A stretch of 64,000 bases of DNA, taken from positions 4,889,001 through 4,953,000 of the forward strand of contig NZ_JAZHSB010000001.1 of NCBI RefSeq assembly GCF_036924715.1, given 5' to 3'. The stretch comes from Bradyrhizobium sp. AZCC 1721. GTDB taxonomy: Bacteria; Pseudomonadota; Alphaproteobacteria; Rhizobiales; Xanthobacteraceae. Made by a program: the position numbers and the translations under genes. Under the pieces are notes generated by a model, which made no database searches, was not told the origin of the DNA, and worked only from the letters and a program-made list of their open reading frames with translations. This document shows, in pieces, positions 1 to 64,000 of this stretch. Within the stretch, counting starts at the first letter, position 1. Each line of letters begins with the position of its first letter.

Positions 1-1079
1 TTGGACGGTGATGACCGCCGCCTTGGCGGCGATGGCGACCAGCTTGAGGAGACGCTCGGCTGAGCCGATCTGACTGTCTTCGAGTTTGAAGCCTTGCGTC
101 TTGAGGACGCGGAAGAACTGTTCGATCAGCCAGCGCCGCTTGTACCATTCGACGATGCGCCAGGCCTCTTCTTTGCTGGTTACCGGGTGGGTGGTGAGAA
201 GCCGCCAATGAAGGGGCTCGACGCCAGCTTCGGGATTGGGTTCACGGACGTCGACCACATATAGCGGCAAGCTCTTAGGCAGATGGCGCAGGAACTTGGT
301 CTGCGGTCGAGCCAGTTCGATCACACCAAAGCGCAGTTCGAGATTTGCGACACGCTCCGGCCGTTGCACTCGCGCGGGCAGCCAGACGGCACGCCGGTCT
401 GTCACAGCTATGCGCTCAATGGCTGCGTACAAACTGGTGTCGTCCGCGAGCTTGCGATCATGCATGCTGCGGACGATCACATGGAAGTGTTCCTCAGCCG
501 CGCTCGCATAAAGCGCGAAGATGTCGCTCTCGCGATCGCCAATCACGGTGACCATGGCAGCGCCGGCCAGCAACGGCTTGGCTGCAAGGGCGGTGCTGAT
601 CCAGCGCTGCGATTCCTTGTCCGACAAGTCGCGCCGGTCGTGTGAGACGGTGCGGCGGCCCTTGCGCGTCCACGCCTGGCCGCTCAACAGGCCAAGGCAG
701 GTGCCGTCGTCGGCATCCACTGCCAGCAGGGGATGGAGTAGCACGCCGTGGACGTTGCCCTTGGCGGTCTCTCCGAGACCGCGGCGGCGCCGCGCCGTGG
801 GATGGAAGTTGATCTCGCTGGTGTCCTGGATCGCCAATACGTGGCGGCCTTCGACCGCTGCGACTGTGCTTTCACCCCAGCTTTCGATGATCTGCTCCGT
901 TGTCACCTTGGGATTGCGCAGGAAGCGGTTGAACCGCACCTCGAGCGCCCGATCGCCCTTCGAAAGTCGCCGCAAACACACATCTTTGCCCGCGACCATG
1001 CATTCGAGCAGCGCCGCCCCCCTTTATCAAGGCGGAGATCCCCGAACCGACCCAGCGTCCAATTAATCTGTGACAACAT
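1..1079 (-). pseudogene. IS4-family transposase, frameshifted and cut by window edge
   Basis: This is the transposase of an IS4-family insertion sequence, a DDE enzyme that cuts and joins element ends. Reading on the minus strand, an ATG at 1079 starts MLSQINWTLGRFGDLRLDK. The frame must then change by one base in a run of six Gs (1017-1022). The downstream frame stays open to base 1. It carries the first catalytic region (IQDTSE, about 820-837), the second (GDRESD, about 526-540) and the family YREK signature (Y-x2-R-x3-E-x6-K, about 79-126). A seventh G would restore one frame. The break may be a true mutation, a sequencing error or, less likely, a recoding site. The C-terminus and the left IS end lie outside the window. 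Confidence 0.85.
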
Positions 1080-1201
1080 GCCGACACCTCTGCCAAAGCC
1101 GAAGTGCCGAAATAGGAATCACACGACTTCCCGATTCTGGAATCCTTGCAGCAGGCCTGAGTCAATCCGCCGCACCTGAACTAGATGTGTGCATGCCCTA
1201 G

Positions 1202-1309
1202 TGCGAACGCAGGGACCCATAGCCACCGGCCGAAGTTGTTTTGTGAGGTCGTAGTTAGCTTGTCGTTTCTAACAAGAACTGCCGCGGAGTATGGGTCCCT
1301 GCGTTCGCA
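1202..1309. repeat. Palindromic intergenic repeat with 20-bp arms
   Basis: Two perfect 20-bp inverted arms (1202-1221 and 1290-1309, built on GAACGCAGGGACCC and its complement) flank about 68 bp. The unit lies between the IS4 transposase and the PQQ dehydrogenase. It resembles a palindromic intergenic repeat I recall as common in Bradyrhizobium genomes. It could form a long hairpin in RNA from either strand and may act as a terminator for the dehydrogenase gene. Confidence 0.7.
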
Positions 1310-1329
1310 GATGGAGTTGTTGCGGAAAT

Positions 1330-3366
1330 CTACACCTTGACCACCCTGCTCCGCCGCCAGCGCCAAAGCACGATCGCCATCACCACGATCGCCAACCCGA
1401 CCGCAATCGCCCCGCTCATAAATCGCCCACCGGGCCGGTCGATGGTGCGCGACCACAGCGAGGACGCCTCGCCCGGCCGCGCCAGGCGGAACGCCACCAC
1501 GCTGTCGCCGATCGTGGTGCCGGACTCGGAATGACCGCCGGCGCCGATCGCGACATATTGCTCGCCCTTCCACATGTAGGTCATGGGATTGGCGACGCCC
1601 GGCACCGGCAACCGGCCCTGCCACAGCTCCCGCCCCGATCGGGCGTCGAAGGCGCGCAAATAAGCATCCATCGCGCCGGTGAAGACGAGGCCGCCGGCGG
1701 TGATCGCGACGCCGCTGACGAGCGGCGTGCCGAAGGGAAAAGCGATGCCGAGCGGCGCACGATCTTCCGTAGTGCCTACCCTCGATCGCCAGAGAATCTT
1801 GCCGGCCTTCAGATCGACCGCGACCATCTCGCCCCAGGGCGGCTTGTTGCACAACAGCCCGAGCGGCGACAGTGCAACCGCCCGCGTCATCGCAAACGGC
1901 GTGCCCTGTTGCCGTCCGAAGTCGTGACCGGGCGGCGGCTTGAAGCCATCGGCCATAGCGGCACGTGGAAGCAATTTGATAATGTGAATCGCCCGCGTCG
2001 TATTGGCGTAAAGGATCTGGCTGACCGGATCGAATGCGACGCCGCCCCAGTTCACGCCGCCGCCGGTCATTGGAAACACCACGGTGCCCTGCGTGGACGG
2101 CGGCGTGTAGAGGCCTTCGTTGCGGGCAGAGGCGACCTGCGCGCGGCAGGCTCCGCTGTCCCAGAACGGAATCAGGCCGAACACGTCGTCGGCCGAGATC
2201 TGTTGCGGCAGCAGCGCCGGGACGTGGGTCGGAAACGGCTGCGTCGGCGAGAGCTGCTCGCCTTCGGCACCGCCCTGCGGCACCGCGCGTTCCTCCACCG
2301 GCCACACCGGCTCGCCGGTATCGCGGTCGAGCACGAACACGAAACCTTGTTTGGTGGGCTGGATCACGACGTCGCGCAGGCCTTCACCGGTGTCGATGCG
2401 CGCCAACGTCGGCTGCGCCGGCAGGTCGAAATCCCAGACGTCGTGATGCACTGTCTGAAACGACCACACCCGCTCGCCGGTCTCCGCGCGCAGCGCCACC
2501 ACCGAATTGGCGTAGTCGTTGTTGCCGGGCCGCTTGCCGCCCCAGAAATCCGGGCTCGGCGAGGACGTGGGCAAGAATACCAGGCCGCGCTCCTCGTCCA
2601 CCGACATCGGCGCCCAGACATTGGCGTGGCCGGCAATGATGCCATCATGCACCAGCGGATCGAAGCTCCAGCGCGGCTGCCCGGTTCGCGCATCGAAAGC
2701 GTGCACCGTGCCCGGCGGCGCTTCGACGCGGCGATTATCTGCAATTGCGGAGCCGACGATGACGGTGTCGCTGATAATGACGGGCGCCGACGTGATCTGG
2801 AATTCGCCGGGCCACTCCAATGGACCGAGTGCGAACTTGATCTCGCCATTGTTGCCGAAATCGGCGCAGGGAACGCCGGTCCTGGCGTCGAGCGCGATCA
2901 GGCGCACGTCGTTGGTGCCCATGAATATCCGTGCGCGGCAGGCGGCAGTCTCAGCGGCGCGCTCGTCGAGCCAATAGGCAACGCCACGGCAAGTGTAGCG
3001 GTTGGCCGGGCGTTGAGCTGTCGAGATACCAGGATCATATCGCCACTTCGGCGCACCACTGCCGGGGTCGAGCGCGATGACCTCGTTGAAAGGCGAGCAG
3101 AAGATCAGGCTGTCCTCGACAAGCAGCGGCGTGGCCTGAAACTTGGTCCGCTTCATCGCCTCGACCGGCCGGCGATCGAGGTCGCCGGTGCGAAACTCCC
3201 AGGCGCGAACGAGACTGCCGACATTGTCGGGCGTGATCTGCTTGAGCGGCGAAAACCGCGATCCGCCGCGATCGCCGCCCCAATGCTCCCAGGCGCAAGC
3301 AGGAAGCGGATTACCCGCGCAGAAGATAGCAACGATCAAAGCGAACAGACAAACCGGATTTCGCAT
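1330..3366 (-). CDS. PQQ-dependent dehydrogenase (glucose/quinate dehydrogenase family), periplasmic
   Basis: This is a quinoprotein dehydrogenase of the eight-bladed propeller type, expected to oxidise a sugar or alcohol in the periplasm using PQQ. The chosen ATG at 3366 follows a G-rich Shine-Dalgarno and begins a clear signal peptide (MRNPVCLFALIVAIFCAG). An in-frame start eight codons upstream would spoil it. Family features include the N-terminal W-rich motif WEHWGGDRGGSRFSPL, a TKFQATPL-type blade motif and a C-terminal TYMWKGEQYVAIGAGGH motif. There is no N-terminal five-helix membrane domain as in Gcd. Instead the last 30 residues form one membrane helix followed by WRWRRSR. The substrate cannot be told from sequence. 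Confidence 0.85.
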   Translation of the reverse strand: MRNPVCLFALIVAIFCAGNPLPACAWEHWGGDRGGSRFSPLKQITPDNVGSLVRAWEFRTGDLDRRPVEAMKRTKFQATPLLVEDSLIFCSPFNEVIALDPGSGAPKWRYDPGISTAQRPANRYTCRGVAYWLDERAAETAACRARIFMGTNDVRLIALDARTGVPCADFGNNGEIKFALGPLEWPGEFQITSAPVIISDTVIVGSAIADNRRVEAPPGTVHAFDARTGQPRWSFDPLVHDGIIAGHANVWAPMSVDEERGLVFLPTSSPSPDFWGGKRPGNNDYANSVVALRAETGERVWSFQTVHHDVWDFDLPAQPTLARIDTGEGLRDVVIQPTKQGFVFVLDRDTGEPVWPVEERAVPQGGAEGEQLSPTQPFPTHVPALLPQQISADDVFGLIPFWDSGACRAQVASARNEGLYTPPSTQGTVVFPMTGGGVNWGGVAFDPVSQILYANTTRAIHIIKLLPRAAMADGFKPPPGHDFGRQQGTPFAMTRAVALSPLGLLCNKPPWGEMVAVDLKAGKILWRSRVGTTEDRAPLGIAFPFGTPLVSGVAITAGGLVFTGAMDAYLRAFDARSGRELWQGRLPVPGVANPMTYMWKGEQYVAIGAGGHSESGTTIGDSVVAFRLARPGEASSLWSRTIDRPGGRFMSGAIAVGLAIVVMAIVLWRWRRSRVVKV

Positions 3367-3420
3367 CCTGCCCCCGCAAGCGCAACCCACGCTTGCGGGA
3401 TCGATTACCCTATTGGCACT

Positions 3421-4866
3421 TCAGTATCTACCCCGGCCGCCGTGGTCGCCATAGTTGCCGCCGCGTCCGCCGCCGAATCCACCGAGACCGATCCCGATGC
3501 CGATGCTGACCGGCGGCGGCGGTGGCGGCTGCTCGTAGACCACGCGCGGGGGCGGACGGCGAACGACCACAACGTCGTCATCCGGCTCACGCACACGCCG
3601 CGGCGGCTTGCGATCGACCCGCTTCGGCGGATCGGGCTCGATGCGTTTGACCGGTGCATTGACCTTGATCGGCTGCTGCGGTGGCTGGACGTTGCAGGGG
3701 CACATCGGCGCGGCGAGCGCGATGTTCTGCGGCACGGCTGCGTTGGCGGCCGCAACGGCCGGGGTGAAGTCGGGCCGGTTGCGCAGCCGCTCCTCCAGCT
3801 TGCGCGCGGTCGCGGCCAGATCGCTGTCGGGGAATCGCGTCAGGAACGAACGATATCCGGACGCGGTGTTGATCAGCACGGCGTTGTTCCACGCCACCAT
3901 GCGCCGGTGCCGGACCAGCCAGTCCCGCGCCAGCCGTCCGAGCGACGTTTGCGGGTAGAGGCTGGCGAAGGCCTCATAGGCTTCGTCGGTGCCGTCGGCC
4001 ACCATCAACTCGTTTGCCGCCTCGACCGGCTTGCCCTTCAGATCGCGCGTCCACTCGGCAACCGTCTTCTTCGGAGCTGCGGCAGGTTTGGATCCTGCGA
4101 CCGACGCGCCAGAAAAGCGGAAATCCTCGGTCAGCGAAGAGCTGTCCCACGGGGTCTGCCGCCCATCGGTGACCTTGTTCACCGCAAGCCGCACCCGCTT
4201 GAAGGTCTCCTCGATCGGAATCCCCTGCTCCTTGCCCGCCACCAGCAGCGCGGTCGTATACGGGCTGTTGGAGCCCGAGCCGTCTTCCGCGACCGCGCCG
4301 GGCGAGGTCGAGAACGACAGGAACGTGCCGGGCGCACCAACCTTGGCATCGACCAGCGCAAGGCCGCTGCCGGCGGTCTTGAGATCGGGGAACGGATTGT
4401 TGCGGCAGGCATCGAGCATCAGGATGCGCATCCTGCTCGGCACCGATGTCAGCGTGTTCAGGATGTCGTTGAGGCGCACCGCCTGGATCGGAATGTCGGC
4501 TTCCCGCTTCGGATCGATATCGACCGGGACCAGAAAATTCTCGCCGTCGATCTGCAGCCCATGGCCGGCGTAAAACACCAGGGCGACCGTATCGGCGCCT
4601 TTCGCGGCCACCTTGCCGGCGAATTCGCTGACCACCTCCCGCATTTGATTCTGCGAAAGATCGGCCGCGGTCGAAACCTCAAAGCCGGAATCGGTCAGCA
4701 ATTGCGTGACCGCCTTGGCGTCATTGGCCGGATTGGGCAGCGCGGGCACCGAGCGATAGGCGGATTGGCCGATCACCAGTGCGAGGCGACTTTCGGCGGA
4801 GGCCGAATGGGCGCCAAGCAGAACCGCCGCAGGAATCATCAGCTTGAGCAGCGCGTGACGGAACAT
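3421..4866 (-). CDS. Secreted caspase-like (peptidase C14) protein with Pro/Gly-rich tail
   Basis: This is a caspase-fold cysteine peptidase homologue of the bacterial metacaspase-like type. The start at 4866 is preceded by GGGAGGTGG and opens a signal peptide (MFRHALLKLMIPAAVLLG, cleaved near SASA). The catalytic dyad is visible: His102 in VFYAGHG and Cys154 in LDACRNNPF. Residues 25-240 form the peptidase domain. The middle part is helical with no recognised domain. The last 100 residues are rich in Pro, Arg and Gly, with a PPPPPP run and a Gly-rich end. Proteins of this group are often called caspase family protein. Export suggests envelope action rather than cytosolic cell death. No partner gene is obvious. 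Confidence 0.85.
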   Translation of the reverse strand: MFRHALLKLMIPAAVLLGAHSASAESRLALVIGQSAYRSVPALPNPANDAKAVTQLLTDSGFEVSTAADLSQNQMREVVSEFAGKVAAKGADTVALVFYAGHGLQIDGENFLVPVDIDPKREADIPIQAVRLNDILNTLTSVPSRMRILMLDACRNNPFPDLKTAGSGLALVDAKVGAPGTFLSFSTSPGAVAEDGSGSNSPYTTALLVAGKEQGIPIEETFKRVRLAVNKVTDGRQTPWDSSSLTEDFRFSGASVAGSKPAAAPKKTVAEWTRDLKGKPVEAANELMVADGTDEAYEAFASLYPQTSLGRLARDWLVRHRRMVAWNNAVLINTASGYRSFLTRFPDSDLAATARKLEERLRNRPDFTPAVAAANAAVPQNIALAAPMCPCNVQPPQQPIKVNAPVKRIEPDPPKRVDRKPPRRVREPDDDVVVVRRPPPRVVYEQPPPPPPVSIGIGIGLGGFGGGRGGNYGDHGGRGRY

Positions 4867-5086
4867 GATGCCACCTCCCGACAATGCAGGCTTCGGATTG
4901 GTCACGGCCTCGAAGCCAAAGGTTCAAGCCGGCCGCGCCCTGTGAGACGTGATGGCGGCCCCATTCGACGGCGACGTTGTCGCAGGCCCGGAATCCCGCG
5001 CAGTGATCCAAATCACAGTCGCGAGATCGTTATGTGCACGGCAATCCCCTGTCCGAAATGGCGCCGCCGGGGTAAAACAACCTCCG

Positions 5087-5494
5087 ATGCGGCGGATCGT
5101 GGTTCACATAGCGCTGGTAGCGGGCGCAGCGCTGACGCTTGCGGGTTGCGGTTTTGCCGACGTCCGCGCGCCCGTGCCCGACTTCATGCGCGGCAAGGCG
5201 CCGGACCCGCCAGCGCTGGGGACACCGCCCGACGTCAAGCTGCTGCTGCGGCAGAAGCTGGATTCGGTGTTCGTGGCGGCGTCGCAACCGACCCAGGTCC
5301 GCGTCTCCGAGCCACGCCCCAACCTCCGCGGCCCGGGCTGGACCGCCTGCGTCAAGGCCGAAGTGATTTCGGTGACCGGCAAGCCGCTGGGCACGCAGAC
5401 CTATCGGATCGAAATTTCCGACGGCGCGATCGCCGATCGCCAAAAGGTCGAAGCCGAGGATACCTGTGCGACCGAGAGCTACGAGCCGGTGTAG
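5087..5494 (+). CDS. Small lipoprotein of unknown function
   Basis: A 135-residue lipoprotein. The ATG at 5087 starts MRRIVVHIALVAGAALTLAGC, a lipoprotein signal with lipobox LAGC. A longer in-frame start at 4949 would bury this signal and is rejected. The mature part contains two further cysteines (TACVKAE and EDTCATES), which could form a disulphide. It is convergent with the TpsB gene, three bases apart. No family is recognised. An outer-membrane or periplasmic location is inferred only from the lipobox. Confidence 0.75.
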   Translation: MRRIVVHIALVAGAALTLAGCGFADVRAPVPDFMRGKAPDPPALGTPPDVKLLLRQKLDSVFVAASQPTQVRVSEPRPNLRGPGWTACVKAEVISVTGKPLGTQTYRIEISDGAIADRQKVEAEDTCATESYEPV

Positions 5495-5496
5495 CG

Positions 5497-7284
5497 CTAC
5501 AGACACCGGGTCGTCGCCCGGACCGGGCAGAGCTTCAGCGCGCTGGTCAGCGAGAACAGCACGCGCGCGCCGCGGGTGGGATTATCAGGCGCGCGATAGC
5601 TGAGCGGCGCGGCGGCGCCGATATCGGCCTGCAGGCCTTCGGCGAGGAAGAAGCGAACGCCGCCACCGGCGGAGGTCAGCGAAAGGCCGTCGCTGAGCTG
5701 GTAGCCGTCATTCCAGGCGACACCGCTGTCGACGAAGCCGTAGAGCTGGTAGCCGCTCAGATATTGCAGGTTCGTCTTCTGGTCGAAGCGCAGTTCGAGC
5801 GAGCCCGCGAAACCGTTGTCGCCGCTGATCTCGGCGCTGCCATAGCCGCGGCCGAACGCAATGCCGCCGAGATAGAATTGCTGCGAAGTGAAGAGCGGGC
5901 CGGACGCCGCCTGGCCGGCGGCAGCGAGCTTCACCGACCATGCACCCGTCAGCGTCTGATAGCGCGTGAACCAGAAATTCAGCGCCGAGAATGTGCCGGA
6001 CGCGCCGACGCGCGACAGGTAGTCGTCGTCGCGGTGCGAGGCGCCGAGAATGTCGAGGCCCTGGCGATAGTTCACCGTCAGATAATTGGTGCCGCCGAAA
6101 TGGTCCTGCAGGCGGTAATCCGACGTGAGGCTCGCGGTGCGGATGCGGTCGGCATAGATCGGGCCGAACACATCGTTTTCAGTGGCATTGGTGAATCCGG
6201 CAGCCGCGGTCAGCGTCAGGCTGGACTTCTGCGACTGCAACGGAGCGATGCTGCCGCGAATTTCGAACGAATAGGTCTTGATGTTGTCGCTGTAGAGACG
6301 GCGGTAATCACCGGGCCAGACTTCGCTGTAATAGCCGGATGTACCGATACGCGCACCGTCAGTGCCGACGGGCACTTCGTAGGACAGACGGCCGAATGCG
6401 AGCTGCCTGGGATCGCCCGGCGTGGTCGAAAGGTTGAACACCAGCGAATCGCCGGGCGCCAGATAGGAATTGAACGCGGCTGTCCCATAGCTTTGCCATG
6501 GCCCCACCGACGACGATCCGAGATTGTCGATACCGAACGAGGTGAAGACGTGCCAGGTTTTCACGGACAGGATCAGGCGGAAATGGCCGCTTGTCGTGCC
6601 GATCTCATCGATTGCCGTGTCAATGATGCGCACGCCTGGGCGGCCATTGATCAGCAACAATTGCCGTTCGAGCGTTGCAAGCCGCGAGGGCCGCTCGGCC
6701 AATACGGCATCGAGCATAGGCCGGACGCCGAATTCGTCGGCGCCGTCCCCCTTCAGCGTCAGCTCCGCGATGCTGCCTTCGACGACCTGAATGCGAAGCT
6801 CGCCGCTCTGGACATCCTGCGGCGGGATGATCGCCCGGCTGAGGTGAAAGCCGGCGGCGCGATAGATTTCGCTGACCGCGCTCGCCATCGCCGCCAAATC
6901 GGCCTGCGACACCTTTTTCCCAATGTAAGGTTGATACGTCGTCACCAGCCGGTTCTGCGGTATCGCGACGGCGCCGCTGATCGAGACGTGCCGAAGCACG
7001 AACAGCGGCTTGGTGTCTCCCTGCCCCTCCGTCCCGGCGAATGGCGGCGACGGCAATCGAGGTCGCCCGTTCGCGCCCTGGCTCGATTGCTGGTCCTCGA
7101 AACGCTTTTCAGTCTGCCGCGGATCGTAACCGGGCTGATGCGCTTGCTGCGCTTGCGCCGGCAAACAGGCGAGCGAAGTCCACAGCCCGAGGCCAATCAT
7201 CACCGCGCGGGATAAAGCTGAACAGGCCAGTTTCCGTAATTGTACTGATAAGGAACCGGGATCGTGGGTGAATTCTCTAGCCAT
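5497..7284 (-). CDS. ShlB/FhaC/HecB family outer-membrane transporter (TpsB)
   Basis: This is a two-partner-secretion transporter that would export a large TpsA exoprotein across the outer membrane. After a long signal region (membrane part about residues 26-45, ending LPAQAQQ), there is one POTRA-like domain (about 95-180, FVLRHVSISGA to IQVVEGSI). A 16-stranded-barrel region of about 400 residues rich in alternating aromatic strands follows. The last strand appears to end near RGARVLFSLTSAL. The chain then runs 13 residues past it with two cysteines, which is unusual because the family normally ends on an aromatic residue. No TpsA gene lies in the window. It is divergent from the FecR gene across a 130-bp AT-rich gap. 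The start is uncertain because no clear ribosome site is present. Confidence 0.8.
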   Translation of the reverse strand: MAREFTHDPGSLSVQLRKLACSALSRAVMIGLGLWTSLACLPAQAQQAHQPGYDPRQTEKRFEDQQSSQGANGRPRLPSPPFAGTEGQGDTKPLFVLRHVSISGAVAIPQNRLVTTYQPYIGKKVSQADLAAMASAVSEIYRAAGFHLSRAIIPPQDVQSGELRIQVVEGSIAELTLKGDGADEFGVRPMLDAVLAERPSRLATLERQLLLINGRPGVRIIDTAIDEIGTTSGHFRLILSVKTWHVFTSFGIDNLGSSSVGPWQSYGTAAFNSYLAPGDSLVFNLSTTPGDPRQLAFGRLSYEVPVGTDGARIGTSGYYSEVWPGDYRRLYSDNIKTYSFEIRGSIAPLQSQKSSLTLTAAAGFTNATENDVFGPIYADRIRTASLTSDYRLQDHFGGTNYLTVNYRQGLDILGASHRDDDYLSRVGASGTFSALNFWFTRYQTLTGAWSVKLAAAGQAASGPLFTSQQFYLGGIAFGRGYGSAEISGDNGFAGSLELRFDQKTNLQYLSGYQLYGFVDSGVAWNDGYQLSDGLSLTSAGGGVRFFLAEGLQADIGAAAPLSYRAPDNPTRGARVLFSLTSALKLCPVRATTRCL

Positions 7285-7413
7285 CTGATTTTTAATAGAA
7301 AATTATGGTCAACGAATGGTTAATGGGTCACTCGCAGATGGCGGCTTCCGCTCACTCAATCTTGAAACATTTCCAATATCGTCCGGGACAAAGTGGCAAT
7401 CGGAGAGAGCTTC

Positions 7414-8532
7414 ATGCGTGCGATCGCTCACGCCTCGAGAACACTCGCGGCGATGTTCTTCCTGGCGACGGCTCCCGCCGCTTACGCGGCCGATGGCGGC
7501 GAGTGGACGGTCAGCAAATCCTCCGGTGAGGTCTGGCTCACCGGCAGCGGCGTGCAGCAGGCATCGATCAAGCAGGAAGACGCGGTGAAGCCGGGCGATA
7601 CGGTTCGCACCGGCCGCACCGGTCGCGTTCTGTTGAAGCGCGGCGAGGAAATGATCATGGTTGGGCCGAATTCCGTGGTCGGCGTTCCCGCCCAGAAGAA
7701 GGAAGGGCTGTCGACAACGATCGTGCAGCGGGCCGGCTCGATCCTGCTCGACGTCGAAAAACGCAACGTCAAGCACTTCGAGGTCGAAACGCCCTACCTC
7801 GCCGCCGTGGTGAAGGGCACGCAATTCCGCGTCACCGTCAACGCCGGCAAGACCACCGTCGATGTGATCCGCGGTCAGGTCGAAGTCGCCGACTTCAAGT
7901 CGGGCCAGATCGCGCAAGTGATGGCCGGGCAGCACGCGACCGCGTTCGCGAACGGCAAGACCGGACTGTCGCTGGGCGGAGCCGGCGTCCTCGCTCCGAT
8001 TGAGCACGGCAAGCCGCGCGCACCTACCATCGAGCGCGTGCCGGTGCCGCGCGGCGGCCTCTCCGCGCCACGCCATGCAGCCAACGGACAAAGCAAGCAT
8101 GCGAACGCCCATCCCGCGAGGCATGGCGTCACTCGCATCTCCTCGTCGATCGGCGAAGTTCGGGTGAACTTCCATCGCGTTACCAACGGTCTCGCCCACG
8201 GCGGTTCGGCTTCGGTCGGCGCGGCGCGGGGCGCCTCCGAACCCAATACGGTCTGGAGTTCATCAACTCCCGGCACGGACATGGCCGCCGCCAACAATGG
8301 TCAGGGAGATAATGGCAACGGATCCGCCGCCAGTGCCGCCGGTCGAGCAAATGCAAGCGCGGTAGCGGCTGTCGCCGGGGGCAACAGCATTAGCGGCAAT
8401 GGCAACAGCGGCAATGGTAACGGCAATGGCAATGGCAATGGCAATGGCGGCAGCGAAAATGCCGCCAACGGGAATGGCAACGGAGCCAACGGCAGTGGCC
8501 GTGGCAACAGTGGACACGGAAGAGGCCGCTAA
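7414..8532 (+). CDS. Secreted FecR-domain protein with Gly/Asn-rich tail
   Basis: A 372-residue exported protein. The ATG at 7414 follows GGAGAG and begins a signal peptide ending in APAAYA. Residues about 55-150 match a FecR domain (PGDTVRTGRTGRVLLKRGEE and VETPYLAAVVKGTQFRV). FecR domains are best known from anti-sigma regulators, but there is no sigma factor or TonB receptor here and no N-terminal cytoplasmic anti-sigma region. The C-terminal third is low complexity and ends in a Gly-Asn repeat (8391-8455) and a Gly/Arg tail. It is 65 bases upstream of the CHASE2 gene on the same strand and divergent from tpsB, so it is probably part of a surface-sensing or secretion unit. Confidence 0.8.
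   Translation: MRAIAHASRTLAAMFFLATAPAAYAADGGEWTVSKSSGEVWLTGSGVQQASIKQEDAVKPGDTVRTGRTGRVLLKRGEEMIMVGPNSVVGVPAQKKEGLSTTIVQRAGSILLDVEKRNVKHFEVETPYLAAVVKGTQFRVTVNAGKTTVDVIRGQVEVADFKSGQIAQVMAGQHATAFANGKTGLSLGGAGVLAPIEHGKPRAPTIERVPVPRGGLSAPRHAANGQSKHANAHPARHGVTRISSSIGEVRVNFHRVTNGLAHGGSASVGAARGASEPNTVWSSSTPGTDMAAANNGQGDNGNGSAASAAGRANASAVAAVAGGNSISGNGNSGNGNGNGNGNGNGGSENAANGNGNGANGSGRGNSGHGRGR
8391..8455 (+). repeat. Hexanucleotide (GGCAAT/GGCAAC) tandem tract in the FecR gene
   Basis: Consecutive six-base units GGCAAT, GGCAAC and GGTAAC encode Gly-Asn pairs, with the four most regular GGCAAT units at about 8425-8448. A unit gain or loss would keep frame and change only tail length. Confidence 0.8.
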
Positions 8533-8597
8533 CCATACAATCAATTGCAAGAGAGCTGAACGACCGGTCAAACCCGAAACACCAGAATGGTGATCAA

Positions 8598-11324
8598 GTG
8601 AAACGATATCGGCCGCATATTTTCGTGATGATTGCGCTGGCAATCGTCCTGGCGGGCGGCTGGCACAGCTCGCTTCGCAACGCCCTGGCCGACCTGCGGT
8701 TCGCCTGGCAGTCGCGACAGGTCAGCGGCGACATCGTGGTGATCGCGATCGACGCATCGTCGATCGACAGGATCGGCGTCTGGCCGTGGCCGCGCCTGCT
8801 CCACGCCGAACTGATCCGGCAGCTTCAGAAGGCGGACGTCCAGGACATCGCACTCGATGTCGACTTCTCGACACCTTCGGATGCGTCGTCGGACCGAAAC
8901 TTTGCCGAAGCCCTCGAGGGCGCGGGCGGATCGGTGGTGCTGCCCTCCTTCCAGCAGCCCCGCACCGACAGGACGACGCTTCATATCAATCGCCCGCTGC
9001 AGCAATTCGCCGAACATTCGTGGTCGGCGATCGTCAATGTCGAGGTCGGGCCCGATGGCCTCGTCCGGCGTTATCCGTTCGGTGAGAAGCTGGACGGCAA
9101 GTTCGTGCCGTCGATGGCTGCCGTGCTCGCCGGCCAGTACGCCGAAAAGCGCACACCCTTTTTGATCGACTTCAGCATCCGAACGGCCGGAATCACCAAA
9201 GTGTCCTTTGCCGACGTTCTGAGCGGTGACCCGGCGACACTGCAAAAACTCAGGGGCAAGAAGGTCGTCATCGGCGGCACGGCGCTCGAACTTGGTGACC
9301 GCTTCAGCGTGCCGAACGGTGTGATCCTGTCGGGCCCGGTGCTGCAGACGCTGGCTGCGGAATCGCTGCTGCAGAACCGCGCGCTGCAATGGACCTCGGG
9401 CGTCGTCACGGCGACCGGCCTGGCGTTGCTCGCCGTGCTGATGCTGTTCTCGTGGCGCCGCCTCACCGCCGGCAAGCGAGTCGCGCTGCTCGGCGCAACG
9501 GCGTTCACACTCGAGGCAGGCGCGTTCGCCCTGCAGGCGGCGTTCCCGCTCATTCCGGATACGTCGCTGTTTCACATCGCCATCATCGTCTACGTCGCGG
9601 CCATCGCCCTCGACGAAATCGACATCAGGGATCTGCTCGGCCGGGTCGCCGAGAGCCGCTTTCAGCGCGTGGCGATGTCGCTCGGCGACGGCCTGATCTG
9701 TACCGACTCCAACTATTTGATCACGGTGTGGAATCCGGGCGCGACCGCGATCTTCGGCTATCTGCCCGAAGAGATGATCGGTCGGCCGTTCGACGAGATT
9801 TGCGCACGTGACCAAGCCCCGGCCACATCCGCCTTCTCCATCAAGAACGTGGCACATCGGGCTGCCGGATCGGTGGTCGAGTTCGACGGACGCCGCAGCA
9901 ATGGCGCGGTGTTTCCGGTCGAGGCCTCGTTCTCCGGCTGGCAAGGCACCGACGGATTTCAATTCGGCGCGATCCTCCGCGATATCTCGGTACGCAAGCG
10001 CGAAGCCGAGAGAGTCAGATATCTTGCGGAGCACGACACGCTGACGGGGCTCATCAACCGCAACACGCTTCACGTCCAGCTCGAGGCCAAAATTTCCGCG
10101 GCCGAGACGGACGGCCGCAAGGTGGCACTGCTGGTGATCGGCATCGACGGCTTCCAGCAGATCAACGACATGCTCGGCCACACCTGTGGCGATCTTGTGC
10201 TTCGCGCCATTTCGCAGCGACTGACGGCGGCCATTCCGACGGCGGGTCTGGTCGCCCGCTTGAGCGGAGACGAATTCGCCATCGCCGTTCCGACCAGCGA
10301 CATCCGAGAAAACCTCAGCCGCTTCGCCGAACAGATCGGCGACGGCTTCGACGCGCCGCTGCTGGCCGGAAACCGTCACCTCCGCGTCAAGGTCAGCATT
10401 GGAGCCGCCGTTTGCCCAGGCGATGGGCGAACGGCGGACGAACTACTCAGCAACGCCCATCTGGCGCTGAGCCGCGCCAAGGCGACCAACCGCGGCGGCC
10501 ACGTGCTGTTCGAAGACTCGATCCGCCGCGAACTGGAGGCGCGCCTGACGCTGGAAGCGGAGCTGGCGCTGGCCGCGGAGCGCAATCAATTCGAATTGTT
10601 TTACCAACCACAATTTCATCTGGCCGACGGCCGATTGATCGGCGCCGAAGCCCTGATCCGCTGGCGTCATCCCGTGCGGGGCCTGGTTTCGCCGGGCGAA
10701 TTCATGCCGGTCGTCAACACCTCTCCGATTTCCGAGCGCATCGCCGAATGGGTTCTCCGAACCGCCTGCACCCAGGGAGCCGCTTGGGAACGCGCGGGAC
10801 ACAAGCTCCGCATCGGCGTCAACCTTTCGCCGTCGCAGTTGGAGTCCGGTGACCTCGCGGTCTCGGTTGCGCAGGTTCTGGCCAGCACCGGCTTATGTCC
10901 AACCAGCCTTGAGCTCGAGGTCACCGAAGACATCCTGCTCCACGATGAGCAGGGCGCGCTGAATACGTTCCTCGAGATTCAGGAGCTTGGCGTTCGCCTC
11001 GTCTTCGACGATTTCGGAACCGGCTTTGCCAGTTTGAGCTATCTGAAGAAATTCCCGCTCGACGGGCTGAAGATCGACCGCTCTTTCGTATTGGGCTTGC
11101 TGACCAATCCCGACGACGCGGCGATCGTTAGCTCGACCATTGGACTGAGCAAGCAACTCGGCCTGTCTGTCATCGCCGAAGGCGTCGAGGACCGCGCCAC
11201 GGCCGACTTCCTGGTCAGGATGGGCTGCGAAGAGGGACAGGGTTACTTCTTCGGCAAGCCGATGCCAACTCGGGATTTTGAGGCCAAATTCCTGACCGCT
11301 CCCGCAGCCGCCGAGGTGGCGTGA
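8598..11324 (+). CDS. CHASE2-PAS-GGDEF-EAL membrane protein (cyclic-di-GMP turnover)
   Basis: A 908-residue sensor for cyclic-di-GMP signalling. It starts at GTG 8598. The ATG at 8587 hits a stop after four codons. Domains in order: N-terminal membrane helix, periplasmic CHASE2 (about 25-260), three membrane helices (about 270-340), PAS (about 350-465), GGDEF (about 475-635) and EAL (about 650-890). The GGDEF signature reads SGDEF near residue 556, one change from consensus that some active cyclases carry. The EAL part keeps EALIRW near 682, DDFGTGFASL and VIAEGVED, so phosphodiesterase activity is plausible. It lies just downstream of the FecR gene and is likely co-transcribed, which suggests the periplasmic CHASE2 domain could read a signal linked to FecR or TpsB. 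Confidence 0.9.
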   Translation: MKRYRPHIFVMIALAIVLAGGWHSSLRNALADLRFAWQSRQVSGDIVVIAIDASSIDRIGVWPWPRLLHAELIRQLQKADVQDIALDVDFSTPSDASSDRNFAEALEGAGGSVVLPSFQQPRTDRTTLHINRPLQQFAEHSWSAIVNVEVGPDGLVRRYPFGEKLDGKFVPSMAAVLAGQYAEKRTPFLIDFSIRTAGITKVSFADVLSGDPATLQKLRGKKVVIGGTALELGDRFSVPNGVILSGPVLQTLAAESLLQNRALQWTSGVVTATGLALLAVLMLFSWRRLTAGKRVALLGATAFTLEAGAFALQAAFPLIPDTSLFHIAIIVYVAAIALDEIDIRDLLGRVAESRFQRVAMSLGDGLICTDSNYLITVWNPGATAIFGYLPEEMIGRPFDEICARDQAPATSAFSIKNVAHRAAGSVVEFDGRRSNGAVFPVEASFSGWQGTDGFQFGAILRDISVRKREAERVRYLAEHDTLTGLINRNTLHVQLEAKISAAETDGRKVALLVIGIDGFQQINDMLGHTCGDLVLRAISQRLTAAIPTAGLVARLSGDEFAIAVPTSDIRENLSRFAEQIGDGFDAPLLAGNRHLRVKVSIGAAVCPGDGRTADELLSNAHLALSRAKATNRGGHVLFEDSIRRELEARLTLEAELALAAERNQFELFYQPQFHLADGRLIGAEALIRWRHPVRGLVSPGEFMPVVNTSPISERIAEWVLRTACTQGAAWERAGHKLRIGVNLSPSQLESGDLAVSVAQVLASTGLCPTSLELEVTEDILLHDEQGALNTFLEIQELGVRLVFDDFGTGFASLSYLKKFPLDGLKIDRSFVLGLLTNPDDAAIVSSTIGLSKQLGLSVIAEGVEDRATADFLVRMGCEEGQGYFFGKPMPTRDFEAKFLTAPAAAEVA

Positions 11325-11497
11325 CGCCGAGCGGTTTGATCAGGCTGAACGATCGGTTAACGCGACACCTCAAATCCGAGCGTCGCAGCAACGCTATTTT
11401 CCACCTCTTTCCACTAGCGTCGCCCCGTGAACGCGATGAGCCGCCGGCGCCCTCAAGGTGTCGCCGGCATAAAAATCGCGAACGGGGATTCGGGGAA

Positions 11498-12688
11498 GTG
11501 GCCGATATTGCCGACATATCGACGGTGCGCCGTGCATCGAGCAAGGATGCGAATGCGCCAGCCATTGGCGAGGCGCTGACGCCGCTTACCGGCATCTCCG
11601 CGCCCCAATGGCGCGCGCTCACCGAAGGCGCCGCCGAGCCGAACGGCTATTACTTGCCCGAATGGGAATTGGCGGTGAATGCTTCGGCGCGGGGCCGCTC
11701 GAACGCCGCCGCGCTCGGCGCATGGTGCGATGCATCCACCTTGATCGGCCTTGTGCCCGTGATCTCGATGTGGCGCGCCTACAAGATCCCGCTGCCCGCT
11801 CTGGTCAGCGCCGATCCCTATGGCACGCTTTGCACGCCGCTGCTCGATCGCGAGATGGCGGAGGAAGCCGTCACAAGCATTCTGCGCCGGGCCAGGCGTG
11901 CCGGCGCGCATGCGCTGATTTTCCGTGCCACCCCGCTCGATGGCGCAGCCATGAAGGCCTTCACCAATGTGCTGCATCGCGGCGGCATGCAGCCGCTGGT
12001 GCTGCAGTCGCATGTCCGCGCCTGCCTCGATGCCACGGCTGACGCCGATACCGTGCTGCGCGACGCGCTCGGCGCAAAGAAACTGAAAGAACTCCGCCGC
12101 CAGCGCAACCGCCTCGCCGAACACGGCGCCGTCCATTTCGACGTGGCGCGGACGCCCGGCGAGATCGCTGCCGCCGTCGAAACCTTCTTGGTATTGGAAG
12201 CCAGCGGCTGGAAGGGGCAGCGTGGCACGGCCCTCGGCCAGCACGAGGGCGATGCGGCGTTCGTCCGCCGCGCCACTTCGGCGCTGGCAGAGACCGGCCA
12301 ATGCGAAATCGTGACCTTGCGCGCCGGCGAAACACCGGTGGCGGCAGCGATCGTGCTGCGCCATCAGGATCGCGCCTTCTATTTCAAGCTCGGCGTCGAC
12401 GAGCGCTTTGCGAAGTTTTCGCCGGGCGTGCAACTGACGCTGGAGCTGACGCAGCATCTTTGCGCCGATCCAGCCATTGCCATGGTGGATTCCACCGCAA
12501 ATCCCGACCATCCTATGATCAACCCGATCTGGCGCGGACGACTTGCGATTGGCGACGTGTTGATTCCGCTGCGGCGGAACGATCCGGTAGTGGCGCTGAT
12601 TCGCGCCGCGCTCCCCTTGCGGTCGGCAATCCGCGAGCCGGCGCGGCGTCTCGTCCATTTCGTCAGAAAGAGCCGGGAGAAATCCTAA
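11498..12688 (+). CDS. BioF2-like acyltransferase (FemAB/GNAT-like)
   Basis: This protein of about 396 residues carries a C-terminal BioF2-like acetyltransferase domain (about 150-340; a conserved block runs LKELRRQRNRLAEHG to FYFKLGVDERFAKFSPG). The family includes CelD-type polysaccharide proteins and FemAB-like transferases. The GTG at 11498 is preferred: it has GGGGA upstream, whereas the longer reading from 11321 overlaps the previous gene and gives a low-complexity N-terminus. The stop is immediately followed by the ATG of the cupin-like gene, so the pair is surely one operon. The acceptor is unknown. Cell-envelope or exopolysaccharide modification is an inference. Confidence 0.7.
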   Translation: MADIADISTVRRASSKDANAPAIGEALTPLTGISAPQWRALTEGAAEPNGYYLPEWELAVNASARGRSNAAALGAWCDASTLIGLVPVISMWRAYKIPLPALVSADPYGTLCTPLLDREMAEEAVTSILRRARRAGAHALIFRATPLDGAAMKAFTNVLHRGGMQPLVLQSHVRACLDATADADTVLRDALGAKKLKELRRQRNRLAEHGAVHFDVARTPGEIAAAVETFLVLEASGWKGQRGTALGQHEGDAAFVRRATSALAETGQCEIVTLRAGETPVAAAIVLRHQDRAFYFKLGVDERFAKFSPGVQLTLELTQHLCADPAIAMVDSTANPDHPMINPIWRGRLAIGDVLIPLRRNDPVVALIRAALPLRSAIREPARRLVHFVRKSREKS

Positions 12689-13633
12689 ATGAATACGCTC
12701 ACCGCCATAGCGCCCGTCATTACGGCCGACCATGACGCGCTCCGCCGCGATTTTCCGCTAAAGCCGTTCGCGATCCGCCACAAGCTCGCCGGCCATCCGC
12801 TGCTGACGCTGCCACGCATCGCGCAATTGGCTTCCGAGCTGCCACGCGACCTGATCGAATATAATTCCGGCAAGGTCGCGATCAGCCAGGATCCGGATGC
12901 GATTCCCTCCGTCGACCTCGACCCCGTCGAAGTCGTGAAGAGCATTGAGACCGCCGGCGCCTGGATGGTGCTCAAGCGCATCGAGAATTCGCCAGAATAT
13001 CGCGCGTTGCTGGAGGATACGCTGCTGTCCGTCGCCCGTGCCCGCGGCTTCAACAGCTTGGCTGACGCCGGCTTCGAGCAGGTCGAAGGTTTCCTGTTCG
13101 TGTCCTCGCCGAATTCGACCACGCCCTTTCATCTCGACAGCGAAGACAATTTCTTCGTGCACATCCGCGGCGAAAAATTCTTCACGATCTTCGACAATAC
13201 CGACCGTTCGATCGTCTCCGACGACGAGATCGAGCGCTCGATGACCAAGCATCGCAACCTGAAATACGACGATAGCATTGCGCCGTTGGGCAAGGAATTC
13301 CACCTGTTCGCAGGCGATGGCTGCTATGTGCCGTATCAATGGCCGCACTGGGTGCGCACCGCTGGTTCGTTCTCGATCTCGATGGCGATCACCTGGAAGA
13401 CGCGCGAAGTGCGGCGGATGAACGATCTGCACTTCTTCAATTCGATGCTGCGCAGCATCGGTCTGCCGCAGCAGCCGCCGGGCAAACAGCCGCTGCTCGA
13501 CGCGCTCAAGCTGGCGTTCTATCGCACCGTGACGACCGCGATAAAGCCGCTGCGCGCCTCGATGGCGATGCGCCGCGTGCTGCGGCGGATCGCGCTCGGG
13601 AAACGCGCTAACTATTATTTGAAGGGGGTGTAA
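12689..13633 (+). CDS. Cupin-like (JmjC-like) domain protein
   Basis: A 314-residue protein starting directly after the stop of the acyltransferase gene, with GGGAGAA just upstream. A double-stranded beta-helix core is indicated by an HxD motif (TPFHLDSEDNFFVHIRGEK, about residues 148-166) and a second histidine (WPHWVRT, about 219-225). This spacing fits the metal site of cupin_8/JmjC-like dioxygenases. It could hydroxylate a protein or small molecule using Fe(II) and 2-oxoglutarate, but only the likely metal ligands are visible. The C-terminal 80 residues are basic and helical. Coupling to the acyltransferase suggests a two-step modification. Confidence 0.7.
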   Translation: MNTLTAIAPVITADHDALRRDFPLKPFAIRHKLAGHPLLTLPRIAQLASELPRDLIEYNSGKVAISQDPDAIPSVDLDPVEVVKSIETAGAWMVLKRIENSPEYRALLEDTLLSVARARGFNSLADAGFEQVEGFLFVSSPNSTTPFHLDSEDNFFVHIRGEKFFTIFDNTDRSIVSDDEIERSMTKHRNLKYDDSIAPLGKEFHLFAGDGCYVPYQWPHWVRTAGSFSISMAITWKTREVRRMNDLHFFNSMLRSIGLPQQPPGKQPLLDALKLAFYRTVTTAIKPLRASMAMRRVLRRIALGKRANYYLKGV

Positions 13634-13639
13634 CCAGCC

Positions 13640-14278
13640 TCACTGCAGCGGCGAATGCGGCGCCGGCAGCATGATGGTCGAGTGCATCTCGTCGAGAAAT
13701 CCGGGACCCTTCCCGAGAAATTCCTGCCAGGCCGGATCCTTCATCGCGTTCCCGCGCGCTTCGGCGCGGGCGTTCAGGCTGGGATAGGCCCAGATGTGGC
13801 AGGCTTCGTTCGGCTGACCCGCTTCGGTGATCCAGAGGCCGACGATCTTTGAATATTTTTCGCGCTCTGGCAGCACGGCAGTGAACGCATCGAGCCATTG
13901 CTTGAGGCCGCCCGCCGGCTTGGCGCGGTAGTTGCGCAGTTCGTAGACATTGCCCGTCGATGCCGGGGCCACCGGAGGCCTCACCGCGTTCATCACGCGA
14001 ACGTCCTGGCGGACCAACAACGGACGGATCAGCGGAACGTACTCGCCGGTCCAGCGCGGGTTTTTCGCAAGCTCGGCGCGCAACCGGGCGCGCTCGTCAA
14101 AACTATTGTAGCTCCACATGTGCAGAACCTGATTGAGCGGGCCGATCTCGGTCGACCAGTAGCCTTCGAGCTTGCCGTAATCGTCCTTGCGGATGTCGCG
14201 CGATATCGTACTCGCGGCCTTGATCATGTCGCCGAGCGTGCCGGGTCTTAAGGTGTAGGTGCGCAGTTCGTAGATCAT
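13640..14278 (-). CDS. NIPSNAP family protein, two-domain
   Basis: A 212-residue protein with two tandem NIPSNAP (ferredoxin-like) domains, each starting with a YELR motif (MIYELRTYTLRPG at 1-13 and NVYELRNYRAKPAGG near 111-125). The start is supported by GGGGAGGC upstream. The family is widespread, dimeric and of unclear biochemical role. It is convergent with the cupin-like gene, and the two stops are close. There is no operon partner. Confidence 0.8.
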   Translation of the reverse strand: MIYELRTYTLRPGTLGDMIKAASTISRDIRKDDYGKLEGYWSTEIGPLNQVLHMWSYNSFDERARLRAELAKNPRWTGEYVPLIRPLLVRQDVRVMNAVRPPVAPASTGNVYELRNYRAKPAGGLKQWLDAFTAVLPEREKYSKIVGLWITEAGQPNEACHIWAYPSLNARAEARGNAMKDPAWQEFLGKGPGFLDEMHSTIMLPAPHSPLQ

Positions 14279-14312
14279 GATTGCCTCCCCAAGCCTATTC
14301 TAGTTTCATCGC

Positions 14313-14431
14313 CGCGTTCCCCGGATGCTGCGCAGCGCGAAGCGGTCTGCTGCTCCGGGGACTTCCCTGCAACCTGGGTCCCGGCTCTGCGGCGCAGCGC
14401 TGTGCGCCGCACCGCGTCCGGGACACGCAAG
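14313..14431. repeat. Palindromic intergenic repeat
   Basis: GC-rich sequence with nested inverted segments (CCCCGGATG/CTCCGGGG and GGTCCCGG/CCGGGAC) fills the gap between the NIPSNAP and FrnE-like genes. It resembles a repeat family I recall from Bradyrhizobium intergenic regions. Confidence 0.5.
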
Positions 14432-14432
14432 G

Positions 14433-15098
14433 CTACTCCGCGGCCTGCGCGTTAATTTCGCCGGAAACTTGCCGGATCGCCCGGGCGAGTTGCTCGGCCG
14501 GCTGGGCGCCGGACACTGCATATTTCTGCGCGAAGACGAAGGTGGGAACGCCCGAAATGCCTTTGTCGGACGCTTCCTGCGCCTGGCCGGAGATCAGCGC
14601 GACGTCCTCATCGGTGGCAAGCCGCTTGCGCACATCGTCGGCGTCGAGGCCGACATCGGCCGCGGCCTGCACCAGCACGTTGACATCGGTGAGATCGCCG
14701 CCATCGCGAAAGTACAATTCCATCAGCCGCTGCTTCATTTCGGCTGCCTTGCCGTGCGCTTCCGCCCAGTGGATCAGCCGGTGGCAATCGATGGTGTTGG
14801 GCTGGCGCTTCACGAGTTCAGGGCGGTAGGTCAGCCCCTCCTCGCCCGCAGCGGCCACGACACGACCAGCGATGCCCTTATAGGCCTCGACCGAACCGAA
14901 TTTTGCGGTGAGATATTCGTCGCGGCTGATGCCCTCGCGCGGCACCCAGGAATTGAGGAAGAACGGCCGCCAGCGCACTTCGACGGGAACATCCGGCACC
15001 AGCGCCAAGGCGTTCTCGATCCGGCGTTTGCCGATGTAGCACCACGGGCAGACCACGTCGGAGACGATGTCGATCTTGAGGGGTTTTAAGGTGCTCAT
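14433..15098 (-). CDS. DsbA/FrnE family oxidoreductase
   Basis: A 221-residue thioredoxin-fold protein of the cytoplasmic FrnE/DsbA-like group. The ATG at 15098 gives MSTLKPLKIDIVSDVVCPWC. A longer start 28 codons upstream is possible but has no conserved sequence. The redox motif CPWC is at residues 17-20, and the cis-proline loop reads GVPTF (about 180). There is no signal peptide. Family members act in disulphide chemistry or thiol stress, and some are annotated as polyketide biosynthesis proteins or 2-hydroxychromene-2-carboxylate isomerase-like. The true substrate is unknown. Confidence 0.8.
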   Translation of the reverse strand: MSTLKPLKIDIVSDVVCPWCYIGKRRIENALALVPDVPVEVRWRPFFLNSWVPREGISRDEYLTAKFGSVEAYKGIAGRVVAAAGEEGLTYRPELVKRQPNTIDCHRLIHWAEAHGKAAEMKQRLMELYFRDGGDLTDVNVLVQAAADVGLDADDVRKRLATDEDVALISGQAQEASDKGISGVPTFVFAQKYAVSGAQPAEQLARAIRQVSGEINAQAAE

Positions 15099-15271
15099 CG
15101 GAACGTCCTCGCTGATTGATGTCCCGGAAGGTAGTCCGATCGGACAAGGAGACAAGGGCGATCCCCGCATGTCTCGTATCACTTCACCGGCGGGCCGTGG
15201 TCACCGATATGCTGCAGGGCAGCGCGACCACGGCCCTGTCGCTAGTCGGCGACTCCCCGGCGACCGCACAA

Positions 15272-15353
15272 TGTAGGATGGGTAGAGCAGAGCGAAACCC
15301 ATCAACACCGTTCATGACATTGATGGGTATCGCTCCGCTCCACCCATCCTACA
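15272..15353. repeat. Palindromic intergenic repeat (GTAGGATGGGT type)
   Basis: Long inverted arms begin with TGTAGGATGGGTAGAGC and end with its near complement GCTCCACCCATCCTACA, separated by about 20 bases. The unit sits between the FrnE-like gene and the end of the XRE regulator gene. Such units are, from memory, abundant in Bradyrhizobium. It may end transcription from either side. Confidence 0.75.
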
Positions 15354-15355
15354 AG

Positions 15356-16177
15356 TTACGTCAAACCGGCCGCTATCTGCCGCATCCGATCGGCCGTCAG
15401 ATCGTCGGCGGGAAAGAACGTTTCCAGCGCCAGCTCCTGCAACGTGATGTCGACGGGCGTGCCGAACACCATGGTGGTGGAGATGAAACTCAGCACGTCG
15501 CCATTGTGGCGCAGCTTGAACGGGATAGCGACATTGTCGGCCGAGATCGGCCCCGAGCGCGCCGGCATCCGATAGGCCTTCAGCTCCTGATACAGTTTGA
15601 GCAGTTCGGGATCGGCCGTCGCCTCGCATTGCCGGTGCAGCCGCTCAAGGAGATGCGCGCTCCATTCGGCAAGGTTGACCGTGCGCGGCGCGAGCCCTTC
15701 GGGATGAAAGGCGAGCCGCATAATGTTGATGGGGTGCCCGAGCAAATGCGGCGGCAAACCTTCGAGCAACGGCGCCACCATGCGATTGGCCGTCACCAGA
15801 TTCCAGTGCCGGTCATAGGCCAGCGCCGGATTGGGCTCATGCGCCTTCAGCACCAGATCGATCGCCTGCCGGGCTGACTTCAGCGCCGGATCATCCAGCG
15901 AGCGTTTCGGAAAGGCCGGGGCAAAACCCGCCGCGACCAGGAGCACGTTGCGTTCACGCAAGGGGACCTCCAATCGCTCGGCAAGCTTGAGCACCATTTC
16001 CCGCGACGGCGCGGCGCGGCCGGTTTCGACAAAACTGAGGTGACGCGCGGATATTTCGGCATCGCTCGCCAGATCGAGCTGGCTCAGATGGCGGCGCTGG
16101 CGCCATTCGCGCAAGTGATCGCCAATGTGTAGGGGTTGGGTTCGTTCGGCTCGCGCCGTGGCAGCATGTGCGTTCAT
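15356..16177 (-). CDS. XRE-family transcriptional regulator with MmyB-like ligand-binding domain
   Basis: A 273-residue regulator. The N-terminal helix-turn-helix spans about residues 23-75 (LREWRQRRHLSQLDLAS and ISARHLSFVETGRAAPSRE). It is followed by an MmyB-like PAS-fold ligand-binding region (about 105-270, with NRMVAPLLEGLPPHLLG). Proteins of this group repress nearby metabolic genes in response to small ligands such as fatty acids. The start codon lies inside a 21-bp palindrome (16175-16195), consistent with autoregulation. The divergent neighbours at 16278-16936 are its likely targets. Confidence 0.8.
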   Translation of the reverse strand: MNAHAATARAERTQPLHIGDHLREWRQRRHLSQLDLASDAEISARHLSFVETGRAAPSREMVLKLAERLEVPLRERNVLLVAAGFAPAFPKRSLDDPALKSARQAIDLVLKAHEPNPALAYDRHWNLVTANRMVAPLLEGLPPHLLGHPINIMRLAFHPEGLAPRTVNLAEWSAHLLERLHRQCEATADPELLKLYQELKAYRMPARSGPISADNVAIPFKLRHNGDVLSFISTTMVFGTPVDITLQELALETFFPADDLTADRMRQIAAGLT

Positions 16178-16195
16178 GGTGGAAAACCTACCATG
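16175..16195. promoter_or_regulatory. Candidate operator overlapping the XRE regulator start
   Basis: CATGGT-N9-ACCATG inverted repeat whose left arm contains the start codon of the XRE gene. A repressor bound here would block its own translation start region or promoter. The assignment is by position only. Confidence 0.35.
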
Positions 16196-16277
16196 CGAAT
16201 TTCATCCATTCCATTACGTCCAAGGTAATCGAAACGGGTCGCAGGTCGGGTCATTTTGGCGGCACAGGAGATGACCC

Positions 16278-16499
16278 ATGCTGATGCTTTCGCTGTTCCG
16301 CTTCATCGCCGCCATGATCCCCTGGGTATGCAATCTGGTCACCTGGCTCGTGGCGCGTTCCCTGAACATGCCCGAGCCCCTGGTGCATGACACCGGCGTG
16401 TTCGTGTTCGTGCAGGTGCAGGCGATCGAGAACAGGGTCGGCAAGGCGCTCTGCCCGGTGCGGCTGATGCGTCAGCTCCGGTCGCTGCTGCAACGCTGA
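16278..16499 (+). CDS. Small hypothetical protein, amphipathic/membrane N-terminus
   Basis: A 73-residue reading frame with a good ribosome site (AGGAG seven bases upstream of ATG 16278). The first 30 residues are hydrophobic (FRFIAAMIPWVCNLVTWLVA), and the rest is basic at the end. It lies 39 bases upstream of the next membrane-protein gene and divergent from the XRE regulator. No family is recognised, so it may be a genuine small membrane protein or a gene remnant. Confidence 0.45.
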   Translation: MLMLSLFRFIAAMIPWVCNLVTWLVARSLNMPEPLVHDTGVFVFVQVQAIENRVGKALCPVRLMRQLRSLLQR

Positions 16500-16537
16500 T
16501 CCCTGCCACCAGTCATTCCCAAGCAAAGGAGAACGTC

Positions 16538-16936
16538 ATGATCCATCCGTCCACCTTCCTGAGCCGCGCCCTGCTCGCTGACGCCATCTTCAGCGGCGTC
16601 GCCGCTGTGGCGCTAACGCTCGGCACCGGCACGCTCGCGCCGTTCCTCAATTTGCCGGAAGTCTTGTTGCGCGAAACCGGATTGTTCCTGATCGCCTATA
16701 CCGCGCTGGTCGGCTGGCTGGCGACGAGGTCGACAGTGATGAAGGCGCTGGTGTTGTTCGTGATCATCGGCAACGCCGCGTGGACGCTTGGCAGCATCGC
16801 GCTGCTGTTCTCGGGCACGGTGTCGCCGAACCTGCTCGGTCAGGTCTTCATCGTGGCGCAGGCGATTGCAACCGGCGTGTTTGCCGAGCTGCAGTATATC
16901 GGCCTGCGGAAGAGTGGTGAGACGGTGACGGCGTAA
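16538..16936 (+). CDS. Hypothetical four-helix membrane protein
   Basis: A 132-residue integral membrane protein with about four hydrophobic segments (residues 12-35, 45-62, 67-92, 98-118). The ATG at 16538 follows AGGAGAAC. It lacks charged catalytic motifs. It is probably co-transcribed with the 73-residue frame upstream and controlled by the divergent XRE regulator. No function can be given. Confidence 0.7.
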   Translation: MIHPSTFLSRALLADAIFSGVAAVALTLGTGTLAPFLNLPEVLLRETGLFLIAYTALVGWLATRSTVMKALVLFVIIGNAAWTLGSIALLFSGTVSPNLLGQVFIVAQAIATGVFAELQYIGLRKSGETVTA

Positions 16937-16950
16937 AGTGGGCACCGTCA

Positions 16951-17044
16951 GGGGCGATGCGAAAGCATCGAACTATGGTGCGCAATTGCGCGCCTGAGAA
17001 TCTCGAGATTCCGGGTCTGGTGCTAACGCACCAGCCCGGAATGA
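16951..17044. repeat. Palindromic intergenic repeat (CTCGAGATTCCGGG type)
   Basis: Composite repeat with short hairpins GATGCGAAAGCATC, TGGTGCGCAATTGCGCGCC and TGGTGCTAACGCACCA, ending CCCGGAATGAC. A shortened copy of its end recurs at 30832-30858. It lies between convergent genes and may serve as a terminator. Confidence 0.65.
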
Positions 17045-17058
17045 CGCGTGCGAGCGCG

Positions 17059-17193
17059 TCAGCTCAACACCACCGCCACAATCATTCCGGCAAAAGTCAG
17101 TACCAGCCCGATGACCAGCATCGGTACCAGGCTGCTGCCCGAATACGGATCGGCCTGCTCCTTGTTCGTCACGATATGTGCACGATAAGCCAT
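17059..17193 (-). CDS. 44-residue single-helix membrane protein coupled to truncated hemoglobin
   Basis: This frame is MAYRAHIVTNKEQADPYSG, then a hydrophobic helix of about 20 residues (VPMLVIGLVLTFAGMIVAVV), ending LS. The ATG at 17193 overlaps the stop of the hemoglobin gene (TGATG), and AGGAG lies nine bases upstream. The N-terminal 20 residues are polar, so an N-in single-pass protein is likely. Translational coupling implies it works with, or is made in proportion to, the hemoglobin. It is too short for most gene callers. Confidence 0.65.
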   Translation of the reverse strand: MAYRAHIVTNKEQADPYSGSSLVPMLVIGLVLTFAGMIVAVVLS

Positions 17194-17663
17194 CACACTG
17201 CTCCTGCCTGATTGCGTCGAAATCTTTCACCGTTTGCGAGCATGACGCCGTTGGCGCCGGCGATACCAAGCTCGAGGCTCGCCGCAATCCGCCGCGCCCG
17301 CTCCACAAAATGCGCTTCCGCCTCCGGTGGGCAGACCTCGCGCGCGGTGGCCTCGAATAGCGCGAGCCAGCGATCGAAATGCGCGGCATCGACCGGCAGC
17401 GGGAGGTGTTTGGCCATTGGCGTGCCGTGATAGCGGCCGGTCATCAGCGCGACGGACGACCAGAATGCGCACATCTGCTTCAGATGCGGCTCCCAATCCT
17501 TGATGCGCGCCTCGAAGATCTGCCCCAGCACCGCGTCGTCGCGGACCTTGGCGTAGAAGCCGCGCACCAGGCGCTCGATCATCGCCTCGTCGATGCCCGT
17601 CCGCTCCATGATTTCGGCCGTGAGCCGTTCGCGCCGCTCCGGCCCTGCCACGATCGCTTCCAA
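17193..17663 (-). CDS. Group III truncated hemoglobin
   Basis: A 156-residue globin of the 2-on-2 group III family (conserved FYAKVRDDAVLGQIFE, CAFWSSVALMTGRYHG and a central HL-PLP-HFDRWL block). Such proteins bind O2 or NO and are often linked to nitrosative stress. It appears to start at TTG 17663 with AGGCGG upstream. No in-frame ATG occurs before residue 19, which would be too late for the fold. The gene is divergent from an NsrR-like regulator, and a palindrome at 17680-17698 lies just before its start, so nitric-oxide-responsive repression is likely. Its stop overlaps the start of a 44-residue membrane protein. Confidence 0.85.
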   Translation of the reverse strand: MEAIVAGPERRERLTAEIMERTGIDEAMIERLVRGFYAKVRDDAVLGQIFEARIKDWEPHLKQMCAFWSSVALMTGRYHGTPMAKHLPLPVDAAHFDRWLALFEATAREVCPPEAEAHFVERARRIAASLELGIAGANGVMLANGERFRRNQAGAV

Positions 17664-17679
17664 TCCGCCTGCCCTTAAA

Positions 17680-17698
17680 TAGGTATTTCAAATACCTA
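17680..17698. promoter_or_regulatory. NsrR-type operator palindrome
   Basis: AGGTATTT-C-AAATACCT, extended by one paired T/A to 19 bp. The 8-1-8 layout with inner ATTT/AAAT matches the described NsrR half-site pattern. It lies 17 bases before the hemoglobin start and about 50 before the Rrf2 start, so it could control both directions. Confidence 0.65.
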
Positions 17699-17747
17699 AT
17701 TAGACGGCTATAGTTGATTTGCAAGCAGATCTTTTGAGAGGGGCCCC

Positions 17748-18176
17748 ATGCGCCTGACGTCGTTCACGGATTTTGCGTTGCGCGCCCTGATGCGGTTGGC
17801 GGGCGAACCCGGCCGCTCCTTCGCCACCAATGAAATCGCGGCCGAGTTCGGCATTTCCCGCAACCATCTGGCCAAGGTGGTGCGCGACCTCGCCGATAGC
17901 GGCTTCATTTCGACCCAGCGCGGTGTCGGCGGCGGCTTCATGCTGGCCCGCCCGGCCCACTCGATCACCATCGGCGAGGTGGTGCGCGCGCTGGAGGGGC
18001 CGCCGCTGGTCGAATGTTTTCGTGAGGATGGCGGCAGTTGCATGCTGAAGCCGCGCTGCCGGCTAAAGGCGAGGCTCGCCGCCGCGCGCGAGGCCTTCAT
18101 GCGCGAGCTCGACGCCACGACGCTGGCGGAATGCGCCTACCCCGCGCCGGCCAGACGCAGTCCGGTGACCGCGTGA
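17748..18176 (+). CDS. Rrf2-family regulator, NsrR-like
   Basis: A 142-residue Rrf2 protein. A winged helix occupies residues 1-65 (recognition helix in FGISRNHLAKVVRDL). Three cysteines (C90, C98, C104) stand in the usual iron-sulphur cluster loop (VECFREDGGSC to KPRC). NsrR proteins use this loop to hold a cluster that NO destroys. Spacing is C-x7-C-x5-C, slightly longer than in E. coli NsrR. It is divergent from the truncated hemoglobin across the palindrome at 17680-17698. The ATG at 17748 follows GAGAGGGG. Confidence 0.8.
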   Translation: MRLTSFTDFALRALMRLAGEPGRSFATNEIAAEFGISRNHLAKVVRDLADSGFISTQRGVGGGFMLARPAHSITIGEVVRALEGPPLVECFREDGGSCMLKPRCRLKARLAAAREAFMRELDATTLAECAYPAPARRSPVTA

Positions 18177-18204
18177 GGCCCGCACCGAAGCTCAGGACTT
18201 GAAC

Positions 18205-18495
18205 ATGAAACCGATCGAGTTCGAAAATGGCGTCGTGCAGATCGATGCCGCGATCGTCGCCGAAGGCCTCGGCCTTGCGCTGCCGCTCCTTCAGAAGGAG
18301 ATGCGGGCGGGCAAGATCACGAGCTTTGCCGAGCGCGGCGTCGATGCCGATTTTGGCCGGCATCGACTGACCTTCCTGTCCGCACATCGGCGGTTTCGCG
18401 TGGTTGTCGACGAAGCAGGTACTATCGTTCAACGGTCGGCGGTCGACTTCGGCGATTCGTCGTTGCCGAAATCGGTGCGCAAGCCCGGCGGATAA
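18205..18495 (+). CDS. DUF6522-like small protein
   Basis: A 96-residue soluble protein with the pattern IEFENGVVQIDAAIVAEGLGL and a C-terminal ERGVDADFGRHRLTFLSAHRRFRVVVD. This matches a small family I recall as DUF6522, often near Rrf2/NsrR and nitric-oxide or denitrification genes. The ATG at 18205 is preferred over TTG 18199. It lies 28 bases after the NsrR-like gene on the same strand, so it is probably co-transcribed and part of the same response. Its activity is unknown. Confidence 0.7.
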   Translation: MKPIEFENGVVQIDAAIVAEGLGLALPLLQKEMRAGKITSFAERGVDADFGRHRLTFLSAHRRFRVVVDEAGTIVQRSAVDFGDSSLPKSVRKPGG

Positions 18496-18530
18496 ACCGC
18501 CGCACGCTCAGAAAGCTGTGCAGGAAACAG

Positions 18531-19172
18531 ATGACATCAGCGCAAGTCAGCGGCACGGAAGGATATGCCAGCGAAGCGGAACAGTTGTTCCTGCGCTACG
18601 AAAGCATTCCGGCGGCTGAAAATCACCGCCATGTCCTGCATCTGATACCCAAAGCCCCGGCCCGCGTGCTCGATATCGGTTCAGGAACTGGACGGGACGC
18701 AGGCTGGTTCGCAAGCTTCGGGCATCGTGTTATCGCCGTCGAGCCTACCGACGCCCTGCGTATCCCCGCCATGACGCTGCATCCCTCTCCTCTGATCGAA
18801 TGGCTCGACGATAGCCTGCCCGACCTGGTCCGCCTGCGGGCACGCGGCGAGACGTTTGATCTCGTGATGCTGACTGCGGTGTGGATGCATCTCGACCAAA
18901 CCCAGCGTCAATATGCGATGCCGAATCTGGCCTCGCTGATCGGGTCAGGCGGCACTATCACTATGACGATCCGGCATGGGCCCGTGCCGCCCGCGCGGCG
19001 GATGTTTGAAATCCCCGCCGAGGAGACTATCGCGCTCGCGCAGGCGCACGGCTTGCGCTGTGTCTTGAATGTGGCTTCTGAATCCCACCAGAAGAGAAAT
19101 CGCGCCGCCGGCGTCACTTGGACAAACTTGGCGTTCGTGAAGGCAGACGCTTCGGGCTCATTTTCGCGCTAA
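18531..19172 (+). CDS. Class I SAM-dependent methyltransferase
   Basis: A 213-residue methyltransferase. Motif I is VLDIGSGTGRDAGWFA (about residues 46-61), followed by an acidic end of beta-2 (VIAVEPTD). FDLVMLTAVWMHLD stands at the motif IV position. The start has AGGAAA upstream. The substrate is unknown. It is only 35 bases after the DUF6522-like gene but has its own ribosome site, so the operon relation is uncertain. Confidence 0.8.
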   Translation: MTSAQVSGTEGYASEAEQLFLRYESIPAAENHRHVLHLIPKAPARVLDIGSGTGRDAGWFASFGHRVIAVEPTDALRIPAMTLHPSPLIEWLDDSLPDLVRLRARGETFDLVMLTAVWMHLDQTQRQYAMPNLASLIGSGGTITMTIRHGPVPPARRMFEIPAEETIALAQAHGLRCVLNVASESHQKRNRAAGVTWTNLAFVKADASGSFSR

Positions 19173-19251
19173 CTGAGCCCGGCTCTTCTCAAGACGCGCG
19201 TCGAAACAAAGGGCGAGAGCCTCGCTCCGATTCAATCAAGCCGAAGCAGCC

Positions 19252-19959
19252 CTATGCCTGGAGGGTCGGCGCCGGCGCGGAAACCGGCCGTTTCCTGGCA
19301 GCCAATTTCTTGCCGGACGCTCTGACACGGCTGCTGCCGTTCAGTGATGTCCCATTCAGCGACATGCCATTGGCCGAATGGCCGTTCAGCTTGAGCCTCT
19401 TCTTCGACGTGCGCTCGGCCTCTGCCTTCAATTTATCCTTCAGCTTCGCGTCGGCCTTGGCCAGTTTTTCCGCCTGCTTCAGCGCCTTCCGCTCGGCCTT
19501 CGCCTTCAGCCGCGCCTTCTCCGCCCGCGCTTCGGCACGCTTCTTCTTGCGCTTCTTCTCGCAGGCTGCGCATTTGCAGCCGATCGGCTTCAGATAGGCT
19601 TTGAAATAATCGGTACCGTAATCGTAGTTGATCTCCTCGCCCGGCTCGATGTTCTTGATGGCGCGGATGAACACCTTGCGTTTACGGGGTTTGACATCGG
19701 ATTCGGCGTTCGGCCGGCAGGAATGGTTGATATAGCGGGCGATGTTCTTGCGCACCGAGCCGTCGATGGTCCAGCGGTCGTTCAGTTCGAACAAATACTT
19801 GTTCTCGATCGCGTCTTCTTCTTTCTTCTTCGAATCAAGAAGCGGCCCGAAATAGCGGATAATCTTGGTGCCCTTCTTGATCGGCTTGGTGGCGAAAAGG
19901 CCAAGTCCGGTGCGGGAGCGGCCGACGCGATAGGGTTTATTCGAAGGAATGGATGGCAT
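19252..19959 (-). CDS. SET-domain protein-lysine methyltransferase with Lys/Ala-rich tail
   Basis: A 235-residue protein. The N-terminal 115 residues form a SET domain: GLGLFATKPIKKGTKIIRYFG, the knot motif RYINHSCRPNAE and EINYDYGTDYF, then a post-SET-like cysteine cluster CKCAAC. The remaining 110 residues are a Lys/Ala/Arg-rich helix (KKKRAEARAEKARLKAKAERK) and a short Asn-Gly repeat (NGHSANGMSLNGTSLNGS). Bacterial SET proteins methylate lysines in nucleoid or other proteins. The basic tail, similar to histone H1-like proteins, suggests DNA association (inference). Confidence 0.85.
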   Translation of the reverse strand: MPSIPSNKPYRVGRSRTGLGLFATKPIKKGTKIIRYFGPLLDSKKKEEDAIENKYLFELNDRWTIDGSVRKNIARYINHSCRPNAESDVKPRKRKVFIRAIKNIEPGEEINYDYGTDYFKAYLKPIGCKCAACEKKRKKKRAEARAEKARLKAKAERKALKQAEKLAKADAKLKDKLKAEAERTSKKRLKLNGHSANGMSLNGTSLNGSSRVRASGKKLAARKRPVSAPAPTLQA

Positions 19960-20103
19960 GACGATTGGATAACTGCGCGCTCGAAAAACGAGGAATTGAA
20001 GCCGCCCTTCTAGGACGATTCCGCGGCGATGTCAGGTGTTTCGCGGCGTTTCCGTGAACCTTCCCCAGATTGCGCATGTCTGATCTTCGAGGTTCCAGAG
20101 CAA

Positions 20104-20718
20104 ATGAGTGGCAGGATGAAACGTTCCCCACAATTGATCGCATTGGCCGCAGCTCTGTTGTCCGATCTGATGTCACCGGCGAACGCCCAAACTTTCAGCA
20201 GCAGCTACACGTCTACCGCGCCAAAGGACTGCCACACCGTCGGCAAGCCCGAATCCGACGGCAGCACGACGCAGGTCTGCCCCGGCAAATGGGGGCTGGT
20301 GGTACTGATCAGCGAGGGCGATCTGCGCGAAACCGTCTCGGTGGGACGAAACCGCGAGGCCGCCGCCAAGGAGCCGGCCGCGGAGGCCTGGTTCGGCCCC
20401 TTCAATTCGACCGGCCACACCGTCGAATGGCGGGCGGTCGACAGCAGGCCGTTCGCGATCATTCAGCGCTGGCTGATCGCCGATAACAACGACCTGGACA
20501 AGACCGGCAACCCGATCACGAAACCGATGCTCGCGGTGACACGGCTGCCGCCCGGACCGGTCTGCCACGTCGCCCATATCGACGGCCAGGCCAACCGCAA
20601 TGCCAACGAGCTCGCGCGCCAGGCCGCGGACGAATTTGCGCGTGATTTCAAGTGCGGCAAGGACGAAGTGAAGGTGATTGGCGAGCGCGGCCGCGCTGTG
20701 GAATTGGCAAAGCGGTGA
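20104..20718 (+). CDS. Secreted hypothetical protein
   Basis: A 204-residue protein with a signal peptide (MKRSPQLIALAAALLS to SPANAQ). Two starts fit: ATG 20104 (chosen, GAGG upstream) and ATG 20116. The mature domain carries two cysteine pairs (KDCHTVGKP/TTQVCPGKWG and GPVCHVAHID/FKCGKDE) that could bond in the periplasm. It resembles uncharacterised periplasmic proteins of Rhizobiales. No enzyme motif is seen. Confidence 0.7.
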   Translation: MSGRMKRSPQLIALAAALLSDLMSPANAQTFSSSYTSTAPKDCHTVGKPESDGSTTQVCPGKWGLVVLISEGDLRETVSVGRNREAAAKEPAAEAWFGPFNSTGHTVEWRAVDSRPFAIIQRWLIADNNDLDKTGNPITKPMLAVTRLPPGPVCHVAHIDGQANRNANELARQAADEFARDFKCGKDEVKVIGERGRAVELAKR

Positions 20719-20826
20719 TGGTAGACGCAGTCCGGCGCTTTCTTGCCGCATTAACGTCAAAGCTTCGGGCTTGAGTGCTTGAACCTTGTCAAACCTTATT
20801 ATTTCACCGCATTACCCGGGGCAGCG

Positions 20827-21174
20827 ATGCACATAAAACTCTTGGCACTCCTCATCGCCGGCATCGCCCTCTCCGGCTGCTGCGCCTCCGGAACTGGCTG
20901 CTCGACGCAGACCGCGGGCGCGCCGATTGCCTGGGACGGGTTGGGTGAACCGCCGACCGCAGATGGCGAACAAGCCGGGGTGGCCAAGCCAAAGCGGAGG
21001 ACGGCGCGCAACCGCGAGATCATTCTGGGCCCGCTGAACGAAGCGTCTTCCAGGGACAGGTCAGCCGGATCGGGCGTCAAAGCGGCATACGAAGACTGGA
21101 CGCGGCAGCCCAACGAAGACGCGGAAGCCGACGCAAGGCTCGCGCGGCAAACCAAGATTTGCAGGGGCTGCTGA
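20827..21174 (+). CDS. Small lipoprotein
   Basis: A 115-residue protein. The ATG at 20827 begins MHIKLLALLIAGIALSGCC, with lipobox LSGC near residue 18. The start at 20779 would hide the signal. The mature part is polar, low in hydrophobics, and ends CRGC. No family is recognised. Confidence 0.6.
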   Translation: MHIKLLALLIAGIALSGCCASGTGCSTQTAGAPIAWDGLGEPPTADGEQAGVAKPKRRTARNREIILGPLNEASSRDRSAGSGVKAAYEDWTRQPNEDAEADARLARQTKICRGC

Positions 21175-21244
21175 GCGGCACGCCAACCGCAACCCGCCGC
21201 GCAGCTCCATCCCGCCTGCGAACTCCCGCAGAGCGGCCACCGTC

Positions 21245-21979
21245 TTACGCCCCCGGCGGTCGTGGCACTGTCGAGCGCAACATTGCATCCAGAAGCCGGT
21301 CGACGCCGGTCCCCTCGGGCAGCCGGTGCAGGATGTCCTTGAGCCTTCCATCAAGCAGCAGCGTGGTGAAGCCGTGCACCAGCGACCACGCGCGGGCAAT
21401 CGCGGCGGCCTGGTCGAGCGACAAAGCCTCCAGCGCTTCGCCGGTGAGTTTTTCGTTGCGGCTGAGGCTCACCGCGGTGGCCAGTCCTTCGAAGGAGGCG
21501 GTCGCCGCCTCGTGCAGCGAGGGCCGTGTCATGTCGAGCCGCTCGGTACGGAACATCAGCCCGTACATGCCGGGGCGCGCCTGTGCATAGGCGACATAAG
21601 CCTTGGCGCGCGCCAGCGACTTCATGAGTGGGAGCGTTTCGGTGTTGTCCGCCGCGATCATCGCCGCGTTGAAGCGCCGGAATCCGATGGCGGCAAGCTC
21701 GCTCAGGAGTCCGGTGAGATCGCCGAAATGATGGGTCGGTGCCGCATGCGACACGCCGGCCTCGCGCGCAACCGCCCGCAGCGTCAGGCCAGACAGCCCG
21801 TCGCGTTCCAGCACCCGCTCCGCCGCGGCGAGCAAGGCGTCGTGCAGATCGCCGTGATGATAGGGCGTCTCGCCGGACGGACGGCGACGCCGGCTGGCCG
21901 GCCTTTCGGCTACAGTCTTCGCGGGCCTGCGCTTCGCGGCCGGGCGGTTCGTTTTGGTTGCTCTCGATAATCTTGCCAT
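21245..21979 (-). CDS. TetR/AcrR-family regulator
   Basis: A 244-residue repressor. The ATG at 21979 gives a basic 35-residue N-terminus, then a TetR helix-turn-helix (YHHGDLHDALLAAAERVL and LTLRAVAREAGVSHAAPTHHFGD, about residues 40-90). A C-terminal TetR_C-like ligand domain follows, rich in helices. It is divergent from the carotenoid oxygenase. Two near-identical palindromes lie in the gap (21999-22017, 22053-22071), and the same pair recurs before the gene at 23780. The probable regulon is therefore itself, the oxygenase and the two membrane proteins. The ligand may be an apocarotenoid or related terpenoid (inference). Confidence 0.85.
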   Translation of the reverse strand: MARLSRATKTNRPAAKRRPAKTVAERPASRRRRPSGETPYHHGDLHDALLAAAERVLERDGLSGLTLRAVAREAGVSHAAPTHHFGDLTGLLSELAAIGFRRFNAAMIAADNTETLPLMKSLARAKAYVAYAQARPGMYGLMFRTERLDMTRPSLHEAATASFEGLATAVSLSRNEKLTGEALEALSLDQAAAIARAWSLVHGFTTLLLDGRLKDILHRLPEGTGVDRLLDAMLRSTVPRPPGA

Positions 21980-21998
21980 GCGACTTCTTATAACCGCA

Positions 21999-22071
21999 AT
22001 TTTTACACTGTAAAGATTTTGCTTGACGGCGGCTCGCAGTATTCCTACTGATATCTTTACGATGTAAAGAT
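21999..22071 (+). promoter_or_regulatory. Paired TetR operators and promoter of the carotenoid oxygenase
   Basis: Site O2 (22053-22071) is a perfect ATCTTTAC-N3-GTAAAGAT palindrome. Site O1 (21999-22017) has one mismatch in its left arm. Their centres are 54 bp apart. A -35 element TTGACG (22023-22028) lies between, and a weak -10 (TACTGA, 22046-22051, 17-bp spacing) abuts O2. Repressor at O2 would cover the start site. Confidence 0.75.
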
Positions 22072-22089
22072 AAAGCCGGAGGAAACGCG

Positions 22090-23493
22090 ATGCTCGACCA
22101 GGTAACGACCGAGATGGCCCGGACCAATCTGGCGCCGATCCCGATGGAATGCGACGCGGCACACCTCAAGGTGACCGGCGAATTACCGCGCGAGCTTAAC
22201 GGCACGCTTTATCGCAACGGCCCCAACCCACAATTCGACGCGCCCGGCGCCCACTGGTTCGTGGGCGACGGCATGCTGCACGCCTTTCATCTCGAGAACG
22301 GCCGCGCCAGCTATCGCAATCGCTGGATCCGCACCCCGAAATGGCTGGCCGAGCACGACGCCGGCCGTGCGCTGTTCGGCGGCTTCGGCCGCAGGCTGCC
22401 GGGTACGCCTGCTTCGGTTACGCAAGACGGCGGCGTCGCCAATACCAACATCATCTTTCATGGCGGCCGCCTGCTGGCCCTTGAGGAAGGCCATTTGCCG
22501 ACCGAGATCGAGCCTGGCACCCTCAACCGGCTCGGTTATTGCGATTATGGCAAAGGCATCTCCGGACCGTTCACGGCGCATCCCAAGATCGATCCCGTCA
22601 CCGGCGAGATGGTGTTCTTCGGCTACAACGCCGCAGGCCCCCTCACCCCCGCCCTCTCCTTCGGCTCCGTCAATGCCGCCGGCGTAGTAACGCGCTTCGA
22701 TCGCTTCGAGGCCCCCTATGCGAGCATGGTGCACGACTTCATCGTCACCAAAAATCATCTGCTATTTCCGATCCTGCCGCTCACCGGCAGCATCGAGCGC
22801 GCCATGACGGGCCGGCCGCCCTATGCTTGGGAGCCGGACAAGGGCGCCTATGTCGGCGTCATGAAGCGCAACGGCTCCGCCAAGGACATCGTCTGGTTTC
22901 GCGCCGAGTGCTGCTACGTCTTCCACGTCATGAACGCGTGGGAGGACGGCGACCGCATCATTGCCGACGTCATGCAGTACGAGGAGCCGCCGCTGTTCAC
23001 CCATCCCGACGGCACGCCCACCAATCCCGCCAAGTCGCGCGCCCGGCTGTGCCGCTGGACCTTCGATCTCGCAGGCAATACCGATCGCTTCACGCAAACC
23101 TGGCTCGACGGCATTACCGGCGAATTCCCCCGCGTCTGCGATCGAAGCGTCGGTTCAGCCAACCGGCATGGATGGTACGCCTGCGCCAATCCCGACCTGC
23201 CGACTTCAGGCGGATTGTCGGGCCTGGTACATGTCGACGGCAATGGATCGCGGCTTGGCCAGTACCTGCTGCCCGCCGGCGATACGATCTCGGAAGCAGT
23301 GTTCGTTCCACGCGGCGATGACGCCAGCGAGGGTGACGGCTGGCTGATGTCGGTGGTCTGGCGAGCCCGCGAAAACCGCAGCGACCTCGCGGTATTCAAT
23401 GCCACCGATGTCGACGCCGGACCGGTGGCACTGGTGAAGCTCGGACATCGTGTCCCCGACGGCATCCACGGCAATTGGGTTGGCACGGCCTAA
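22090..23493 (+). CDS. Carotenoid cleavage oxygenase family protein
   Basis: A 467-residue seven-bladed-propeller oxygenase that would split a C=C bond of a carotenoid, apocarotenoid or stilbene using Fe(II) and O2. The four iron-binding histidines are at the expected places: H164 (AHPKIDP), H215 (MVHDFIV), H279 (YVFHVMNAWEDGD) and H460 (GIHGNW). GGAGG precedes the ATG. No carotenoid biosynthesis gene occurs nearby, so a plant or environmental substrate is possible. Expression is probably controlled by the divergent TetR through sites at 21999-22071. Confidence 0.9.
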   Translation: MLDQVTTEMARTNLAPIPMECDAAHLKVTGELPRELNGTLYRNGPNPQFDAPGAHWFVGDGMLHAFHLENGRASYRNRWIRTPKWLAEHDAGRALFGGFGRRLPGTPASVTQDGGVANTNIIFHGGRLLALEEGHLPTEIEPGTLNRLGYCDYGKGISGPFTAHPKIDPVTGEMVFFGYNAAGPLTPALSFGSVNAAGVVTRFDRFEAPYASMVHDFIVTKNHLLFPILPLTGSIERAMTGRPPYAWEPDKGAYVGVMKRNGSAKDIVWFRAECCYVFHVMNAWEDGDRIIADVMQYEEPPLFTHPDGTPTNPAKSRARLCRWTFDLAGNTDRFTQTWLDGITGEFPRVCDRSVGSANRHGWYACANPDLPTSGGLSGLVHVDGNGSRLGQYLLPAGDTISEAVFVPRGDDASEGDGWLMSVVWRARENRSDLAVFNATDVDAGPVALVKLGHRVPDGIHGNWVGTA

Positions 23494-23512
23494 GCGCGCT
23501 ATAGCCTCCGCG

Positions 23513-23641
23513 ATGCCGGGGCGCGACGTTGTCGCACCCTACGTTGCAAGCGTCGGCCGAGTCGGCGGCATCAGGATCACGCTCGTTTTGCTGCTCGCCT
23601 GTGCCCTCATGTTTCTCTCGGTCGCGATATTGGGCGCCTGA
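23513..23641 (+). CDS. Possible 42-residue membrane peptide
   Basis: A short frame starting MPGRDVVAPYVASVGRVGG, followed by one strong hydrophobic helix (ITLVLLLACALMFLSVAILG). It begins 20 bases after the oxygenase stop on the same strand. The ribosome site is poor, so expression is uncertain. If real it would belong to the TetR-controlled unit. Confidence 0.35.
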   Translation: MPGRDVVAPYVASVGRVGGIRITLVLLLACALMFLSVAILGA

Positions 23642-23690
23642 AGCGCCCGCAAACCGTTGCAAAGACAATCACAGATCGTCGCGTCGTCGA

Positions 23691-23762
23691 ATTTAGACAG
23701 TGTAAAGATTTCGCTTGACGAGTCCCGGACCGGCTCCTAGTGTATCTTTACGCTGTAAAGAT
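23691..23762 (+). promoter_or_regulatory. Second paired TetR operator and promoter
   Basis: Site O4 (23744-23762) is a perfect ATCTTTAC-N3-GTAAAGAT. Site O3 (23691-23709) keeps a perfect right arm, with three mismatches in the left. Centres are 53 bp apart. A -35 TTGACG (23715-23720) and a -10-like TAGTGT (23738-23743, 17-bp spacing) repeat the layout at 21999-22071, so the same repressor should act here. Confidence 0.75.
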
Positions 23763-23779
23763 TAGCCCGAGAGGCTGCC

Positions 23780-24358
23780 ATGACAATCTTCCTGATCCTT
23801 GCCCCCTTCGGCTCCTTCGCCCTGCTGATGCTGGTGACGTCGGCCCAGGTCAGCCTGTTCGCTTCGGCCGCGATCTGCCTTGCTGTCGTTGCCATCGACG
23901 TCGCTCGCGGCCGTTCGATCAAGATGCTCGGCGCGAGTTGCGTCGTCGTTTTCGCCGGGATAGGCGCTTGGGTCACGCTGATCGATCCGAACCTGAGCAA
24001 CTCGGCCGTCAAGCTGGCAACCGATGTCGGCGTGCTGGCTATCTCGCTGGCATCGCTGATCATCCGCAAGCCGTTCGTGCTGCAATACGCGCTGGAAGCC
24101 GTCGACAACGAGACGACCAAGCTGCCCGGCTTCATCAAGGCGATCTATATCATCACCTGGGCCTGGACCGGCGCATTCGTCCTGATGATCGTCGGCAACG
24201 TGCTGACGATCTATGTGCCGGGCTTCCCACTCTGGATCGGACTCGCCATCGCATTCGCCGCCCGCAACAGTGCCGCCTATTTCACGACATGGTATCCACA
24301 ATATCGCAGGGCGAAGCATGGTGTCCCGCCGGCGAACGCCCTACCCGGCGCCAACTAA
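23780..24358 (+). CDS. Integral membrane protein of unknown function, TetR-controlled operon
   Basis: A 192-residue protein with about six hydrophobic segments (residues 3-40, 48-66, 77-95, 119-165) and short charged loops. GAGAGG precedes the ATG at 23780. It is the first gene after the second operator pair and is followed 43 bases later by a YciB-like gene. Size and topology recall small membrane proteins related to intracellular septation proteins, and the two neighbours may be distant paralogues. No enzymatic motif is seen. Confidence 0.7.
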   Translation: MTIFLILAPFGSFALLMLVTSAQVSLFASAAICLAVVAIDVARGRSIKMLGASCVVVFAGIGAWVTLIDPNLSNSAVKLATDVGVLAISLASLIIRKPFVLQYALEAVDNETTKLPGFIKAIYIITWAWTGAFVLMIVGNVLTIYVPGFPLWIGLAIAFAARNSAAYFTTWYPQYRRAKHGVPPANALPGAN

Positions 24359-24401
24359 AGATACGCTTCCAACCGAAACACGATCAGCAGAGAGCAAACC
24401 G

Positions 24402-24959
24402 ATGAAGGACGTATTCGCCAGACTGGGCGCCGACTTTTTCTCCACCATCCTATTCATCGCGATCTACCTGACGACTGACAACGTGCTGCTGGCGACTGCC
24501 GTCGCGATCGCTGGCGCAATTGCGCAGGTGATCTACTCCCGCATCGAGGGCAAAGAACTCGGTTACATGACATGGGCCAGCCTTGGGCTCGTCATCGTGC
24601 TCGGCAGCGCGACGCTTCTGACCCACGACCCGCGCTTCGTGTTGGCGAAACCCGCAATCGGGCATTTCGCGATCGGCGTCATCATGCTCAAGCGCGGCTG
24701 GATGTTGCGCTACATGCCCTCCATCGTGACCCAGACCATTCCCGAATACGTCACTTTCGCGGGTTACGCTTGGGCCGCACTGTGCTTCACACTCGCCGCC
24801 GGCACGATCGGTGTCGCGATGACCGGCGACATGAAGCTGTGGACGTTCTACGTGACCGTCGTGCTGGTCGGCGCCAAGATTGCCGCCTTTGCAGTTCAAT
24901 ACGTCGCGTTTCGTATTTTGGTCGGCAGCCGGCTTCGCGCCGCCGCCCAGCAAGCCTGA
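24402..24959 (+). CDS. YciB/IspZ-like inner-membrane protein
   Basis: A 185-residue protein with five or six membrane helices. Family marks of the septation protein A (IspZ/YciB) group are visible: YSRIEGKELGYMTWASLGLV and PEYVTFAGYAWAAL. The ATG at 24402 is chosen because upstream codons are not conserved in type. In E. coli, YciB affects envelope integrity. This copy lies in a TetR-controlled unit beside a carotenoid oxygenase, so it may be a specialised paralogue rather than the housekeeping one. Confidence 0.75.
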   Translation: MKDVFARLGADFFSTILFIAIYLTTDNVLLATAVAIAGAIAQVIYSRIEGKELGYMTWASLGLVIVLGSATLLTHDPRFVLAKPAIGHFAIGVIMLKRGWMLRYMPSIVTQTIPEYVTFAGYAWAALCFTLAAGTIGVAMTGDMKLWTFYVTVVLVGAKIAAFAVQYVAFRILVGSRLRAAAQQA

Positions 24960-25085
24960 AAAACACGCGTCAAAAAGGTGCTTGAGGCGATTGGGCTTGT
25001 GTGGCGAGATAGGCTATACCGCGCACGAGTTTAGCGGATCTCGCAGGCCATTCCGGCTTGCCGTGGAAATGTCGGAGAGACAAAG

Positions 25086-25382
25086 ATGGCCGTGGACGGA
25101 AACTGGAACATCACCATGAGCACGCCGATGGGCGAGCGCAAGGCGACGCTGTCGCTGCAAAGCGCGGGCGGCGCGCTGACGGGCACGCAAGGAGCGGACG
25201 GCAATTCCGGCGAAATCTTTGACGGCACCGTCAATGGCGACGACGTCGCCTGGAAGATCTCCATCACCAATCCGATGCCGCTCACGCTTGCCTTCACCGG
25301 CAAGATTTCCGGCGACACCATGTCCGGCGAAATGGGCATCGGCCCGATGGGCAGCTTTCCGTTCACGGGATCGCGGGCCTGA
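25086..25382 (+). CDS. Hypothetical beta-rich protein
   Basis: A 98-residue cytosolic protein of alternating short strands (GNWNITMSTPMGERKATLSL, VAWKISITNPMPLTLAFTGK and GDTMSGEMGIG), suggesting a small beta-barrel. GGAGAG precedes ATG 25086. A hairpin at 25388-25409 terminates it. No function is known. Confidence 0.7.
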   Translation: MAVDGNWNITMSTPMGERKATLSLQSAGGALTGTQGADGNSGEIFDGTVNGDDVAWKISITNPMPLTLAFTGKISGDTMSGEMGIGPMGSFPFTGSRA

Positions 25383-25387
25383 CGGAT

Positions 25388-25409
25388 GAGGAGGCCACAG
25401 CGCCTCCTC
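25388..25409 (+). terminator. Rho-independent-like terminator
   Basis: GAGGAGGC, six-base loop, GCCTCCTC, then GCTTTGTC, placed six bases after the stop of the gene ending at 25382. Confidence 0.7.
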
Positions 25410-25421
25410 GCTTTGTCATCC

Positions 25422-25511
25422 ATGTATAGGATCGTTCTGCTTTCGATCGCCGCCCTCGCCTCGCCGACGAGGCCGGCGATCGCGCAAACGCCGGCGCCCG
25501 AACCGAGGTGA
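25422..25511 (+). pseudogene. Short secreted-peptide frame, possible gene remnant
   Basis: A 29-codon frame encodes little more than a signal peptide (MYRIVLLSIAALASP to AIAQTPAPEPR) and then stops. It could be a remnant of an exported protein whose body has been lost. The DUF429 gene converges from the other side. Confidence 0.3.
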
Positions 25512-25532
25512 CGAATTGCAGCTAAGGTTGGG

Positions 25533-26207
25533 TCACGACCAGATCTGCATCGGCAGACCGTAAGCGTCACGTGGCGCTATGCCCTCCGGAAAGCAGCCGG
25601 CGGCGTCGCGTGCAGCAATCGCAACAGCACAGGCGTCAAGCACGTCGTCGCATTTTGCACCGGTACCGAAGCGTTCGTTAGTCAGCCACCTGTCGATAGC
25701 CCTGATCCCTCCCCGCTTCAGCAGCAGACGACGAAGGCGGATTCCAGCTTCCGACTTCTTCGACGGCAACGGCTTGCAATCGTTCAGGCGCAAGAAGACC
25801 AGTTCCGGGTGAGCCTCGCGAATGTCGTGCGAACGATTAGCCCGCACGAACGCATCCGACTCCATGATCTTCGACCCGAGGTGCCAGAGCTGGCGCGACA
25901 CCCGCTTCTGGCCGCGCTGGAATGCATCTCGATTGGCTTGGTCGGGATCGGAGAATTCAGTCCATAGCCAGCGCCGCGCCCCGGTGAACACGCGCGATGA
26001 ATGCGGCCGTAACCTCTCGCGGGCAAGGAGGTCGCAGGTCCGCTCGCCGTCATCGGTCATACCAATGGGGATGTCGATCGCGGCGCGATCAAAGCCGATG
26101 GACAGCGCACCGGCAATGTCGCGGCAGAACCTGATCTCACGAAGGTCGCCGTCAAGGAGCACGGCGACCCAGCCCTTGCTGAAACCGTCGAGGCCGAGCG
26201 CCCTCAC
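25533..26207 (-). CDS. DUF429 domain protein (predicted nuclease fold)
   Basis: A 224-residue protein beginning [20 protein letters not shown], with the RNase-H-like first strand and acidic residue (LGLDGF), AIDIPIGM and a late acidic position ([10 protein letters not shown]). This is the DUF429 family, predicted to be nuclease-like but untested. GTG at 26207 overlaps the fumarase stop (GTGA), so it is translationally coupled to fumarase. The functional link is unexplained. Confidence 0.8.
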
Positions 26208-27871
26208 CCCAGGTTCAATTCCCTGAAGAAGTCGTTGCCCTTGTCGTCGATGATGATGAAGGCCGGGAAATCCACCACCTCGATGCGCCAGATCGCTTCC
26301 ATGCCGAGTTCGGGATATTCCACCACCTCGACCTTCTTGATGCAGTGCTCGGCGAGATTTGCCGCGGCTCCGCCGATCGAACCGAGATAGAAGCCGCCGT
26401 GCTTCTTGCAGGCCTCGCGGACCGCGACCGCACGGTTGCCCTTGGCGACCATCACCATCGAGCCGCCCGCCGCCTGGAACTGATCGACGAAGGAGTCCAT
26501 CCGCCCCGCCGTGGTCGGGCCGAACGCGCCGGACGCGTAACCGTCGGGGGTCTTGGCGGGACCGGCGTAATACACCGGATGGTTCTTGAAGTAATCCGGC
26601 AGCGGCTCACCCTTCTCCAGCCGCTCACGCAATTTGGCGTGCGCGGAATCGCGCGCGACGATCATGGTGCCGGTCATCGAGACCCGCGTCTTGATCGGAT
26701 ATTTCGACAGCGTCGCCAAAATCTCCTTCATCGGCTGGTTGAGGTCGATCTTGACGACCTCGCCGCCGAGCGACTGCTCGACCGCGGGCAGATACTGCGC
26801 CGGGTTGTGCTCGAGCTCTTCGAGATAGACGCCGTCTTTCGTAATCTTGCCGAGCACCTGGCGGTCCGCCGAACAGGAGACGCCGAGCCCGATCGGGAGC
26901 GAGGCGCCGTGGCGCGGCATCCGGATCACGCGCACGTCGTGGCAGAAATACTTGCCGCCGAACTGCGCGCCGACGCCGAGTGACTGCGTCATCTTCAGAA
27001 TTTCCTGCTCCATCTCCAGATCGCGGAACGCGTTGCCGTCGGCCGAGCCGTGGGTAGGCAGCGCATCGAGATAGCGCGCGGACGCGAGCTTTACTGTCTT
27101 CATGCAAAGCTCGGCAGAGGTGCCGCCGATGACGATGGCGAGGTGATACGGCGGACACGCCGCAGTGCCGAGCGTGAGCACCTTCTCCTTCAGAAACGCC
27201 AGCAAACGATCCTTGGTCAGAACGGAAGGCGTCGCCTGAAACAGAAAGCTCTTGTTGGCGGAACCGCCGCCCTTGGCCATGAACATGAACTTGTAGGCCG
27301 AATCTACTTCTGAAGACCCACCCTCGGCGTAGATCTCGCACTGCGCCGGCATGTTGTTGGCGGTGTTCTTTTCCTCATACATCGACAAGGGTGCAACCTG
27401 CGAATAGCGCAGGTTACGGCGCAAGTAAGCGTCACGCGCACCTTCCGACAACGCCGCCTCGTCGTCGCCATCGGTGATGACGTTGCAGCCCTTCTTGCCC
27501 ATGATGATCGCGGTGCCGGTATCCTGGCACATCGGCAGCACGCCGCCGGCGGCGATGTTGGCGTTCTTCAGGAAATCGAAGGCGACGAACTTGTCGTTGT
27601 CGCTGGCCTCCTTGTCTTCCAGGATCGAGCGGAGCTGCTTCAGGTGGCCGGGCCGCAGGTAGTGGTTGATATCGCCGAAGGCAGCCTCCGACAGCGCCCG
27701 CAACGCCTCGCGCGACACCACCAGCATGTCCTTGCCAAGCACCTTCTCGACCCGCACGCCCTCGGTCGTGATCTTCTTATAGGGCGTGGTGTCCGGCCCC
27801 AACGGAAACAGCGGCGTATGCTTGTAGGGCGGAACGGGTTTCTGGTCGGGAAATGCGGTCGGGGCGTTCAT
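26204..27871 (-). CDS. Class I fumarate hydratase (4Fe-4S)
   Basis: A 555-residue one-chain class I fumarase, converting fumarate and malate in the TCA cycle. Both halves are present: the N-terminal alpha domain with cysteine-containing loops ([17 protein letters not shown] and [16 protein letters not shown]) and the C-terminal beta domain ([20 protein letters not shown] and [15 protein letters not shown]). Three cysteines should hold the cluster. Length is normal for FumA/FumB-type enzymes. The last codons overlap the start of the DUF429 gene. Confidence 0.95.
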
Positions 27872-28079
27872 GTCGATATCTCGGGTTGGAGCCGGTGGCA
27901 GCCAGAACGGCGCCGCGGCGGTAGACCCGTTCTAAGCATTTTTCGAGCAAAAGGAAGGTTTTGCTGGCCCGGCACACAAGGCCGAAGTCGGGCAATTTTC
28001 GGCCGCCAATCGGCGATTGAACCGTTCCCAGCCATCTCCAGACAAACCCGAGACTTTCGATACTCCCCAACCGATTGCG

Positions 28080-28616
28080 ATGGTAATGAACTCCGCCACC
28101 ACAGTGCCCGACGCAGCTTCCGTTCCGATCCGTCCCCCGCGGCTGCTTGGGCTGTATCTGTTTCTGATCATCATTGCCGCGATCGAAGCTTTCGACGGGC
28201 TCTCGCACGCGCCGGTCCTGTTCGGCGACATGTCGCAAGTTCCTGGCCATGGCGTCGGCGGTGCGATCATCAAGACGTATATTGCAAGCCATCCGGTGCT
28301 GGCGTTGGCGGCGCTGGGGTTTGCAACCATCGGAAGGCTGCGTTACGCCATCCTCGCGCTTGGCGCGCTCGTGCTCATGACCTGGCTGAATTTCATGCCC
28401 TCGGTGGTGCGGCACGGCTTGGATTTCCGTGGCGTCTCCGCCTTCGAGACGCCGGTCCGGATCATCGCGTTTCCGCTGATGGCCGCCTGCGCTATCACGC
28501 TTGCCGCACGCGGCGAGCGGCTGGGACTGGCCACTATGCTGGTCAGCATTCCAACGCTGTACGGCGTGGCCTCGGTGATCGCCTTCGGCATCGGCATTTT
28601 CCTCTACGGGTTCTGA
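28080..28616 (+). CDS. Hypothetical membrane protein
   Basis: A 178-residue protein with four or five membrane helices (LYLFLIIIAAIEAF, LALAALGFATI, YAILALGALVLMTWL, IIAFPLMAACAITLAA and the C-terminal LYGVASVIAFGIGIFLYGF). The start is uncertain: ATG 28080, ATG 28086 and TTG 28017 all lack a clear ribosome site. No family is recognised. Confidence 0.6.
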   Translation: MVMNSATTVPDAASVPIRPPRLLGLYLFLIIIAAIEAFDGLSHAPVLFGDMSQVPGHGVGGAIIKTYIASHPVLALAALGFATIGRLRYAILALGALVLMTWLNFMPSVVRHGLDFRGVSAFETPVRIIAFPLMAACAITLAARGERLGLATMLVSIPTLYGVASVIAFGIGIFLYGF

Positions 28617-28695
28617 CACTCGCAAGATCGGATTGACTTCCGCCCGCGCTCCTTGCAGGAAATCCGGGCTTCAATGGTGCATGGGGGCATTCATA

Positions 28696-29172
28696 ATGGC
28701 TTTGGGACCACAATTTCGCCGATCGACCTTGCTTGCCGCCACGCTGGCGCTGGTCGCCACGGCCGCTGCATCGCCGGCACACGCCGACCGCTGCGACGAT
28801 ATCGCCAAGGAATTGAAGAACCAGATCGACGGCCTCAAGATCAGCGTCAATACCGGCAACATGATCTATCTGACGCATCCGGCGGCGAAAGAGCTGTCGC
28901 TCGGCTGCCGCGGCCGCAATTACTCCAACGAGCTCTATGCCAAGACGGACCGCAAGCCGAAGCCACAATTCTTCGAACTGGTCGCCTCGGCCGGCGCCAT
29001 CATTTTCACGATTCCGAAGCCCGACGTTGCGACCGGCTCCTCGCGCTGCATCAAGCGCATGGGCATCCTGCGCGGCGACAAGGTTTCCATGCGCTTCCGC
29101 CGGCTCAACATGGAATGCACGCGCACCAAGACCGAAGCCTCGATCGTGGTGACCCGCGGCAAGGACGAATAG
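28696..29172 (+). CDS. Secreted hypothetical protein
   Basis: A 158-residue exported protein. ATG 28696 gives a signal peptide ending SPAHA. The mature part has four cysteines (DRCDDIAKE, SLGCRGRN, SSRCIKRMG, MECTRTK), likely two disulphides. It resembles small Rhizobiales periplasmic proteins with no assigned role. The start could also be at 28681. Confidence 0.65.
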   Translation: MALGPQFRRSTLLAATLALVATAAASPAHADRCDDIAKELKNQIDGLKISVNTGNMIYLTHPAAKELSLGCRGRNYSNELYAKTDRKPKPQFFELVASAGAIIFTIPKPDVATGSSRCIKRMGILRGDKVSMRFRRLNMECTRTKTEASIVVTRGKDE

Positions 29173-29323
29173 GCCCAAGCCACTCCCGATCCGTCGCATT
29201 CTAACGATTCCGCGAGGCGTCTGTTCACCATTGGACGGGATTGACGGCATTGGCGCGGGATTGCCGGGCCGGATTCACCAACCGTTCGTTTCAACCCGGC
29301 CAGTGTGGGAGGCAACCAATAGG

Positions 29324-29518
29324 ATGCTTCCGATGAATGTCTCTGCTGTCCCCGCAACGGTGGTGGTCAAAGCGCCCGAAGTCCCCGTGTTCAAGGCTCC
29401 CGACAAGACCCCCGACGTGCAGAACGGCGCTGCCGCCGACGGCACCCGCACGCCGAAGCCGACGCTGGTCGCTCCCCTGCCGCCGGGTCAGGGAACGCGG
29501 ATCGACCGACTAGCTTGA
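29324..29518 (+). CDS. Small Pro/Val-rich hypothetical protein
   Basis: A 64-residue protein (MLPMNVSAVPATVVVKAPEV, then KAPDKTPDVQNGAAADG and PLPPGQGTRIDRLA), probably disordered. GGAGG lies 12 bases before ATG 29324. An alternative ATG is at 29333. Confidence 0.5.
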   Translation: MLPMNVSAVPATVVVKAPEVPVFKAPDKTPDVQNGAAADGTRTPKPTLVAPLPPGQGTRIDRLA

Positions 29519-29529
29519 GCCAACCATCC

Positions 29530-29690
29530 GGTTGTCGTCACCCGCCAACGGGTCGGCGCGTAGCGCCGCCCGCTGACAGGCTCCAGCGGGTGAACCAGTA
29601 TTCCAGAGACGTCGCCTTGAGCCGATAGGCCGCGGCGTACTGGATACCCGCCTTCGCGGGGATGACAGGCGAAGGAAGCGGGTACCCTTC
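29530..29690. repeat. Composite palindromic intergenic repeat
   Basis: Contains GGCGGGTGAACC/CAGTATTCCAGAG-type segments and CCCGCCTTCGCGGGGATGAC near 29646-29668. From memory this is a common intergenic repeat of Bradyrhizobium. It separates the small protein at 29324 from the ICMT-like gene and leaves no coding space. Confidence 0.5.
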
Positions 29691-29760
29691 CCCATCAGCG
29701 CCGCAAGTTTGCCGAAAAAATGCGCGATCCTGTTGCGCGTGGGGCCAATGGAGCCCGCGC

Positions 29761-30435
29761 ATGATCGCAAAACTTCTGCTGCAGAACACCATCGTCGTCG
29801 TCGGCATGGGCGCGCTATTGTTCGCCGCGGCCGGTTCGCTGGACTGGCCGGGGGCGTGGGTGATGTTGATCGCCAGTGCGATCCTCGGGCCTGCCTGCGG
29901 ATTGTGGCTTGCCAAGACCGATCCCGCGCTGCTCGCCGAGCGCATGCGGCCGAAATTTCAGGCCGACCAGCCCACCGCCGACAAGATATTCATGCTGGTA
30001 TTTGTCGCGGCGCTGCTGATGTGGCTCGTCGCGATCGGCCTCGACCGGCGGGCCGATGCCTCCGATGTTCCGCTGCTGCTGCAGGCGCTCGGCCTTGCGA
30101 TGTTTTTACTCTCGATCGCGTTCATCATGTGGGTGTTCCGCGAAAATTCGTTCGCCGCTCCGGTCGTGAAGGTGCAGGCCGCGCGCCACCAACGCGTGAT
30201 CTCGAGCGGGCCCTACGCCTTCATCCGCCATCCCATGTACAGCGCCGTCATGCTGTACTTCATCGGAATACCGTTGCTCCTCGGATCGTGGTGGGGTGTG
30301 GCGTTCGCACCGGTATTCGCCGTGCTGTTCGCCATTCGCGCCCGCATCGAGGAGCGCGCATTGGTCGAAGGGCTTCCAGGTTATGCTGACTACGCCGCCC
30401 GCGTGCGCTATCGTCTGGTGCCTGGGATTTGGTGA
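29761..30435 (+). CDS. Isoprenylcysteine carboxyl methyltransferase-like membrane protein
   Basis: A 224-residue membrane protein of the ICMT/PEMT-like methyltransferase family. Early helices (KLLLQNTIVVVGMGALLFAA, WVMLIASAILGPACGLWLA and more) precede the C-terminal cofactor motif (RHQRVISSGPYAFIRHPMYSAVM, then RARIEERALVEGLPGYADY). In bacteria these proteins methylate small lipid-like thiols or alcohols, and the substrate is not known. GGAGCC precedes ATG 29761. Confidence 0.85.
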   Translation: MIAKLLLQNTIVVVGMGALLFAAAGSLDWPGAWVMLIASAILGPACGLWLAKTDPALLAERMRPKFQADQPTADKIFMLVFVAALLMWLVAIGLDRRADASDVPLLLQALGLAMFLLSIAFIMWVFRENSFAAPVVKVQAARHQRVISSGPYAFIRHPMYSAVMLYFIGIPLLLGSWWGVAFAPVFAVLFAIRARIEERALVEGLPGYADYAARVRYRLVPGIW

Positions 30436-30451
30436 GAAGGATGACGGAGAG

Positions 30452-30811
30452 ATGCCCGATAGCAAGACCTATACCGGCGGCTGCCATTGCGGGCAGGTAC
30501 GCTTCGAATGCACCACCGATCTGGCGATGGTGACCGCTTGCAACTGCTCGATCTGCACCAAGAAGGGGCTGCATTTCACCTTCCTCGACCCGAAGAGTTT
30601 TCATCTCCGCGCCGGCGAGGAAAATCTGAAAGAGTACCTCTTCAACAAGCACGCGATCCACCACCAGCTCTGCGTCGATTGCGGCGTCGACGTCTTCGCA
30701 CGCGGCAAGAAGCCCGACGGCACCGACGTGGTGGCGGTCAATGTGAGCTGCTTCGACGGCATCGAGCTGTCGAAGTTGAAGATGACGCCGGTGGATGGAA
30801 GGAATATGTGA
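30452..30811 (+). CDS. GFA-family (CENP-V/GFA domain) protein
   Basis: A 119-residue zinc protein of the glutathione-dependent formaldehyde-activating family. Zinc ligands are visible: GGCHCGQVRFEC (about 9-20), ACNCSICTKKG (about 30-40) and LCVDCGVD (about 73-80). It lies 16 bases after the ICMT-like gene, so they are likely co-transcribed. True GFA activity is uncertain for most family members. Confidence 0.85.
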   Translation: MPDSKTYTGGCHCGQVRFECTTDLAMVTACNCSICTKKGLHFTFLDPKSFHLRAGEENLKEYLFNKHAIHHQLCVDCGVDVFARGKKPDGTDVVAVNVSCFDGIELSKLKMTPVDGRNM

Positions 30812-30831
30812 CGGCGGTGCGGTCTGAGGTA

Positions 30832-30858
30832 TGGTGCTAGCGCACCATCCCGGAATGA
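30832..30858. repeat. Short copy of the CCCGGAATGAC repeat
   Basis: TGGTGCTAGCGCACCA followed by TCCCGGAATGAC matches the end of the unit at 16951-17044. It sits between convergent GFA and GST genes and can form a perfect small hairpin. Confidence 0.6.
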
Positions 30859-30863
30859 CAGCA

Positions 30864-31571
30864 TCAAGTATCCAGCACCTTGTATCTCCGGAAAATACCG
30901 TCCTCGTTGAATGCAATCCTTCGATCGCTCGCCAGATACGCCTTGATGTTCGGCCGGACCGCGACGCGGTCGCGCAGATCGACGAGACAAGGAATTTCGC
31001 TCTCGAAGGCCTTCATCCGTTTCGGAAATGCATAGCGCAGGCCTTCGACGATCTGAAACAGCGACAGGTCGACATAGGTCAGGCGGCGGCCGGTGATATA
31101 TGTCCCGCCATTGGCCTGCAGCAGATCTTCGAAATAGCCGAGATATTTCGGCACGCGCGCGTTCCAGAATTCATCGGTGCGTTTCTTCGCCGGGGCCTTC
31201 TGCTCCTCGTAGTAGAGCGAGGGACCGAGCGGATGATGGGTGTCGTGAACTTCCAGCACCAGATCCGCAATCGTGAGCTGTAGTTGGTGCACCCATAATC
31301 TGCCGGCTTCCGCCTTCGGCGCCAGCCCATGCCGTGATCCGAGATAGAGCAGGATGTTGGCCGTCTGCCCGATCACGAGCTTCCCGGCCTTCAGGAACGG
31401 CGGCGCGAAGGGCGGCGTTCCCTTCCCAACTTCCATCATGCGCGTCATCGCCGCCATGCCGTTGCCGTGGCGCGCCACGTCGGTATAGCCGACGCCCGCC
31501 TCTTCCAGCGCAAGACGCACATACTCGCCGCGGCCCTGAATGGTCGGCCAGTAATAAAGCTCGTAATGCAT
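30864..31571 (-). CDS. Glutathione S-transferase family protein
   Basis: A 235-residue GST. A thioredoxin-fold N-terminus (YELYYWPTIQGRGEYVRLALEEAG, with a Tyr in the usual active region) is followed by FLKAGKLVIGQTANILLYLG for the glutathione site, then an all-helical C-terminal domain. AGGAGG precedes ATG 31571. The N-terminal sequence is closest to the sigma/alpha-like group of bacterial GSTs. The substrate is unknown. Confidence 0.85.
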   Translation of the reverse strand: MHYELYYWPTIQGRGEYVRLALEEAGVGYTDVARHGNGMAAMTRMMEVGKGTPPFAPPFLKAGKLVIGQTANILLYLGSRHGLAPKAEAGRLWVHQLQLTIADLVLEVHDTHHPLGPSLYYEEQKAPAKKRTDEFWNARVPKYLGYFEDLLQANGGTYITGRRLTYVDLSLFQIVEGLRYAFPKRMKAFESEIPCLVDLRDRVAVRPNIKAYLASDRRIAFNEDGIFRRYKVLDT

Positions 31572-31692
31572 CGAAGGCGCCTCCTGGATCCGGACTGACA
31601 GGCCAAACAAATCATGCCGCCATTCGTTCGTCACGCCAGACACTGCGGAACTGGACTGGACGGGAAAGCTTCCGAAAGCCGCGCAAATAGAA

Positions 31693-31715
31693 AAAGCCGC
31701 CTCTGGGGCGGCTTT
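31693..31715. terminator. Bidirectional hairpin terminator
   Basis: AAAGCCGCC, five-base loop, GGCGGCTTT, flanked by A-rich and T-rich ends. It could end the minus-strand gene at 31822. Confidence 0.65.
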
Positions 31716-31821
31716 GATCGACAAACTCTAGAATTGACGGGCTTCAGCGCCGAGCGCCCGGGAAATTTGTCGACCCGAGCGACGCCCTCCTCGTCAGGTA
31801 CCGGATCGGCCGCAAATGGCT

Positions 31822-32097
31822 TCAATCATCATCATCGTCACGGTGCCAGCGGCGCATAGGGCCGTAGCCTTCGCGAACGCCGTAGCGCTTGTATGTCGGT
31901 CGTCCGCGATCAGCGTCGATGCGGACGCTGCGCCGCTGATAAAATGTCCGTCCGCGGCCGTCGTCTGTGGTGATTGTATCGACGCGGGTGTGCACGCCAT
32001 TCGACGAGTTAGAGCTGGAGTTCGACGATGTGTTGCCGGCCAGCGCCAGCGGCGTTGCCAAGACGGTAAAAGCCAACGCGACAAGGACTCGTTTCAT
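31822..32097 (-). CDS. Small secreted Asn/Ser-rich protein with Asp tail
   Basis: A 91-residue exported protein. ATG 32097 follows GGAGG and starts a signal peptide (MKRVLVALAFTVLATPLALA). The mature part opens with a Ser/Asn tract (NTSSNSSSNSSNG) and ends RRWHRDDDDD. It might bind cations. No family is recognised. Confidence 0.65.
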   Translation of the reverse strand: MKRVLVALAFTVLATPLALAGNTSSNSSSNSSNGVHTRVDTITTDDGRGRTFYQRRSVRIDADRGRPTYKRYGVREGYGPMRRWHRDDDDD

Positions 32098-32326
32098 TAA
32101 GGCCTCCGGATTCGGATTGGCAACTCGCCAAGCACTCAGGAGTTCCGCGATCGACAACCGGATTGCACGAGCAAGAAAATAGGCTGAACAAGCTCCGCGA
32201 CATCGAGAGGGCACGAAGCATACCGATGTTGCGGAACTGTCATTGGACGTAACCTTCGTGCGAAGGACTTCGATTGGTCGATCCTGCTTGTGTCACTCGC
32301 CGCGCGAGCGCAAGACCGACCGCCGG

Positions 32327-33007
32327 TCAATTCGCCGCGAAGCAATAGAACAGCCCGTCGCCACCGGTGCTCTTCAGGTCGGCCTGCGAACAGCCGCCGT
32401 CGGACCCGCGCGAGGGATGCGACGAATTCCAGGATTTCGAGGCGTCGTCGTCGCGCAGTCCCACGCGATCGGAATGTCCGACCATTGCGGCGCCTTGCGT
32501 CGAACTCGTCCAGTTCCTGCAGGTGCGATCTTCGCCGGCGGTAAACGCGGTGCCGTCCGGCTGCGATCCCGTCAGCACGTCGTGGCGATTGGGCGTATCG
32601 CCGCGGCCATTGATGACCTCGCCCTTCTCGCTCAAGGCGGTCTGCTTGGTGAGGCCGTTGGTGCCGTGCAGTTCGGCGACATCCTTGGCAATCACAGTGC
32701 CTTTGGCGTTCTGCCACGGCCCCTTGCCGATACGGTCGCGCGCATTCACCGCGGGCGCACCGTCGGCGCCTTGCGTTGAGAGATAGGCGCGCCAGGTCTT
32801 GCCTCCGGCACCGGCGGCCTGCGCCAGCGTCTGGCAATGATTGTCGACGCCGGCAAGACCGCCGAGATTGCCGCCATTGCCGATGCCGTTGCTGGTCACG
32901 AAGAAGCTGGTATTGGCGGATTGCGCATGCGCAGGCTCGCTTGCGAGAATCGACATGGCGGCGAGGGCGAAGCACGCCGGCGAGATGATCCGGGCGAAGC
33001 TGTTCAT
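32327..33007 (-). CDS. Lectin-like (DUF1554) secreted protein
   Basis: A 226-residue exported protein with signal peptide (MNSFARIISPACFALAAMSI, cleaved near AHA-Q). The C-type-lectin-like domain has the patterns FFVTSNGIGNGGNLGGLAGVDNHC, KTWRAYLSTQGADG, NARDRIGKGPW and SWNSSHPSRG, ending GLFYCFAAN. Paired cysteines fit the fold. This matches the DUF1554 lectin-like family known from Leptospira and rhizobia. GGGAGG precedes the start. Ligand binding is untested. Confidence 0.8.
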   Translation of the reverse strand: MNSFARIISPACFALAAMSILASEPAHAQSANTSFFVTSNGIGNGGNLGGLAGVDNHCQTLAQAAGAGGKTWRAYLSTQGADGAPAVNARDRIGKGPWQNAKGTVIAKDVAELHGTNGLTKQTALSEKGEVINGRGDTPNRHDVLTGSQPDGTAFTAGEDRTCRNWTSSTQGAAMVGHSDRVGLRDDDASKSWNSSHPSRGSDGGCSQADLKSTGGDGLFYCFAAN

Positions 33008-33108
33008 TGAAGACCTCCCTGTTGTGGGCCGTGTCTCATCAACACGCGGCCGCAATCATTATTCCGGCAGGGGAAGCCCGAAATGGAGCATGCATTCCCG
33101 CAAAGAAA

Positions 33109-33138
33109 AAGGCGCTGCGGAACAAACCGCAGCGCCTT
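33109..33138 (-). terminator. Rho-independent terminator after the Tim44-like gene
   Basis: On the minus strand a 12-bp perfect stem (AAGGCGCTGCGG with its complement) with a six-base loop is followed by TTTTTCTTTG, 21 bases after the stop at 33159. Confidence 0.85.
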
Positions 33139-33158
33139 CTTCGTGTTGATGCAGGCGA

Positions 33159-34139
33159 TCAGTTCGTCTGCTGGATCGCCGAGAGTTCCCAGTCGCCGCC
33201 GCGGCGGCGGGCGAAGGTCCAGACTTCGGTGGCCTCGATCGGGGTTTCGCTGCCCGCGACCAAACGGCCGGTGGTGCGCTCAAGGGTCTTGTCGACCAGC
33301 GAGAACCGCATCGCCACGCTGGCGTAATCGGTTTCGCCTTCGCGCCAGGCTTCCGCAAGGTCGCCCTGCAGCAGCTTGACGTCGGACACCTTGTTGACGT
33401 CGTTGCGGGCCTTGTTCTCCTCGAGATCCTTGGAGAAGTAGGACACCATCTCGGGCGTCGCCAGCGTATGCAGTTTGGCGACATCCTCGTTCGACCAGGC
33501 GGCCTGAACCTCGCCAAGCAGCCGCTCGAAGGCTTCATAGTCGGCCGGCTGGATTTCCAGCGCCGGCTGGCTCGAACCCAGCCCAAAGCCACCCAGTCCG
33601 GAGCGGAAGCTGGTCTGGGCACCAGGGCCTTCAGCAGGCCCACTGGCGGCAGGCGCGTTGGCATAGGCGGAGGCCGGCGCATTGCGGCGCTGCCACCACA
33701 ACATGGCCAGACGCACCACGATCACGATCAGCGCGATCTGCAGCAGCAGGCCGATGATCGAGGACAGGCCGCCGAGGCCGGAGAACAATCCGCCACCGAA
33801 CAGCATGCCGAGCAGGCCGGCGCCGAGGAAGCCGGCGGCGAGACCGCCGAGCATGCCCATTCCGGGCCGGTTGAAGAAGCCGCCTTTGTTAGCCGTGGCC
33901 GGCGCGCCCGCTGCAGGGGTGCCTGGCTGCGTAAAGGTGCGGTTCATGGGTTGCGCCGTGCCCGGAGCGGTGGTCGTGCTCGGGGGCGCCGAATAGGTCC
34001 GCGATCCCCGCGAACCGGAGCTGCCGCCGCCGCCAACGCGGGCGTCAGCCGCTTCGATTGTGATCGCCAATGGAACCGCCACCGACAGGACGATGGCCAT
34101 CGCCCGTACAATTCCGCGCGCAGTCTGCGTGAAATTCAT
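33159..34139 (-). CDS. Tim44-like domain membrane protein
   Basis: A 326-residue protein. A signal-like N-terminus is followed by a Gly/Ser/Thr-rich linker, a glycine-rich hydrophobic region (GMGMLGGLAAGFLGAGLLGM) and a membrane helix (IIGLLLQIALIVIVVRLAML). A C-terminal Tim44-like domain (about 200-326, DYEAFERLLGEVQAAWSNED to WELSAIQQTN) completes it. Alphaproteobacterial relatives are inner-membrane proteins linked to envelope protein quality or biogenesis. GAGGA precedes ATG 34139, and a strong terminator follows. Confidence 0.85.
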   Translation of the reverse strand: MNFTQTARGIVRAMAIVLSVAVPLAITIEAADARVGGGGSSGSRGSRTYSAPPSTTTAPGTAQPMNRTFTQPGTPAAGAPATANKGGFFNRPGMGMLGGLAAGFLGAGLLGMLFGGGLFSGLGGLSSIIGLLLQIALIVIVVRLAMLWWQRRNAPASAYANAPAASGPAEGPGAQTSFRSGLGGFGLGSSQPALEIQPADYEAFERLLGEVQAAWSNEDVAKLHTLATPEMVSYFSKDLEENKARNDVNKVSDVKLLQGDLAEAWREGETDYASVAMRFSLVDKTLERTTGRLVAGSETPIEATEVWTFARRRGGDWELSAIQQTN

Positions 34140-34307
34140 GTCTTTTTCCTCATTCCCCTCCATGGGGAAGTGCCCCTAAGATGGGCAGAGCCAGCCAAAA
34201 GTGAAGCAAATATCGGGAACGGCGGCTGCGGCCCTCAGTCGCGGGGATGTGACGATTTGGCCGTAAACTCGGCATTCACCATATGCAGCAGGCTTTCGGC
34301 GCGGATT

Positions 34308-36872
34308 TTATGAGGCCGTCATCGTCTGCTTGACCTTCTCGACCAGCGCGGAGAGCGCAAACGGCTTCGGCAGGAAGGCGAATTGTTCGTTCTCCGGCAA
34401 GCTCTTGTCGAAAGCCTCTTCAGCGTAACCTGAGACGAAGATGATCTTCAAATTCGGATTGCGCTTGCGCATTTCGCGCAGCAGCGTCGGACCGTCCATT
34501 TCCGGCATCACCACGTCGGAAACGACGAGATCCACCGCACCGTCCTTTTCGTCCAGCGCCTCCATCGCCTCGATGCCGTTGGAGGCCTCGATCACACTAT
34601 AGCCGCGCGAACGCAGACCGCGCGCATTCAACGACCGCAAGCCGTCCTCGTCTTCCACCAGCAGGATGGTGCCCTGCCCGGTCAGGTCGGGCCGCGGCTT
34701 CGGCAGCCCGGCCGCCCCTTCCCTGGCCGCGCCATTGGCGGCGGGCGCCTCCGGCTGCGCTTCCAGCTCGGGCCGATGACGCGGCAGGAAGATGCGGAAC
34801 GTGGTACCTTCGCCGGGCGTGGAGTCGACATAGACGAAGCCACCGGTCTGCTTGACGATGCCGTACACCGTGGAGAGACCGAGCCCGGTGCCCTTGCCGA
34901 CCTCCTTGGTCGAGAAGAACGGCTCGAAGATCTTGTCGACGATGTCGGCCGGGATACCGGTGCCGGTATCGGAAATGTCGATCCGCACGTAATCAGCGGC
35001 CGGCATGCCCTTGTGCGAAAGCTGCGCGGCTTCGTCCACCGTCACGTTGGCGGTCCTCACCGTCAGTTTGCCGCCATCGGGCATCGCATCGCGCGCATTG
35101 ACCGCGAGATTGACGACCACCTGTTCGAACTGCGAGACGTCGACCTTGACCGGCCAGAGATCGCGGCCGTGCACGAGGTCGAGCTTGACCTTCTCGCCGA
35201 TCAGGCGGCGCAGCAGCATGGTGAGGTCGGAAAGCGCATCACCGAGGTCGAGCACCTGCGGCCGCAACGTCTGGCGGCGCGAGAACGCGAGCAGTTGCCG
35301 CACCAGCGTCGCCGCGCGGGTCGCGTTCTGCTTGATCTGCATGATGTCCTGGAACGACGGATCGGTCGGCTTGTGCGCGTTCAAGAGGAAATCGTTCGCC
35401 ATCATGATGGCTGACAGCACGTTGTTGAAGTCGTGCGCGATGCCGCCGGCGAGCTGGCCGACCATGTCCATCTTCTGCGACTGATTGATCTGGTTTTCCA
35501 GCGTGCGCCGCTCGGTGGTCTCGAGCAGATAGACGATGGCCGCTTCGGTGTCGCGCTCGTCCTCCTCGACGGCGGTAACGAAGAACTGCCCCCAGCGCTC
35601 CTTGGCGCCGTCGAGCATGACTTCCACCGGCGCGATGTCGCCCTGCCCTTCGGCCGCCTGGTTGATCGCCGAGATCAGAAGGCTGCGGTCGCGCGCATTT
35701 ACCGTGCGGAAGATCGACTTGTTGGCCGCGCCGTCCGAGCTCAGGCTTTGCGCGAGCTTGGCAAAGCGGGCGTTGGCGCGCACCACCGTGCCGCCGCGGT
35801 CCACCGTCGCAATCGCCATCGGCGTATGGTCGAAGAACCGCATGAAGCGGACTTCGGCTGCACGTTCGGGGTCGGAATGCTCGTCGCGCGTGCGGCTGAT
35901 CACGAGCGTGCGCGACGAACCCGGCGAGCCGTCGGCGCCGAAGGCGAGCTTGTGGTAGAGCCGCACCGGCATTGTCTTGCCGCCGCGCATGCGCAGGTCG
36001 ATGTCGAACACTTCGGTTTTGACCTCGCCGGGTACCGCCACGATCGAGGTCAGGAGCGAGGCGCCATCGCCGGAGACGATATCGTTAAGCTTCAACCCGC
36101 CGGATCCGATCTCGGCGAGATCGTAATCGAGCCAGTTCGCCAGCGTGGCGTTGACATAGATGACGTCGCCAGCCGGATCGACCGAGAAGAAGCCGCATGG
36201 CGCATGATCGAGATATTCGATCGCGTGCTGCAGTTCCCGGAACACATCTTCCTGACGCTCGCGGTCCCGCGTGATGTCGGCGATCGACCACACCGCGTAT
36301 TTTGCTTCGCGCTTGCCCTGGCCGAGCGGGCGAACCCGCATCCGAAGCCAGCGGCCCTGCGCGCCGTCAGAGCCGGCGATGCGGACCTCCTCCTGCTGCC
36401 GCTTGCCTTCACGGGCGGCCTTGAGCAGGCGGAACACGGCTTCGGAGACGTCGGGATTGCCGATGAAGACGCGCTCGACCGGCCGCACGTCCTGCGCGGT
36501 GGCAGCTCCGGTCAGCGCCAGATAGGCGGCGTTGGAATAGACCACATGGCCTTTGGGGTCGGTCACCGCCAGCCCGTCATAGGCGTGATCGGCGATGCGG
36601 CCCATTACCGGATCGTCGGCGCCGCGGTCGGTGAAGCGGATGATACCGGCGGCAAAGGCGAACAGATTGAACAGGCCGACCATGGCCAAAAGTGCCAGCA
36701 CGCCGAGAATATAAGGCTGAGCCTGGGCACGGCCGATGGTCATCAGGGCCACCGCCACCGCGACGATGCCGGCGGCCACCAGCAACACCAGCACGATGCT
36801 ACCGCCCCGCCGCGCCGGCTCGTGGGCCGCGAAGGGCTCGGTGGGCGGATGGCTGTCGGTTTCGGCGGTCAT
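34308..36872 (-). CDS. cckA: Hybrid histidine kinase CckA
   Basis: Cell-cycle hybrid kinase that feeds phosphate through ChpT to CtrA. Numbering from ATG 36872: two membrane helices (about 25-46 and 54-79), PAS domains (about 95-205, 215-330, 340-455), HisKA with phospho-acceptor H480 (GGIAHDFNNVL), a catalytic ATPase domain (NARDAMPDGG, SDTGTGIP, GKGTGLGLS) and a receiver domain with D786 (LVVSDVVMPEMDG) and Lys836. Length and domain order match CckA. A GTG four codons upstream is an alternative start. It lies downstream of flhB on the same strand, at the end of the flagellar run, which fits its role over CtrA-dependent flagellar genes. Confidence 0.93.
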   Translation of the reverse strand: MTAETDSHPPTEPFAAHEPARRGGSIVLVLLVAAGIVAVAVALMTIGRAQAQPYILGVLALLAMVGLFNLFAFAAGIIRFTDRGADDPVMGRIADHAYDGLAVTDPKGHVVYSNAAYLALTGAATAQDVRPVERVFIGNPDVSEAVFRLLKAAREGKRQQEEVRIAGSDGAQGRWLRMRVRPLGQGKREAKYAVWSIADITRDRERQEDVFRELQHAIEYLDHAPCGFFSVDPAGDVIYVNATLANWLDYDLAEIGSGGLKLNDIVSGDGASLLTSIVAVPGEVKTEVFDIDLRMRGGKTMPVRLYHKLAFGADGSPGSSRTLVISRTRDEHSDPERAAEVRFMRFFDHTPMAIATVDRGGTVVRANARFAKLAQSLSSDGAANKSIFRTVNARDRSLLISAINQAAEGQGDIAPVEVMLDGAKERWGQFFVTAVEEDERDTEAAIVYLLETTERRTLENQINQSQKMDMVGQLAGGIAHDFNNVLSAIMMANDFLLNAHKPTDPSFQDIMQIKQNATRAATLVRQLLAFSRRQTLRPQVLDLGDALSDLTMLLRRLIGEKVKLDLVHGRDLWPVKVDVSQFEQVVVNLAVNARDAMPDGGKLTVRTANVTVDEAAQLSHKGMPAADYVRIDISDTGTGIPADIVDKIFEPFFSTKEVGKGTGLGLSTVYGIVKQTGGFVYVDSTPGEGTTFRIFLPRHRPELEAQPEAPAANGAAREGAAGLPKPRPDLTGQGTILLVEDEDGLRSLNARGLRSRGYSVIEASNGIEAMEALDEKDGAVDLVVSDVVMPEMDGPTLLREMRKRNPNLKIIFVSGYAEEAFDKSLPENEQFAFLPKPFALSALVEKVKQTMTAS

Positions 36873-37020
36873 CTGAAGAGGCACTGCCCGTCGGCAAGGA
36901 GGTGACGCGCGGGGTCGCGCGCCGCTCCTGAGTGCCTGAATCGGACCCGCAAGCGCAAGTCCATCAGGCGGTTATTTGACAGGTTGAAGGCATTTCAAGG
37001 CGTTTTTCCAGCGGTTCCCC

Positions 37021-38094
37021 TCACATTCCTCGGTTAGCAAACCCGTTCTTGAGGCGCATGACATAGCCGATGATCTCGGCCACCGCGTGATAGTGCTCGA
37101 CCGGAATCTCCTCGTCGATATCGACGGTGGCGTAAAGCGCGCGCGCCAACGGCACATTCTCCACGATCGGTATGTCGTGCTTCTTGGCGATCTCCCGGAT
37201 CTTGAACGCGATGTTATCGACGCCCTTGGCGACGCAAACCGGCGCCGACATGCCGCGATCGTAGGACAGCGCCACCGAATAGTGAGTCGGGTTGGTGATG
37301 ATCACGCTGGCATTGGGAACGGCGGCCATCATGCGCTTCTTCATCCGCTGCACGCGCAACTGCCTGATACGGCCCTTGATGTGGGGGTCGCCTTCGGACT
37401 GCTTGAACTCGTCCTTGATCTCCTGCAGCGACATCTTCTGCCGCGTGTACCATTGCCGGTACTGGAAGAAGTAATCGGCGATCGCGACGGCCGCCAGCAT
37501 CGCCACTACCGCACCCATCAACTGCAGCGTCAGGTTGGTGGTAACGTCGAGGATCGCCGAAGGATCGAACATCAGGAACGATTCCAGCCGATGACGCTCG
37601 GGCCACAGCACCGCCATCATGACGGAGCCGAGCGCGATCAGTTTGAACAGCCCTTTGGCGAAGTTCGCCACCGCCTGTTTGCCGAAGATGCGTTTCAGCC
37701 CCGCGCCGGGCGATACTTTACTGAACTTCGGTTTGAGCGATTCCGACGACCACACCAGCCGGTGCTGGATCATGTTGCCGGCGATCGCGGCAAGGGCCAG
37801 CATCAGCAGCGGCACGCCAATCGCGCCGAGCACGGCGTAACCCAGCGTGTTGCCGAGCGCGAGCAGCGCCGCGCCGTCGGCGCGAAGCTGGCCTGCATTG
37901 GCGATCAGGTTACGCAGCGGCATCAGAATGCCGCCGCCGATCGATCCCGCGAACGTCGACAATATCAGTGTGCCGCCCGCGATGATGAACCAGGTGTTGA
38001 CCTCCTGGCTCTTGGCAACGTCGCCCTTGGCAAGCGCATCGTCGAGACGTTTTTGCGTAGGGTCTTCTGTTTTGTCGTCGGTATCGTCGGCCAT
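37021..38094 (-). CDS. flhB: Flagellar export gate protein FlhB
   Basis: A 357-residue component of the flagellar type III export gate that controls substrate switching. Four membrane helices lie in residues 35-210. The cytoplasmic domain carries the self-cleaving NPTH motif (268-271) followed by YSVALSYDRGMSAPVCVAKG. An acidic N-terminus (MADDTDDKTEDPTQKRL) is typical. Preceded by fliR; a palindromic repeat lies in the intergenic gap. Confidence 0.95.
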   Translation of the reverse strand: MADDTDDKTEDPTQKRLDDALAKGDVAKSQEVNTWFIIAGGTLILSTFAGSIGGGILMPLRNLIANAGQLRADGAALLALGNTLGYAVLGAIGVPLLMLALAAIAGNMIQHRLVWSSESLKPKFSKVSPGAGLKRIFGKQAVANFAKGLFKLIALGSVMMAVLWPERHRLESFLMFDPSAILDVTTNLTLQLMGAVVAMLAAVAIADYFFQYRQWYTRQKMSLQEIKDEFKQSEGDPHIKGRIRQLRVQRMKKRMMAAVPNASVIITNPTHYSVALSYDRGMSAPVCVAKGVDNIAFKIREIAKKHDIPIVENVPLARALYATVDIDEEIPVEHYHAVAEIIGYVMRLKNGFANRGM

Positions 38095-38112
38095 CGTGGC
38101 ATCCTAGCATTT

Positions 38113-38194
38113 TGTTTGAGCATGATCTCCGCGCAAACGCGTTCCGCGTTTGTCGCGAGCGAAAACCGGCACCCACTTTTCCGGATCATGCTCT
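38113..38194. repeat. GCATGAT-type palindromic repeat between fliR and flhB
   Basis: Inverted ends GAGCATGATC/GGATCATGCTC enclose GCAAACGCG/CGCGTTTG and CCGGCACCCACTTTTCCGG segments. A related partial unit is at 40889-40935. It interrupts the fliR-flhB gap within an apparent operon. Confidence 0.7.
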
Positions 38195-38963
38195 ATTTCA
38201 GCGGCGTCAATTCGTGCATCACGCCGATGAAGTAGTTGAGATAAGTCGCCATCATTCCGGTGAGGACGAGGGCGAAGATCAGAAAGCCCACCATGATCGA
38301 CAGCGGCACGCCGACGAAATAGACCTGCATCGCCGGCATCAGCCGCGCCAGCACGCCGAGGCCGATATTGAAGACGAGGCCGAACACCAGAAACGGCGCG
38401 GAGAGCTGTATGCCGATCTTGAACGCGGTCGCGAAGGCGCGCGTGGCAAGCGCCGCCACGTCACCGCTCGGCATCAGCTCGCCCGGCGAGAAGATCCGGT
38501 AACTCTCGTTCAGCGCCGCGATGACAAGGTGATGGGTGTCGGTGGCAAACAGCAGCGTCATGCCGAGAATGGAGAGGAAGTTGCCGATCAGCACGCCCTG
38601 CTGCCCTTGCGTCGGATCGACGGCGGTGACGAAGCCGAGGCCGAGCTGCTGGGCGATTACCGAGCCTGCCACCGCAAGCGCCGCCAGCGTCACGCGCGCC
38701 GTGGCGCCGAGCACGATGCCGATGGCGATCTCGTGCACCAGCAGCACCCCGATCGCCGTCATCGAGGTCAGGTCGACCTGGTAAGCGGTGCGGTGCAGCG
38801 GCAGGATGATCAGTGTCAACAGCAACGCGATCGCGAGCTTGATGCGCACCGGGATATTGCTCTCGCCAAATCCCGGCAACAGCATCACCATGGCCCCCAC
38901 GCGGGCGAACACCAGCATGAAGGTGGCGGCAAGGGCCGGCAGCAGCGATATGTCGACACGCAT
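38193..38963 (-). CDS. fliR: Flagellar export gate protein FliR
   Basis: A 256-residue membrane protein of the export gate, with about six hydrophobic segments. Family features include the early FARVGAMVMLLPGFGESNIPVR and QLGLGFVTAVDPTQGQQ. It forms the core complex with FliP and FliQ. The first codon lies 15 bases downstream of the fliQ stop. The stop falls within the palindromic repeat. Confidence 0.93.
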   Translation of the reverse strand: MRVDISLLPALAATFMLVFARVGAMVMLLPGFGESNIPVRIKLAIALLLTLIILPLHRTAYQVDLTSMTAIGVLLVHEIAIGIVLGATARVTLAALAVAGSVIAQQLGLGFVTAVDPTQGQQGVLIGNFLSILGMTLLFATDTHHLVIAALNESYRIFSPGELMPSGDVAALATRAFATAFKIGIQLSAPFLVFGLVFNIGLGVLARLMPAMQVYFVGVPLSIMVGFLIFALVLTGMMATYLNYFIGVMHELTPLK

Positions 38964-38977
38964 TTATCCACAATGCA

Positions 38978-39241
38978 TCAACCGCCTATGATTCGCGACG
39001 ATATCCGCATCATGTGACCGTGCAGCGAATCGGCCATGAACGGCAGGGCAAGCAGCAGCGTGACAAAGATTGCGAGGATCTTCGGCACGAAGATCAGCGT
39101 CTGTTCCTGAATCTGCGTCAGCGCCTGGAACAGCGACACCACGACGCCGACCACCAGGCCAATCACCATCAAGGGCGACGACACCACCACGATGGTCCAG
39201 ATCGCATCGCGCGCCACGTCGAGGGTTTCGGCACCGGTCAT
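38978..39241 (-). CDS. fliQ: Flagellar export gate protein FliQ
   Basis: An 87-residue two-helix protein (MTGAETLDVARDAIWTIVVV, VSLFQALTQIQEQTLIFVPK). The QIQEQTL motif is diagnostic. It is separated from fliE by a gap with a long palindromic repeat (39271-39348). Confidence 0.95.
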   Translation of the reverse strand: MTGAETLDVARDAIWTIVVVSSPLMVIGLVVGVVVSLFQALTQIQEQTLIFVPKILAIFVTLLLALPFMADSLHGHMMRISSRIIGG

Positions 39242-39270
39242 AGCAAGCTTCCTTGTTCGAACTTTCGACC

Positions 39271-39348
39271 GTCATTGCGAGGAGCGAAGCGACGAAGCAA
39301 TCCATCTTTCTGTGGCTCGATGGATTGCTTCGCTACGCTCGCAATGAC
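39271..39348. repeat. GTCATTGCGAGG-type palindromic repeat between fliE and fliQ
   Basis: Arms of about 30 bp (GTCATTGCGAGGAGCGAAGC and the near complement ending CTCGCAATGAC) with inner GCAATCCAT/ATGGATTGC pairing. It sits inside the flgB-flhB gene run. Confidence 0.8.
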
Positions 39349-39383
39349 GAAACTATCGCCCCGGGATGACGTCCCAGGGGACG

Positions 39384-39695
39384 TCAGATCGGCATCTTCA
39401 TGATGTCTTCGTAGGACTGGATGACCCGGTCGCGCACTGACACCAGCGTCGAGACCGCGACGTCGGTTTCGGCGACCGCCGTCACCACGTCCATGACATT
39501 GGCTTTGCCCGCGGTCATCGCCATGGTCTGGGCGTCGGATTTCTTGCCGGCATCCAGCACGCTTCCCACCGCGTCCTTGAGCAGCGCGCTGAAGGACGGG
39601 CCGCCGGTGGATTGGCCGCCCTTCTCGGCACCGCCGGATTCCATGATGCGCGAAAGCGCGGCGTAGGCGTTTGCTGCAACGGTCGGTGAAGCCAT
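39384..39695 (-). CDS. fliE: Flagellar hook-basal body protein FliE
   Basis: A 103-residue rod/MS-ring junction protein. The C-terminal helix VTAVAETDVAVSTLVSVRDRVIQSYEDIMKMPI is typical. It starts 17 bases after flgC. A Gly/Ser-rich segment lies at residues 20-32. Confidence 0.93.
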   Translation of the reverse strand: MASPTVAANAYAALSRIMESGGAEKGGQSTGGPSFSALLKDAVGSVLDAGKKSDAQTMAMTAGKANVMDVVTAVAETDVAVSTLVSVRDRVIQSYEDIMKMPI

Positions 39696-39711
39696 TTTCT
39701 ATGGTTCCTGT

Positions 39712-40137
39712 TCAAGCCTTGAGGATATCGAGGGTGCGTTGAATCATGCGGCGTGTGGCGCTGATGATGTTGAGGTTGGCTTCATAGGACCGCTGCGCCT
39801 CGCGCATGTCGGTCATTTCGACCAGCGGATTGACGTTCGGATATTTGACGTTGCCCGCAGCATCGGCCGCCGGGTTGCTCGGCTCGTGCTTGACGCGAAA
39901 CGCCGACTGGTCAGCCCTGACCTTGCCGAGCGTCACCACGCGGGCGTCCAGCGTGCGGTCGAGCGCCGAGGAAAATGTCGGCACCTTGCGGCGATAGGGA
40001 TCGCCGCCCGCCGATGGCGCGGTGGAGTCCGCATTGGCGATGTTTTCCGAGATCACCCGCATCCGCCCCGCCTGTGCGCGCAGGCCGGAGGTCGCGATGC
40101 TCATCGAGCGGGCGAAATCGCTTCCATCATCTGCCAT
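39712..40137 (-). CDS. flgC: Flagellar rod protein FlgC
   Basis: A 141-residue proximal rod protein with the N-terminal SMSIATSGLRAQAGRMRVISENIANADST motif and the C-terminal VEMTDMREAQRSYEANLNIIS. It lies 26 bases after flgB, in the flgB-flgC-fliE order usual for alphaproteobacteria. Confidence 0.95.
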   Translation of the reverse strand: MADDGSDFARSMSIATSGLRAQAGRMRVISENIANADSTAPSAGGDPYRRKVPTFSSALDRTLDARVVTLGKVRADQSAFRVKHEPSNPAADAAGNVKYPNVNPLVEMTDMREAQRSYEANLNIISATRRMIQRTLDILKA

Positions 40138-40163
40138 GATCCGGTTCTCCTAATCGCGCCGCG

Positions 40164-40574
40164 TCAGCGCTTTCCGATGGCGGTTTTGAGCAGGCCGAGG
40201 CTGCGGCTGTAGAGCGAAGTGGCGGCCGCGTAATCCATCTGGTTGGCCGAGACCTTCATCATCTGGTCTTCCAGATTGACCGAGTTGCCGGCAGGCTTGG
40301 TCAAGAAGCCGCTCCTGCCGCCATCCCCCCTGAAGCTCTGGCGGCCGCCGGAGAGCCCGATATGGGTGGCACTGGTGCGCAGCATGGCGAGCGAGCCCAT
40401 CGCGCCGCCGACATCGGTGCCCTTGTTGTCGAATTTCGGCTCAACCAGGTCGCTCGGCCTGAAATTCGGGGTGTTGGCGTTGGATACGTTTTCGGCGAGC
40501 ACCCGTTGGCGTTCCTGGTGCCATTGCATCTTGGTGCGCAGCGCCGACAGGATCGGAAGATCGTTGATGGCCAT
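40164..40574 (-). CDS. flgB: Flagellar rod protein FlgB
   Basis: A 136-residue proximal rod protein (LRTKMQWHQERQRVLAENVSNANTPNF; C-terminal MMKVSANQMDYAAATSLYSRSL). First gene of the minus-strand run. A perfect CtrA-type site lies 65-79 bases upstream of its start. Confidence 0.95.
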   Translation of the reverse strand: MAINDLPILSALRTKMQWHQERQRVLAENVSNANTPNFRPSDLVEPKFDNKGTDVGGAMGSLAMLRTSATHIGLSGGRQSFRGDGGRSGFLTKPAGNSVNLEDQMMKVSANQMDYAAATSLYSRSLGLLKTAIGKR

Positions 40575-40638
40575 CGAGCCGTTCCCCGTTAACCTCTGGC
40601 AGACGCCGCGAGGTAGGCAGAATTTGCCCGGTGTATGG

Positions 40639-40653
40639 TTAACGGCTGGTTAA
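40639..40653 (-). promoter_or_regulatory. CtrA-type binding site upstream of flgB
   Basis: TTAA-N7-TTAA, perfect on both half-sites; read toward flgB it is TTAACCAGCCGTTAACC. This is the established CtrA consensus. The rest of the 435-bp flgB-fliO gap (40575-41009) holds further TTAA words near 40588, 40733 and 40806, a partial GCATGAT repeat, and no gene that I can support. Confidence 0.7.
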
Positions 40654-40888
40654 AATCGCGCCTGGCGGCCATGGACGTCGGCCAATGCCCGCTGACAGCG
40701 ACGAAATGAGCGCATTTTCGCCACGAAAACTGCGTTAACCAGCAGCAACCAACCCGGCGTGGGGCGCTCAGAAGTCGTTTTGGGTCAAACGATTCTTGGT
40801 CTATTAATTAACCCGGATGGCGGCGTTCGCCGTGGGGATTAAGAAATAAGGCCGATCTCGGGCATGATTCGCCGGTTGCGGATCGTTC

Positions 40889-40935
40889 AGGGCATGATCC
40901 CGCAAACGGGAACCGCTTTCCCAAAGGGAACATGC
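40889..40935. repeat. Partial GCATGAT-type repeat
   Basis: GGCATGATCCCG, then CGGGAACCGCTTTCCC and GGGAACATGCTC, sharing the ends of the unit at 38113-38194. It lies upstream of fliO. Confidence 0.5.
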
Positions 40936-41009
40936 TCGGACCGGAAGACCTAAGACCGCACTCGTCGAAGCCAGCAGCAAGAGAACGGCCCGTGGCCGGG
41001 GACTAAAGA

Positions 41010-42053
41010 ATGCAGACACTGACATTCCTCTTCGCATTCATCGCCGTTCTGGCGCTGATCGGCGTGGCCGCATGGCTGGTCCGCCGCTTCGCCAACAACC
41101 GCCTCGGCGCCAACACCCAGCGCGGGCGGATGCCGCGGCTTGCCGTGATCGACGCCGCCGCCGTGGACGGCCGCCGGCGCCTCGTGCTGGTACGGCGCGA
41201 CAATGTCGAGCATCTCCTGATGATCGGCGGTCCGAGCGACATCGTGGTCGAACCCAACATCGTGCGCGCAATGCCCAATCGCGATCAGATGGCGCCACGC
41301 CCGGCGGTCGGCGAGCAGCCGCCGCGGATCGCGCCGCTGCCCGATGCCGCCTGGAGCGAGGAAGCGGCGAGAGCCGATTTGCGACCGACCGACGGCTTCG
41401 ATCACCACGCCGAACCGCAAATGCCGGAGCCGCCGCCGCGACCCGCACGTCCCTCCTTCGCAGACGATCTCCGCCGGCCCGCGCCGCCGCCGGAGCGTCG
41501 TAGCGATCCATTGACGGGCTTTGCGCCGGAATCGATTACCGGTCGTCCCGAAGCGGCTCCGCCGCGCCTGACCCGCAACGAACCACTGATGCCGCGGCCG
41601 CAGCGCGAGTTGCCGCAGCGTGAGTTGCCCAAGGCACCGCCGGTTGTCCGTGAGGCGCCGCCAGCTCGTGAGGCACCGACGGTCCGTGAGGCAGCGTCAG
41701 TCCGCGAGGCACCGACAGGCCGTGAGGCGCCGCCTGTCCGCGAGGTACCTGCAGTTCGCGAGGCGCCGGTTCGAGCCCCCGAACGCGCCGCGCCGCCGCC
41801 GCCTCCACCCCCTCCACCCCCCGCGCCGTCGAGCGCCGACCAGAATCTCGCCGAGATGGCGCAGCGGCTGGAGGCCGCCCTGCGCCGGCCGGCCGAACCG
41901 GTGGCGCCGCCGGTAGCGCCGGAAACGCCGCCTGCCCGTACCTCCCGCAGCGAACCCCCCGCTCCTCCCACACCCGCTCCGCAGAAGAGCGGCTTCGAGA
42001 ACCTCGAAGACGAGATGGCGTCATTGCTGGGCCGTCCGAAGAACCCTTCGTGA
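41010..42053 (+). CDS. fliO: FliO-like flagellar biosynthesis protein with long Pro-rich extension
   Basis: A 347-residue protein. The N-terminal membrane helix (FLFAFIAVLALIGVAAWLV) and the following cytoplasmic domain (LAVIDAAAVDGRRRLVLVRRDNVEHLLMIGG) are the FliO core, which assists FliP assembly. Residues 95-325 are a Pro/Ala/Arg-rich extension absent from typical FliO. It includes seven six-residue repeats (213-254, VREAPP type) and a ten-Pro run. The stop overlaps the fliP start (GTGA). Confidence 0.85.
   Translation: MQTLTFLFAFIAVLALIGVAAWLVRRFANNRLGANTQRGRMPRLAVIDAAAVDGRRRLVLVRRDNVEHLLMIGGPSDIVVEPNIVRAMPNRDQMAPRPAVGEQPPRIAPLPDAAWSEEAARADLRPTDGFDHHAEPQMPEPPPRPARPSFADDLRRPAPPPERRSDPLTGFAPESITGRPEAAPPRLTRNEPLMPRPQRELPQRELPKAPPVVREAPPAREAPTVREAASVREAPTGREAPPVREVPAVREAPVRAPERAAPPPPPPPPPPAPSSADQNLAEMAQRLEAALRRPAEPVAPPVAPETPPARTSRSEPPAPPTPAPQKSGFENLEDEMASLLGRPKNPS
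41646..41771 (+). repeat. Seven 18-bp in-frame repeats in fliO
   Basis: Degenerate 18-base units encode VREAPP, AREAPT, VREAAS, VREAPT, GREAPP, VREVPA and VREAPV. Periodicity keeps frame, so unit number can vary without breaking fliO. Confidence 0.85.
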
Positions 42054-42805
42054 GGCCGGCGACTTCTCCGCGTAGAGTTTTATTTTTCTTAATCCTGACC
42101 GTCGCCGGATCGCTCGCCGATCCGGCGCTGGCGCAGGATATCAGCATCAATCTCGGCCAGGGCGGCGGCGGGGTGACCGAGCGCGCGATCCAGTTGATCG
42201 CGCTGTTGACGGTGCTGTCGATCGCGCCCTCGATCCTGATCATGATGACGTCGTTCACACGGATCGTCGTCGTGCTGTCACTGCTGCGCACGGCGCTGGG
42301 CACCGCGACCGCCCCGCCCAACTCCGTGATCATTGCGCTTGCGATGTTCCTGACCGCTTTCGTGATGGGCCCCGTCCTGCAGAGGTCCTATGACGACGGC
42401 ATCAAGCCGCTGGTCGCCAACGAACTCGGCGTCGAGGAAGCGCTGCAAAAGGCCTCTGTGCCGCTGCGCGGCTTCATGCAGAAGAATGTCCGCGAAAAGG
42501 ATCTGAAGCTGTTCGTGGACCTCTCGGGCGAGCCGCCGCCGGCGACGCCGGAAGACCTGTCGCTGCGGATTCTGGTCCCGGCCTTCATGATCTCCGAACT
42601 GAAACGCGCCTTTGAGATTGGCTTCCTGCTGTTCCTCCCCTTCCTGATCATCGATCTCGTAGTCGCATCCGTGCTGATGTCGATGGGTATGATGATGCTG
42701 CCGCCGGTCGTGGTGTCGCTGCCGTTTAAGTTGATCTTTTTCGTGTTGGTGGACGGCTGGTCGCTGGTGGCAGGAAGCCTGGTGCAGAGCTACGGTGGGA
42801 GTTAG
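42050..42805 (+). CDS. fliP: Flagellar export gate protein FliP
   Basis: A 251-residue protein: cleaved signal sequence (FLILTVAGSLADPALA), four membrane helices and the family signatures SFTRIVVVLSLLRTALGT and PFLIIDLVVASVLMSMGMMMLPP. It starts at GTG overlapping the fliO stop. It forms the export pore with FliQ and FliR. Confidence 0.95.
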   Translation: MRPATSPRRVLFFLILTVAGSLADPALAQDISINLGQGGGGVTERAIQLIALLTVLSIAPSILIMMTSFTRIVVVLSLLRTALGTATAPPNSVIIALAMFLTAFVMGPVLQRSYDDGIKPLVANELGVEEALQKASVPLRGFMQKNVREKDLKLFVDLSGEPPPATPEDLSLRILVPAFMISELKRAFEIGFLLFLPFLIIDLVVASVLMSMGMMMLPPVVVSLPFKLIFFVLVDGWSLVAGSLVQSYGGS

Positions 42806-42954
42806 CGGCCGATTTCTGCCGGTTCCGCGCAAAATAGGTCAGTATTGGTTACGTATTTGCAGCGGAGTTTCGCAGCGAATTTAAGGTGAGATTAGTTCCT
42901 TCGTGCACAATGGATGCCAGGAACTGACTTACCAAACGCATCACCGGATTAGAA

Positions 42955-44007
42955 ATGGCAGGCCAGCCGATCGGCGACATGGACGTCGAATACGCCACGA
43001 CGATTGCCGACCGGGCGATGCGGTTGATGTCGCAGCAGTCGGTCCCTCCCACCCCCACCAATTTCGCCGTCTGGTTCGAATATTCCCTGGGCAGTTCGCT
43101 GGCGCTGCGAAAGACCATCGACATTCTGATTGCGGGCAAGCGCAAATTCGACGCGGCAACCAACCACGAACTCTATGTTACCTATGTGGCGCAGGCCGGT
43201 GCCGATCCGTTTGGCGACCTTCCCGATCAATTGGGCGGGCTGATCGAGACCGCGCAGCAATTCCTCAACGCTGCCGTCACCGACAACCGCAGCCACATCG
43301 AGGCGCTCGGTGAAGTGTCTTCCGAGGCTGCTGGTACCGGCGATCCCCGGACGATCATTGCAAAACTGGTTGATGAATTGTCAAAGGCGACGGCCCGGGC
43401 CGCCAAGCTGGAGGCGAATTTCGCCGCCACGTCGGAGGAACTGGACAGCATCCGCGACTCGCTCAAAGCGGCCGAGCAACGCTCCAACACCGATGCGCTG
43501 ACCGGGCTGGCCAACCGCCACTCGATGGATGAATTCCTTCGCCTCGCCCAGATCGCAGCGATGGAAAAGGACGAGCCGCTCAGCGTCTTCCTGATCGACA
43601 TCGATCACTTCAAGAAGTTCAACGACGATTATGGCCACCAGGTCGGCGATCAGGTGCTTCGGCTGGTCGCCAAGGTCTTGCAGGAAGGCGTTCGCGAAGT
43701 CGATCTCGCCGCCCGCTACGGCGGCGAAGAGTTGATCGCGGTGCTGCCGGGCGCCGATCTGCAGGCTTGCACGGCCGTTGCCGAACGCGTTCGCCGGCGC
43801 ATTGCCGAAGCGAAGCTGACACGCCGTGCGACGGGCAAGGAGATCGGCAGCATTACGGTATCAATAGGCGTGTCGCAATTCCGCCTCGCCGAATCCGCGG
43901 AAGCCATGATCGAGCGCTGCGACCGCGGGCTTTATCAAGCCAAGCGACTCGGCCGCAACCGCACGGTAACGGAAACCGAGCTCGAGCCCGAGGCCGGCGC
44001 GGCCTAA
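42955..44007 (+). CDS. Diguanylate cyclase (GGDEF domain)
   Basis: A 350-residue soluble cyclase. The N-terminal 170 residues are helical without a known sensor. A GGDEF domain follows (about 180-340), with active-site GGEEL (256-260), NTDALTGLANRHS and DIDHFKKFNDDYGH. It should make cyclic-di-GMP. It lies 149 bases after fliP on the same strand, so it may couple to motility control. The N-terminal domain resembles uncharacterised regions shared by rhizobial cyclases. Confidence 0.9.
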   Translation: MAGQPIGDMDVEYATTIADRAMRLMSQQSVPPTPTNFAVWFEYSLGSSLALRKTIDILIAGKRKFDAATNHELYVTYVAQAGADPFGDLPDQLGGLIETAQQFLNAAVTDNRSHIEALGEVSSEAAGTGDPRTIIAKLVDELSKATARAAKLEANFAATSEELDSIRDSLKAAEQRSNTDALTGLANRHSMDEFLRLAQIAAMEKDEPLSVFLIDIDHFKKFNDDYGHQVGDQVLRLVAKVLQEGVREVDLAARYGGEELIAVLPGADLQACTAVAERVRRRIAEAKLTRRATGKEIGSITVSIGVSQFRLAESAEAMIERCDRGLYQAKRLGRNRTVTETELEPEAGAA

Positions 44008-44168
44008 AGGCTTTATCCGTTCTGATTTAACAGAACCGCGCCTTCATCCTGTGTCGTTTGCAGAGTTGCCTTAATTCGTACGGGAGAAAAAGTCGCTATC
44101 CCGCTCCGGCGCGGAACTATTGCCGCAATCCCGGCTTATCGTGGACGCCCTACAGCCGGGAGTATTCC

Positions 44169-44492
44169 ATGAAGATCGCAGGGATGATTATGGCTGCCGC
44201 CGCGGCCCTCAGCATCGCGGGGACGTCGGCTCTTGCCCAGCAACCGCGTACGGGAATGGTGACGAGAATAGACCGGATCAGCGGCACCATCACCATCAAG
44301 GATATGCCTGAAGGCACCACCGGCGCGAATACCGGCGCTGCAGCCGAAGAATTCAAGATCCAGGATGGCGCGCGGCTGAACGCCCTGCACGCCGGCGACA
44401 GGGTCACCTTCGCCGTGAACGACACGCCGGGGACCAAGACCATCACGAAGATCGACAAAACGGACGCGGTCACCAAGATCGAGAAGAAGTGA
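44169..44492 (+). CDS. CusF-like secreted protein
   Basis: A 107-residue exported protein. ATG 44169 begins a signal peptide (MKIAGMIMAAAAALSIAGTSALA). The small OB-fold-like domain (GMVTRIDRISGTITIKD, AGDRVTFAVNDTPGTKTITKI) resembles the copper-binding CusF family. The Met/His/Trp ligands of CusF are not clearly present, so metal binding is doubtful. A strong terminator follows at 44564. Confidence 0.65.
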   Translation: MKIAGMIMAAAAALSIAGTSALAQQPRTGMVTRIDRISGTITIKDMPEGTTGANTGAAAEEFKIQDGARLNALHAGDRVTFAVNDTPGTKTITKIDKTDAVTKIEKK

Positions 44493-44563
44493 GGCGAGGC
44501 AGCATCCCACTTTGTGATGCATTGCTTCGATCAAAGACAGCGAGGCCCAGAGTGCCCTAAGGC

Positions 44564-44591
44564 AAATGACGTTTCCTTCGAAACGTCATTT
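44564..44591 (+). terminator. Rho-independent-like terminator
   Basis: A 12-bp perfect stem (AAATGACGTTTC with its complement) and four-base loop, followed by TTGCTTGG, 72 bases after the CusF-like gene. Confidence 0.7.
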
Positions 44592-44713
44592 TGCTTGGGG
44601 AGTCCGGGCCTCGTCGTCACCTGAGCCGCCCATCCGGATCAAGGAGCCGCTCGGCATAAACGTACCTCAAGGCAATCGGGCCGGTGTTGCCTTGATCTGC
44701 CGCAAATCACCCG

Positions 44714-44941
44714 CTAGCGCGCCGAGCGCTCGAGCGAAGCGCGAATTTCGGCGGCCGCCTGGTCGCAATACTCGTTCAACTTCTGGAATCGTAGCTGCAG
44801 CGCCAAGAGTTTGACGGCGCGTTTCGCCGGCCCCTCCCGATCATCATTAAACCTGTCTGCGGGCGATGGGCGGGACGCGGCGGCCTCTGCGGTTGCCAGC
44901 GCTGCTTGCATCGATGTGTCGCGACCGTTGGTGGAAGACAT
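44714..44941 (-). CDS. Small hypothetical helical protein
   Basis: A 75-residue protein (MSSTNGRDTSMQAALATAEA to QLRFQKLNEYCDQAAAEIRASLERSAR), mostly helical. GAGG lies nine bases before ATG 44941. A longer N-terminus is possible but not supported. Function unknown. Confidence 0.5.
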   Translation of the reverse strand: MSSTNGRDTSMQAALATAEAAASRPSPADRFNDDREGPAKRAVKLLALQLRFQKLNEYCDQAAAEIRASLERSAR

Positions 44942-45204
44942 TTTGCACGCCTCACAAGGCGCAATCCGGCCGGACTCGGTCCGGTGGACTTTCCGTGGAG
45001 TAACGCGCCAGCGTTGCGAGTTTGCACCCTGCAGTGTGTTGGTTGGATGCCCGGCTGGGGTCGATTTGGTGGCAAAACACGGACGCCGGCGGCGAATGAG
45101 TGGCACGACCTCGTAGTCTTACGGACTTTCTGTCCACGATTAGGATGCAATCGGCAACCAGCATTGCTGAATTGAGTCGTTTGTTGCTTCAGCGATAGTT
45201 CGAT

Positions 45205-45465
45205 ATGCCCGCCCAGCCTTCAGACACCGGTCTGCCGCCGCGCTGCGAGATCTGCGGCGGTGGTACGGTCCAGATCGGAAAGCTGCCCCGGATCGGACTG
45301 CGTCCTCTCGTCTACGTTTATAAGTGCGACACCTGCAACCAGATCACTTCGATCGAGCCCGAGCGGCAGGACAGCCCCACCATCAGCCCTACCGTCACCC
45401 CGCCGATGCCGAAGTCGCGCGGCAAGAAGGCTCCGCACAGGGTCCCCCGGCGACAACCACACTGA
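45205..45465 (+). CDS. Small zinc-ribbon-like protein
   Basis: An 86-residue protein with two CxxC knuckles (RCEICGGG near 13-20 and KCDTCNQ near 40-46) and a Pro/Ser/Lys-rich basic tail. The pattern fits a zinc ribbon. The tail could bind nucleic acid. The start is uncertain because no clear ribosome site is seen. Confidence 0.6.
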   Translation: MPAQPSDTGLPPRCEICGGGTVQIGKLPRIGLRPLVYVYKCDTCNQITSIEPERQDSPTISPTVTPPMPKSRGKKAPHRVPRRQPH

Positions 45466-45604
45466 TCGCCGCCTTCAGAGCGCGACTTCCCTAGTTCCTG
45501 AAAACGCCGCGATTGCGGCCGGACCGGGTTTCATCTCAGGAATGCCGCATGTATAGCTTCGGCCAAACTCCACATCCAAACTCCACATGAAGAAGAGGCA
45601 CGGC

Positions 45605-46999
45605 ATGTCCGAGGGCTTCATTGACGAACTGCACAACGCGCTCGGCAAGGGCGCGGTGCTATCAGGCGCTGACATCGACGCGCGCTATCACCACGACCTC
45701 ACCGGCAATCCGGCGCCCAAACCGCGCGCAGTCGTTCGCCCCAGAACGACGGAGGACGTCTCCGTGCTGCTGCGGCTCTGTCACCGCGAAGGCGTACCAG
45801 TTACGACGCAGGGCGGCATGACCGGGCTGGTGCGCGGCGCGCTGCCGAATGCGAACGAAATCGTGCTCTCGATGGAGCGCATGAACAGCGTCGAAGAGGT
45901 CGATGCCTCAGCCGGCGTCGCCATCGCGCAGGCCGGCACGCCACTGCAAAAACTGCAGGAGCGCGTCGAGCAGGACGGCCTGATGTTTCCGCTCGACCTC
46001 GGCGCGCGCGGCAGTTGCACCATCGGGGGCAACATCTCGACCAATGCCGGCGGCAACCGCGTCATCCGTTACGGCATGACGCGTGACCTGATTCTCGGCC
46101 TTGAGGTCGTCACCGCAGACGGCACCGTTCTGAAGGGCCTGCGCAAATACATCAAGAACAACACCGGCATCGACTTAAAGCAGCTTTTCATCGGCAGCGA
46201 AGGCATCCTCGGCGTCGTGACGCGTGCTGCGCTGCGTGTCTTTCCCGCGCCGGCGGAGCGGCAGGTGGCGCTGTGCGCCCTGCCCTCGTTCGGCCAGGTC
46301 ATGGCATTCCTGAAGCTGGCGCGGCAAAGTCTCGGCGGCGAATTGACCGCATTCGAAGTGATGTGGAATGCCTACTACCGCCAGACCGTCGAGCGTGTGA
46401 AGGGGGTGGTTGGCCCGCTGCCGACCCACCATCCCTTCTATGTGCTGCTGGAGGCCTCAGGAAGCGACGCTGAACGCATTCGGGACGGCCTCGAGAAGAT
46501 GCTGGAGACGGCGATGGGAGATAATTTGATCCTCGACGCCACGCTTTCGACCTCGAACGCGTCCGTGGCTGCGATCTGGCGCATCCGCGATTCCAGCGTC
46601 GAACTCGGTCGCAGCTTTCCATTCACGGCACGGATGGGGTTCGATGTCAGTGTGGCCATCGACAGGATGGAGGAATATGCGGATACGCTGGATGCACGCG
46701 TCAAAGCGATCGATCCGCAAGCCTTCACCATCGTGATGGGACACGTCGGCGACGGCAATTTGCATCCCAGCGTGTATCACGAACATACGCCTGACAAGCA
46801 CGATGAGTTCGAGAAGCTGGTCTACGACCTCACGGGCGAGTTCGGCGGCTCGATCTCGGCCGAACACGGCATCGGCATCCTCAGGCGACCCTATCTGAAA
46901 ATGAGCCGCACCGAAGAGGAGATCGAAACCATGCGCACGCTCAAGCGCGCGCTCGACCCGAAGAACATCCTGAACCCGGGGCGAATTTTTACGGTGTGA
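45605..46999 (+). CDS. FAD-binding D-2-hydroxyacid dehydrogenase family protein (GlcD-like)
   Basis: A 464-residue flavoprotein of the PCMH type that oxidises 2-hydroxyacids such as D-lactate, glycolate or D-2-hydroxyglutarate. FAD motifs are seen (VTTQGGMTGLVRGALPN, NISTNAGGNRVIRYGMTRDLILGLEVV), and the C-terminal substrate domain has MGHVGDGNLHPSVYHEH and AEHGIG. ATG 45605 has AAGAGG upstream and is preferred over ATG 45587. The exact substrate is unknown, and no operon partner is evident. Confidence 0.9.
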   Translation: MSEGFIDELHNALGKGAVLSGADIDARYHHDLTGNPAPKPRAVVRPRTTEDVSVLLRLCHREGVPVTTQGGMTGLVRGALPNANEIVLSMERMNSVEEVDASAGVAIAQAGTPLQKLQERVEQDGLMFPLDLGARGSCTIGGNISTNAGGNRVIRYGMTRDLILGLEVVTADGTVLKGLRKYIKNNTGIDLKQLFIGSEGILGVVTRAALRVFPAPAERQVALCALPSFGQVMAFLKLARQSLGGELTAFEVMWNAYYRQTVERVKGVVGPLPTHHPFYVLLEASGSDAERIRDGLEKMLETAMGDNLILDATLSTSNASVAAIWRIRDSSVELGRSFPFTARMGFDVSVAIDRMEEYADTLDARVKAIDPQAFTIVMGHVGDGNLHPSVYHEHTPDKHDEFEKLVYDLTGEFGGSISAEHGIGILRRPYLKMSRTEEEIETMRTLKRALDPKNILNPGRIFTV

Positions 47000-47035
47000 A
47001 GGCGCTTTTTGGCGATCGTATATCGAGCGTCAGGT

Positions 47036-47383
47036 CTACGAACTGATGCCGAGGTGATCGTCGGCCGCAGAAACAGGTGGCGGCCCGGCTGGCAAGTTGT
47101 CCGGAGCCGGCTGGGGAATATGCTTGGTGAATATCCGGATGACGCGGCCTTTGACGGGCGGCAGCTTGTCGAAGAGATCGGACGCGATCTCCTCCACCGC
47201 GTCCCGCAAGGCCACGAACTGCGCCTGCCTTGCGATGCTCTCGGTGCCCCTGACACCTCCGAGTTCATCCATCGCGGCATCGCTGATCTGGCATTCGACC
47301 GTCTCGCCGTCGTTCAGCATGGTGAACTTGAACGCAAGGCGTTCTCTGTCATGTCCAACAATTCTGTCCCGGGTCAACGGCAT
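47036..47383 (-). CDS. DUF1488-like small protein
   Basis: A 115-residue protein (MPLTRDRIVGHDRERLAFKF, ETVECQISDAAMDELGG), matching the pattern I recall for DUF1488 proteins common in Rhizobiales. The C-terminal 25 residues are Pro-rich. No function is known. Confidence 0.6.
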   Translation of the reverse strand: MPLTRDRIVGHDRERLAFKFTMLNDGETVECQISDAAMDELGGVRGTESIARQAQFVALRDAVEEIASDLFDKLPPVKGRVIRIFTKHIPQPAPDNLPAGPPPVSAADDHLGISS

Positions 47384-47515
47384 TCGACGATCAGCTTTGA
47401 ACGGTAGGCGTGGCTAGAATCGGGTGAGAGGGCGCCGAAGCTTTCGTAATGCGCCAACACGTCAAAAATTGGCCGAAGCTGCGGCCAAATCCACTACCTT
47501 GCTACGTCCTCGGGC

Positions 47516-48832
47516 TCATTTTGAATAGGCGTGGTCGTCTGCGCCGCGGTATGGCTGTTGGGGCTCCCCCTCGTGCGCCGACCACCATTCCATCACGGCC
47601 CAAGCGACCTGGTCCCACAGCAGCGTCGGAAGATCGGGCACCGCGATCCTGACCACGTGGCGATTGCATGAGGTATCGCGAAACCACTCCGCTGCGCCGA
47701 AATCGAACCCGAAACTCCCTGCATGCCGCAGCGGCAATCCGGCTCTTCGCAGGTCGTCGCACAAATCCGCCGCCACTTGCTTCGTCTGCTTCTCGTCGAG
47801 CATTCGCTTCGGCGCCAGTGTGACATAGAGACCGTGCGCGAAATGCAGCTCCGCCGACGAGCCGGCAAGCCCGGATGCAAAACAGCGCGCCGTCCGCCTG
47901 CTGTTGCGCAAAATGGCCGCCATCCGCCTGTCAGTCAGAGCCCGATAGGCCTTCGTTCCGACGTAGGGCGGGAAATGCGCAGGCACCGCCGCGCCGCCGA
48001 ACAGTCGCACGGCATTGCGCGTTTCGTTGGCGAGGTCCTCCAGCCGCTCCTGCTTGGCCGGGGCGACGTGCTTTTCGCAGGCGACGAAAACCGCCGAGCC
48101 GAGCCGGCCGTACTCCACCCCGAGGGAATCAAGCTTGGTATGGCTGCGCACCAGCGCGATCGGGACTTTCCAACGTCGTGCCCAGCTCACAACCCGGCGG
48201 ATTCGCCCCGAGCCCGTCGAGAAGCAGGTCGTGTCGAAAATCACGAGATCGAGGCGCGGCCTTGCGCAATGGAGGGTCGCCTCGAATGCGGCAGCGGGCG
48301 TGCATGAATCGAACAGAAGAATTCGCGGTCGATTAGCACAAAAGGCGCCCTCGTCCGGAGAGCTTTTCAGCGGGACCAGGCGAAACTGACGTGTATGATT
48401 TTCGATCAGCTCGAGGGTCTCGCCATAGGCGCCAGGCAAAACCAGGATGTCCGCCTCAGATGCCAAGCGTGCGAAGGCCAGCAGCAGTGCCGATATCGCC
48501 GCCATCCCCGAGGACGTATAGATGGTCTGGTTCGCCGATGTCGAATGGTCGTAAAAGGATGGGCCGCGCACTTCGAGGTCTGCGCGCTGATAATCGTAGC
48601 TGAACGTGAACGGCCCAGCGCGCAGCCGGCCCGGATGTGCCCAGGCTGTTTCCGTGAACGCCCAATCGTGCAGCGCATGCTGGGCCTTCAGGGCTGCGGC
48701 GATGTGAAATTTTTGTTCAATCACCTCGACCACCGAGGTCGGATGCCGCAGCGCCAAAGGAGTGTCGAGGAAACCGTTCAGCAACGTGATTTCCTCGTGT
48801 TTCCTGTCGAGATAAGCCTCAAGTGTTTCCAT
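47516..48832 (-). CDS. PLP-dependent (fold type I) enzyme of unknown role
   Basis: A 438-residue protein resembling aminotransferase or Cys/Met-metabolism fold-type-I enzymes. It has a glycine/serine phosphate loop (IYTSSGMAAISALLLA, about 104-119), an aspartate after a beta strand (LVIFDTTCF, D200) and a likely cofactor lysine (K233 in VRSHTKLDSLG, followed by GSAVFVA). The C-terminal domain (about 290-438) is degenerate relative to known families. The start is uncertain (ATG 48832 or 48880, neither with a good ribosome site). Its 3' end is near the DUF1488 gene; upstream lies the large TPR-like gene. No pathway partner is visible. Confidence 0.65.
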   Translation of the reverse strand: METLEAYLDRKHEEITLLNGFLDTPLALRHPTSVVEVIEQKFHIAAALKAQHALHDWAFTETAWAHPGRLRAGPFTFSYDYQRADLEVRGPSFYDHSTSANQTIYTSSGMAAISALLLAFARLASEADILVLPGAYGETLELIENHTRQFRLVPLKSSPDEGAFCANRPRILLFDSCTPAAAFEATLHCARPRLDLVIFDTTCFSTGSGRIRRVVSWARRWKVPIALVRSHTKLDSLGVEYGRLGSAVFVACEKHVAPAKQERLEDLANETRNAVRLFGGAAVPAHFPPYVGTKAYRALTDRRMAAILRNSRRTARCFASGLAGSSAELHFAHGLYVTLAPKRMLDEKQTKQVAADLCDDLRRAGLPLRHAGSFGFDFGAAEWFRDTSCNRHVVRIAVPDLPTLLWDQVAWAVMEWWSAHEGEPQQPYRGADDHAYSK

Positions 48833-48974
48833 GGCTGGCTTCGACCGACCCTGCCCTGCGATAACGTGCCGGAAGGGCATTGGGTCCACGCCACAGAAAA
48901 CGCACGGTGCTCGGGCGAGCAAACCGTCTCCGACTTCAAACGGCGAGCAATTCACCGAGGGAACGAAGTTGGCG

Positions 48975-51900
48975 CTATCTTGCCGCGCCGATCCGCCTGA
49001 TGCCGGCAATCGGCGGCAAGGCGCCGGTGTGAACCGGCTCGCCCCGCGAGATTTCCGGCGACAGCGGCGCGCGGGCGGTGGCATCGGGGAAGCGGATCCT
49101 CATTTCACGGATGAAGCCGTCGAGCGTGTCGACGCTGGCGGCCATCTTGGCAATCAGAGCGAATTCGGCGCTATTGGAGGCGGCCGGCTTGCTCGCGGTC
49201 TCGAATGCGAACCGATCGGCCTCGCCGATCATCAGGGGCGCGTATTTCTCGCGGAAACGGGCCAGGCCGATCGCATCCTCGGCCAGCGCATAGCCGACCA
49301 CGGCACGGATTATGTCGCTCTTCTCGGCTGCATTCAGCGGTTTGAAATCCCGCCAGCGGTCGGCGTAGTACAATTCGATCTGTTCGGAAGCTTCCCGCCA
49401 CTGCCGCGACGCCCAATAGATGTCGGAGCGCAGCCGGATCGCTTCGCGGCCGGTGAGGTTGGAGATGATATCGAGCGCGAGGTCGTGGCGACCGACATCG
49501 CTCTGGGCCCGCGCCTCCAGGAGTAGCCGCTGCTGACGCAATTCGCCGGACAGATCGGAGATCCGCGTCAGGCGCAGCGCCGTGATCGCCCGGTCCGGCT
49601 TGCGGTTGGCCAGGTAGACCATGGCAAGCCGGGCCGCCACCTGCGCGCGCGCGGCGCCCTCCAGGCGTTTGTCGACCTGGTACTGCAACAGTTCGGCGGC
49701 CTGGTCGAGCAGGTCGACGGCAGCCAGCCGGTCCGCGAGGCGCCGGATCATTTCGTCGCCGCGCCGGCCGATCGGCGTCAATTCGCGATACTCATAGAAC
49801 ATGGCGAGCGCATCGACCGGCTTCATGTCGTCGCCCTTCTGTCCGAGATAGAGGTCCGTGAACAGTGCGGACGCCGCATCCTGGCCCTGCCGCGACAGTT
49901 CGGAGTTGGGCTGCAGCTTCGTCGCGGTCTTGGCGGCGGAGAGCGCCTCGGCATAACGGCCGTTTTCGGCATAGAGCTGCGTCAGCTTATTCAATGCCTT
50001 CAACTCGATTGCGTCGCCGCGCCAGATCACCGACAAGGTCTCCAGTTCGCGTATCAACTCGGCCTGGCCGAGCTCGCCGCGCCGGTGCCGCAGCAGGGCC
50101 TGCAGCAGACTCGCCTCTGCCGATGCCTCCCGGTCGCTGGATTGCGCCGCGAACCTGTAGGCGTCGAGCGCGTCCTTGTCGTGCCCCAACGCCTCGGCAA
50201 GACGCCCGCGCAGCACGGCGATCTCGGGCTTCATCTCGTTGGGAATGCCGATCACTTCCAACTCGCTGCGCCGCCGCGAGGCCCCGCCATAATCCTTTAC
50301 CTCGAGCGAGGCCCGCATCGCGTCGGTGATGATGATTCGCTGCAGTTCCAGCGGCAGCGCGGCGATCGAGAATTCGGCGTTCTTGAACTTTTCACGCGCG
50401 TCCACCCATTTTTCCTGGCGGGCGAACGCGAACCCTTTCCACAATTGGGAATCGTAGCCGTTGCCGATCGCTGGATTGGCAAGGTCCTTCAGCGCGTGTT
50501 CGGGATGGCCAATCAAGATGCTGGCGACCGCATGCACCATCAGCACGGCGTCGTCTTCGTTCCCCGGGTTGGTTTCGGAGAGGATGAGGTTGGTCACCCC
50601 TCTCGCCTCCTGATACATGCCGCGCGACATGTAGAAGTTCGCAAGTTCGAGGCGAGCGTGCGTCTTTTGCTCGGGCCTCGCGGCGGCCGCTGCCTTGATC
50701 AGCGCATCCAGCCGGGCAAGAAACTTTTCTTCCCGGTTCTTGCGCCATTCATCGGCGTCGAACAGCGGCCTGACCGCCGCGGTGGCGCGTTCGGCCGCGA
50801 CGTCGGCGGACGACAGCGTCAATCCGCCGGGCCGGCCGAGCATCACCTTGTCGGCGCCGACCTCGGCGTTGATATCATCGGAATTCGGATGAACGACCAC
50901 ACCGTGCACCGATTCCAACAGCGACAGTTCGACGAAATCCTGCCGTTTGATGAGGCCACGGGTCGGTGGCGGCGCGGTCACGACCCACAGCGTATCGCCT
51001 GCGTCGGGATCGACCAGCCGGTGCATCGCGCCGGGATTGGCCAGCGGCACGGTGACATTGGCAAGCGCGGGATCAGTAATATTTCGCAGCACCATCAGCG
51101 GCAGCGGCGGTGTCTGCCCGCGGTCGGCGAAGGTCAGCGTCCACTCGGCGCCGTTGGCGCGGCCTTCGCTTTCGAGCGAAGGGATCTGCGGCCGGTTGAG
51201 GCGGATGCGGACGGCCTGACCCTTTTCCAGCGACAGCCGGCTGACATCGCCGATGATGGCGCCGCCCTTGCTACGGATCGGCTCGATATCTACCGGCTTG
51301 GTCTGGTCGAATACCAGCCATACCGTGTCGGCACGGCGAAACAGCGCAGCCGGGGTCGGCGCGGCAAAGGAGAACGTCACGCGCAGGCCGTCACTGTCAC
51401 GCCTTGCCTCGACGACGGGGGTCTTGTCCTTGGCACCACTTTCCGGCGGCTCTGCGGAAGACTGAGCCTGCTTGGATGCCACGGGCTTTGGCGCCTCCGC
51501 CGCGGCGGCCTGCAACGGTTCGGCGGGCTGCGCCGCTTTCGCGACTGCCGCCGGAGGCGACGTCTTTTCCGGTGCGGCGGCCATCTTCTCGGTCGGAGGG
51601 ATAGCGTTGCCATTGGCTGGCGGCGCCTTTTCGAGGCCAGGCATTGCGGCCTCCGCAGCGGCCGGTGCTTCATTCACCTGCACGGGCTTGATTTCGATCC
51701 TGGCCTGTTCGGCAATCATCTCCGACGTGACGGGCGGAATCTCGGCCGGCTGCTGTGGTGGCAGCGATTCCTTCATGGCCTTGTCGCGCGCGATCCGCGA
51801 CGCAGGTCCTGGCTTGGCCGGCACGACCGGTTTGGCCGCGGCTTGCGGCTCGGCCAGCGCCGGCTTTTCCGGCTGCTGGAAGGCGACGTCGATCACATAG

Positions 51901-52733
51901 TTCTTTTCCTCGCGGAAGGAATGCACGTCGACCTCGCCGATCAGCAGAATGTCGACGGCGGAAGAATCAACGTCGGCGCGCTGGTTGATCGAAGCGATGT
52001 TCGGCGGCGCCGCCACCTTCGCATCCGCCAGGTCGAAATTGAGCACGCTGTTGAACTGCAGCGTCAGCTTCTGATCGTTCAGCACCGACGAGACGTTGAC
52101 GCCGTCGGGCATATCGAACACGAAGCGGACGAAAGTCGGCTGCACCGAGGCGCGGACACGCACCGGCGGCTTCTTTTTCGCGGACGCCACCGCAAGCTGC
52201 GCGCGGAGCGCGCGCTCGGCGGCCCGCGCCCGCTCCGCCAGTTCGCGAACGACCGCGGCAGGAAGCGGGGGCGGCGGCCCGGTCCAGCTATCGGGCAGGA
52301 AGTCGACGAAGATCCGCTCCCCCGCCGTCATGGTGTTGACGGTTGCCCGCCGCGCCAGCGACAGCCGGATCGCGGTGCCGTCGGGATCGCGCCGCGCCGA
52401 GCCGACATAATCGGGGACCGCGTCCGACAGTTTGTCGACGGGAATATCCACCGGGCGCTTGAAGTGGATGATAATGATCGAACCCGCGGTCGAAACGTCG
52501 GATTCGACGTCCTCGGCCAGTTTCAATACCAGCCGCGCGAAGCCGCCTCCGGCCGTAAAGGTCGCCTCCCCTCGGACCGGATCGTCGGCACGGCTGGGCT
52601 GCGAAAGCGTCAGGCCGGCGAATAACAAAGCAACAGCAAGGGGCTGGCCGAGATAGTTGTGAAGGCAACGCCGCGCCGCCCGCGCCAATGCGCGGCCCGG
52701 CGACCCAGTTTCAGCGGCAGCCCTTCGCCCCAT
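48975..52733 (-). CDS. 1252-residue AMIN/TPR-like envelope protein
   Basis: A very large exported protein. After a signal region (residues 24-48, ending QPSRADD) come beta-rich AMIN-like segments (about 55-150 and 190-285, GGFARLVLKLAED and PTFVRFVFDMPDGV). A low-complexity Pro/Ala/Lys linker (about 290-440), a third beta-rich segment (450-590) and a helical, TPR-like half (660-1220) with many paired helices follow. AMIN domains bind septal or peptidoglycan sites, and TPR repeats bind partners. It lies between the two flagellar blocks, which suggests a role near the motor or cell pole, but that is inference. An alternative is a FimV-like polar organiser. Confidence 0.75.
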   Translation of the reverse strand: MGRRAAAETGSPGRALARAARRCLHNYLGQPLAVALLFAGLTLSQPSRADDPVRGEATFTAGGGFARLVLKLAEDVESDVSTAGSIIIIHFKRPVDIPVDKLSDAVPDYVGSARRDPDGTAIRLSLARRATVNTMTAGERIFVDFLPDSWTGPPPPLPAAVVRELAERARAAERALRAQLAVASAKKKPPVRVRASVQPTFVRFVFDMPDGVNVSSVLNDQKLTLQFNSVLNFDLADAKVAAPPNIASINQRADVDSSAVDILLIGEVDVHSFREEKNYVIDVAFQQPEKPALAEPQAAAKPVVPAKPGPASRIARDKAMKESLPPQQPAEIPPVTSEMIAEQARIEIKPVQVNEAPAAAEAAMPGLEKAPPANGNAIPPTEKMAAAPEKTSPPAAVAKAAQPAEPLQAAAAEAPKPVASKQAQSSAEPPESGAKDKTPVVEARRDSDGLRVTFSFAAPTPAALFRRADTVWLVFDQTKPVDIEPIRSKGGAIIGDVSRLSLEKGQAVRIRLNRPQIPSLESEGRANGAEWTLTFADRGQTPPLPLMVLRNITDPALANVTVPLANPGAMHRLVDPDAGDTLWVVTAPPPTRGLIKRQDFVELSLLESVHGVVVHPNSDDINAEVGADKVMLGRPGGLTLSSADVAAERATAAVRPLFDADEWRKNREEKFLARLDALIKAAAAARPEQKTHARLELANFYMSRGMYQEARGVTNLILSETNPGNEDDAVLMVHAVASILIGHPEHALKDLANPAIGNGYDSQLWKGFAFARQEKWVDAREKFKNAEFSIAALPLELQRIIITDAMRASLEVKDYGGASRRRSELEVIGIPNEMKPEIAVLRGRLAEALGHDKDALDAYRFAAQSSDREASAEASLLQALLRHRRGELGQAELIRELETLSVIWRGDAIELKALNKLTQLYAENGRYAEALSAAKTATKLQPNSELSRQGQDAASALFTDLYLGQKGDDMKPVDALAMFYEYRELTPIGRRGDEMIRRLADRLAAVDLLDQAAELLQYQVDKRLEGAARAQVAARLAMVYLANRKPDRAITALRLTRISDLSGELRQQRLLLEARAQSDVGRHDLALDIISNLTGREAIRLRSDIYWASRQWREASEQIELYYADRWRDFKPLNAAEKSDIIRAVVGYALAEDAIGLARFREKYAPLMIGEADRFAFETASKPAASNSAEFALIAKMAASVDTLDGFIREMRIRFPDATARAPLSPEISRGEPVHTGALPPIAGIRRIGAAR

Positions 52734-53130
52734 CCAGAAGATCTCGTGCCTCGATGAATTCTTCGGCGAAGCGCTCTCGCCCGCACGTTGGAATCTTGGA
52801 TTGGCCGGCTTAAGGCTTTGTTAACGTCAACCAATTGATTTCATTGAAGGGACAATGGGCTACGGCCTCAATCAATTACACATCGTAATGGGTCGGTATC
52901 CGGACCTTTCTCCGGGTCACCGCTCAAACGTCGCGAGCCTCGGGCCGCAGCGATCACCATCACGCCCGTGCCATGATTGATCTGCATTATTTATCTCACG
53001 CAGCGTTGGAACTAACATCGGCGGTTCCGTCTTAGGGAAACAATGGACCCGGGAAGCGGGGCCGGCAGTCGATCAACCAACGCTCCCGGGTCGCTAACCT
53101 GCCTCAGGCAGCCAATTCGGAGTGCGTGAA
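52734..53130. other. 397-bp intergenic region
   Basis: No gene is seen. It holds the divergent promoter regions of the AMIN/TPR gene and the small protein at 53131. A hairpin (GACCCGGGA and TCCCGGGTC, 53046-53092) lies shortly before the latter. A GGAAC word at 53008 lacks a proper EcfG partner. Confidence 0.5.
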
Positions 53131-53352
53131 ATGGCAACCCAGATCGTGATGGATCGTACTGGCGACACCCGGCATACTTTCGACGTCCATGACCGCGCGG
53201 AGGTCGAAAAGGCCGAGCGGCGCTTTATGGAATTGACCGGCGCAGGATTTACCGCAGCGGTCCGAACGGGACCCGGCGAGCAACGGGTTATCCGCTCCTT
53301 CGATCCGACGGCGGAAGAAACGCTGTTTTATCCGCGTCTCGTTGGCGGCTGA
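53131..53352 (+). CDS. Small hypothetical protein
   Basis: A 73-residue cytosolic protein (MATQIVMDRTGDTRHTFDVH, then AERRFMELTGAGFTAAVRTG and RSFDPTAEETLFYPRLVGG). This pattern recurs in rhizobial hypothetical proteins that may bind nucleotide or calcium, but nothing proves that. ATG 53131 is chosen over GTG 53122. It is five bases before the next gene. Confidence 0.65.
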   Translation: MATQIVMDRTGDTRHTFDVHDRAEVEKAERRFMELTGAGFTAAVRTGPGEQRVIRSFDPTAEETLFYPRLVGG

Positions 53353-53357
53353 CGGCA

Positions 53358-53801
53358 GTGACCCAGCAGATCGTCCTTGCGATTTGCTCATTTGTGCTGG
53401 CTCTACTCGGTACGGTGCTGCTGTCGGCGCTCTCGCTGGCAGTGGCGCGGTCCGGCTCCTGCAGCAAATCGTTTCGCTTCGAGACTGAGGCGCGAGCCCT
53501 TACGCTCTTGAAGGATTGGCTATCGCCGAAGCAGCGGGCCTCTTACGAGCGATTCCGGTATTTCGACGTCGTCGGGAGCCACACCGGGACGCGCTACCGG
53601 ATCCATCATGGGACGCAGACGAACATCGAGGAAATCAACGGCGCCGGCCAACATGTCTGCAAATGGTGCTTTGTTCCCGATGGCGACCTCGTCGCTGGCG
53701 ATGTCATGCTGGCGCAGAAAATTGCCCTTGAAACCAACGAGCGCGGCGCGCTCGCCGTAGCTCACCGCTCGTTTGTCTCGTCAGGGCCGCGCAGGTTCTG
53801 A
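53358..53801 (+). CDS. Membrane-anchored hypothetical protein
   Basis: A 147-residue protein. An N-terminal helix (IVLAICSFVLALLGTVLLSALSLAV) anchors a domain of about 110 residues (ALTLLKDWLSPKQRASYERF, RYRIHHGTQTNIEEI, CKWCFVPDGDLVAGDVMLAQKIALE). The C-terminal part resembles a domain of unknown function frequent in Bradyrhizobium. GTG start, likely co-transcribed with the preceding 73-residue gene. Convergent with motE. Confidence 0.6.
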   Translation: MTQQIVLAICSFVLALLGTVLLSALSLAVARSGSCSKSFRFETEARALTLLKDWLSPKQRASYERFRYFDVVGSHTGTRYRIHHGTQTNIEEINGAGQHVCKWCFVPDGDLVAGDVMLAQKIALETNERGALAVAHRSFVSSGPRRF

Positions 53802-53841
53802 CCGGACGCGTCAGTACCCTTCGCCGGGCAGCCATCCTGCG

Positions 53842-54627
53842 TCAGTTCGGCCTTTGCTGCAGGATTTTGCCTTCGATTTTCGGCAGCTCGGCCGTGGACG
53901 TGGACTTATCGGTGCCGGCGGCGCGGCGGGCCAGTTCGACCGTCAGCCGTTCGGCCGCTTCCGGCTGCATCAGGCCCAGAATGTCCGACATCTTCCGCGG
54001 CGCAATCTGGGAGGCGATTTCGTAGAGCACGGACATTTCCAGCCGATCGAACACCTTGGCGGCGTCCTTCGGCTTCATGCCCTCGTACATCGTGATGATG
54101 CCCTTGAAGCGGGCAGCGTCCTGTTCGGCCTTTTGCCCGCTCGCTGTCGAGATCCGTGCCTCGGTGGCCTTCATTTCCTCGACACGGCCCTCGATGCGCT
54201 TCTCGGCTGATTTCAGAAGGCTTTCGCGAATTTCGATTTCACGCGCGCGCTGCTCCAGTTCCTGGCGCCGCGCCTGCAGCCGTTCCAGGATGGCGCGCTC
54301 CGACGGCGACACCGATTGCGGGTTCTGGTCGGGAAACACCACGACGCCGTCGGGCTTCGGCGCCTCGGTAGCCGGCGCTGCCGGCTTCGGCGCCTCTTCC
54401 TTTTTTTCTTCCTTCTTGACCGAACCGGTGATGTCGGCGGTATCCGATATCGAGCCACCGGGGTAGCCCAGATTGTCCTGCGCCCAGGAGCGCTTGGTTG
54501 GCTGGCTGACCTGATAATCGAACACGTATCCGCCATCGATCACGAGGCCGGCGACCTTCAGCACTGCAAGGCCGAAGATCGCGACCAGCACGACCGGAAT
54601 GACACGGATATCGCGAAACGATTTCAT
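53842..54627 (-). CDS. motE: MotE-family flagellar protein (MgtE-like domain)
   Basis: A 261-residue protein with an N-terminal membrane helix (VIPVVLVAIFGLAVLKVAGLVID), a coiled coil (about 110-165, Glu/Arg-rich) and a C-terminal MgtE_N-like domain (MYEGMKPKDAAKVFDRLEMSVLYEIASQIAPRKMSDILGLM). In Sinorhizobium, MotE is a periplasmic chaperone for MotC. Here it is coupled to fliM through the DUF6468 gene by ATGA overlaps. Neither motB nor motC is in the window. Confidence 0.8.
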   Translation of the reverse strand: MKSFRDIRVIPVVLVAIFGLAVLKVAGLVIDGGYVFDYQVSQPTKRSWAQDNLGYPGGSISDTADITGSVKKEEKKEEAPKPAAPATEAPKPDGVVVFPDQNPQSVSPSERAILERLQARRQELEQRAREIEIRESLLKSAEKRIEGRVEEMKATEARISTASGQKAEQDAARFKGIITMYEGMKPKDAAKVFDRLEMSVLYEIASQIAPRKMSDILGLMQPEAAERLTVELARRAAGTDKSTSTAELPKIEGKILQQRPN

Positions 54628-55061
54628 GCGGCGAGGCCACTGGCCTTTCGGCGTTCGGAGAATGCTTCAGCCGCCGCGGCTACCGCCTTGGCTGTTGAGA
54701 CCCTGGGTGCCGCGGGTTCGGCTTCTTGCGAGGGCCGCGCCGCGATCGCGATCTTGGACAGCCGTCGAATGACGCCGTCGCCTTCGGCAAGCATGCCCTT
54801 CAGATGACCCGCCATCTGGGTCGCGGCGGCGAGTTGGCTGCCGAGATTCTCGTTGACGTCGCGCACGGTGTGCTTGAGGCCGCCGATCGCCCGCTCGGCG
54901 ATTTCGGTTGCCGTGATCAGTTCAGCGATCGTGGCTTTCAGCGAATGCTCGTCCGCCTTCAGCCGCTTCAGCCGCTTGTTGAGCAGCATGCAGTAACCGA
55001 TCGTGAGCAGTAGCAAAACCGCCACCAGACTCTCGATTACAATGCCAAGGAAATGACTCAT
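54624..55061 (-). CDS. DUF6468 flagellar-operon protein
   Basis: A 145-residue single-pass membrane protein (helix at 9-26, VIESLVAVLLLLTIGYCMLL) with a coiled-coil cytoplasmic part. It overlaps both fliM (4 bp) and motE (4 bp), so the three are translated in linkage. The family is always in flagellar operons of alphaproteobacteria in my recollection. Its role is unassigned. Confidence 0.8.
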   Translation of the reverse strand: MSHFLGIVIESLVAVLLLLTIGYCMLLNKRLKRLKADEHSLKATIAELITATEIAERAIGGLKHTVRDVNENLGSQLAAATQMAGHLKGMLAEGDGVIRRLSKIAIAARPSQEAEPAAPRVSTAKAVAAAAEAFSERRKASGLAA

Positions 55062-56260
55062 TGTGCCTCCATCAGCTTGGTTTGCTCGTCGGCCTTCTCG
55101 AACATCGCGAAGGTGGTATTCGGTTTGCGCAATTGCTTGGTGACGCGGATGGCGACGCGGTCGCCGACCCGGCCCATCCGCCCTTCGGTCAGGGTGACGT
55201 TTCCGCAGCGGACCGACACCAGCGCATCGGGCCGCATCTCCAGCGGCAGCGTGTCGCCGACCTTCAGCTTCATCAAATGCTTGAGCGGAATGTCGGCTTC
55301 ATACAGCACGGCATCGACCGATATCTCGGCCTGCGCCACTTCGGTGGCGAAGTGCCCTTCCCAGATCGGATCGCGGCCGAACTTTTCGCCCATGAACATC
55401 TGCAACAGAACCGGGCGGATCGGCTCGATCGTCGCATAGGGCAGCAGCAGTTCGATGTTGCCGCCGCGGTCTTCCATGTCGATGCGCAGCCGCACCAGGA
55501 TCGCGGCGTTGGCAGGCCTGGAGATCGCGGCGAAGCGCGGATTGGTTTCCAGCCGGTCGATCGAGAACGTCACCGGCGACAGCGGCCGGAACGCCTGCTC
55601 GGCGTCTGAAAGCACCACCTCGACCAGCCGCTTGACGAGGTTGGTTTCGATCGTGGTGTAGGGCCGACCCTCGATGCGCAGCGAGGTCTGACCGCGGCGG
55701 CCGCCGAGCAGCACGTCGATAATCGAATAGATCAGGCTGGAATCGACCGTCGCAAGGCCGAAATTCTCCCATTCCTCGGCCTTGAACACGCTGAGCACGG
55801 CCGGCAAGGGAATTGAGTTCATGTAATCGCCGAAGCGGACCGAGGTGATGCGGTCAAGCGAGACTTCGACGTTGTCGGAGGTGAAGTTGCGCAAGCTCGT
55901 GGTCATCAGCCGCACCAGGCGGTCGAACACGATTTCGAGCATCGGCAGACGCTCGTAGGACACCATCGCGGAATCGATGATGGCGCGAATGCCGGAATGG
56001 TCGTCGAGATTGACATCGCCGACGGTGAAGCCGAGCAGATTGTCGATTTCTTCCTGCGACAGAACCCGCTCGCCGGAATTCTTGTTGCCGAATTCGCGGC
56101 CGCCATCCTCGACCATGGCCGCCCACTGCAGCGCCATGCTCTCGGAGAGTTCATTGGCGGCAGCCTCTTCCGCAGCCGCCGCGGGATCTTCGGAATCCAG
56201 CGAGGCTTCCCATTGCGCGGCAATGGCGTCCTGGTCCATCTGGTCTTGATTGCCGGCCAT
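55058..56260 (-). CDS. fliM: Flagellar motor switch protein FliM
   Basis: A 400-residue switch protein of the C-ring, binding FliG and phosphorylated CheY. The conserved LSQEEIDNLLGF motif stands at residues 67-78 instead of the first 15, after an unusual acidic extension with two similar helical pieces (DAIAAQWEASLDSEDP and SMALQWAAMVEDG). The middle domain is CheC-like (ISRPANAAILVRLRIDMEDRGG), and the C-terminal SpoA domain covers about 300-385. Confidence 0.95.
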   Translation of the reverse strand: MAGNQDQMDQDAIAAQWEASLDSEDPAAAAEEAAANELSESMALQWAAMVEDGGREFGNKNSGERVLSQEEIDNLLGFTVGDVNLDDHSGIRAIIDSAMVSYERLPMLEIVFDRLVRLMTTSLRNFTSDNVEVSLDRITSVRFGDYMNSIPLPAVLSVFKAEEWENFGLATVDSSLIYSIIDVLLGGRRGQTSLRIEGRPYTTIETNLVKRLVEVVLSDAEQAFRPLSPVTFSIDRLETNPRFAAISRPANAAILVRLRIDMEDRGGNIELLLPYATIEPIRPVLLQMFMGEKFGRDPIWEGHFATEVAQAEISVDAVLYEADIPLKHLMKLKVGDTLPLEMRPDALVSVRCGNVTLTEGRMGRVGDRVAIRVTKQLRKPNTTFAMFEKADEQTKLMEAQ

Positions 56261-56278
56261 GATGCTAGATCCGCCCCA

Positions 56279-56770
56279 TCACTGCACGACGATTTCCTTG
56301 AACAGCACGGCGCTCACCTGCTGCGGCGCCACCGCGTTGTTGACGCGCTTGGTTAGCTCTTCCTTGAGGCGAAACAGGCCCGCCGAACCGTTGATGTCGG
56401 AGGGACGCAATTCGCGCAGGTAGGTCTGGAACAGATCGGTGACGCGCGGCAGGTTCGGCTTGATCGCCTCGACCTGCTTCTCTTCCTTGATCTCGAGCAC
56501 GACCTTGACGCGGAGATATTGCACCCGCTCGCCCGGGGCGCCGACCAGGTTGACCATCATATCGGGCACTTCGACGAAGGACGGCGGCTTCAACGGCGGC
56601 GCTTCGGCGTGCTTCTCCTCGCCGTGGCCGCGCATGAGGAAGAACCAGCCGGCGCCGGCGCCAAGGATGGCGACGAATCCGGCGACCGCAATGATCAGCT
56701 TGAGCTTGCCCTTTTTCGACGATGCGGCTTCTGCGCCGTCTACGCCTTCCGCCTGCTCGTTGTCAGCCAT
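56279..56770 (-). CDS. fliL: Flagellar basal-body protein FliL
   Basis: A 163-residue motor-associated protein. ATG 56770 is preceded by GGGCGGGG. One membrane helix (LKLIIAVAGFVAILGAGAGWFFLM) is followed by a periplasmic stomatin-like domain with FVEVPDMMVNLVG and a C-terminal FKEIVVQ. A TTAACCAT-type CtrA half-site lies on its strand at 56898-56905. It is the first gene of fliL-fliM-DUF6468-motE. Confidence 0.93.
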   Translation of the reverse strand: MADNEQAEGVDGAEAASSKKGKLKLIIAVAGFVAILGAGAGWFFLMRGHGEEKHAEAPPLKPPSFVEVPDMMVNLVGAPGERVQYLRVKVVLEIKEEKQVEAIKPNLPRVTDLFQTYLRELRPSDINGSAGLFRLKEELTKRVNNAVAPQQVSAVLFKEIVVQ

Positions 56771-57158
56771 TGCCCCGCCCGCTTCGATTCCGGAAACGAA
56801 CGCGGTTGCCACCAGCCTGGGTAACGATGCCCCCACAACGCGAAACAAAAGCCGCCAGCGCACACGCGCCCTCTACACGTGCAACGCTAGGGTAATAATG
56901 GTTAACGGAACCTTTCCATTCGCGCCCAACTGGGAAAAATCTGCCGGGCAAACATGGTCAACAAGACCTTTCTGCCGCCCCCTCCGCCCGCAGAAAAATG
57001 CCTAACCCCTTAAAAAATCAACCCTTCCGGACTTGGCACGGCTTTCGCTGAGTAAACGGCGTGGACCCGCCGGCTTGGGAGAGCCCAAAGGTTTACGACG
57101 GATCCGGATTACGGGCTTGGGAGAGCCTGCTTCGGATCGATCAAGGGGAGAACCACCG
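56771..57158. other. 388-bp regulatory region between fliL and flgF
   Basis: No gene is supported. It holds a CtrA-type half-site toward fliL (56898-56905), an AT-rich stretch near 57003-57020, a sigma-54-like promoter toward flgF (57033-57049) and two copies of GGCTTGGGAGAGCC near 57072 and 57116 of unknown function. Confidence 0.55.
57033..57049 (+). promoter_or_regulatory. Sigma-54-type promoter upstream of flgF
   Basis: TTGGCACG-GCTT-TCGCT. The invariant GG (57035-57036) and GC (57047-57048) are exactly 12 bases apart, and only the second T of TTGC is changed to C. Sigma-54 promoters for flgF-type operons are established in Caulobacter. The start site would be near 57060. Confidence 0.6.
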
Positions 57159-57923
57159 ATGGAGAATATGCTTCTCGTCGGACTTTCGCGGCAGATGACG
57201 CTGGAACGGCAGTTGGATGTCGTTGCCAACAATGTCGCGAACATCAACACGACGGGCTTCAAGGCCGACCGCTCGCTGTTCGAGGAATATCTGCGCTCGC
57301 CGGCGCATGAAGACAATTTCGTGCGCGCCGACCGCCGCGTGTCCTTCGTGCACGACCGCGCCACCTTCCACGATTTCTCGGCCGGTCCCTCCGAGCAGAC
57401 CAAGAACCCGCTCGACGTCGCGATCGACGGCAACGCCTTTCTGGTGGTGCAAACGGCCGCCGGCGAGCGCTACACCCGTGACGGTGGCCTGCAGATCAAC
57501 AACCAGGGCCAACTCGTGACCGCGAGTGGCGATCCGGTGCTGGGGACCTCCGGTCCGATCGTGTTCCAGCCGACCGACAAGGCGATCAACATCGCCGCCG
57601 ACGGCAATATCACGGTTCTTGAGGGCACCGGCAGCACCGACTCCATTCGCGGCAAACTGCGGCTGGTCTCCTTTGCCGACCCGCAGAAGCTCGTCAAGGA
57701 AGGCGGCAACCTCTACTCGGCGGGTCAGGGCGTCGCCGCCCAGCCCGACACCACTTCGCGGGTGCGCCAGGGCTTCATCGAAAAGTCGAACGTCAATTCG
57801 GTCCACGAAATGAGCCGCATGATCGAGATCACGCGCACCTACACGCAGATCTCGGCGATGCTGCAGCAGCAGCACGACCTGCACCGAACCGCAGTCGAGA
57901 AACTCGCCGACGTTCCGGCATAA
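57159..57923 (+). CDS. flgF: Flagellar rod protein FlgF
   Basis: A 254-residue rod protein (MENMLLVGLSRQMTLERQLD, VVANNVANINTTGFKADRSLF, C-terminal SNVNSVHEMSRMIEITRTYTQI). GGGGAG precedes ATG 57159. First gene of flgF-flgG-flgA-flgH. Confidence 0.95.
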   Translation: MENMLLVGLSRQMTLERQLDVVANNVANINTTGFKADRSLFEEYLRSPAHEDNFVRADRRVSFVHDRATFHDFSAGPSEQTKNPLDVAIDGNAFLVVQTAAGERYTRDGGLQINNQGQLVTASGDPVLGTSGPIVFQPTDKAINIAADGNITVLEGTGSTDSIRGKLRLVSFADPQKLVKEGGNLYSAGQGVAAQPDTTSRVRQGFIEKSNVNSVHEMSRMIEITRTYTQISAMLQQQHDLHRTAVEKLADVPA

Positions 57924-57941
57924 CACTTAAGGCATAGATCG

Positions 57942-58730
57942 ATGCGCGCACTTTACACAGCAGCGACCGGCATGGCGGCACAGGAACTCAACGTTCAGGT
58001 GATCTCCAACAACATCGCCAATATGCGCACCACCGGCTACAAGAAGCAGCGCGCGGCATTCCAGGACCTGATCTATGACCATGTGCGCCGCGTCGGCGCG
58101 CAGGCTTCCGACCAGGGCACCATCCTGCCGGTCGGCGTCGACATCGGCGGCGGCGTCAAGACCGTCGGCACGCCGCGGCTGATGGGCCAGGGCACACTGT
58201 CGCCGACCGGCAACGACCTCGACGTCGCGATCCGCGGCGAAGGTTTCTTCAAGATCCAGGTGCCCGACGGCACCTATGCCTATACCCGCGACGGCTCGTT
58301 CATGATGGACGCGCAAGGCCGCGTCGTCACCGCCCAGGGCAACCCGGTGCAGCCGACGATCACGATCCCGCAGAATTCCTCGCAGATCACCATCAACGCG
58401 CAGGGTCAGCTCACGGTGATGCTGCCGGGCTCGACCACGCCGACGCTCGTCGGCCAGATCGGCCTGACCCGGTTCATCAACAAGGCCGGCCTCAATCCGA
58501 TCGGCGACAATCTGTTCACGGACACCCCGGCCTCCGGTACGCCACAGGACGGCATCGCCAACACTGACGGCTTTGGCGACATGCAGCAGGGCAACCTCGA
58601 ACAGGCCAACGTCGAGGTGGTGACCGAAATCTCCGACCTGATCGCCGCCCAGCGCGCCTATGAGATGAACGCCAAGGTCGTCAGCGCGGCCGACCAGATG
58701 CTGCAATCCACCTCAAACATGTTCCGCTAG
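57942..58730 (+). CDS. flgG: Flagellar distal rod protein FlgG
   Basis: A 262-residue distal rod protein (MRALYTAATGMAAQELNVQV, ISNNIANMRTTGYKKQRAAF; C-terminal LEQANVEVVTEISDLIAAQR and RAYEMNAKVVSAADQML). It lies 18 bases after flgF. Confidence 0.97.
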   Translation: MRALYTAATGMAAQELNVQVISNNIANMRTTGYKKQRAAFQDLIYDHVRRVGAQASDQGTILPVGVDIGGGVKTVGTPRLMGQGTLSPTGNDLDVAIRGEGFFKIQVPDGTYAYTRDGSFMMDAQGRVVTAQGNPVQPTITIPQNSSQITINAQGQLTVMLPGSTTPTLVGQIGLTRFINKAGLNPIGDNLFTDTPASGTPQDGIANTDGFGDMQQGNLEQANVEVVTEISDLIAAQRAYEMNAKVVSAADQMLQSTSNMFR

Positions 58731-58740
58731 AGGACTGGTC

Positions 58741-59823
58741 ATGATCGCCCGCGCCCTCCTCCTGGCCGCCGCCCTGATCGCCGCATCGAGTACGGCCGCT
58801 GTCGCGCAGACCCGGGAAAGCATCGCGAACCGCAACGTGATCGTCACGCCCGTGCTGCGTGCCAACGTGCAGGTATCGGGCGACCTCGTGCGGATCGGCG
58901 ACGTGATCGACAACGCCGGCAGCGCCGCGCAGATCGCGATCTATCGCGCCCCGGATCTCGGCACCACCGGCTCGCTGCCGGTAGCGCAGGTGCTCAACAC
59001 GCTCCGTGCCCATCATGTGATCGGCGTCGACACCCGCGACCTCAGGGAAATTTCGGTAACGCGTCTGGCCCGCCTGCTCGAAGGCAAGGACATCGAGCTG
59101 CAGGTTGCACGCGCGCTGGAGCGCCGCAATGGTCTCGGCGACGCCGCCAATCTGTCGATGACCTTCGACCGCGATCCCGGCGACGTCAGGCTGGATGCCG
59201 GCTTTAGCGGTAGCCTGCAGGCGACCATCGTGCGCTACGACAATCGCAACGGCCGCTTCGACGTCACCTTTGAGATCGCCAACGAGAACGGCGCCGCTGC
59301 TGCCAAGCTGCGTTTTACCGGCACGGCGATCGAGACCGTCGAGGCCGCGGTGCTGGCGCGCAACGTCGAGCGCAATGAGGTCTTGAAATCGTCCGACGTG
59401 GTGATCGAGCGTCGCCCGAAAGCGGAAGTCGGCCCTGATGCCGCTGCGCGCGATCGCACGGTGGGCATGCAGGCCCGCCGCCAGCTCCGCGCCGGCCAGG
59501 CCATCAGGACCGCAGATCTCGCCAAGCCCGATTTGGTACAGCGCGACCAGAACGTCATGTTGATCTACGAGACGCCCGGAATCTACCTCACCATGCGCGG
59601 CAAGGCGCTGGACAGCGGCACCGAAGGTGACGTCGTCACCGTCATGAACCTGCAGTCGAAGCGCACGGTGTCCGGCACCGTAACTGGCCGTGGGCAGGTC
59701 TCGATCTCACCGCCGGCGCCTCGCCTGCCGCAGACCAGCGAGGCCACCTCCTCGCTCGGCAAAGCACCCGCACCCGTCGCCGTAGCTACCGTCAGTTCGC
59801 CAGTCGCTCCAAAAGCCGAGTAA
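58741..59823 (+). CDS. flgA: Flagellar P-ring assembly chaperone FlgA
   Basis: A 360-residue periplasmic protein, longer than the roughly 220 residues of enteric FlgA. A signal peptide (MIARALLLAAALIAASSTAA) precedes an extra N-terminal beta domain. The SAF/FlgA domain (about 200-330, VLARNVERNEVLKSSDVVIE and RQLRAGQAIRTADLAKPDLV) is followed by a Pro-rich tail. It assists P-ring (FlgI) assembly; flgI is outside the window. Confidence 0.92.
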   Translation: MIARALLLAAALIAASSTAAVAQTRESIANRNVIVTPVLRANVQVSGDLVRIGDVIDNAGSAAQIAIYRAPDLGTTGSLPVAQVLNTLRAHHVIGVDTRDLREISVTRLARLLEGKDIELQVARALERRNGLGDAANLSMTFDRDPGDVRLDAGFSGSLQATIVRYDNRNGRFDVTFEIANENGAAAAKLRFTGTAIETVEAAVLARNVERNEVLKSSDVVIERRPKAEVGPDAAARDRTVGMQARRQLRAGQAIRTADLAKPDLVQRDQNVMLIYETPGIYLTMRGKALDSGTEGDVVTVMNLQSKRTVSGTVTGRGQVSISPPAPRLPQTSEATSSLGKAPAPVAVATVSSPVAPKAE

Positions 59824-59828
59824 TGTAA

Positions 59829-60581
59829 ATGTCAGTCACCCGTCTCAACCGTCTCGCTCTCTCCGGCGCCATGCTGTCGCTGGCCGCCTTCGCGAGCGGT
59901 TGCTCCTCGATCGACCGTCTGTCGCAGATCGGCGAAAAGCCGAAGCTGACCGAGATCGAAAACCCGACCACGCAGCCCGGCTACAAGCCGGTGCAGATGC
60001 CGATGCCGAAGCCGGAGCAGGCCTCCTATAACGCCAACTCGCTGTGGCGGAATGGCTCGCGTGCCTTCTTCAAGGATCAGCGCGCGGCGCGTATCGGCGA
60101 CCTCCTGACGGTGACCGTCAACATCACCGACAAGGCCAACCTGTCCAACGAGACCCAACGCAGCCGCTCGGCCAAGGAAGACTCGGGGATCACCGATTTC
60201 ATTGGGTCAAGCACGATCACGCAGGCAAACAAGATCCTGCCCGGCAAGATCCTGACCACGGACTCGACGTCATCGAGCGACGGCAAGGGCTCGGTCAACC
60301 GCCAGGAAGCGTTGCAGACCAACGTCGCGGCCGTGGTCACGCAGGTGCTGCCGAACGGCAATCTCGTGGTCGAAGGAAAACAGGAAATCCGCGTCAACTT
60401 CGAGATCCGCGAACTGATCGTCGCCGGCATCGTCCGCCCCGAAGACATCCAGAGCGACAACACCATCGATTCCACCAAGATCGCGCAGGCCCGCATCGCC
60501 TATGGCGGCCGCGGCCAGATCACCGACGTGCAGCAACCCCGTTACGGGCAACAGGTGATGGACGTGCTGCTGCCGTTCTAG
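59829..60581 (+). CDS. flgH: Flagellar L-ring protein FlgH
   Basis: A 250-residue outer-membrane lipoprotein. The lipobox (FASGC) follows a signal of about 24 residues. The conserved SLWRNGSRAFFKDQRAARIGD and EGKQEIRVNFEIRELIVAGI blocks are present. It starts five bases after flgA, and a hairpin terminator follows. Confidence 0.95.
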   Translation: MSVTRLNRLALSGAMLSLAAFASGCSSIDRLSQIGEKPKLTEIENPTTQPGYKPVQMPMPKPEQASYNANSLWRNGSRAFFKDQRAARIGDLLTVTVNITDKANLSNETQRSRSAKEDSGITDFIGSSTITQANKILPGKILTTDSTSSSDGKGSVNRQEALQTNVAAVVTQVLPNGNLVVEGKQEIRVNFEIRELIVAGIVRPEDIQSDNTIDSTKIAQARIAYGGRGQITDVQQPRYGQQVMDVLLPF

Positions 60582-60638
60582 TTTCTCCCGAGCTCCCACA
60601 CTCCATCGCGAACCTAGGCGCGATGAAGTGTATCAACG

Positions 60639-60670
60639 CGGCCTCCGTCAGTCTCCCCTGGCGGAGGCCG
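60639..60670 (+). terminator. Terminator after flgH (copy 1 of a covarying hairpin)
   Basis: CGGCCTCCG, 14-base loop, CGGAGGCCG, then TGGTCGTTTTG. The surrounding 42 bases align with those at 61649-61690. Confidence 0.75.
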
Positions 60671-60742
60671 TGGTCGTTTTGTGATCCAAGGAGATGCTTG
60701 CTCCAGCGCAAGCCGCCTGCCCCTCGTCGTCTTCCCATGTTG

Positions 60743-60767
60743 GAACCGAACCTACCCGCCGGCGTTC
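60743..60767 (+). promoter_or_regulatory. EcfG (general stress sigma factor) promoter
   Basis: GGAAC-N16-CGTT, a full match to the established alphaproteobacterial EcfG consensus, ending 31 bases before the yidB-like start. It implies control of the yidB-glsB pair by the PhyR-NepR-EcfG system. Confidence 0.75.
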
Positions 60768-60798
60768 CTGACAGCAACCATCTGCATGGAGGCTAATC

Positions 60799-61251
60799 AT
60801 GGGCCGCGGAATGCCATCGATGACTGCTCTGCTCGGGCTGCTCGCCATTGCGGGATATCAGAACCGCGACAAACTGGCAGAACTTCTCAAGGGCGTTGGG
60901 GGCCAGCCGAACACAGGCGGTGGACAGCAGCCGCTGGGCGGCTTGCTGGGCAATTTGAGCGGCATGTTGGGCGGCGCCGGGGTTGGCGGCCTGCTCAACG
61001 GCGGGATCGGCGAGTTGCTCGAAAGTTTCAAGCAAAACGGCCAGGGCGAGAAGGCTGAATCCTGGATCAACCAAGGCCCGAACAAGGATGTCTCGCCTCC
61101 GGAATTGAAGCAAGCGATCGGGTCCGACGTACTGGCACAACTCGAACAGCAGACCGGACTTTCGCAGGAGGAGATCCTGGCGAGATTGTCTCGCGAGCTT
61201 CCGGCAGCCGTCGACAAGTACACACCGGACGGCCGTTTGCCCGCAGCATGA
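60799..61251 (+). CDS. YidB/DUF937 family protein
   Basis: A 150-residue protein with a glycine-rich middle (LGGLLGNLSGMLGGAGVGGL) and a C-terminal helical part (QAIGSDVLAQLEQQTGLSQ, EEILARLSRELPAAVDKYTP) typical of YidB. GGAGG precedes ATG 60799. It lies behind an EcfG promoter and 43 bases before a GlsB-like gene. The role in stress tolerance is unknown. Confidence 0.85.
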   Translation: MGRGMPSMTALLGLLAIAGYQNRDKLAELLKGVGGQPNTGGGQQPLGGLLGNLSGMLGGAGVGGLLNGGIGELLESFKQNGQGEKAESWINQGPNKDVSPPELKQAIGSDVLAQLEQQTGLSQEEILARLSRELPAAVDKYTPDGRLPAA

Positions 61252-61294
61252 GTTAATGGACGTGACATTGGGGCAAACAACAGGGAGCATCGAG

Positions 61295-61558
61295 ATGGGC
61301 ATACTTTGGACGATCATCATTGGCTTCATTGCTGGCGTGATTGCGAAATTCATTATGCCCGGAGACAATGAGCCCTCGGGCTTCATTCTCACCACCATAC
61401 TGGGCATCGTCGGCGCTTTCGTGGCGACCTATCTCGGCCAGGCGCTCGGGTGGTACAGCCCCGGAGAAGGCGCGGGCCTGATCGGTGCGATAGTCGGCGC
61501 CATCATTGTACTCTTCGTCTACGGCCTCTTCGCCGGCCGGCAACGGCGAGCGATTTAA
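61295..61558 (+). CDS. GlsB/YeaQ/YmgE-family stress membrane protein
   Basis: An 87-residue membrane protein with three glycine-zipper helices (MGILWTIIIGFIAGVIAKF, GFILTTILGIVGAFVATYLG, GLIGAIVGAIIVLFVYGLFA). ATG 61295 starts the family motif; upstream codons are dropped. It is probably co-transcribed with yidB from the EcfG promoter. Confidence 0.88.
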   Translation: MGILWTIIIGFIAGVIAKFIMPGDNEPSGFILTTILGIVGAFVATYLGQALGWYSPGEGAGLIGAIVGAIIVLFVYGLFAGRQRRAI

Positions 61559-62277
61559 GAACTAGATCTGATGGTTTCATCGTCGGGCTTGGGTTTGGAT
61601 CAGCGGAGCGGTCCGTCGTCCCCTAGCGAACTCAGGCACGAGACGATTCAACGCGGTCTCCGTGAGTTCCATTGGGCGGAGACCGCGATTCATCGCCGTG
61701 CCGCACCGGCGATTGAGTTGGAGCGACGACGCGGAGGGGTCCTGTCGATCACTAGAGCACTAGCTCGGGCGTCCGACATCATGACGCGGGGCGGTTCAGG
61801 CGACCGATCTGCAAGGCGAACCAGTTCGGATCGGCCTCCTGTCCGATTTCCCAGGCATCTCCGCCTATCTGTACAGGGTATTGTCCATCGCCTTCATTAT
61901 CGCCGTCATGTTTTGGACGGTGTCCGCTGTGCGGCGCCGGCGCTCCAGGTTCCTGACACGTGCAGGCATCGTGATCGTGATGTGGACGGCTTCGATCGCG
62001 ACGGCCGCCGGCGCCCACACCCTCGACGTGCTGGCGATACCTGATTCCCGCAGTGCCGATGGTGGGCCTCATGCTGTCCCTTTTCACCGTCGAACTGGCC
62101 GAAACGGTCGCATGCCGAGATTGTCGAACTTACGGTCTCCGCCGATCAGGAGTAAAATGACCCGACGTCCGCGGGCGCTCGTGCCCGGAGGCGGGCCGGC
62201 TAGACATCGTGGCAACTCTCCGTCACGCCCGTTGGCAAAAAGCTGAGGTTTGCCCATCGATCCACACGGCGAATTCC
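61559..62277. other. 719-bp region without a convincing gene; decayed frame traces
   Basis: It contains a hairpin (61654-61685) and no intact gene that I can support. One frame at 61785-62040 looks coding (GEPVRIGLLSDFPGISAYLY, then two helices IAFIIAVMFWTV and GIVIVMWTASIATAA). It appears to continue in another frame from 62039 (LIPAVPMVGLMLSLFTVELA). It may be a broken membrane-protein gene. Confidence 0.4.
61654..61685 (+). terminator. Hairpin after the GlsB gene (copy 2)
   Basis: CGGTCTCCG, 14-base loop, CGGAGACCG. It differs from the copy at 60639 by a paired C-to-T and G-to-A change in the stem, so pairing is conserved. Confidence 0.65.
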
Positions 62278-63380
62278 ATGACCGATCCCGAGCGTTTGGA
62301 AGGTATTCCTGGCCGCTACTGGCACCGGCTCGAAGACGGGCGCATCCAGTGCGATGTCTGCCCGCGCTACTGCAGGCTTAACGAAGGCCAGCGTGGCCTG
62401 TGCTTCGTGCGTGGCCGGCAGGATAACCGGATCGTGCTCACGACCTACGGCCGCTCCTCCGGATTCTGTGTCGATCCAATAGAGAAGAAGCCACTGAACC
62501 ACTATCTGCCCGGAACTCCTGTGCTGTCGTTCGGTACCGCTGGGTGCAACCTGACCTGCAAGTTCTGCCAGAACTGGGACATCTCCAAAGCGCGAGAGTT
62601 CGACCGGCTCCAGGACACAGCCTCGCCGGAAGATATTGTCGAGGCCGCGATTGCCACGGGCTCGCGCTCCATCGCCTACACCTATAATGACCCCGTCATT
62701 TTCCTCGAATATGCCGTGGACGTCGCAAGGGTGGCGCGCCGGCGCGGGATCAAGAACGTGGCGGTTACAGCGGGCTACATCGATGCGGCGGCACGGTAGG
62801 AGCTTTACACCTTCATGGACGCCGCCAATGTCGACCTCAAGGCGTTCACCGAGGCGTTCTACAATCGGCTGTGCACACCGGGCGTCTCGGCGCCGTCCTC
62901 GAAACGCTCGAGTATCTGAGACACAGGACGAAGGTCTGGCTCGAAATCACAACGCTGCTGATCCCGGGTCACAATGACAGCCCGGAGGAGGTGAAAAAAC
63001 TGAGCGAATGGGTGATGACAAGGCTAGGACCTGACGTGCCCTTGCATTTCACGGCCTTCCACCCTGATTACAAGATGCTGGATCTGCCCCGTACGCCGGC
63101 CCTCACCCTGACGACGGCTCGCGACATCGCGCGCAAGGTCGGGCTGCAGTTCGTCTACACCGGAAATGTCCATGACGAGCGGGGCCAAAGCACGTACTGT
63201 CCGGGCTGTGGTGAGCGGATCATCGGCCGAGATTGGTATGACATCACCACTTGGCGACTCACCGGCGACGGCCGTTGCGGCATTTGCTCCACTGCAATCC
63301 CCGGCTTGTTCGAGGCACGCCCGGGCAACTGGGGACAGCGGCGCGTCCCGATTCGGATCGGCAGACTGGAATGCTCTTGA
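62278..63380 (+). pseudogene. amrS: AmmeMemoRadiSam radical-SAM enzyme, broken
   Basis: The sequence reads as an AmrS-like radical SAM protein: zinc/cysteine N-terminus (CDVCPRYCRLNEGQRGLC), the cluster motif CNLTCKFC in GTAGCNLTCKFCQNWDIS, then YTYNDPVIFLEYAVDVARVA. An in-frame TAG at 62797-62799 stops it after 173 codons, probably from CAG. Matching sequence resumes (LYTFMDAANVDLKAFTEAFY), then one base is lost near 62870-62880. The rest follows in another frame (LEITTLLIPGHNDSPEEVK to RDWYDITTWRLTGDGRCG). Total length, 1103 bases, is one short of whole codons. The AmmeMemo partner genes are absent here. Confidence 0.85.
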
Positions 63381-63449
63381 GCGAGATGATGCCGGCGTCG
63401 GGGCCCTCACTACCGCGTGTTGAAGCGGGAGCCTGATTAGGAGGTCGCG

Positions 63450-63806
63450 ATGAAGATTGACAGCACGATATTTGGCGCGATTACGATTGACGGAAGGACG
63501 TATGAGCACGACGTGGTCGTTCGCCTTTCCGGCGAAGTTGTGAAGCGGAAAAAGAAGCTATCAAAGAAGCTGTATGGTACCTCGCACGTGCTTTCAAAAG
63601 ACGAGGCAAAGTTTCTCTTCGAGAAGGGGTGCGACCAGGTCGTGATTGGCTCGGGTCAGATGGGTAACGTGCACCTATCGCCGGAAGCTGAAGCTTATTT
63701 CGAAAGAAAGGGCTGCGAGGTCGTGTTGAAGCCGACACCCGAGGCAATACGGATGTTCAACCGGTCGCGCGCAAAGAGAATCGGCCTCTTTCACGTGACC
63801 TGTTGA
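63450..63806 (+). CDS. Mth938-like (DUF498) protein
   Basis: A 118-residue protein of the Mth938/NDUFAF3-like fold (IDGRTYEHDVVVRLSGEVVK, LFEKGCDQVVIGSGQMGNVH, EAEAYFERKGCEVVLKPTPE). AGGAGG precedes ATG 63450. The family is of unclear role; in mitochondria a member assists complex I assembly. Confidence 0.8.
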   Translation: MKIDSTIFGAITIDGRTYEHDVVVRLSGEVVKRKKKLSKKLYGTSHVLSKDEAKFLFEKGCDQVVIGSGQMGNVHLSPEAEAYFERKGCEVVLKPTPEAIRMFNRSRAKRIGLFHVTC

Positions 63807-63826
63807 AGAAATGCCCTGGTGAAACC

Positions 63827-64000
63827 GTGAATCCACGTTGGATCAGCCGGATCGGCGCCCCGCTCATCGCTCTTGTTTTGACCGTTGCGTCGTCGGTTTC
63901 GACCGTGCACGCCGTTGAGGATGCTCGCAAGGTGAGCGTGGTGTCCTTCGGCCTTTTCGGCGATCAAGGCGTGTTTAGAAGCGAGGCGACCGGCGCGGCA
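63827..64000 (+). CDS. Secreted protein, N-terminal fragment (possible C13 peptidase)
   Basis: An open frame of 58 codons runs to the window end. It starts at GTG 63827 with a signal peptide (SRIGAPLIALVLTVASSVST), then KVSVVSFGLFGDQGVFRSEA. That opening resembles the start of secreted caspase-clan C13 (legumain-like) proteins of rhizobia, but the catalytic residues are outside the window. Confidence 0.45.
   Translation, partial: MNPRWISRIGAPLIALVLTVASSVSTVHAVEDARKVSVVSFGLFGDQGVFRSEATGAA

Follow-up and report, generated by a model that had tools for sequence, protein, structure and literature searches.

Why a bacterium should keep two operators around one promoter, and repeat the arrangement at a second promoter with no divergent gene beside it, is the question raised by a gene cluster of the soil bacterium Bradyrhizobium sp. 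AZCC 1721. We analyzed the cluster within a 64,000-nucleotide stretch of DNA (the window, to which coordinates refer unless a locus is named). The gene for a 244-aa regulator and presumed autorepressor, tetR (21245..21979, minus strand), is divergent from the gene for a 467-aa carotenoid-oxygenase-family enzyme (22090..23493, plus strand; RPE65/PF03055, Pfam E=2.5e-132), which is followed by a second promoter, P2, and the genes for two membrane proteins, MP1 (23780..24358, plus strand; 192 aa, weak VC0807-family match) and MP2 (24402..24959, plus strand; 185 aa, YciB/IspZ family, PF04279). The regulator has TetR_N and TetR_C_33 Pfam matches, with a TetR_N helix-turn-helix (PF00440, 37.8 bits; cut-off 24) and a TetR-type C-terminal ligand domain (PF13305, 48.1 bits; cut-off 26.8). 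Homology between MP1 and MP2 was unsupported (hhalign probability 0.8%). Between the oxygenase gene and P2 lies a 28-codon remnant (23555..23641, plus strand) whose translation, GRVGGIRITLVLLLACAL.., matches the C-terminus encoded by a gene of a related locus (L043), the product of which belongs to PF01124, a MAPEG membrane enzyme; many relatives carry a whole MAPEG-family gene at this place, of which the window keeps the last 28 codons only.

Four matches to a 19-bp palindrome with the consensus ATCTTTAC-N3-GTAAAGAT lie in the window, with 1, 0, 3, and 0 mismatches, against an expectation of 0.01 such matches in dinucleotide shuffles of the same DNA. They form two pairs of candidate operators. 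At P1, in front of the oxygenase gene, a site scan and cassette alignment placed the upstream operator, O2, at 21999..22017 (ATTTTTACACTGTAAAGAT, 1 mismatch) and a perfect operator, O1, over the predicted start at 22053..22071 (ATCTTTACGATGTAAAGAT, 0 mismatches). At P2, O2 lies at 23691..23709 (ATTTAGACAGTGTAAAGAT, 3 mismatches) and O1, again with 0 mismatches, at 23744..23762 (ATCTTTACGCTGTAAAGAT). The start-to-start spacing from O2 to O1 is 54 bp at P1 and 53 bp at P2. Each pair encloses a predicted plus-strand core promoter, composed of CTTGAC, a 17-bp spacer, and TACTGA at P1 (22022..22051) or TAGTGT at P2 (23714..23743), and in sequence both agree with sigma-70 promoters of the alphaproteobacterial type (CTTGAC, ~17 bp, TA-starting -10). 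The TTGACG -35 elements occupy 22023-22028 and 23715-23720, the spacer being counted from the end of TTGACG, and the -10-like hexamers (TACTGA, 22046-22051; TAGTGT, 23738-23743) both stand directly 5' of O1. All elements of the original prediction, a perfect palindrome at each promoter with an imperfect partner 53-54 bp upstream, a TTGACG -35, and 17-bp spacing, were thus found in place. It had also proposed the distribution of the motif in the genome as a check, and across the 7.15-Mb genome all sites with at most one mismatch fall within the tetR cluster. Extra sites with three mismatches occur at chance level as judged by a reversed-pattern control, and the strict full cassette is present in exactly two copies. 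The shuffles, the genome-wide scan, and the strict cassette pattern together rule out chance palindromes, and the lack of additional sites above chance rules out a wide regulon in the AZCC 1721 genome.

We infer from this arrangement a local autorepressor circuit, to which we assign a probability of about 0.8, in which the TetR protein would repress three units, tetR itself, the oxygenase gene, and the MP1-MP2 membrane operon, through one cassette. The protein, with its PF13305 C-terminal domain, would bind the ATCTTTAC-N3-GTAAAGAT palindromes of a forward promoter cassette that reads O2, 5 bp, TTGAC (-35), 17 bp, TAnnnn (-10), O1. Occupancy of O1, which covers the -10 end and the start site, would block RNA polymerase. 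O2 lies a short way upstream of the -35, on the same face of the DNA as O1 and about five helical turns from it; at P1, where it contains the predicted tetR -35, it would also mediate autorepression, and at P2 it would strengthen repression of the forward promoter. A hydrophobic ligand would release the protein from its operators, and our guess is that this ligand is a compound related to the oxygenase substrate. The figure of 0.8 applies to the circuit itself; the two readings of how O2 acts, discussed below, divide a single step within it.

The predicted tetR promoter has its -35, CTTTAC (22010-22015), inside O2 of P1 and its -10, TATAAG, at 21987..21992 on the minus strand. Across the genus a TATA block and the CAT start codon are kept at a fixed distance from O2, at P1 only, and the cassette alignment contains no leftward tetR-type promoter at P2. 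Because the predicted transcription start falls 0-2 nt before the ATG (start codon at 21979), the tetR mRNA is probably leaderless, and transcripts of this kind have been documented for B. japonicum (PMC4842269).

The cassette is conserved throughout the genus. The operator motif was found in 191 of 196 Bradyrhizobium genomes; control matches numbered 0. A strict composite pattern of the full cassette was present in 183 of 192 genomes (control 0), usually as two copies on the same strand (two in 128 genomes, one in 54, three in 1). TetR orthologues, 66-97% identical, go with the same operators, and operator pairs adjoin orthologous TetR genes in other Nitrobacteraceae genera as well. Since almost all relatives keep it, the twin-operator layout is very likely real, with shared descent accounting for part of this conservation. 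Three sequences labelled Frankia, Reyranella, and Ramlibacter (L084, L058, and L113) fall among those of Bradyrhizobium and probably come from mislabelled or contaminated assemblies.

The exceptions bear on which regulator reads the sites. Of the five motif-free genomes, three (G042, G102, and G190) gave no orthologue of TetR, one (G049) has only a distant paralogue, and in the fifth (G091) TetR is cut off by the end of a contig. Oxygenase and MP2 were likewise absent from G042, G102, G190, and G049 in a search that included positive controls; the absences in G102 carry less weight, as this genome is only 67% complete. The module thus appears to be lost as a unit, repressor, operators, oxygenase, and membrane operon together. 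Because operators, oxygenase, and membrane operon are all missing where tetR is missing, the sites appear tied to the adjacent TetR, and we consider this link strong. Recognition of the palindromes by a different regulator is accordingly highly improbable, given that the sites flank tetR, are confined to its cluster in the AZCC 1721 genome, and vanish with it. One case (L135/L193) has a TetR orthologue and an oxygenase gene, with no site within three mismatches, and a few of the genomes with the switch, e.g. G006, have no MP2. The proposal of one TetR regulon covering the oxygenase and the membrane-protein operon gains from the wide occurrence of the operators, in other genera too, and from their disappearance wherever TetR is gone; a regulon of these two downstream units plus autoregulation is very likely.

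We analyzed the anatomy of the cassette in 104 P1 and 64 P2 promoters. The gap between O2 and TTGAC is 5 bp in 102 of 104 P1 and 61 of 64 P2 promoters, CTTGAC is kept in 100% of P1 promoters, and at both promoters the -10 after the 17-bp spacer normally opens with TA. With few exceptions, the start of O1 lies between -1 and +2 bp relative to the -10 end. In pairwise comparison the operators are 0.88-0.95 identical, versus 0.34-0.40 for the spacer. O2 is as strongly conserved at P2 as at P1, even though P2 has no divergent gene, so that its target there is most likely the forward promoter. One way in which it could do so is by activation, with the regulator activating from O2 besides repressing from O1: the centre of O2 precedes the predicted start by ~50 bp, beside the -35, and the site is kept at P2. 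We regard this as quite unlikely, however, since the near-consensus CTTGAC -35 elements leave no obvious need for an activator and members of the TetR family are mostly repressors.

If O2 contributes to repression, as the autorepressor circuit proposes, the two operators could act jointly or independently. Operator spacing ranges from 51 to 55 bp and averages 5.1 and 5.0 helical turns at P1 and P2, in tight phase. This is what would be expected if two dimers on one DNA face acted jointly, as a shared clamp, through a short bend, or by trapping polymerase, and the retention of O2 at P2, where there is no divergent gene, points the same way, as does a paralogous system that keeps 52 bp with a different operator sequence (see below). 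However, all length variation falls at the -10/O1 junction. As the spacing varies only there, the -35 looks like the anchor of O2 and the -10 like that of O1, and promoter constraint alone could then set the distance between the operators; the phase would follow automatically, and contact between dimers at 53 bp would, judging from their dimensions, need strong bending. We therefore consider joint action a possibility, albeit a doubtful one. Independent operators, whose spacing would reflect the placement of O2 at the -35 edge and of O1 at the -10 and start, with no dimer contact or cooperativity, have in our estimate roughly even odds. This reading draws on the nearly invariant 5-bp gap from O2 to the -35, the -35/-10 spacer of almost always 17 bp, and one locus (L099) in which the promoter is kept with an operator spacing of 42 bp and the -10 falls inside O1. 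Yet 42 bp is also near a whole number of helical turns, and O1 shifts by only ~1-2 bp, though a blocking site could tolerate a wider range. The original proposal that two dimers act together thus finds partial support: O2 is conserved at a promoter without a divergent gene, whereas the conserved spacing can be explained by promoter geometry; independent action appears to fit the spacing data as well as joint action does, and the cooperative reading is unproven.

Paralogues and distant homologues display the same geometry. A TetR paralogue of 49% identity (G164) has operators ATATTTAC..GGAAATAT and ATATTTCC..GTAAATAT at a spacing of 52 bp, the first of them followed at 5 bp by TTGACA, i.e. the same geometry in a different sequence (L186:3055-3125). 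Another oxygenase-family gene lies near this paralogue in L186. The same motif is also found next to TetR relatives of 36-44% identity in other families of the Hyphomicrobiales. Four such loci (L145-L147 and L154) have TetR proteins 36-41% identical and near-identical operators, and differ in their target, an ABA4-like protein (PF14108) and a 260-aa membrane protein. In L145-L147, whose homologues are 37% identical, the O2-5bp-TTGAC-17bp-O1 layout is kept; unlike here, a further palindrome covers the -35. Of this middle site only a CTTGAC half remains in Nitrobacteraceae, which may be its relic.

Cassettes also occur away from the tetR cluster. A third complete cassette with 54-bp spacing stands before an MFS_2-family transporter gene, far from the tetR cluster (L179:3782-3854, G173:C38), and another with 53-bp spacing lies just after an amidohydrolase-like gene (L187:3082-3153, G128:C134). 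Given the cassette before the MFS_2 transporter and the second such site in G128, the cassette can apparently serve other genes. Three genomes (at L180, L181, and L198) have one operator-like site ahead of a DUF2306 membrane protein gene, which in the first two adjoins gyrA; in many relatives other TTTACAT-type palindromes occupy this position. With sites in G173, G220, and G020 and in neither most genomes nor AZCC 1721, the DUF2306 gene beside gyrA was rejected as a constant member of the regulon. Taken further, these systems might represent a TetR subfamily with a fixed, cooperative twin-operator clamp of five turns, in which paralogues alter the operator sequence and the cassette moves to new genes, a generalization that we rate as unlikely as a whole.

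At a dozen loci TetR is directly divergent from MP1-MP2 across one cassette, with no oxygenase gene between. Presence and absence of the oxygenase gene require about ten changes on the TetR tree. Oxygenase-free Bradyrhizobium loci nest within oxygenase-bearing clades and, on the strength of the tree alone, look like repeated losses, after which the membrane operon was left with one cassette in front; in basal genera the oxygenase-free state could be ancestral. The two direct-repeat cassettes may have recombined, which would be a natural, though not proven, route of loss. Chimeric flanks of single-cassette loci were rejected as proof of such recombination, as the left flank is necessarily that of tetR and the right that of MP1, and this holds for a deletion and for an ancestral state alike.

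The oxygenase itself belongs to the carotenoid cleavage oxygenase superfamily, having the RPE65 domain (PF03055) and the four iron-ligand histidines, with H164, H215, and H279 kept in all 84 aligned sequences and H460 in 77, the other 7 having gaps. Its closest solved relatives, the lignostilbene dioxygenases LSD4, NOV1, and LsdA, share the four histidines and the equivalent of Phe-59 (84/84). In contrast to these enzymes, the equivalent of Tyr-101 is Phe in 84/84 and that of Lys-134 is Glu in 78 and Val in 6. Tyr-101 and Lys-134 of lignostilbene dioxygenases make contact with the 4-hydroxyl group (PMC8191317), and the substitutions at both positions rule out a true lignostilbene dioxygenase; the enzyme scores 409 bits against the corresponding NCBIfam equivalog cut-off of 800. 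The circuit predicts control of this carotenoid-oxygenase-family enzyme together with a YciB-like membrane operon, and with the oxygenase under TetR control the identity of the inducer would point to its substrate.

The original prediction held that no regulon of such build had been described, and our literature search, with subscription papers mostly outside its reach, likewise found no published description matching it. The closest solved chain to the TetR protein, PDB 3on2, is its best sequence match (E=3.3e-24) and has the same two-domain build (PF13305); we know of no operator or regulon for it. The best comparison is with tetR/tetA, where an autoregulating TetR, a divergent target gene, and two palindromic operators share one control region that has reportedly been the subject of a modelling study. 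The locus here resembles it in its predicted autoregulation, its divergent target, and the two palindromic operators between the genes. It differs in that the operators, 53-54 bp apart, bracket a single forward promoter and in that the layout is repeated at P2 without a divergent gene, the very element that usually explains a second site. The locus therefore offers a clean, nearly genus-wide system for testing why a promoter should be flanked by two operators, with natural comparisons at hand in the 42-bp spacing, the paralogue operators, and the single-cassette loci. The switch is a new and highly conserved local version of the known autoregulating TetR switch.
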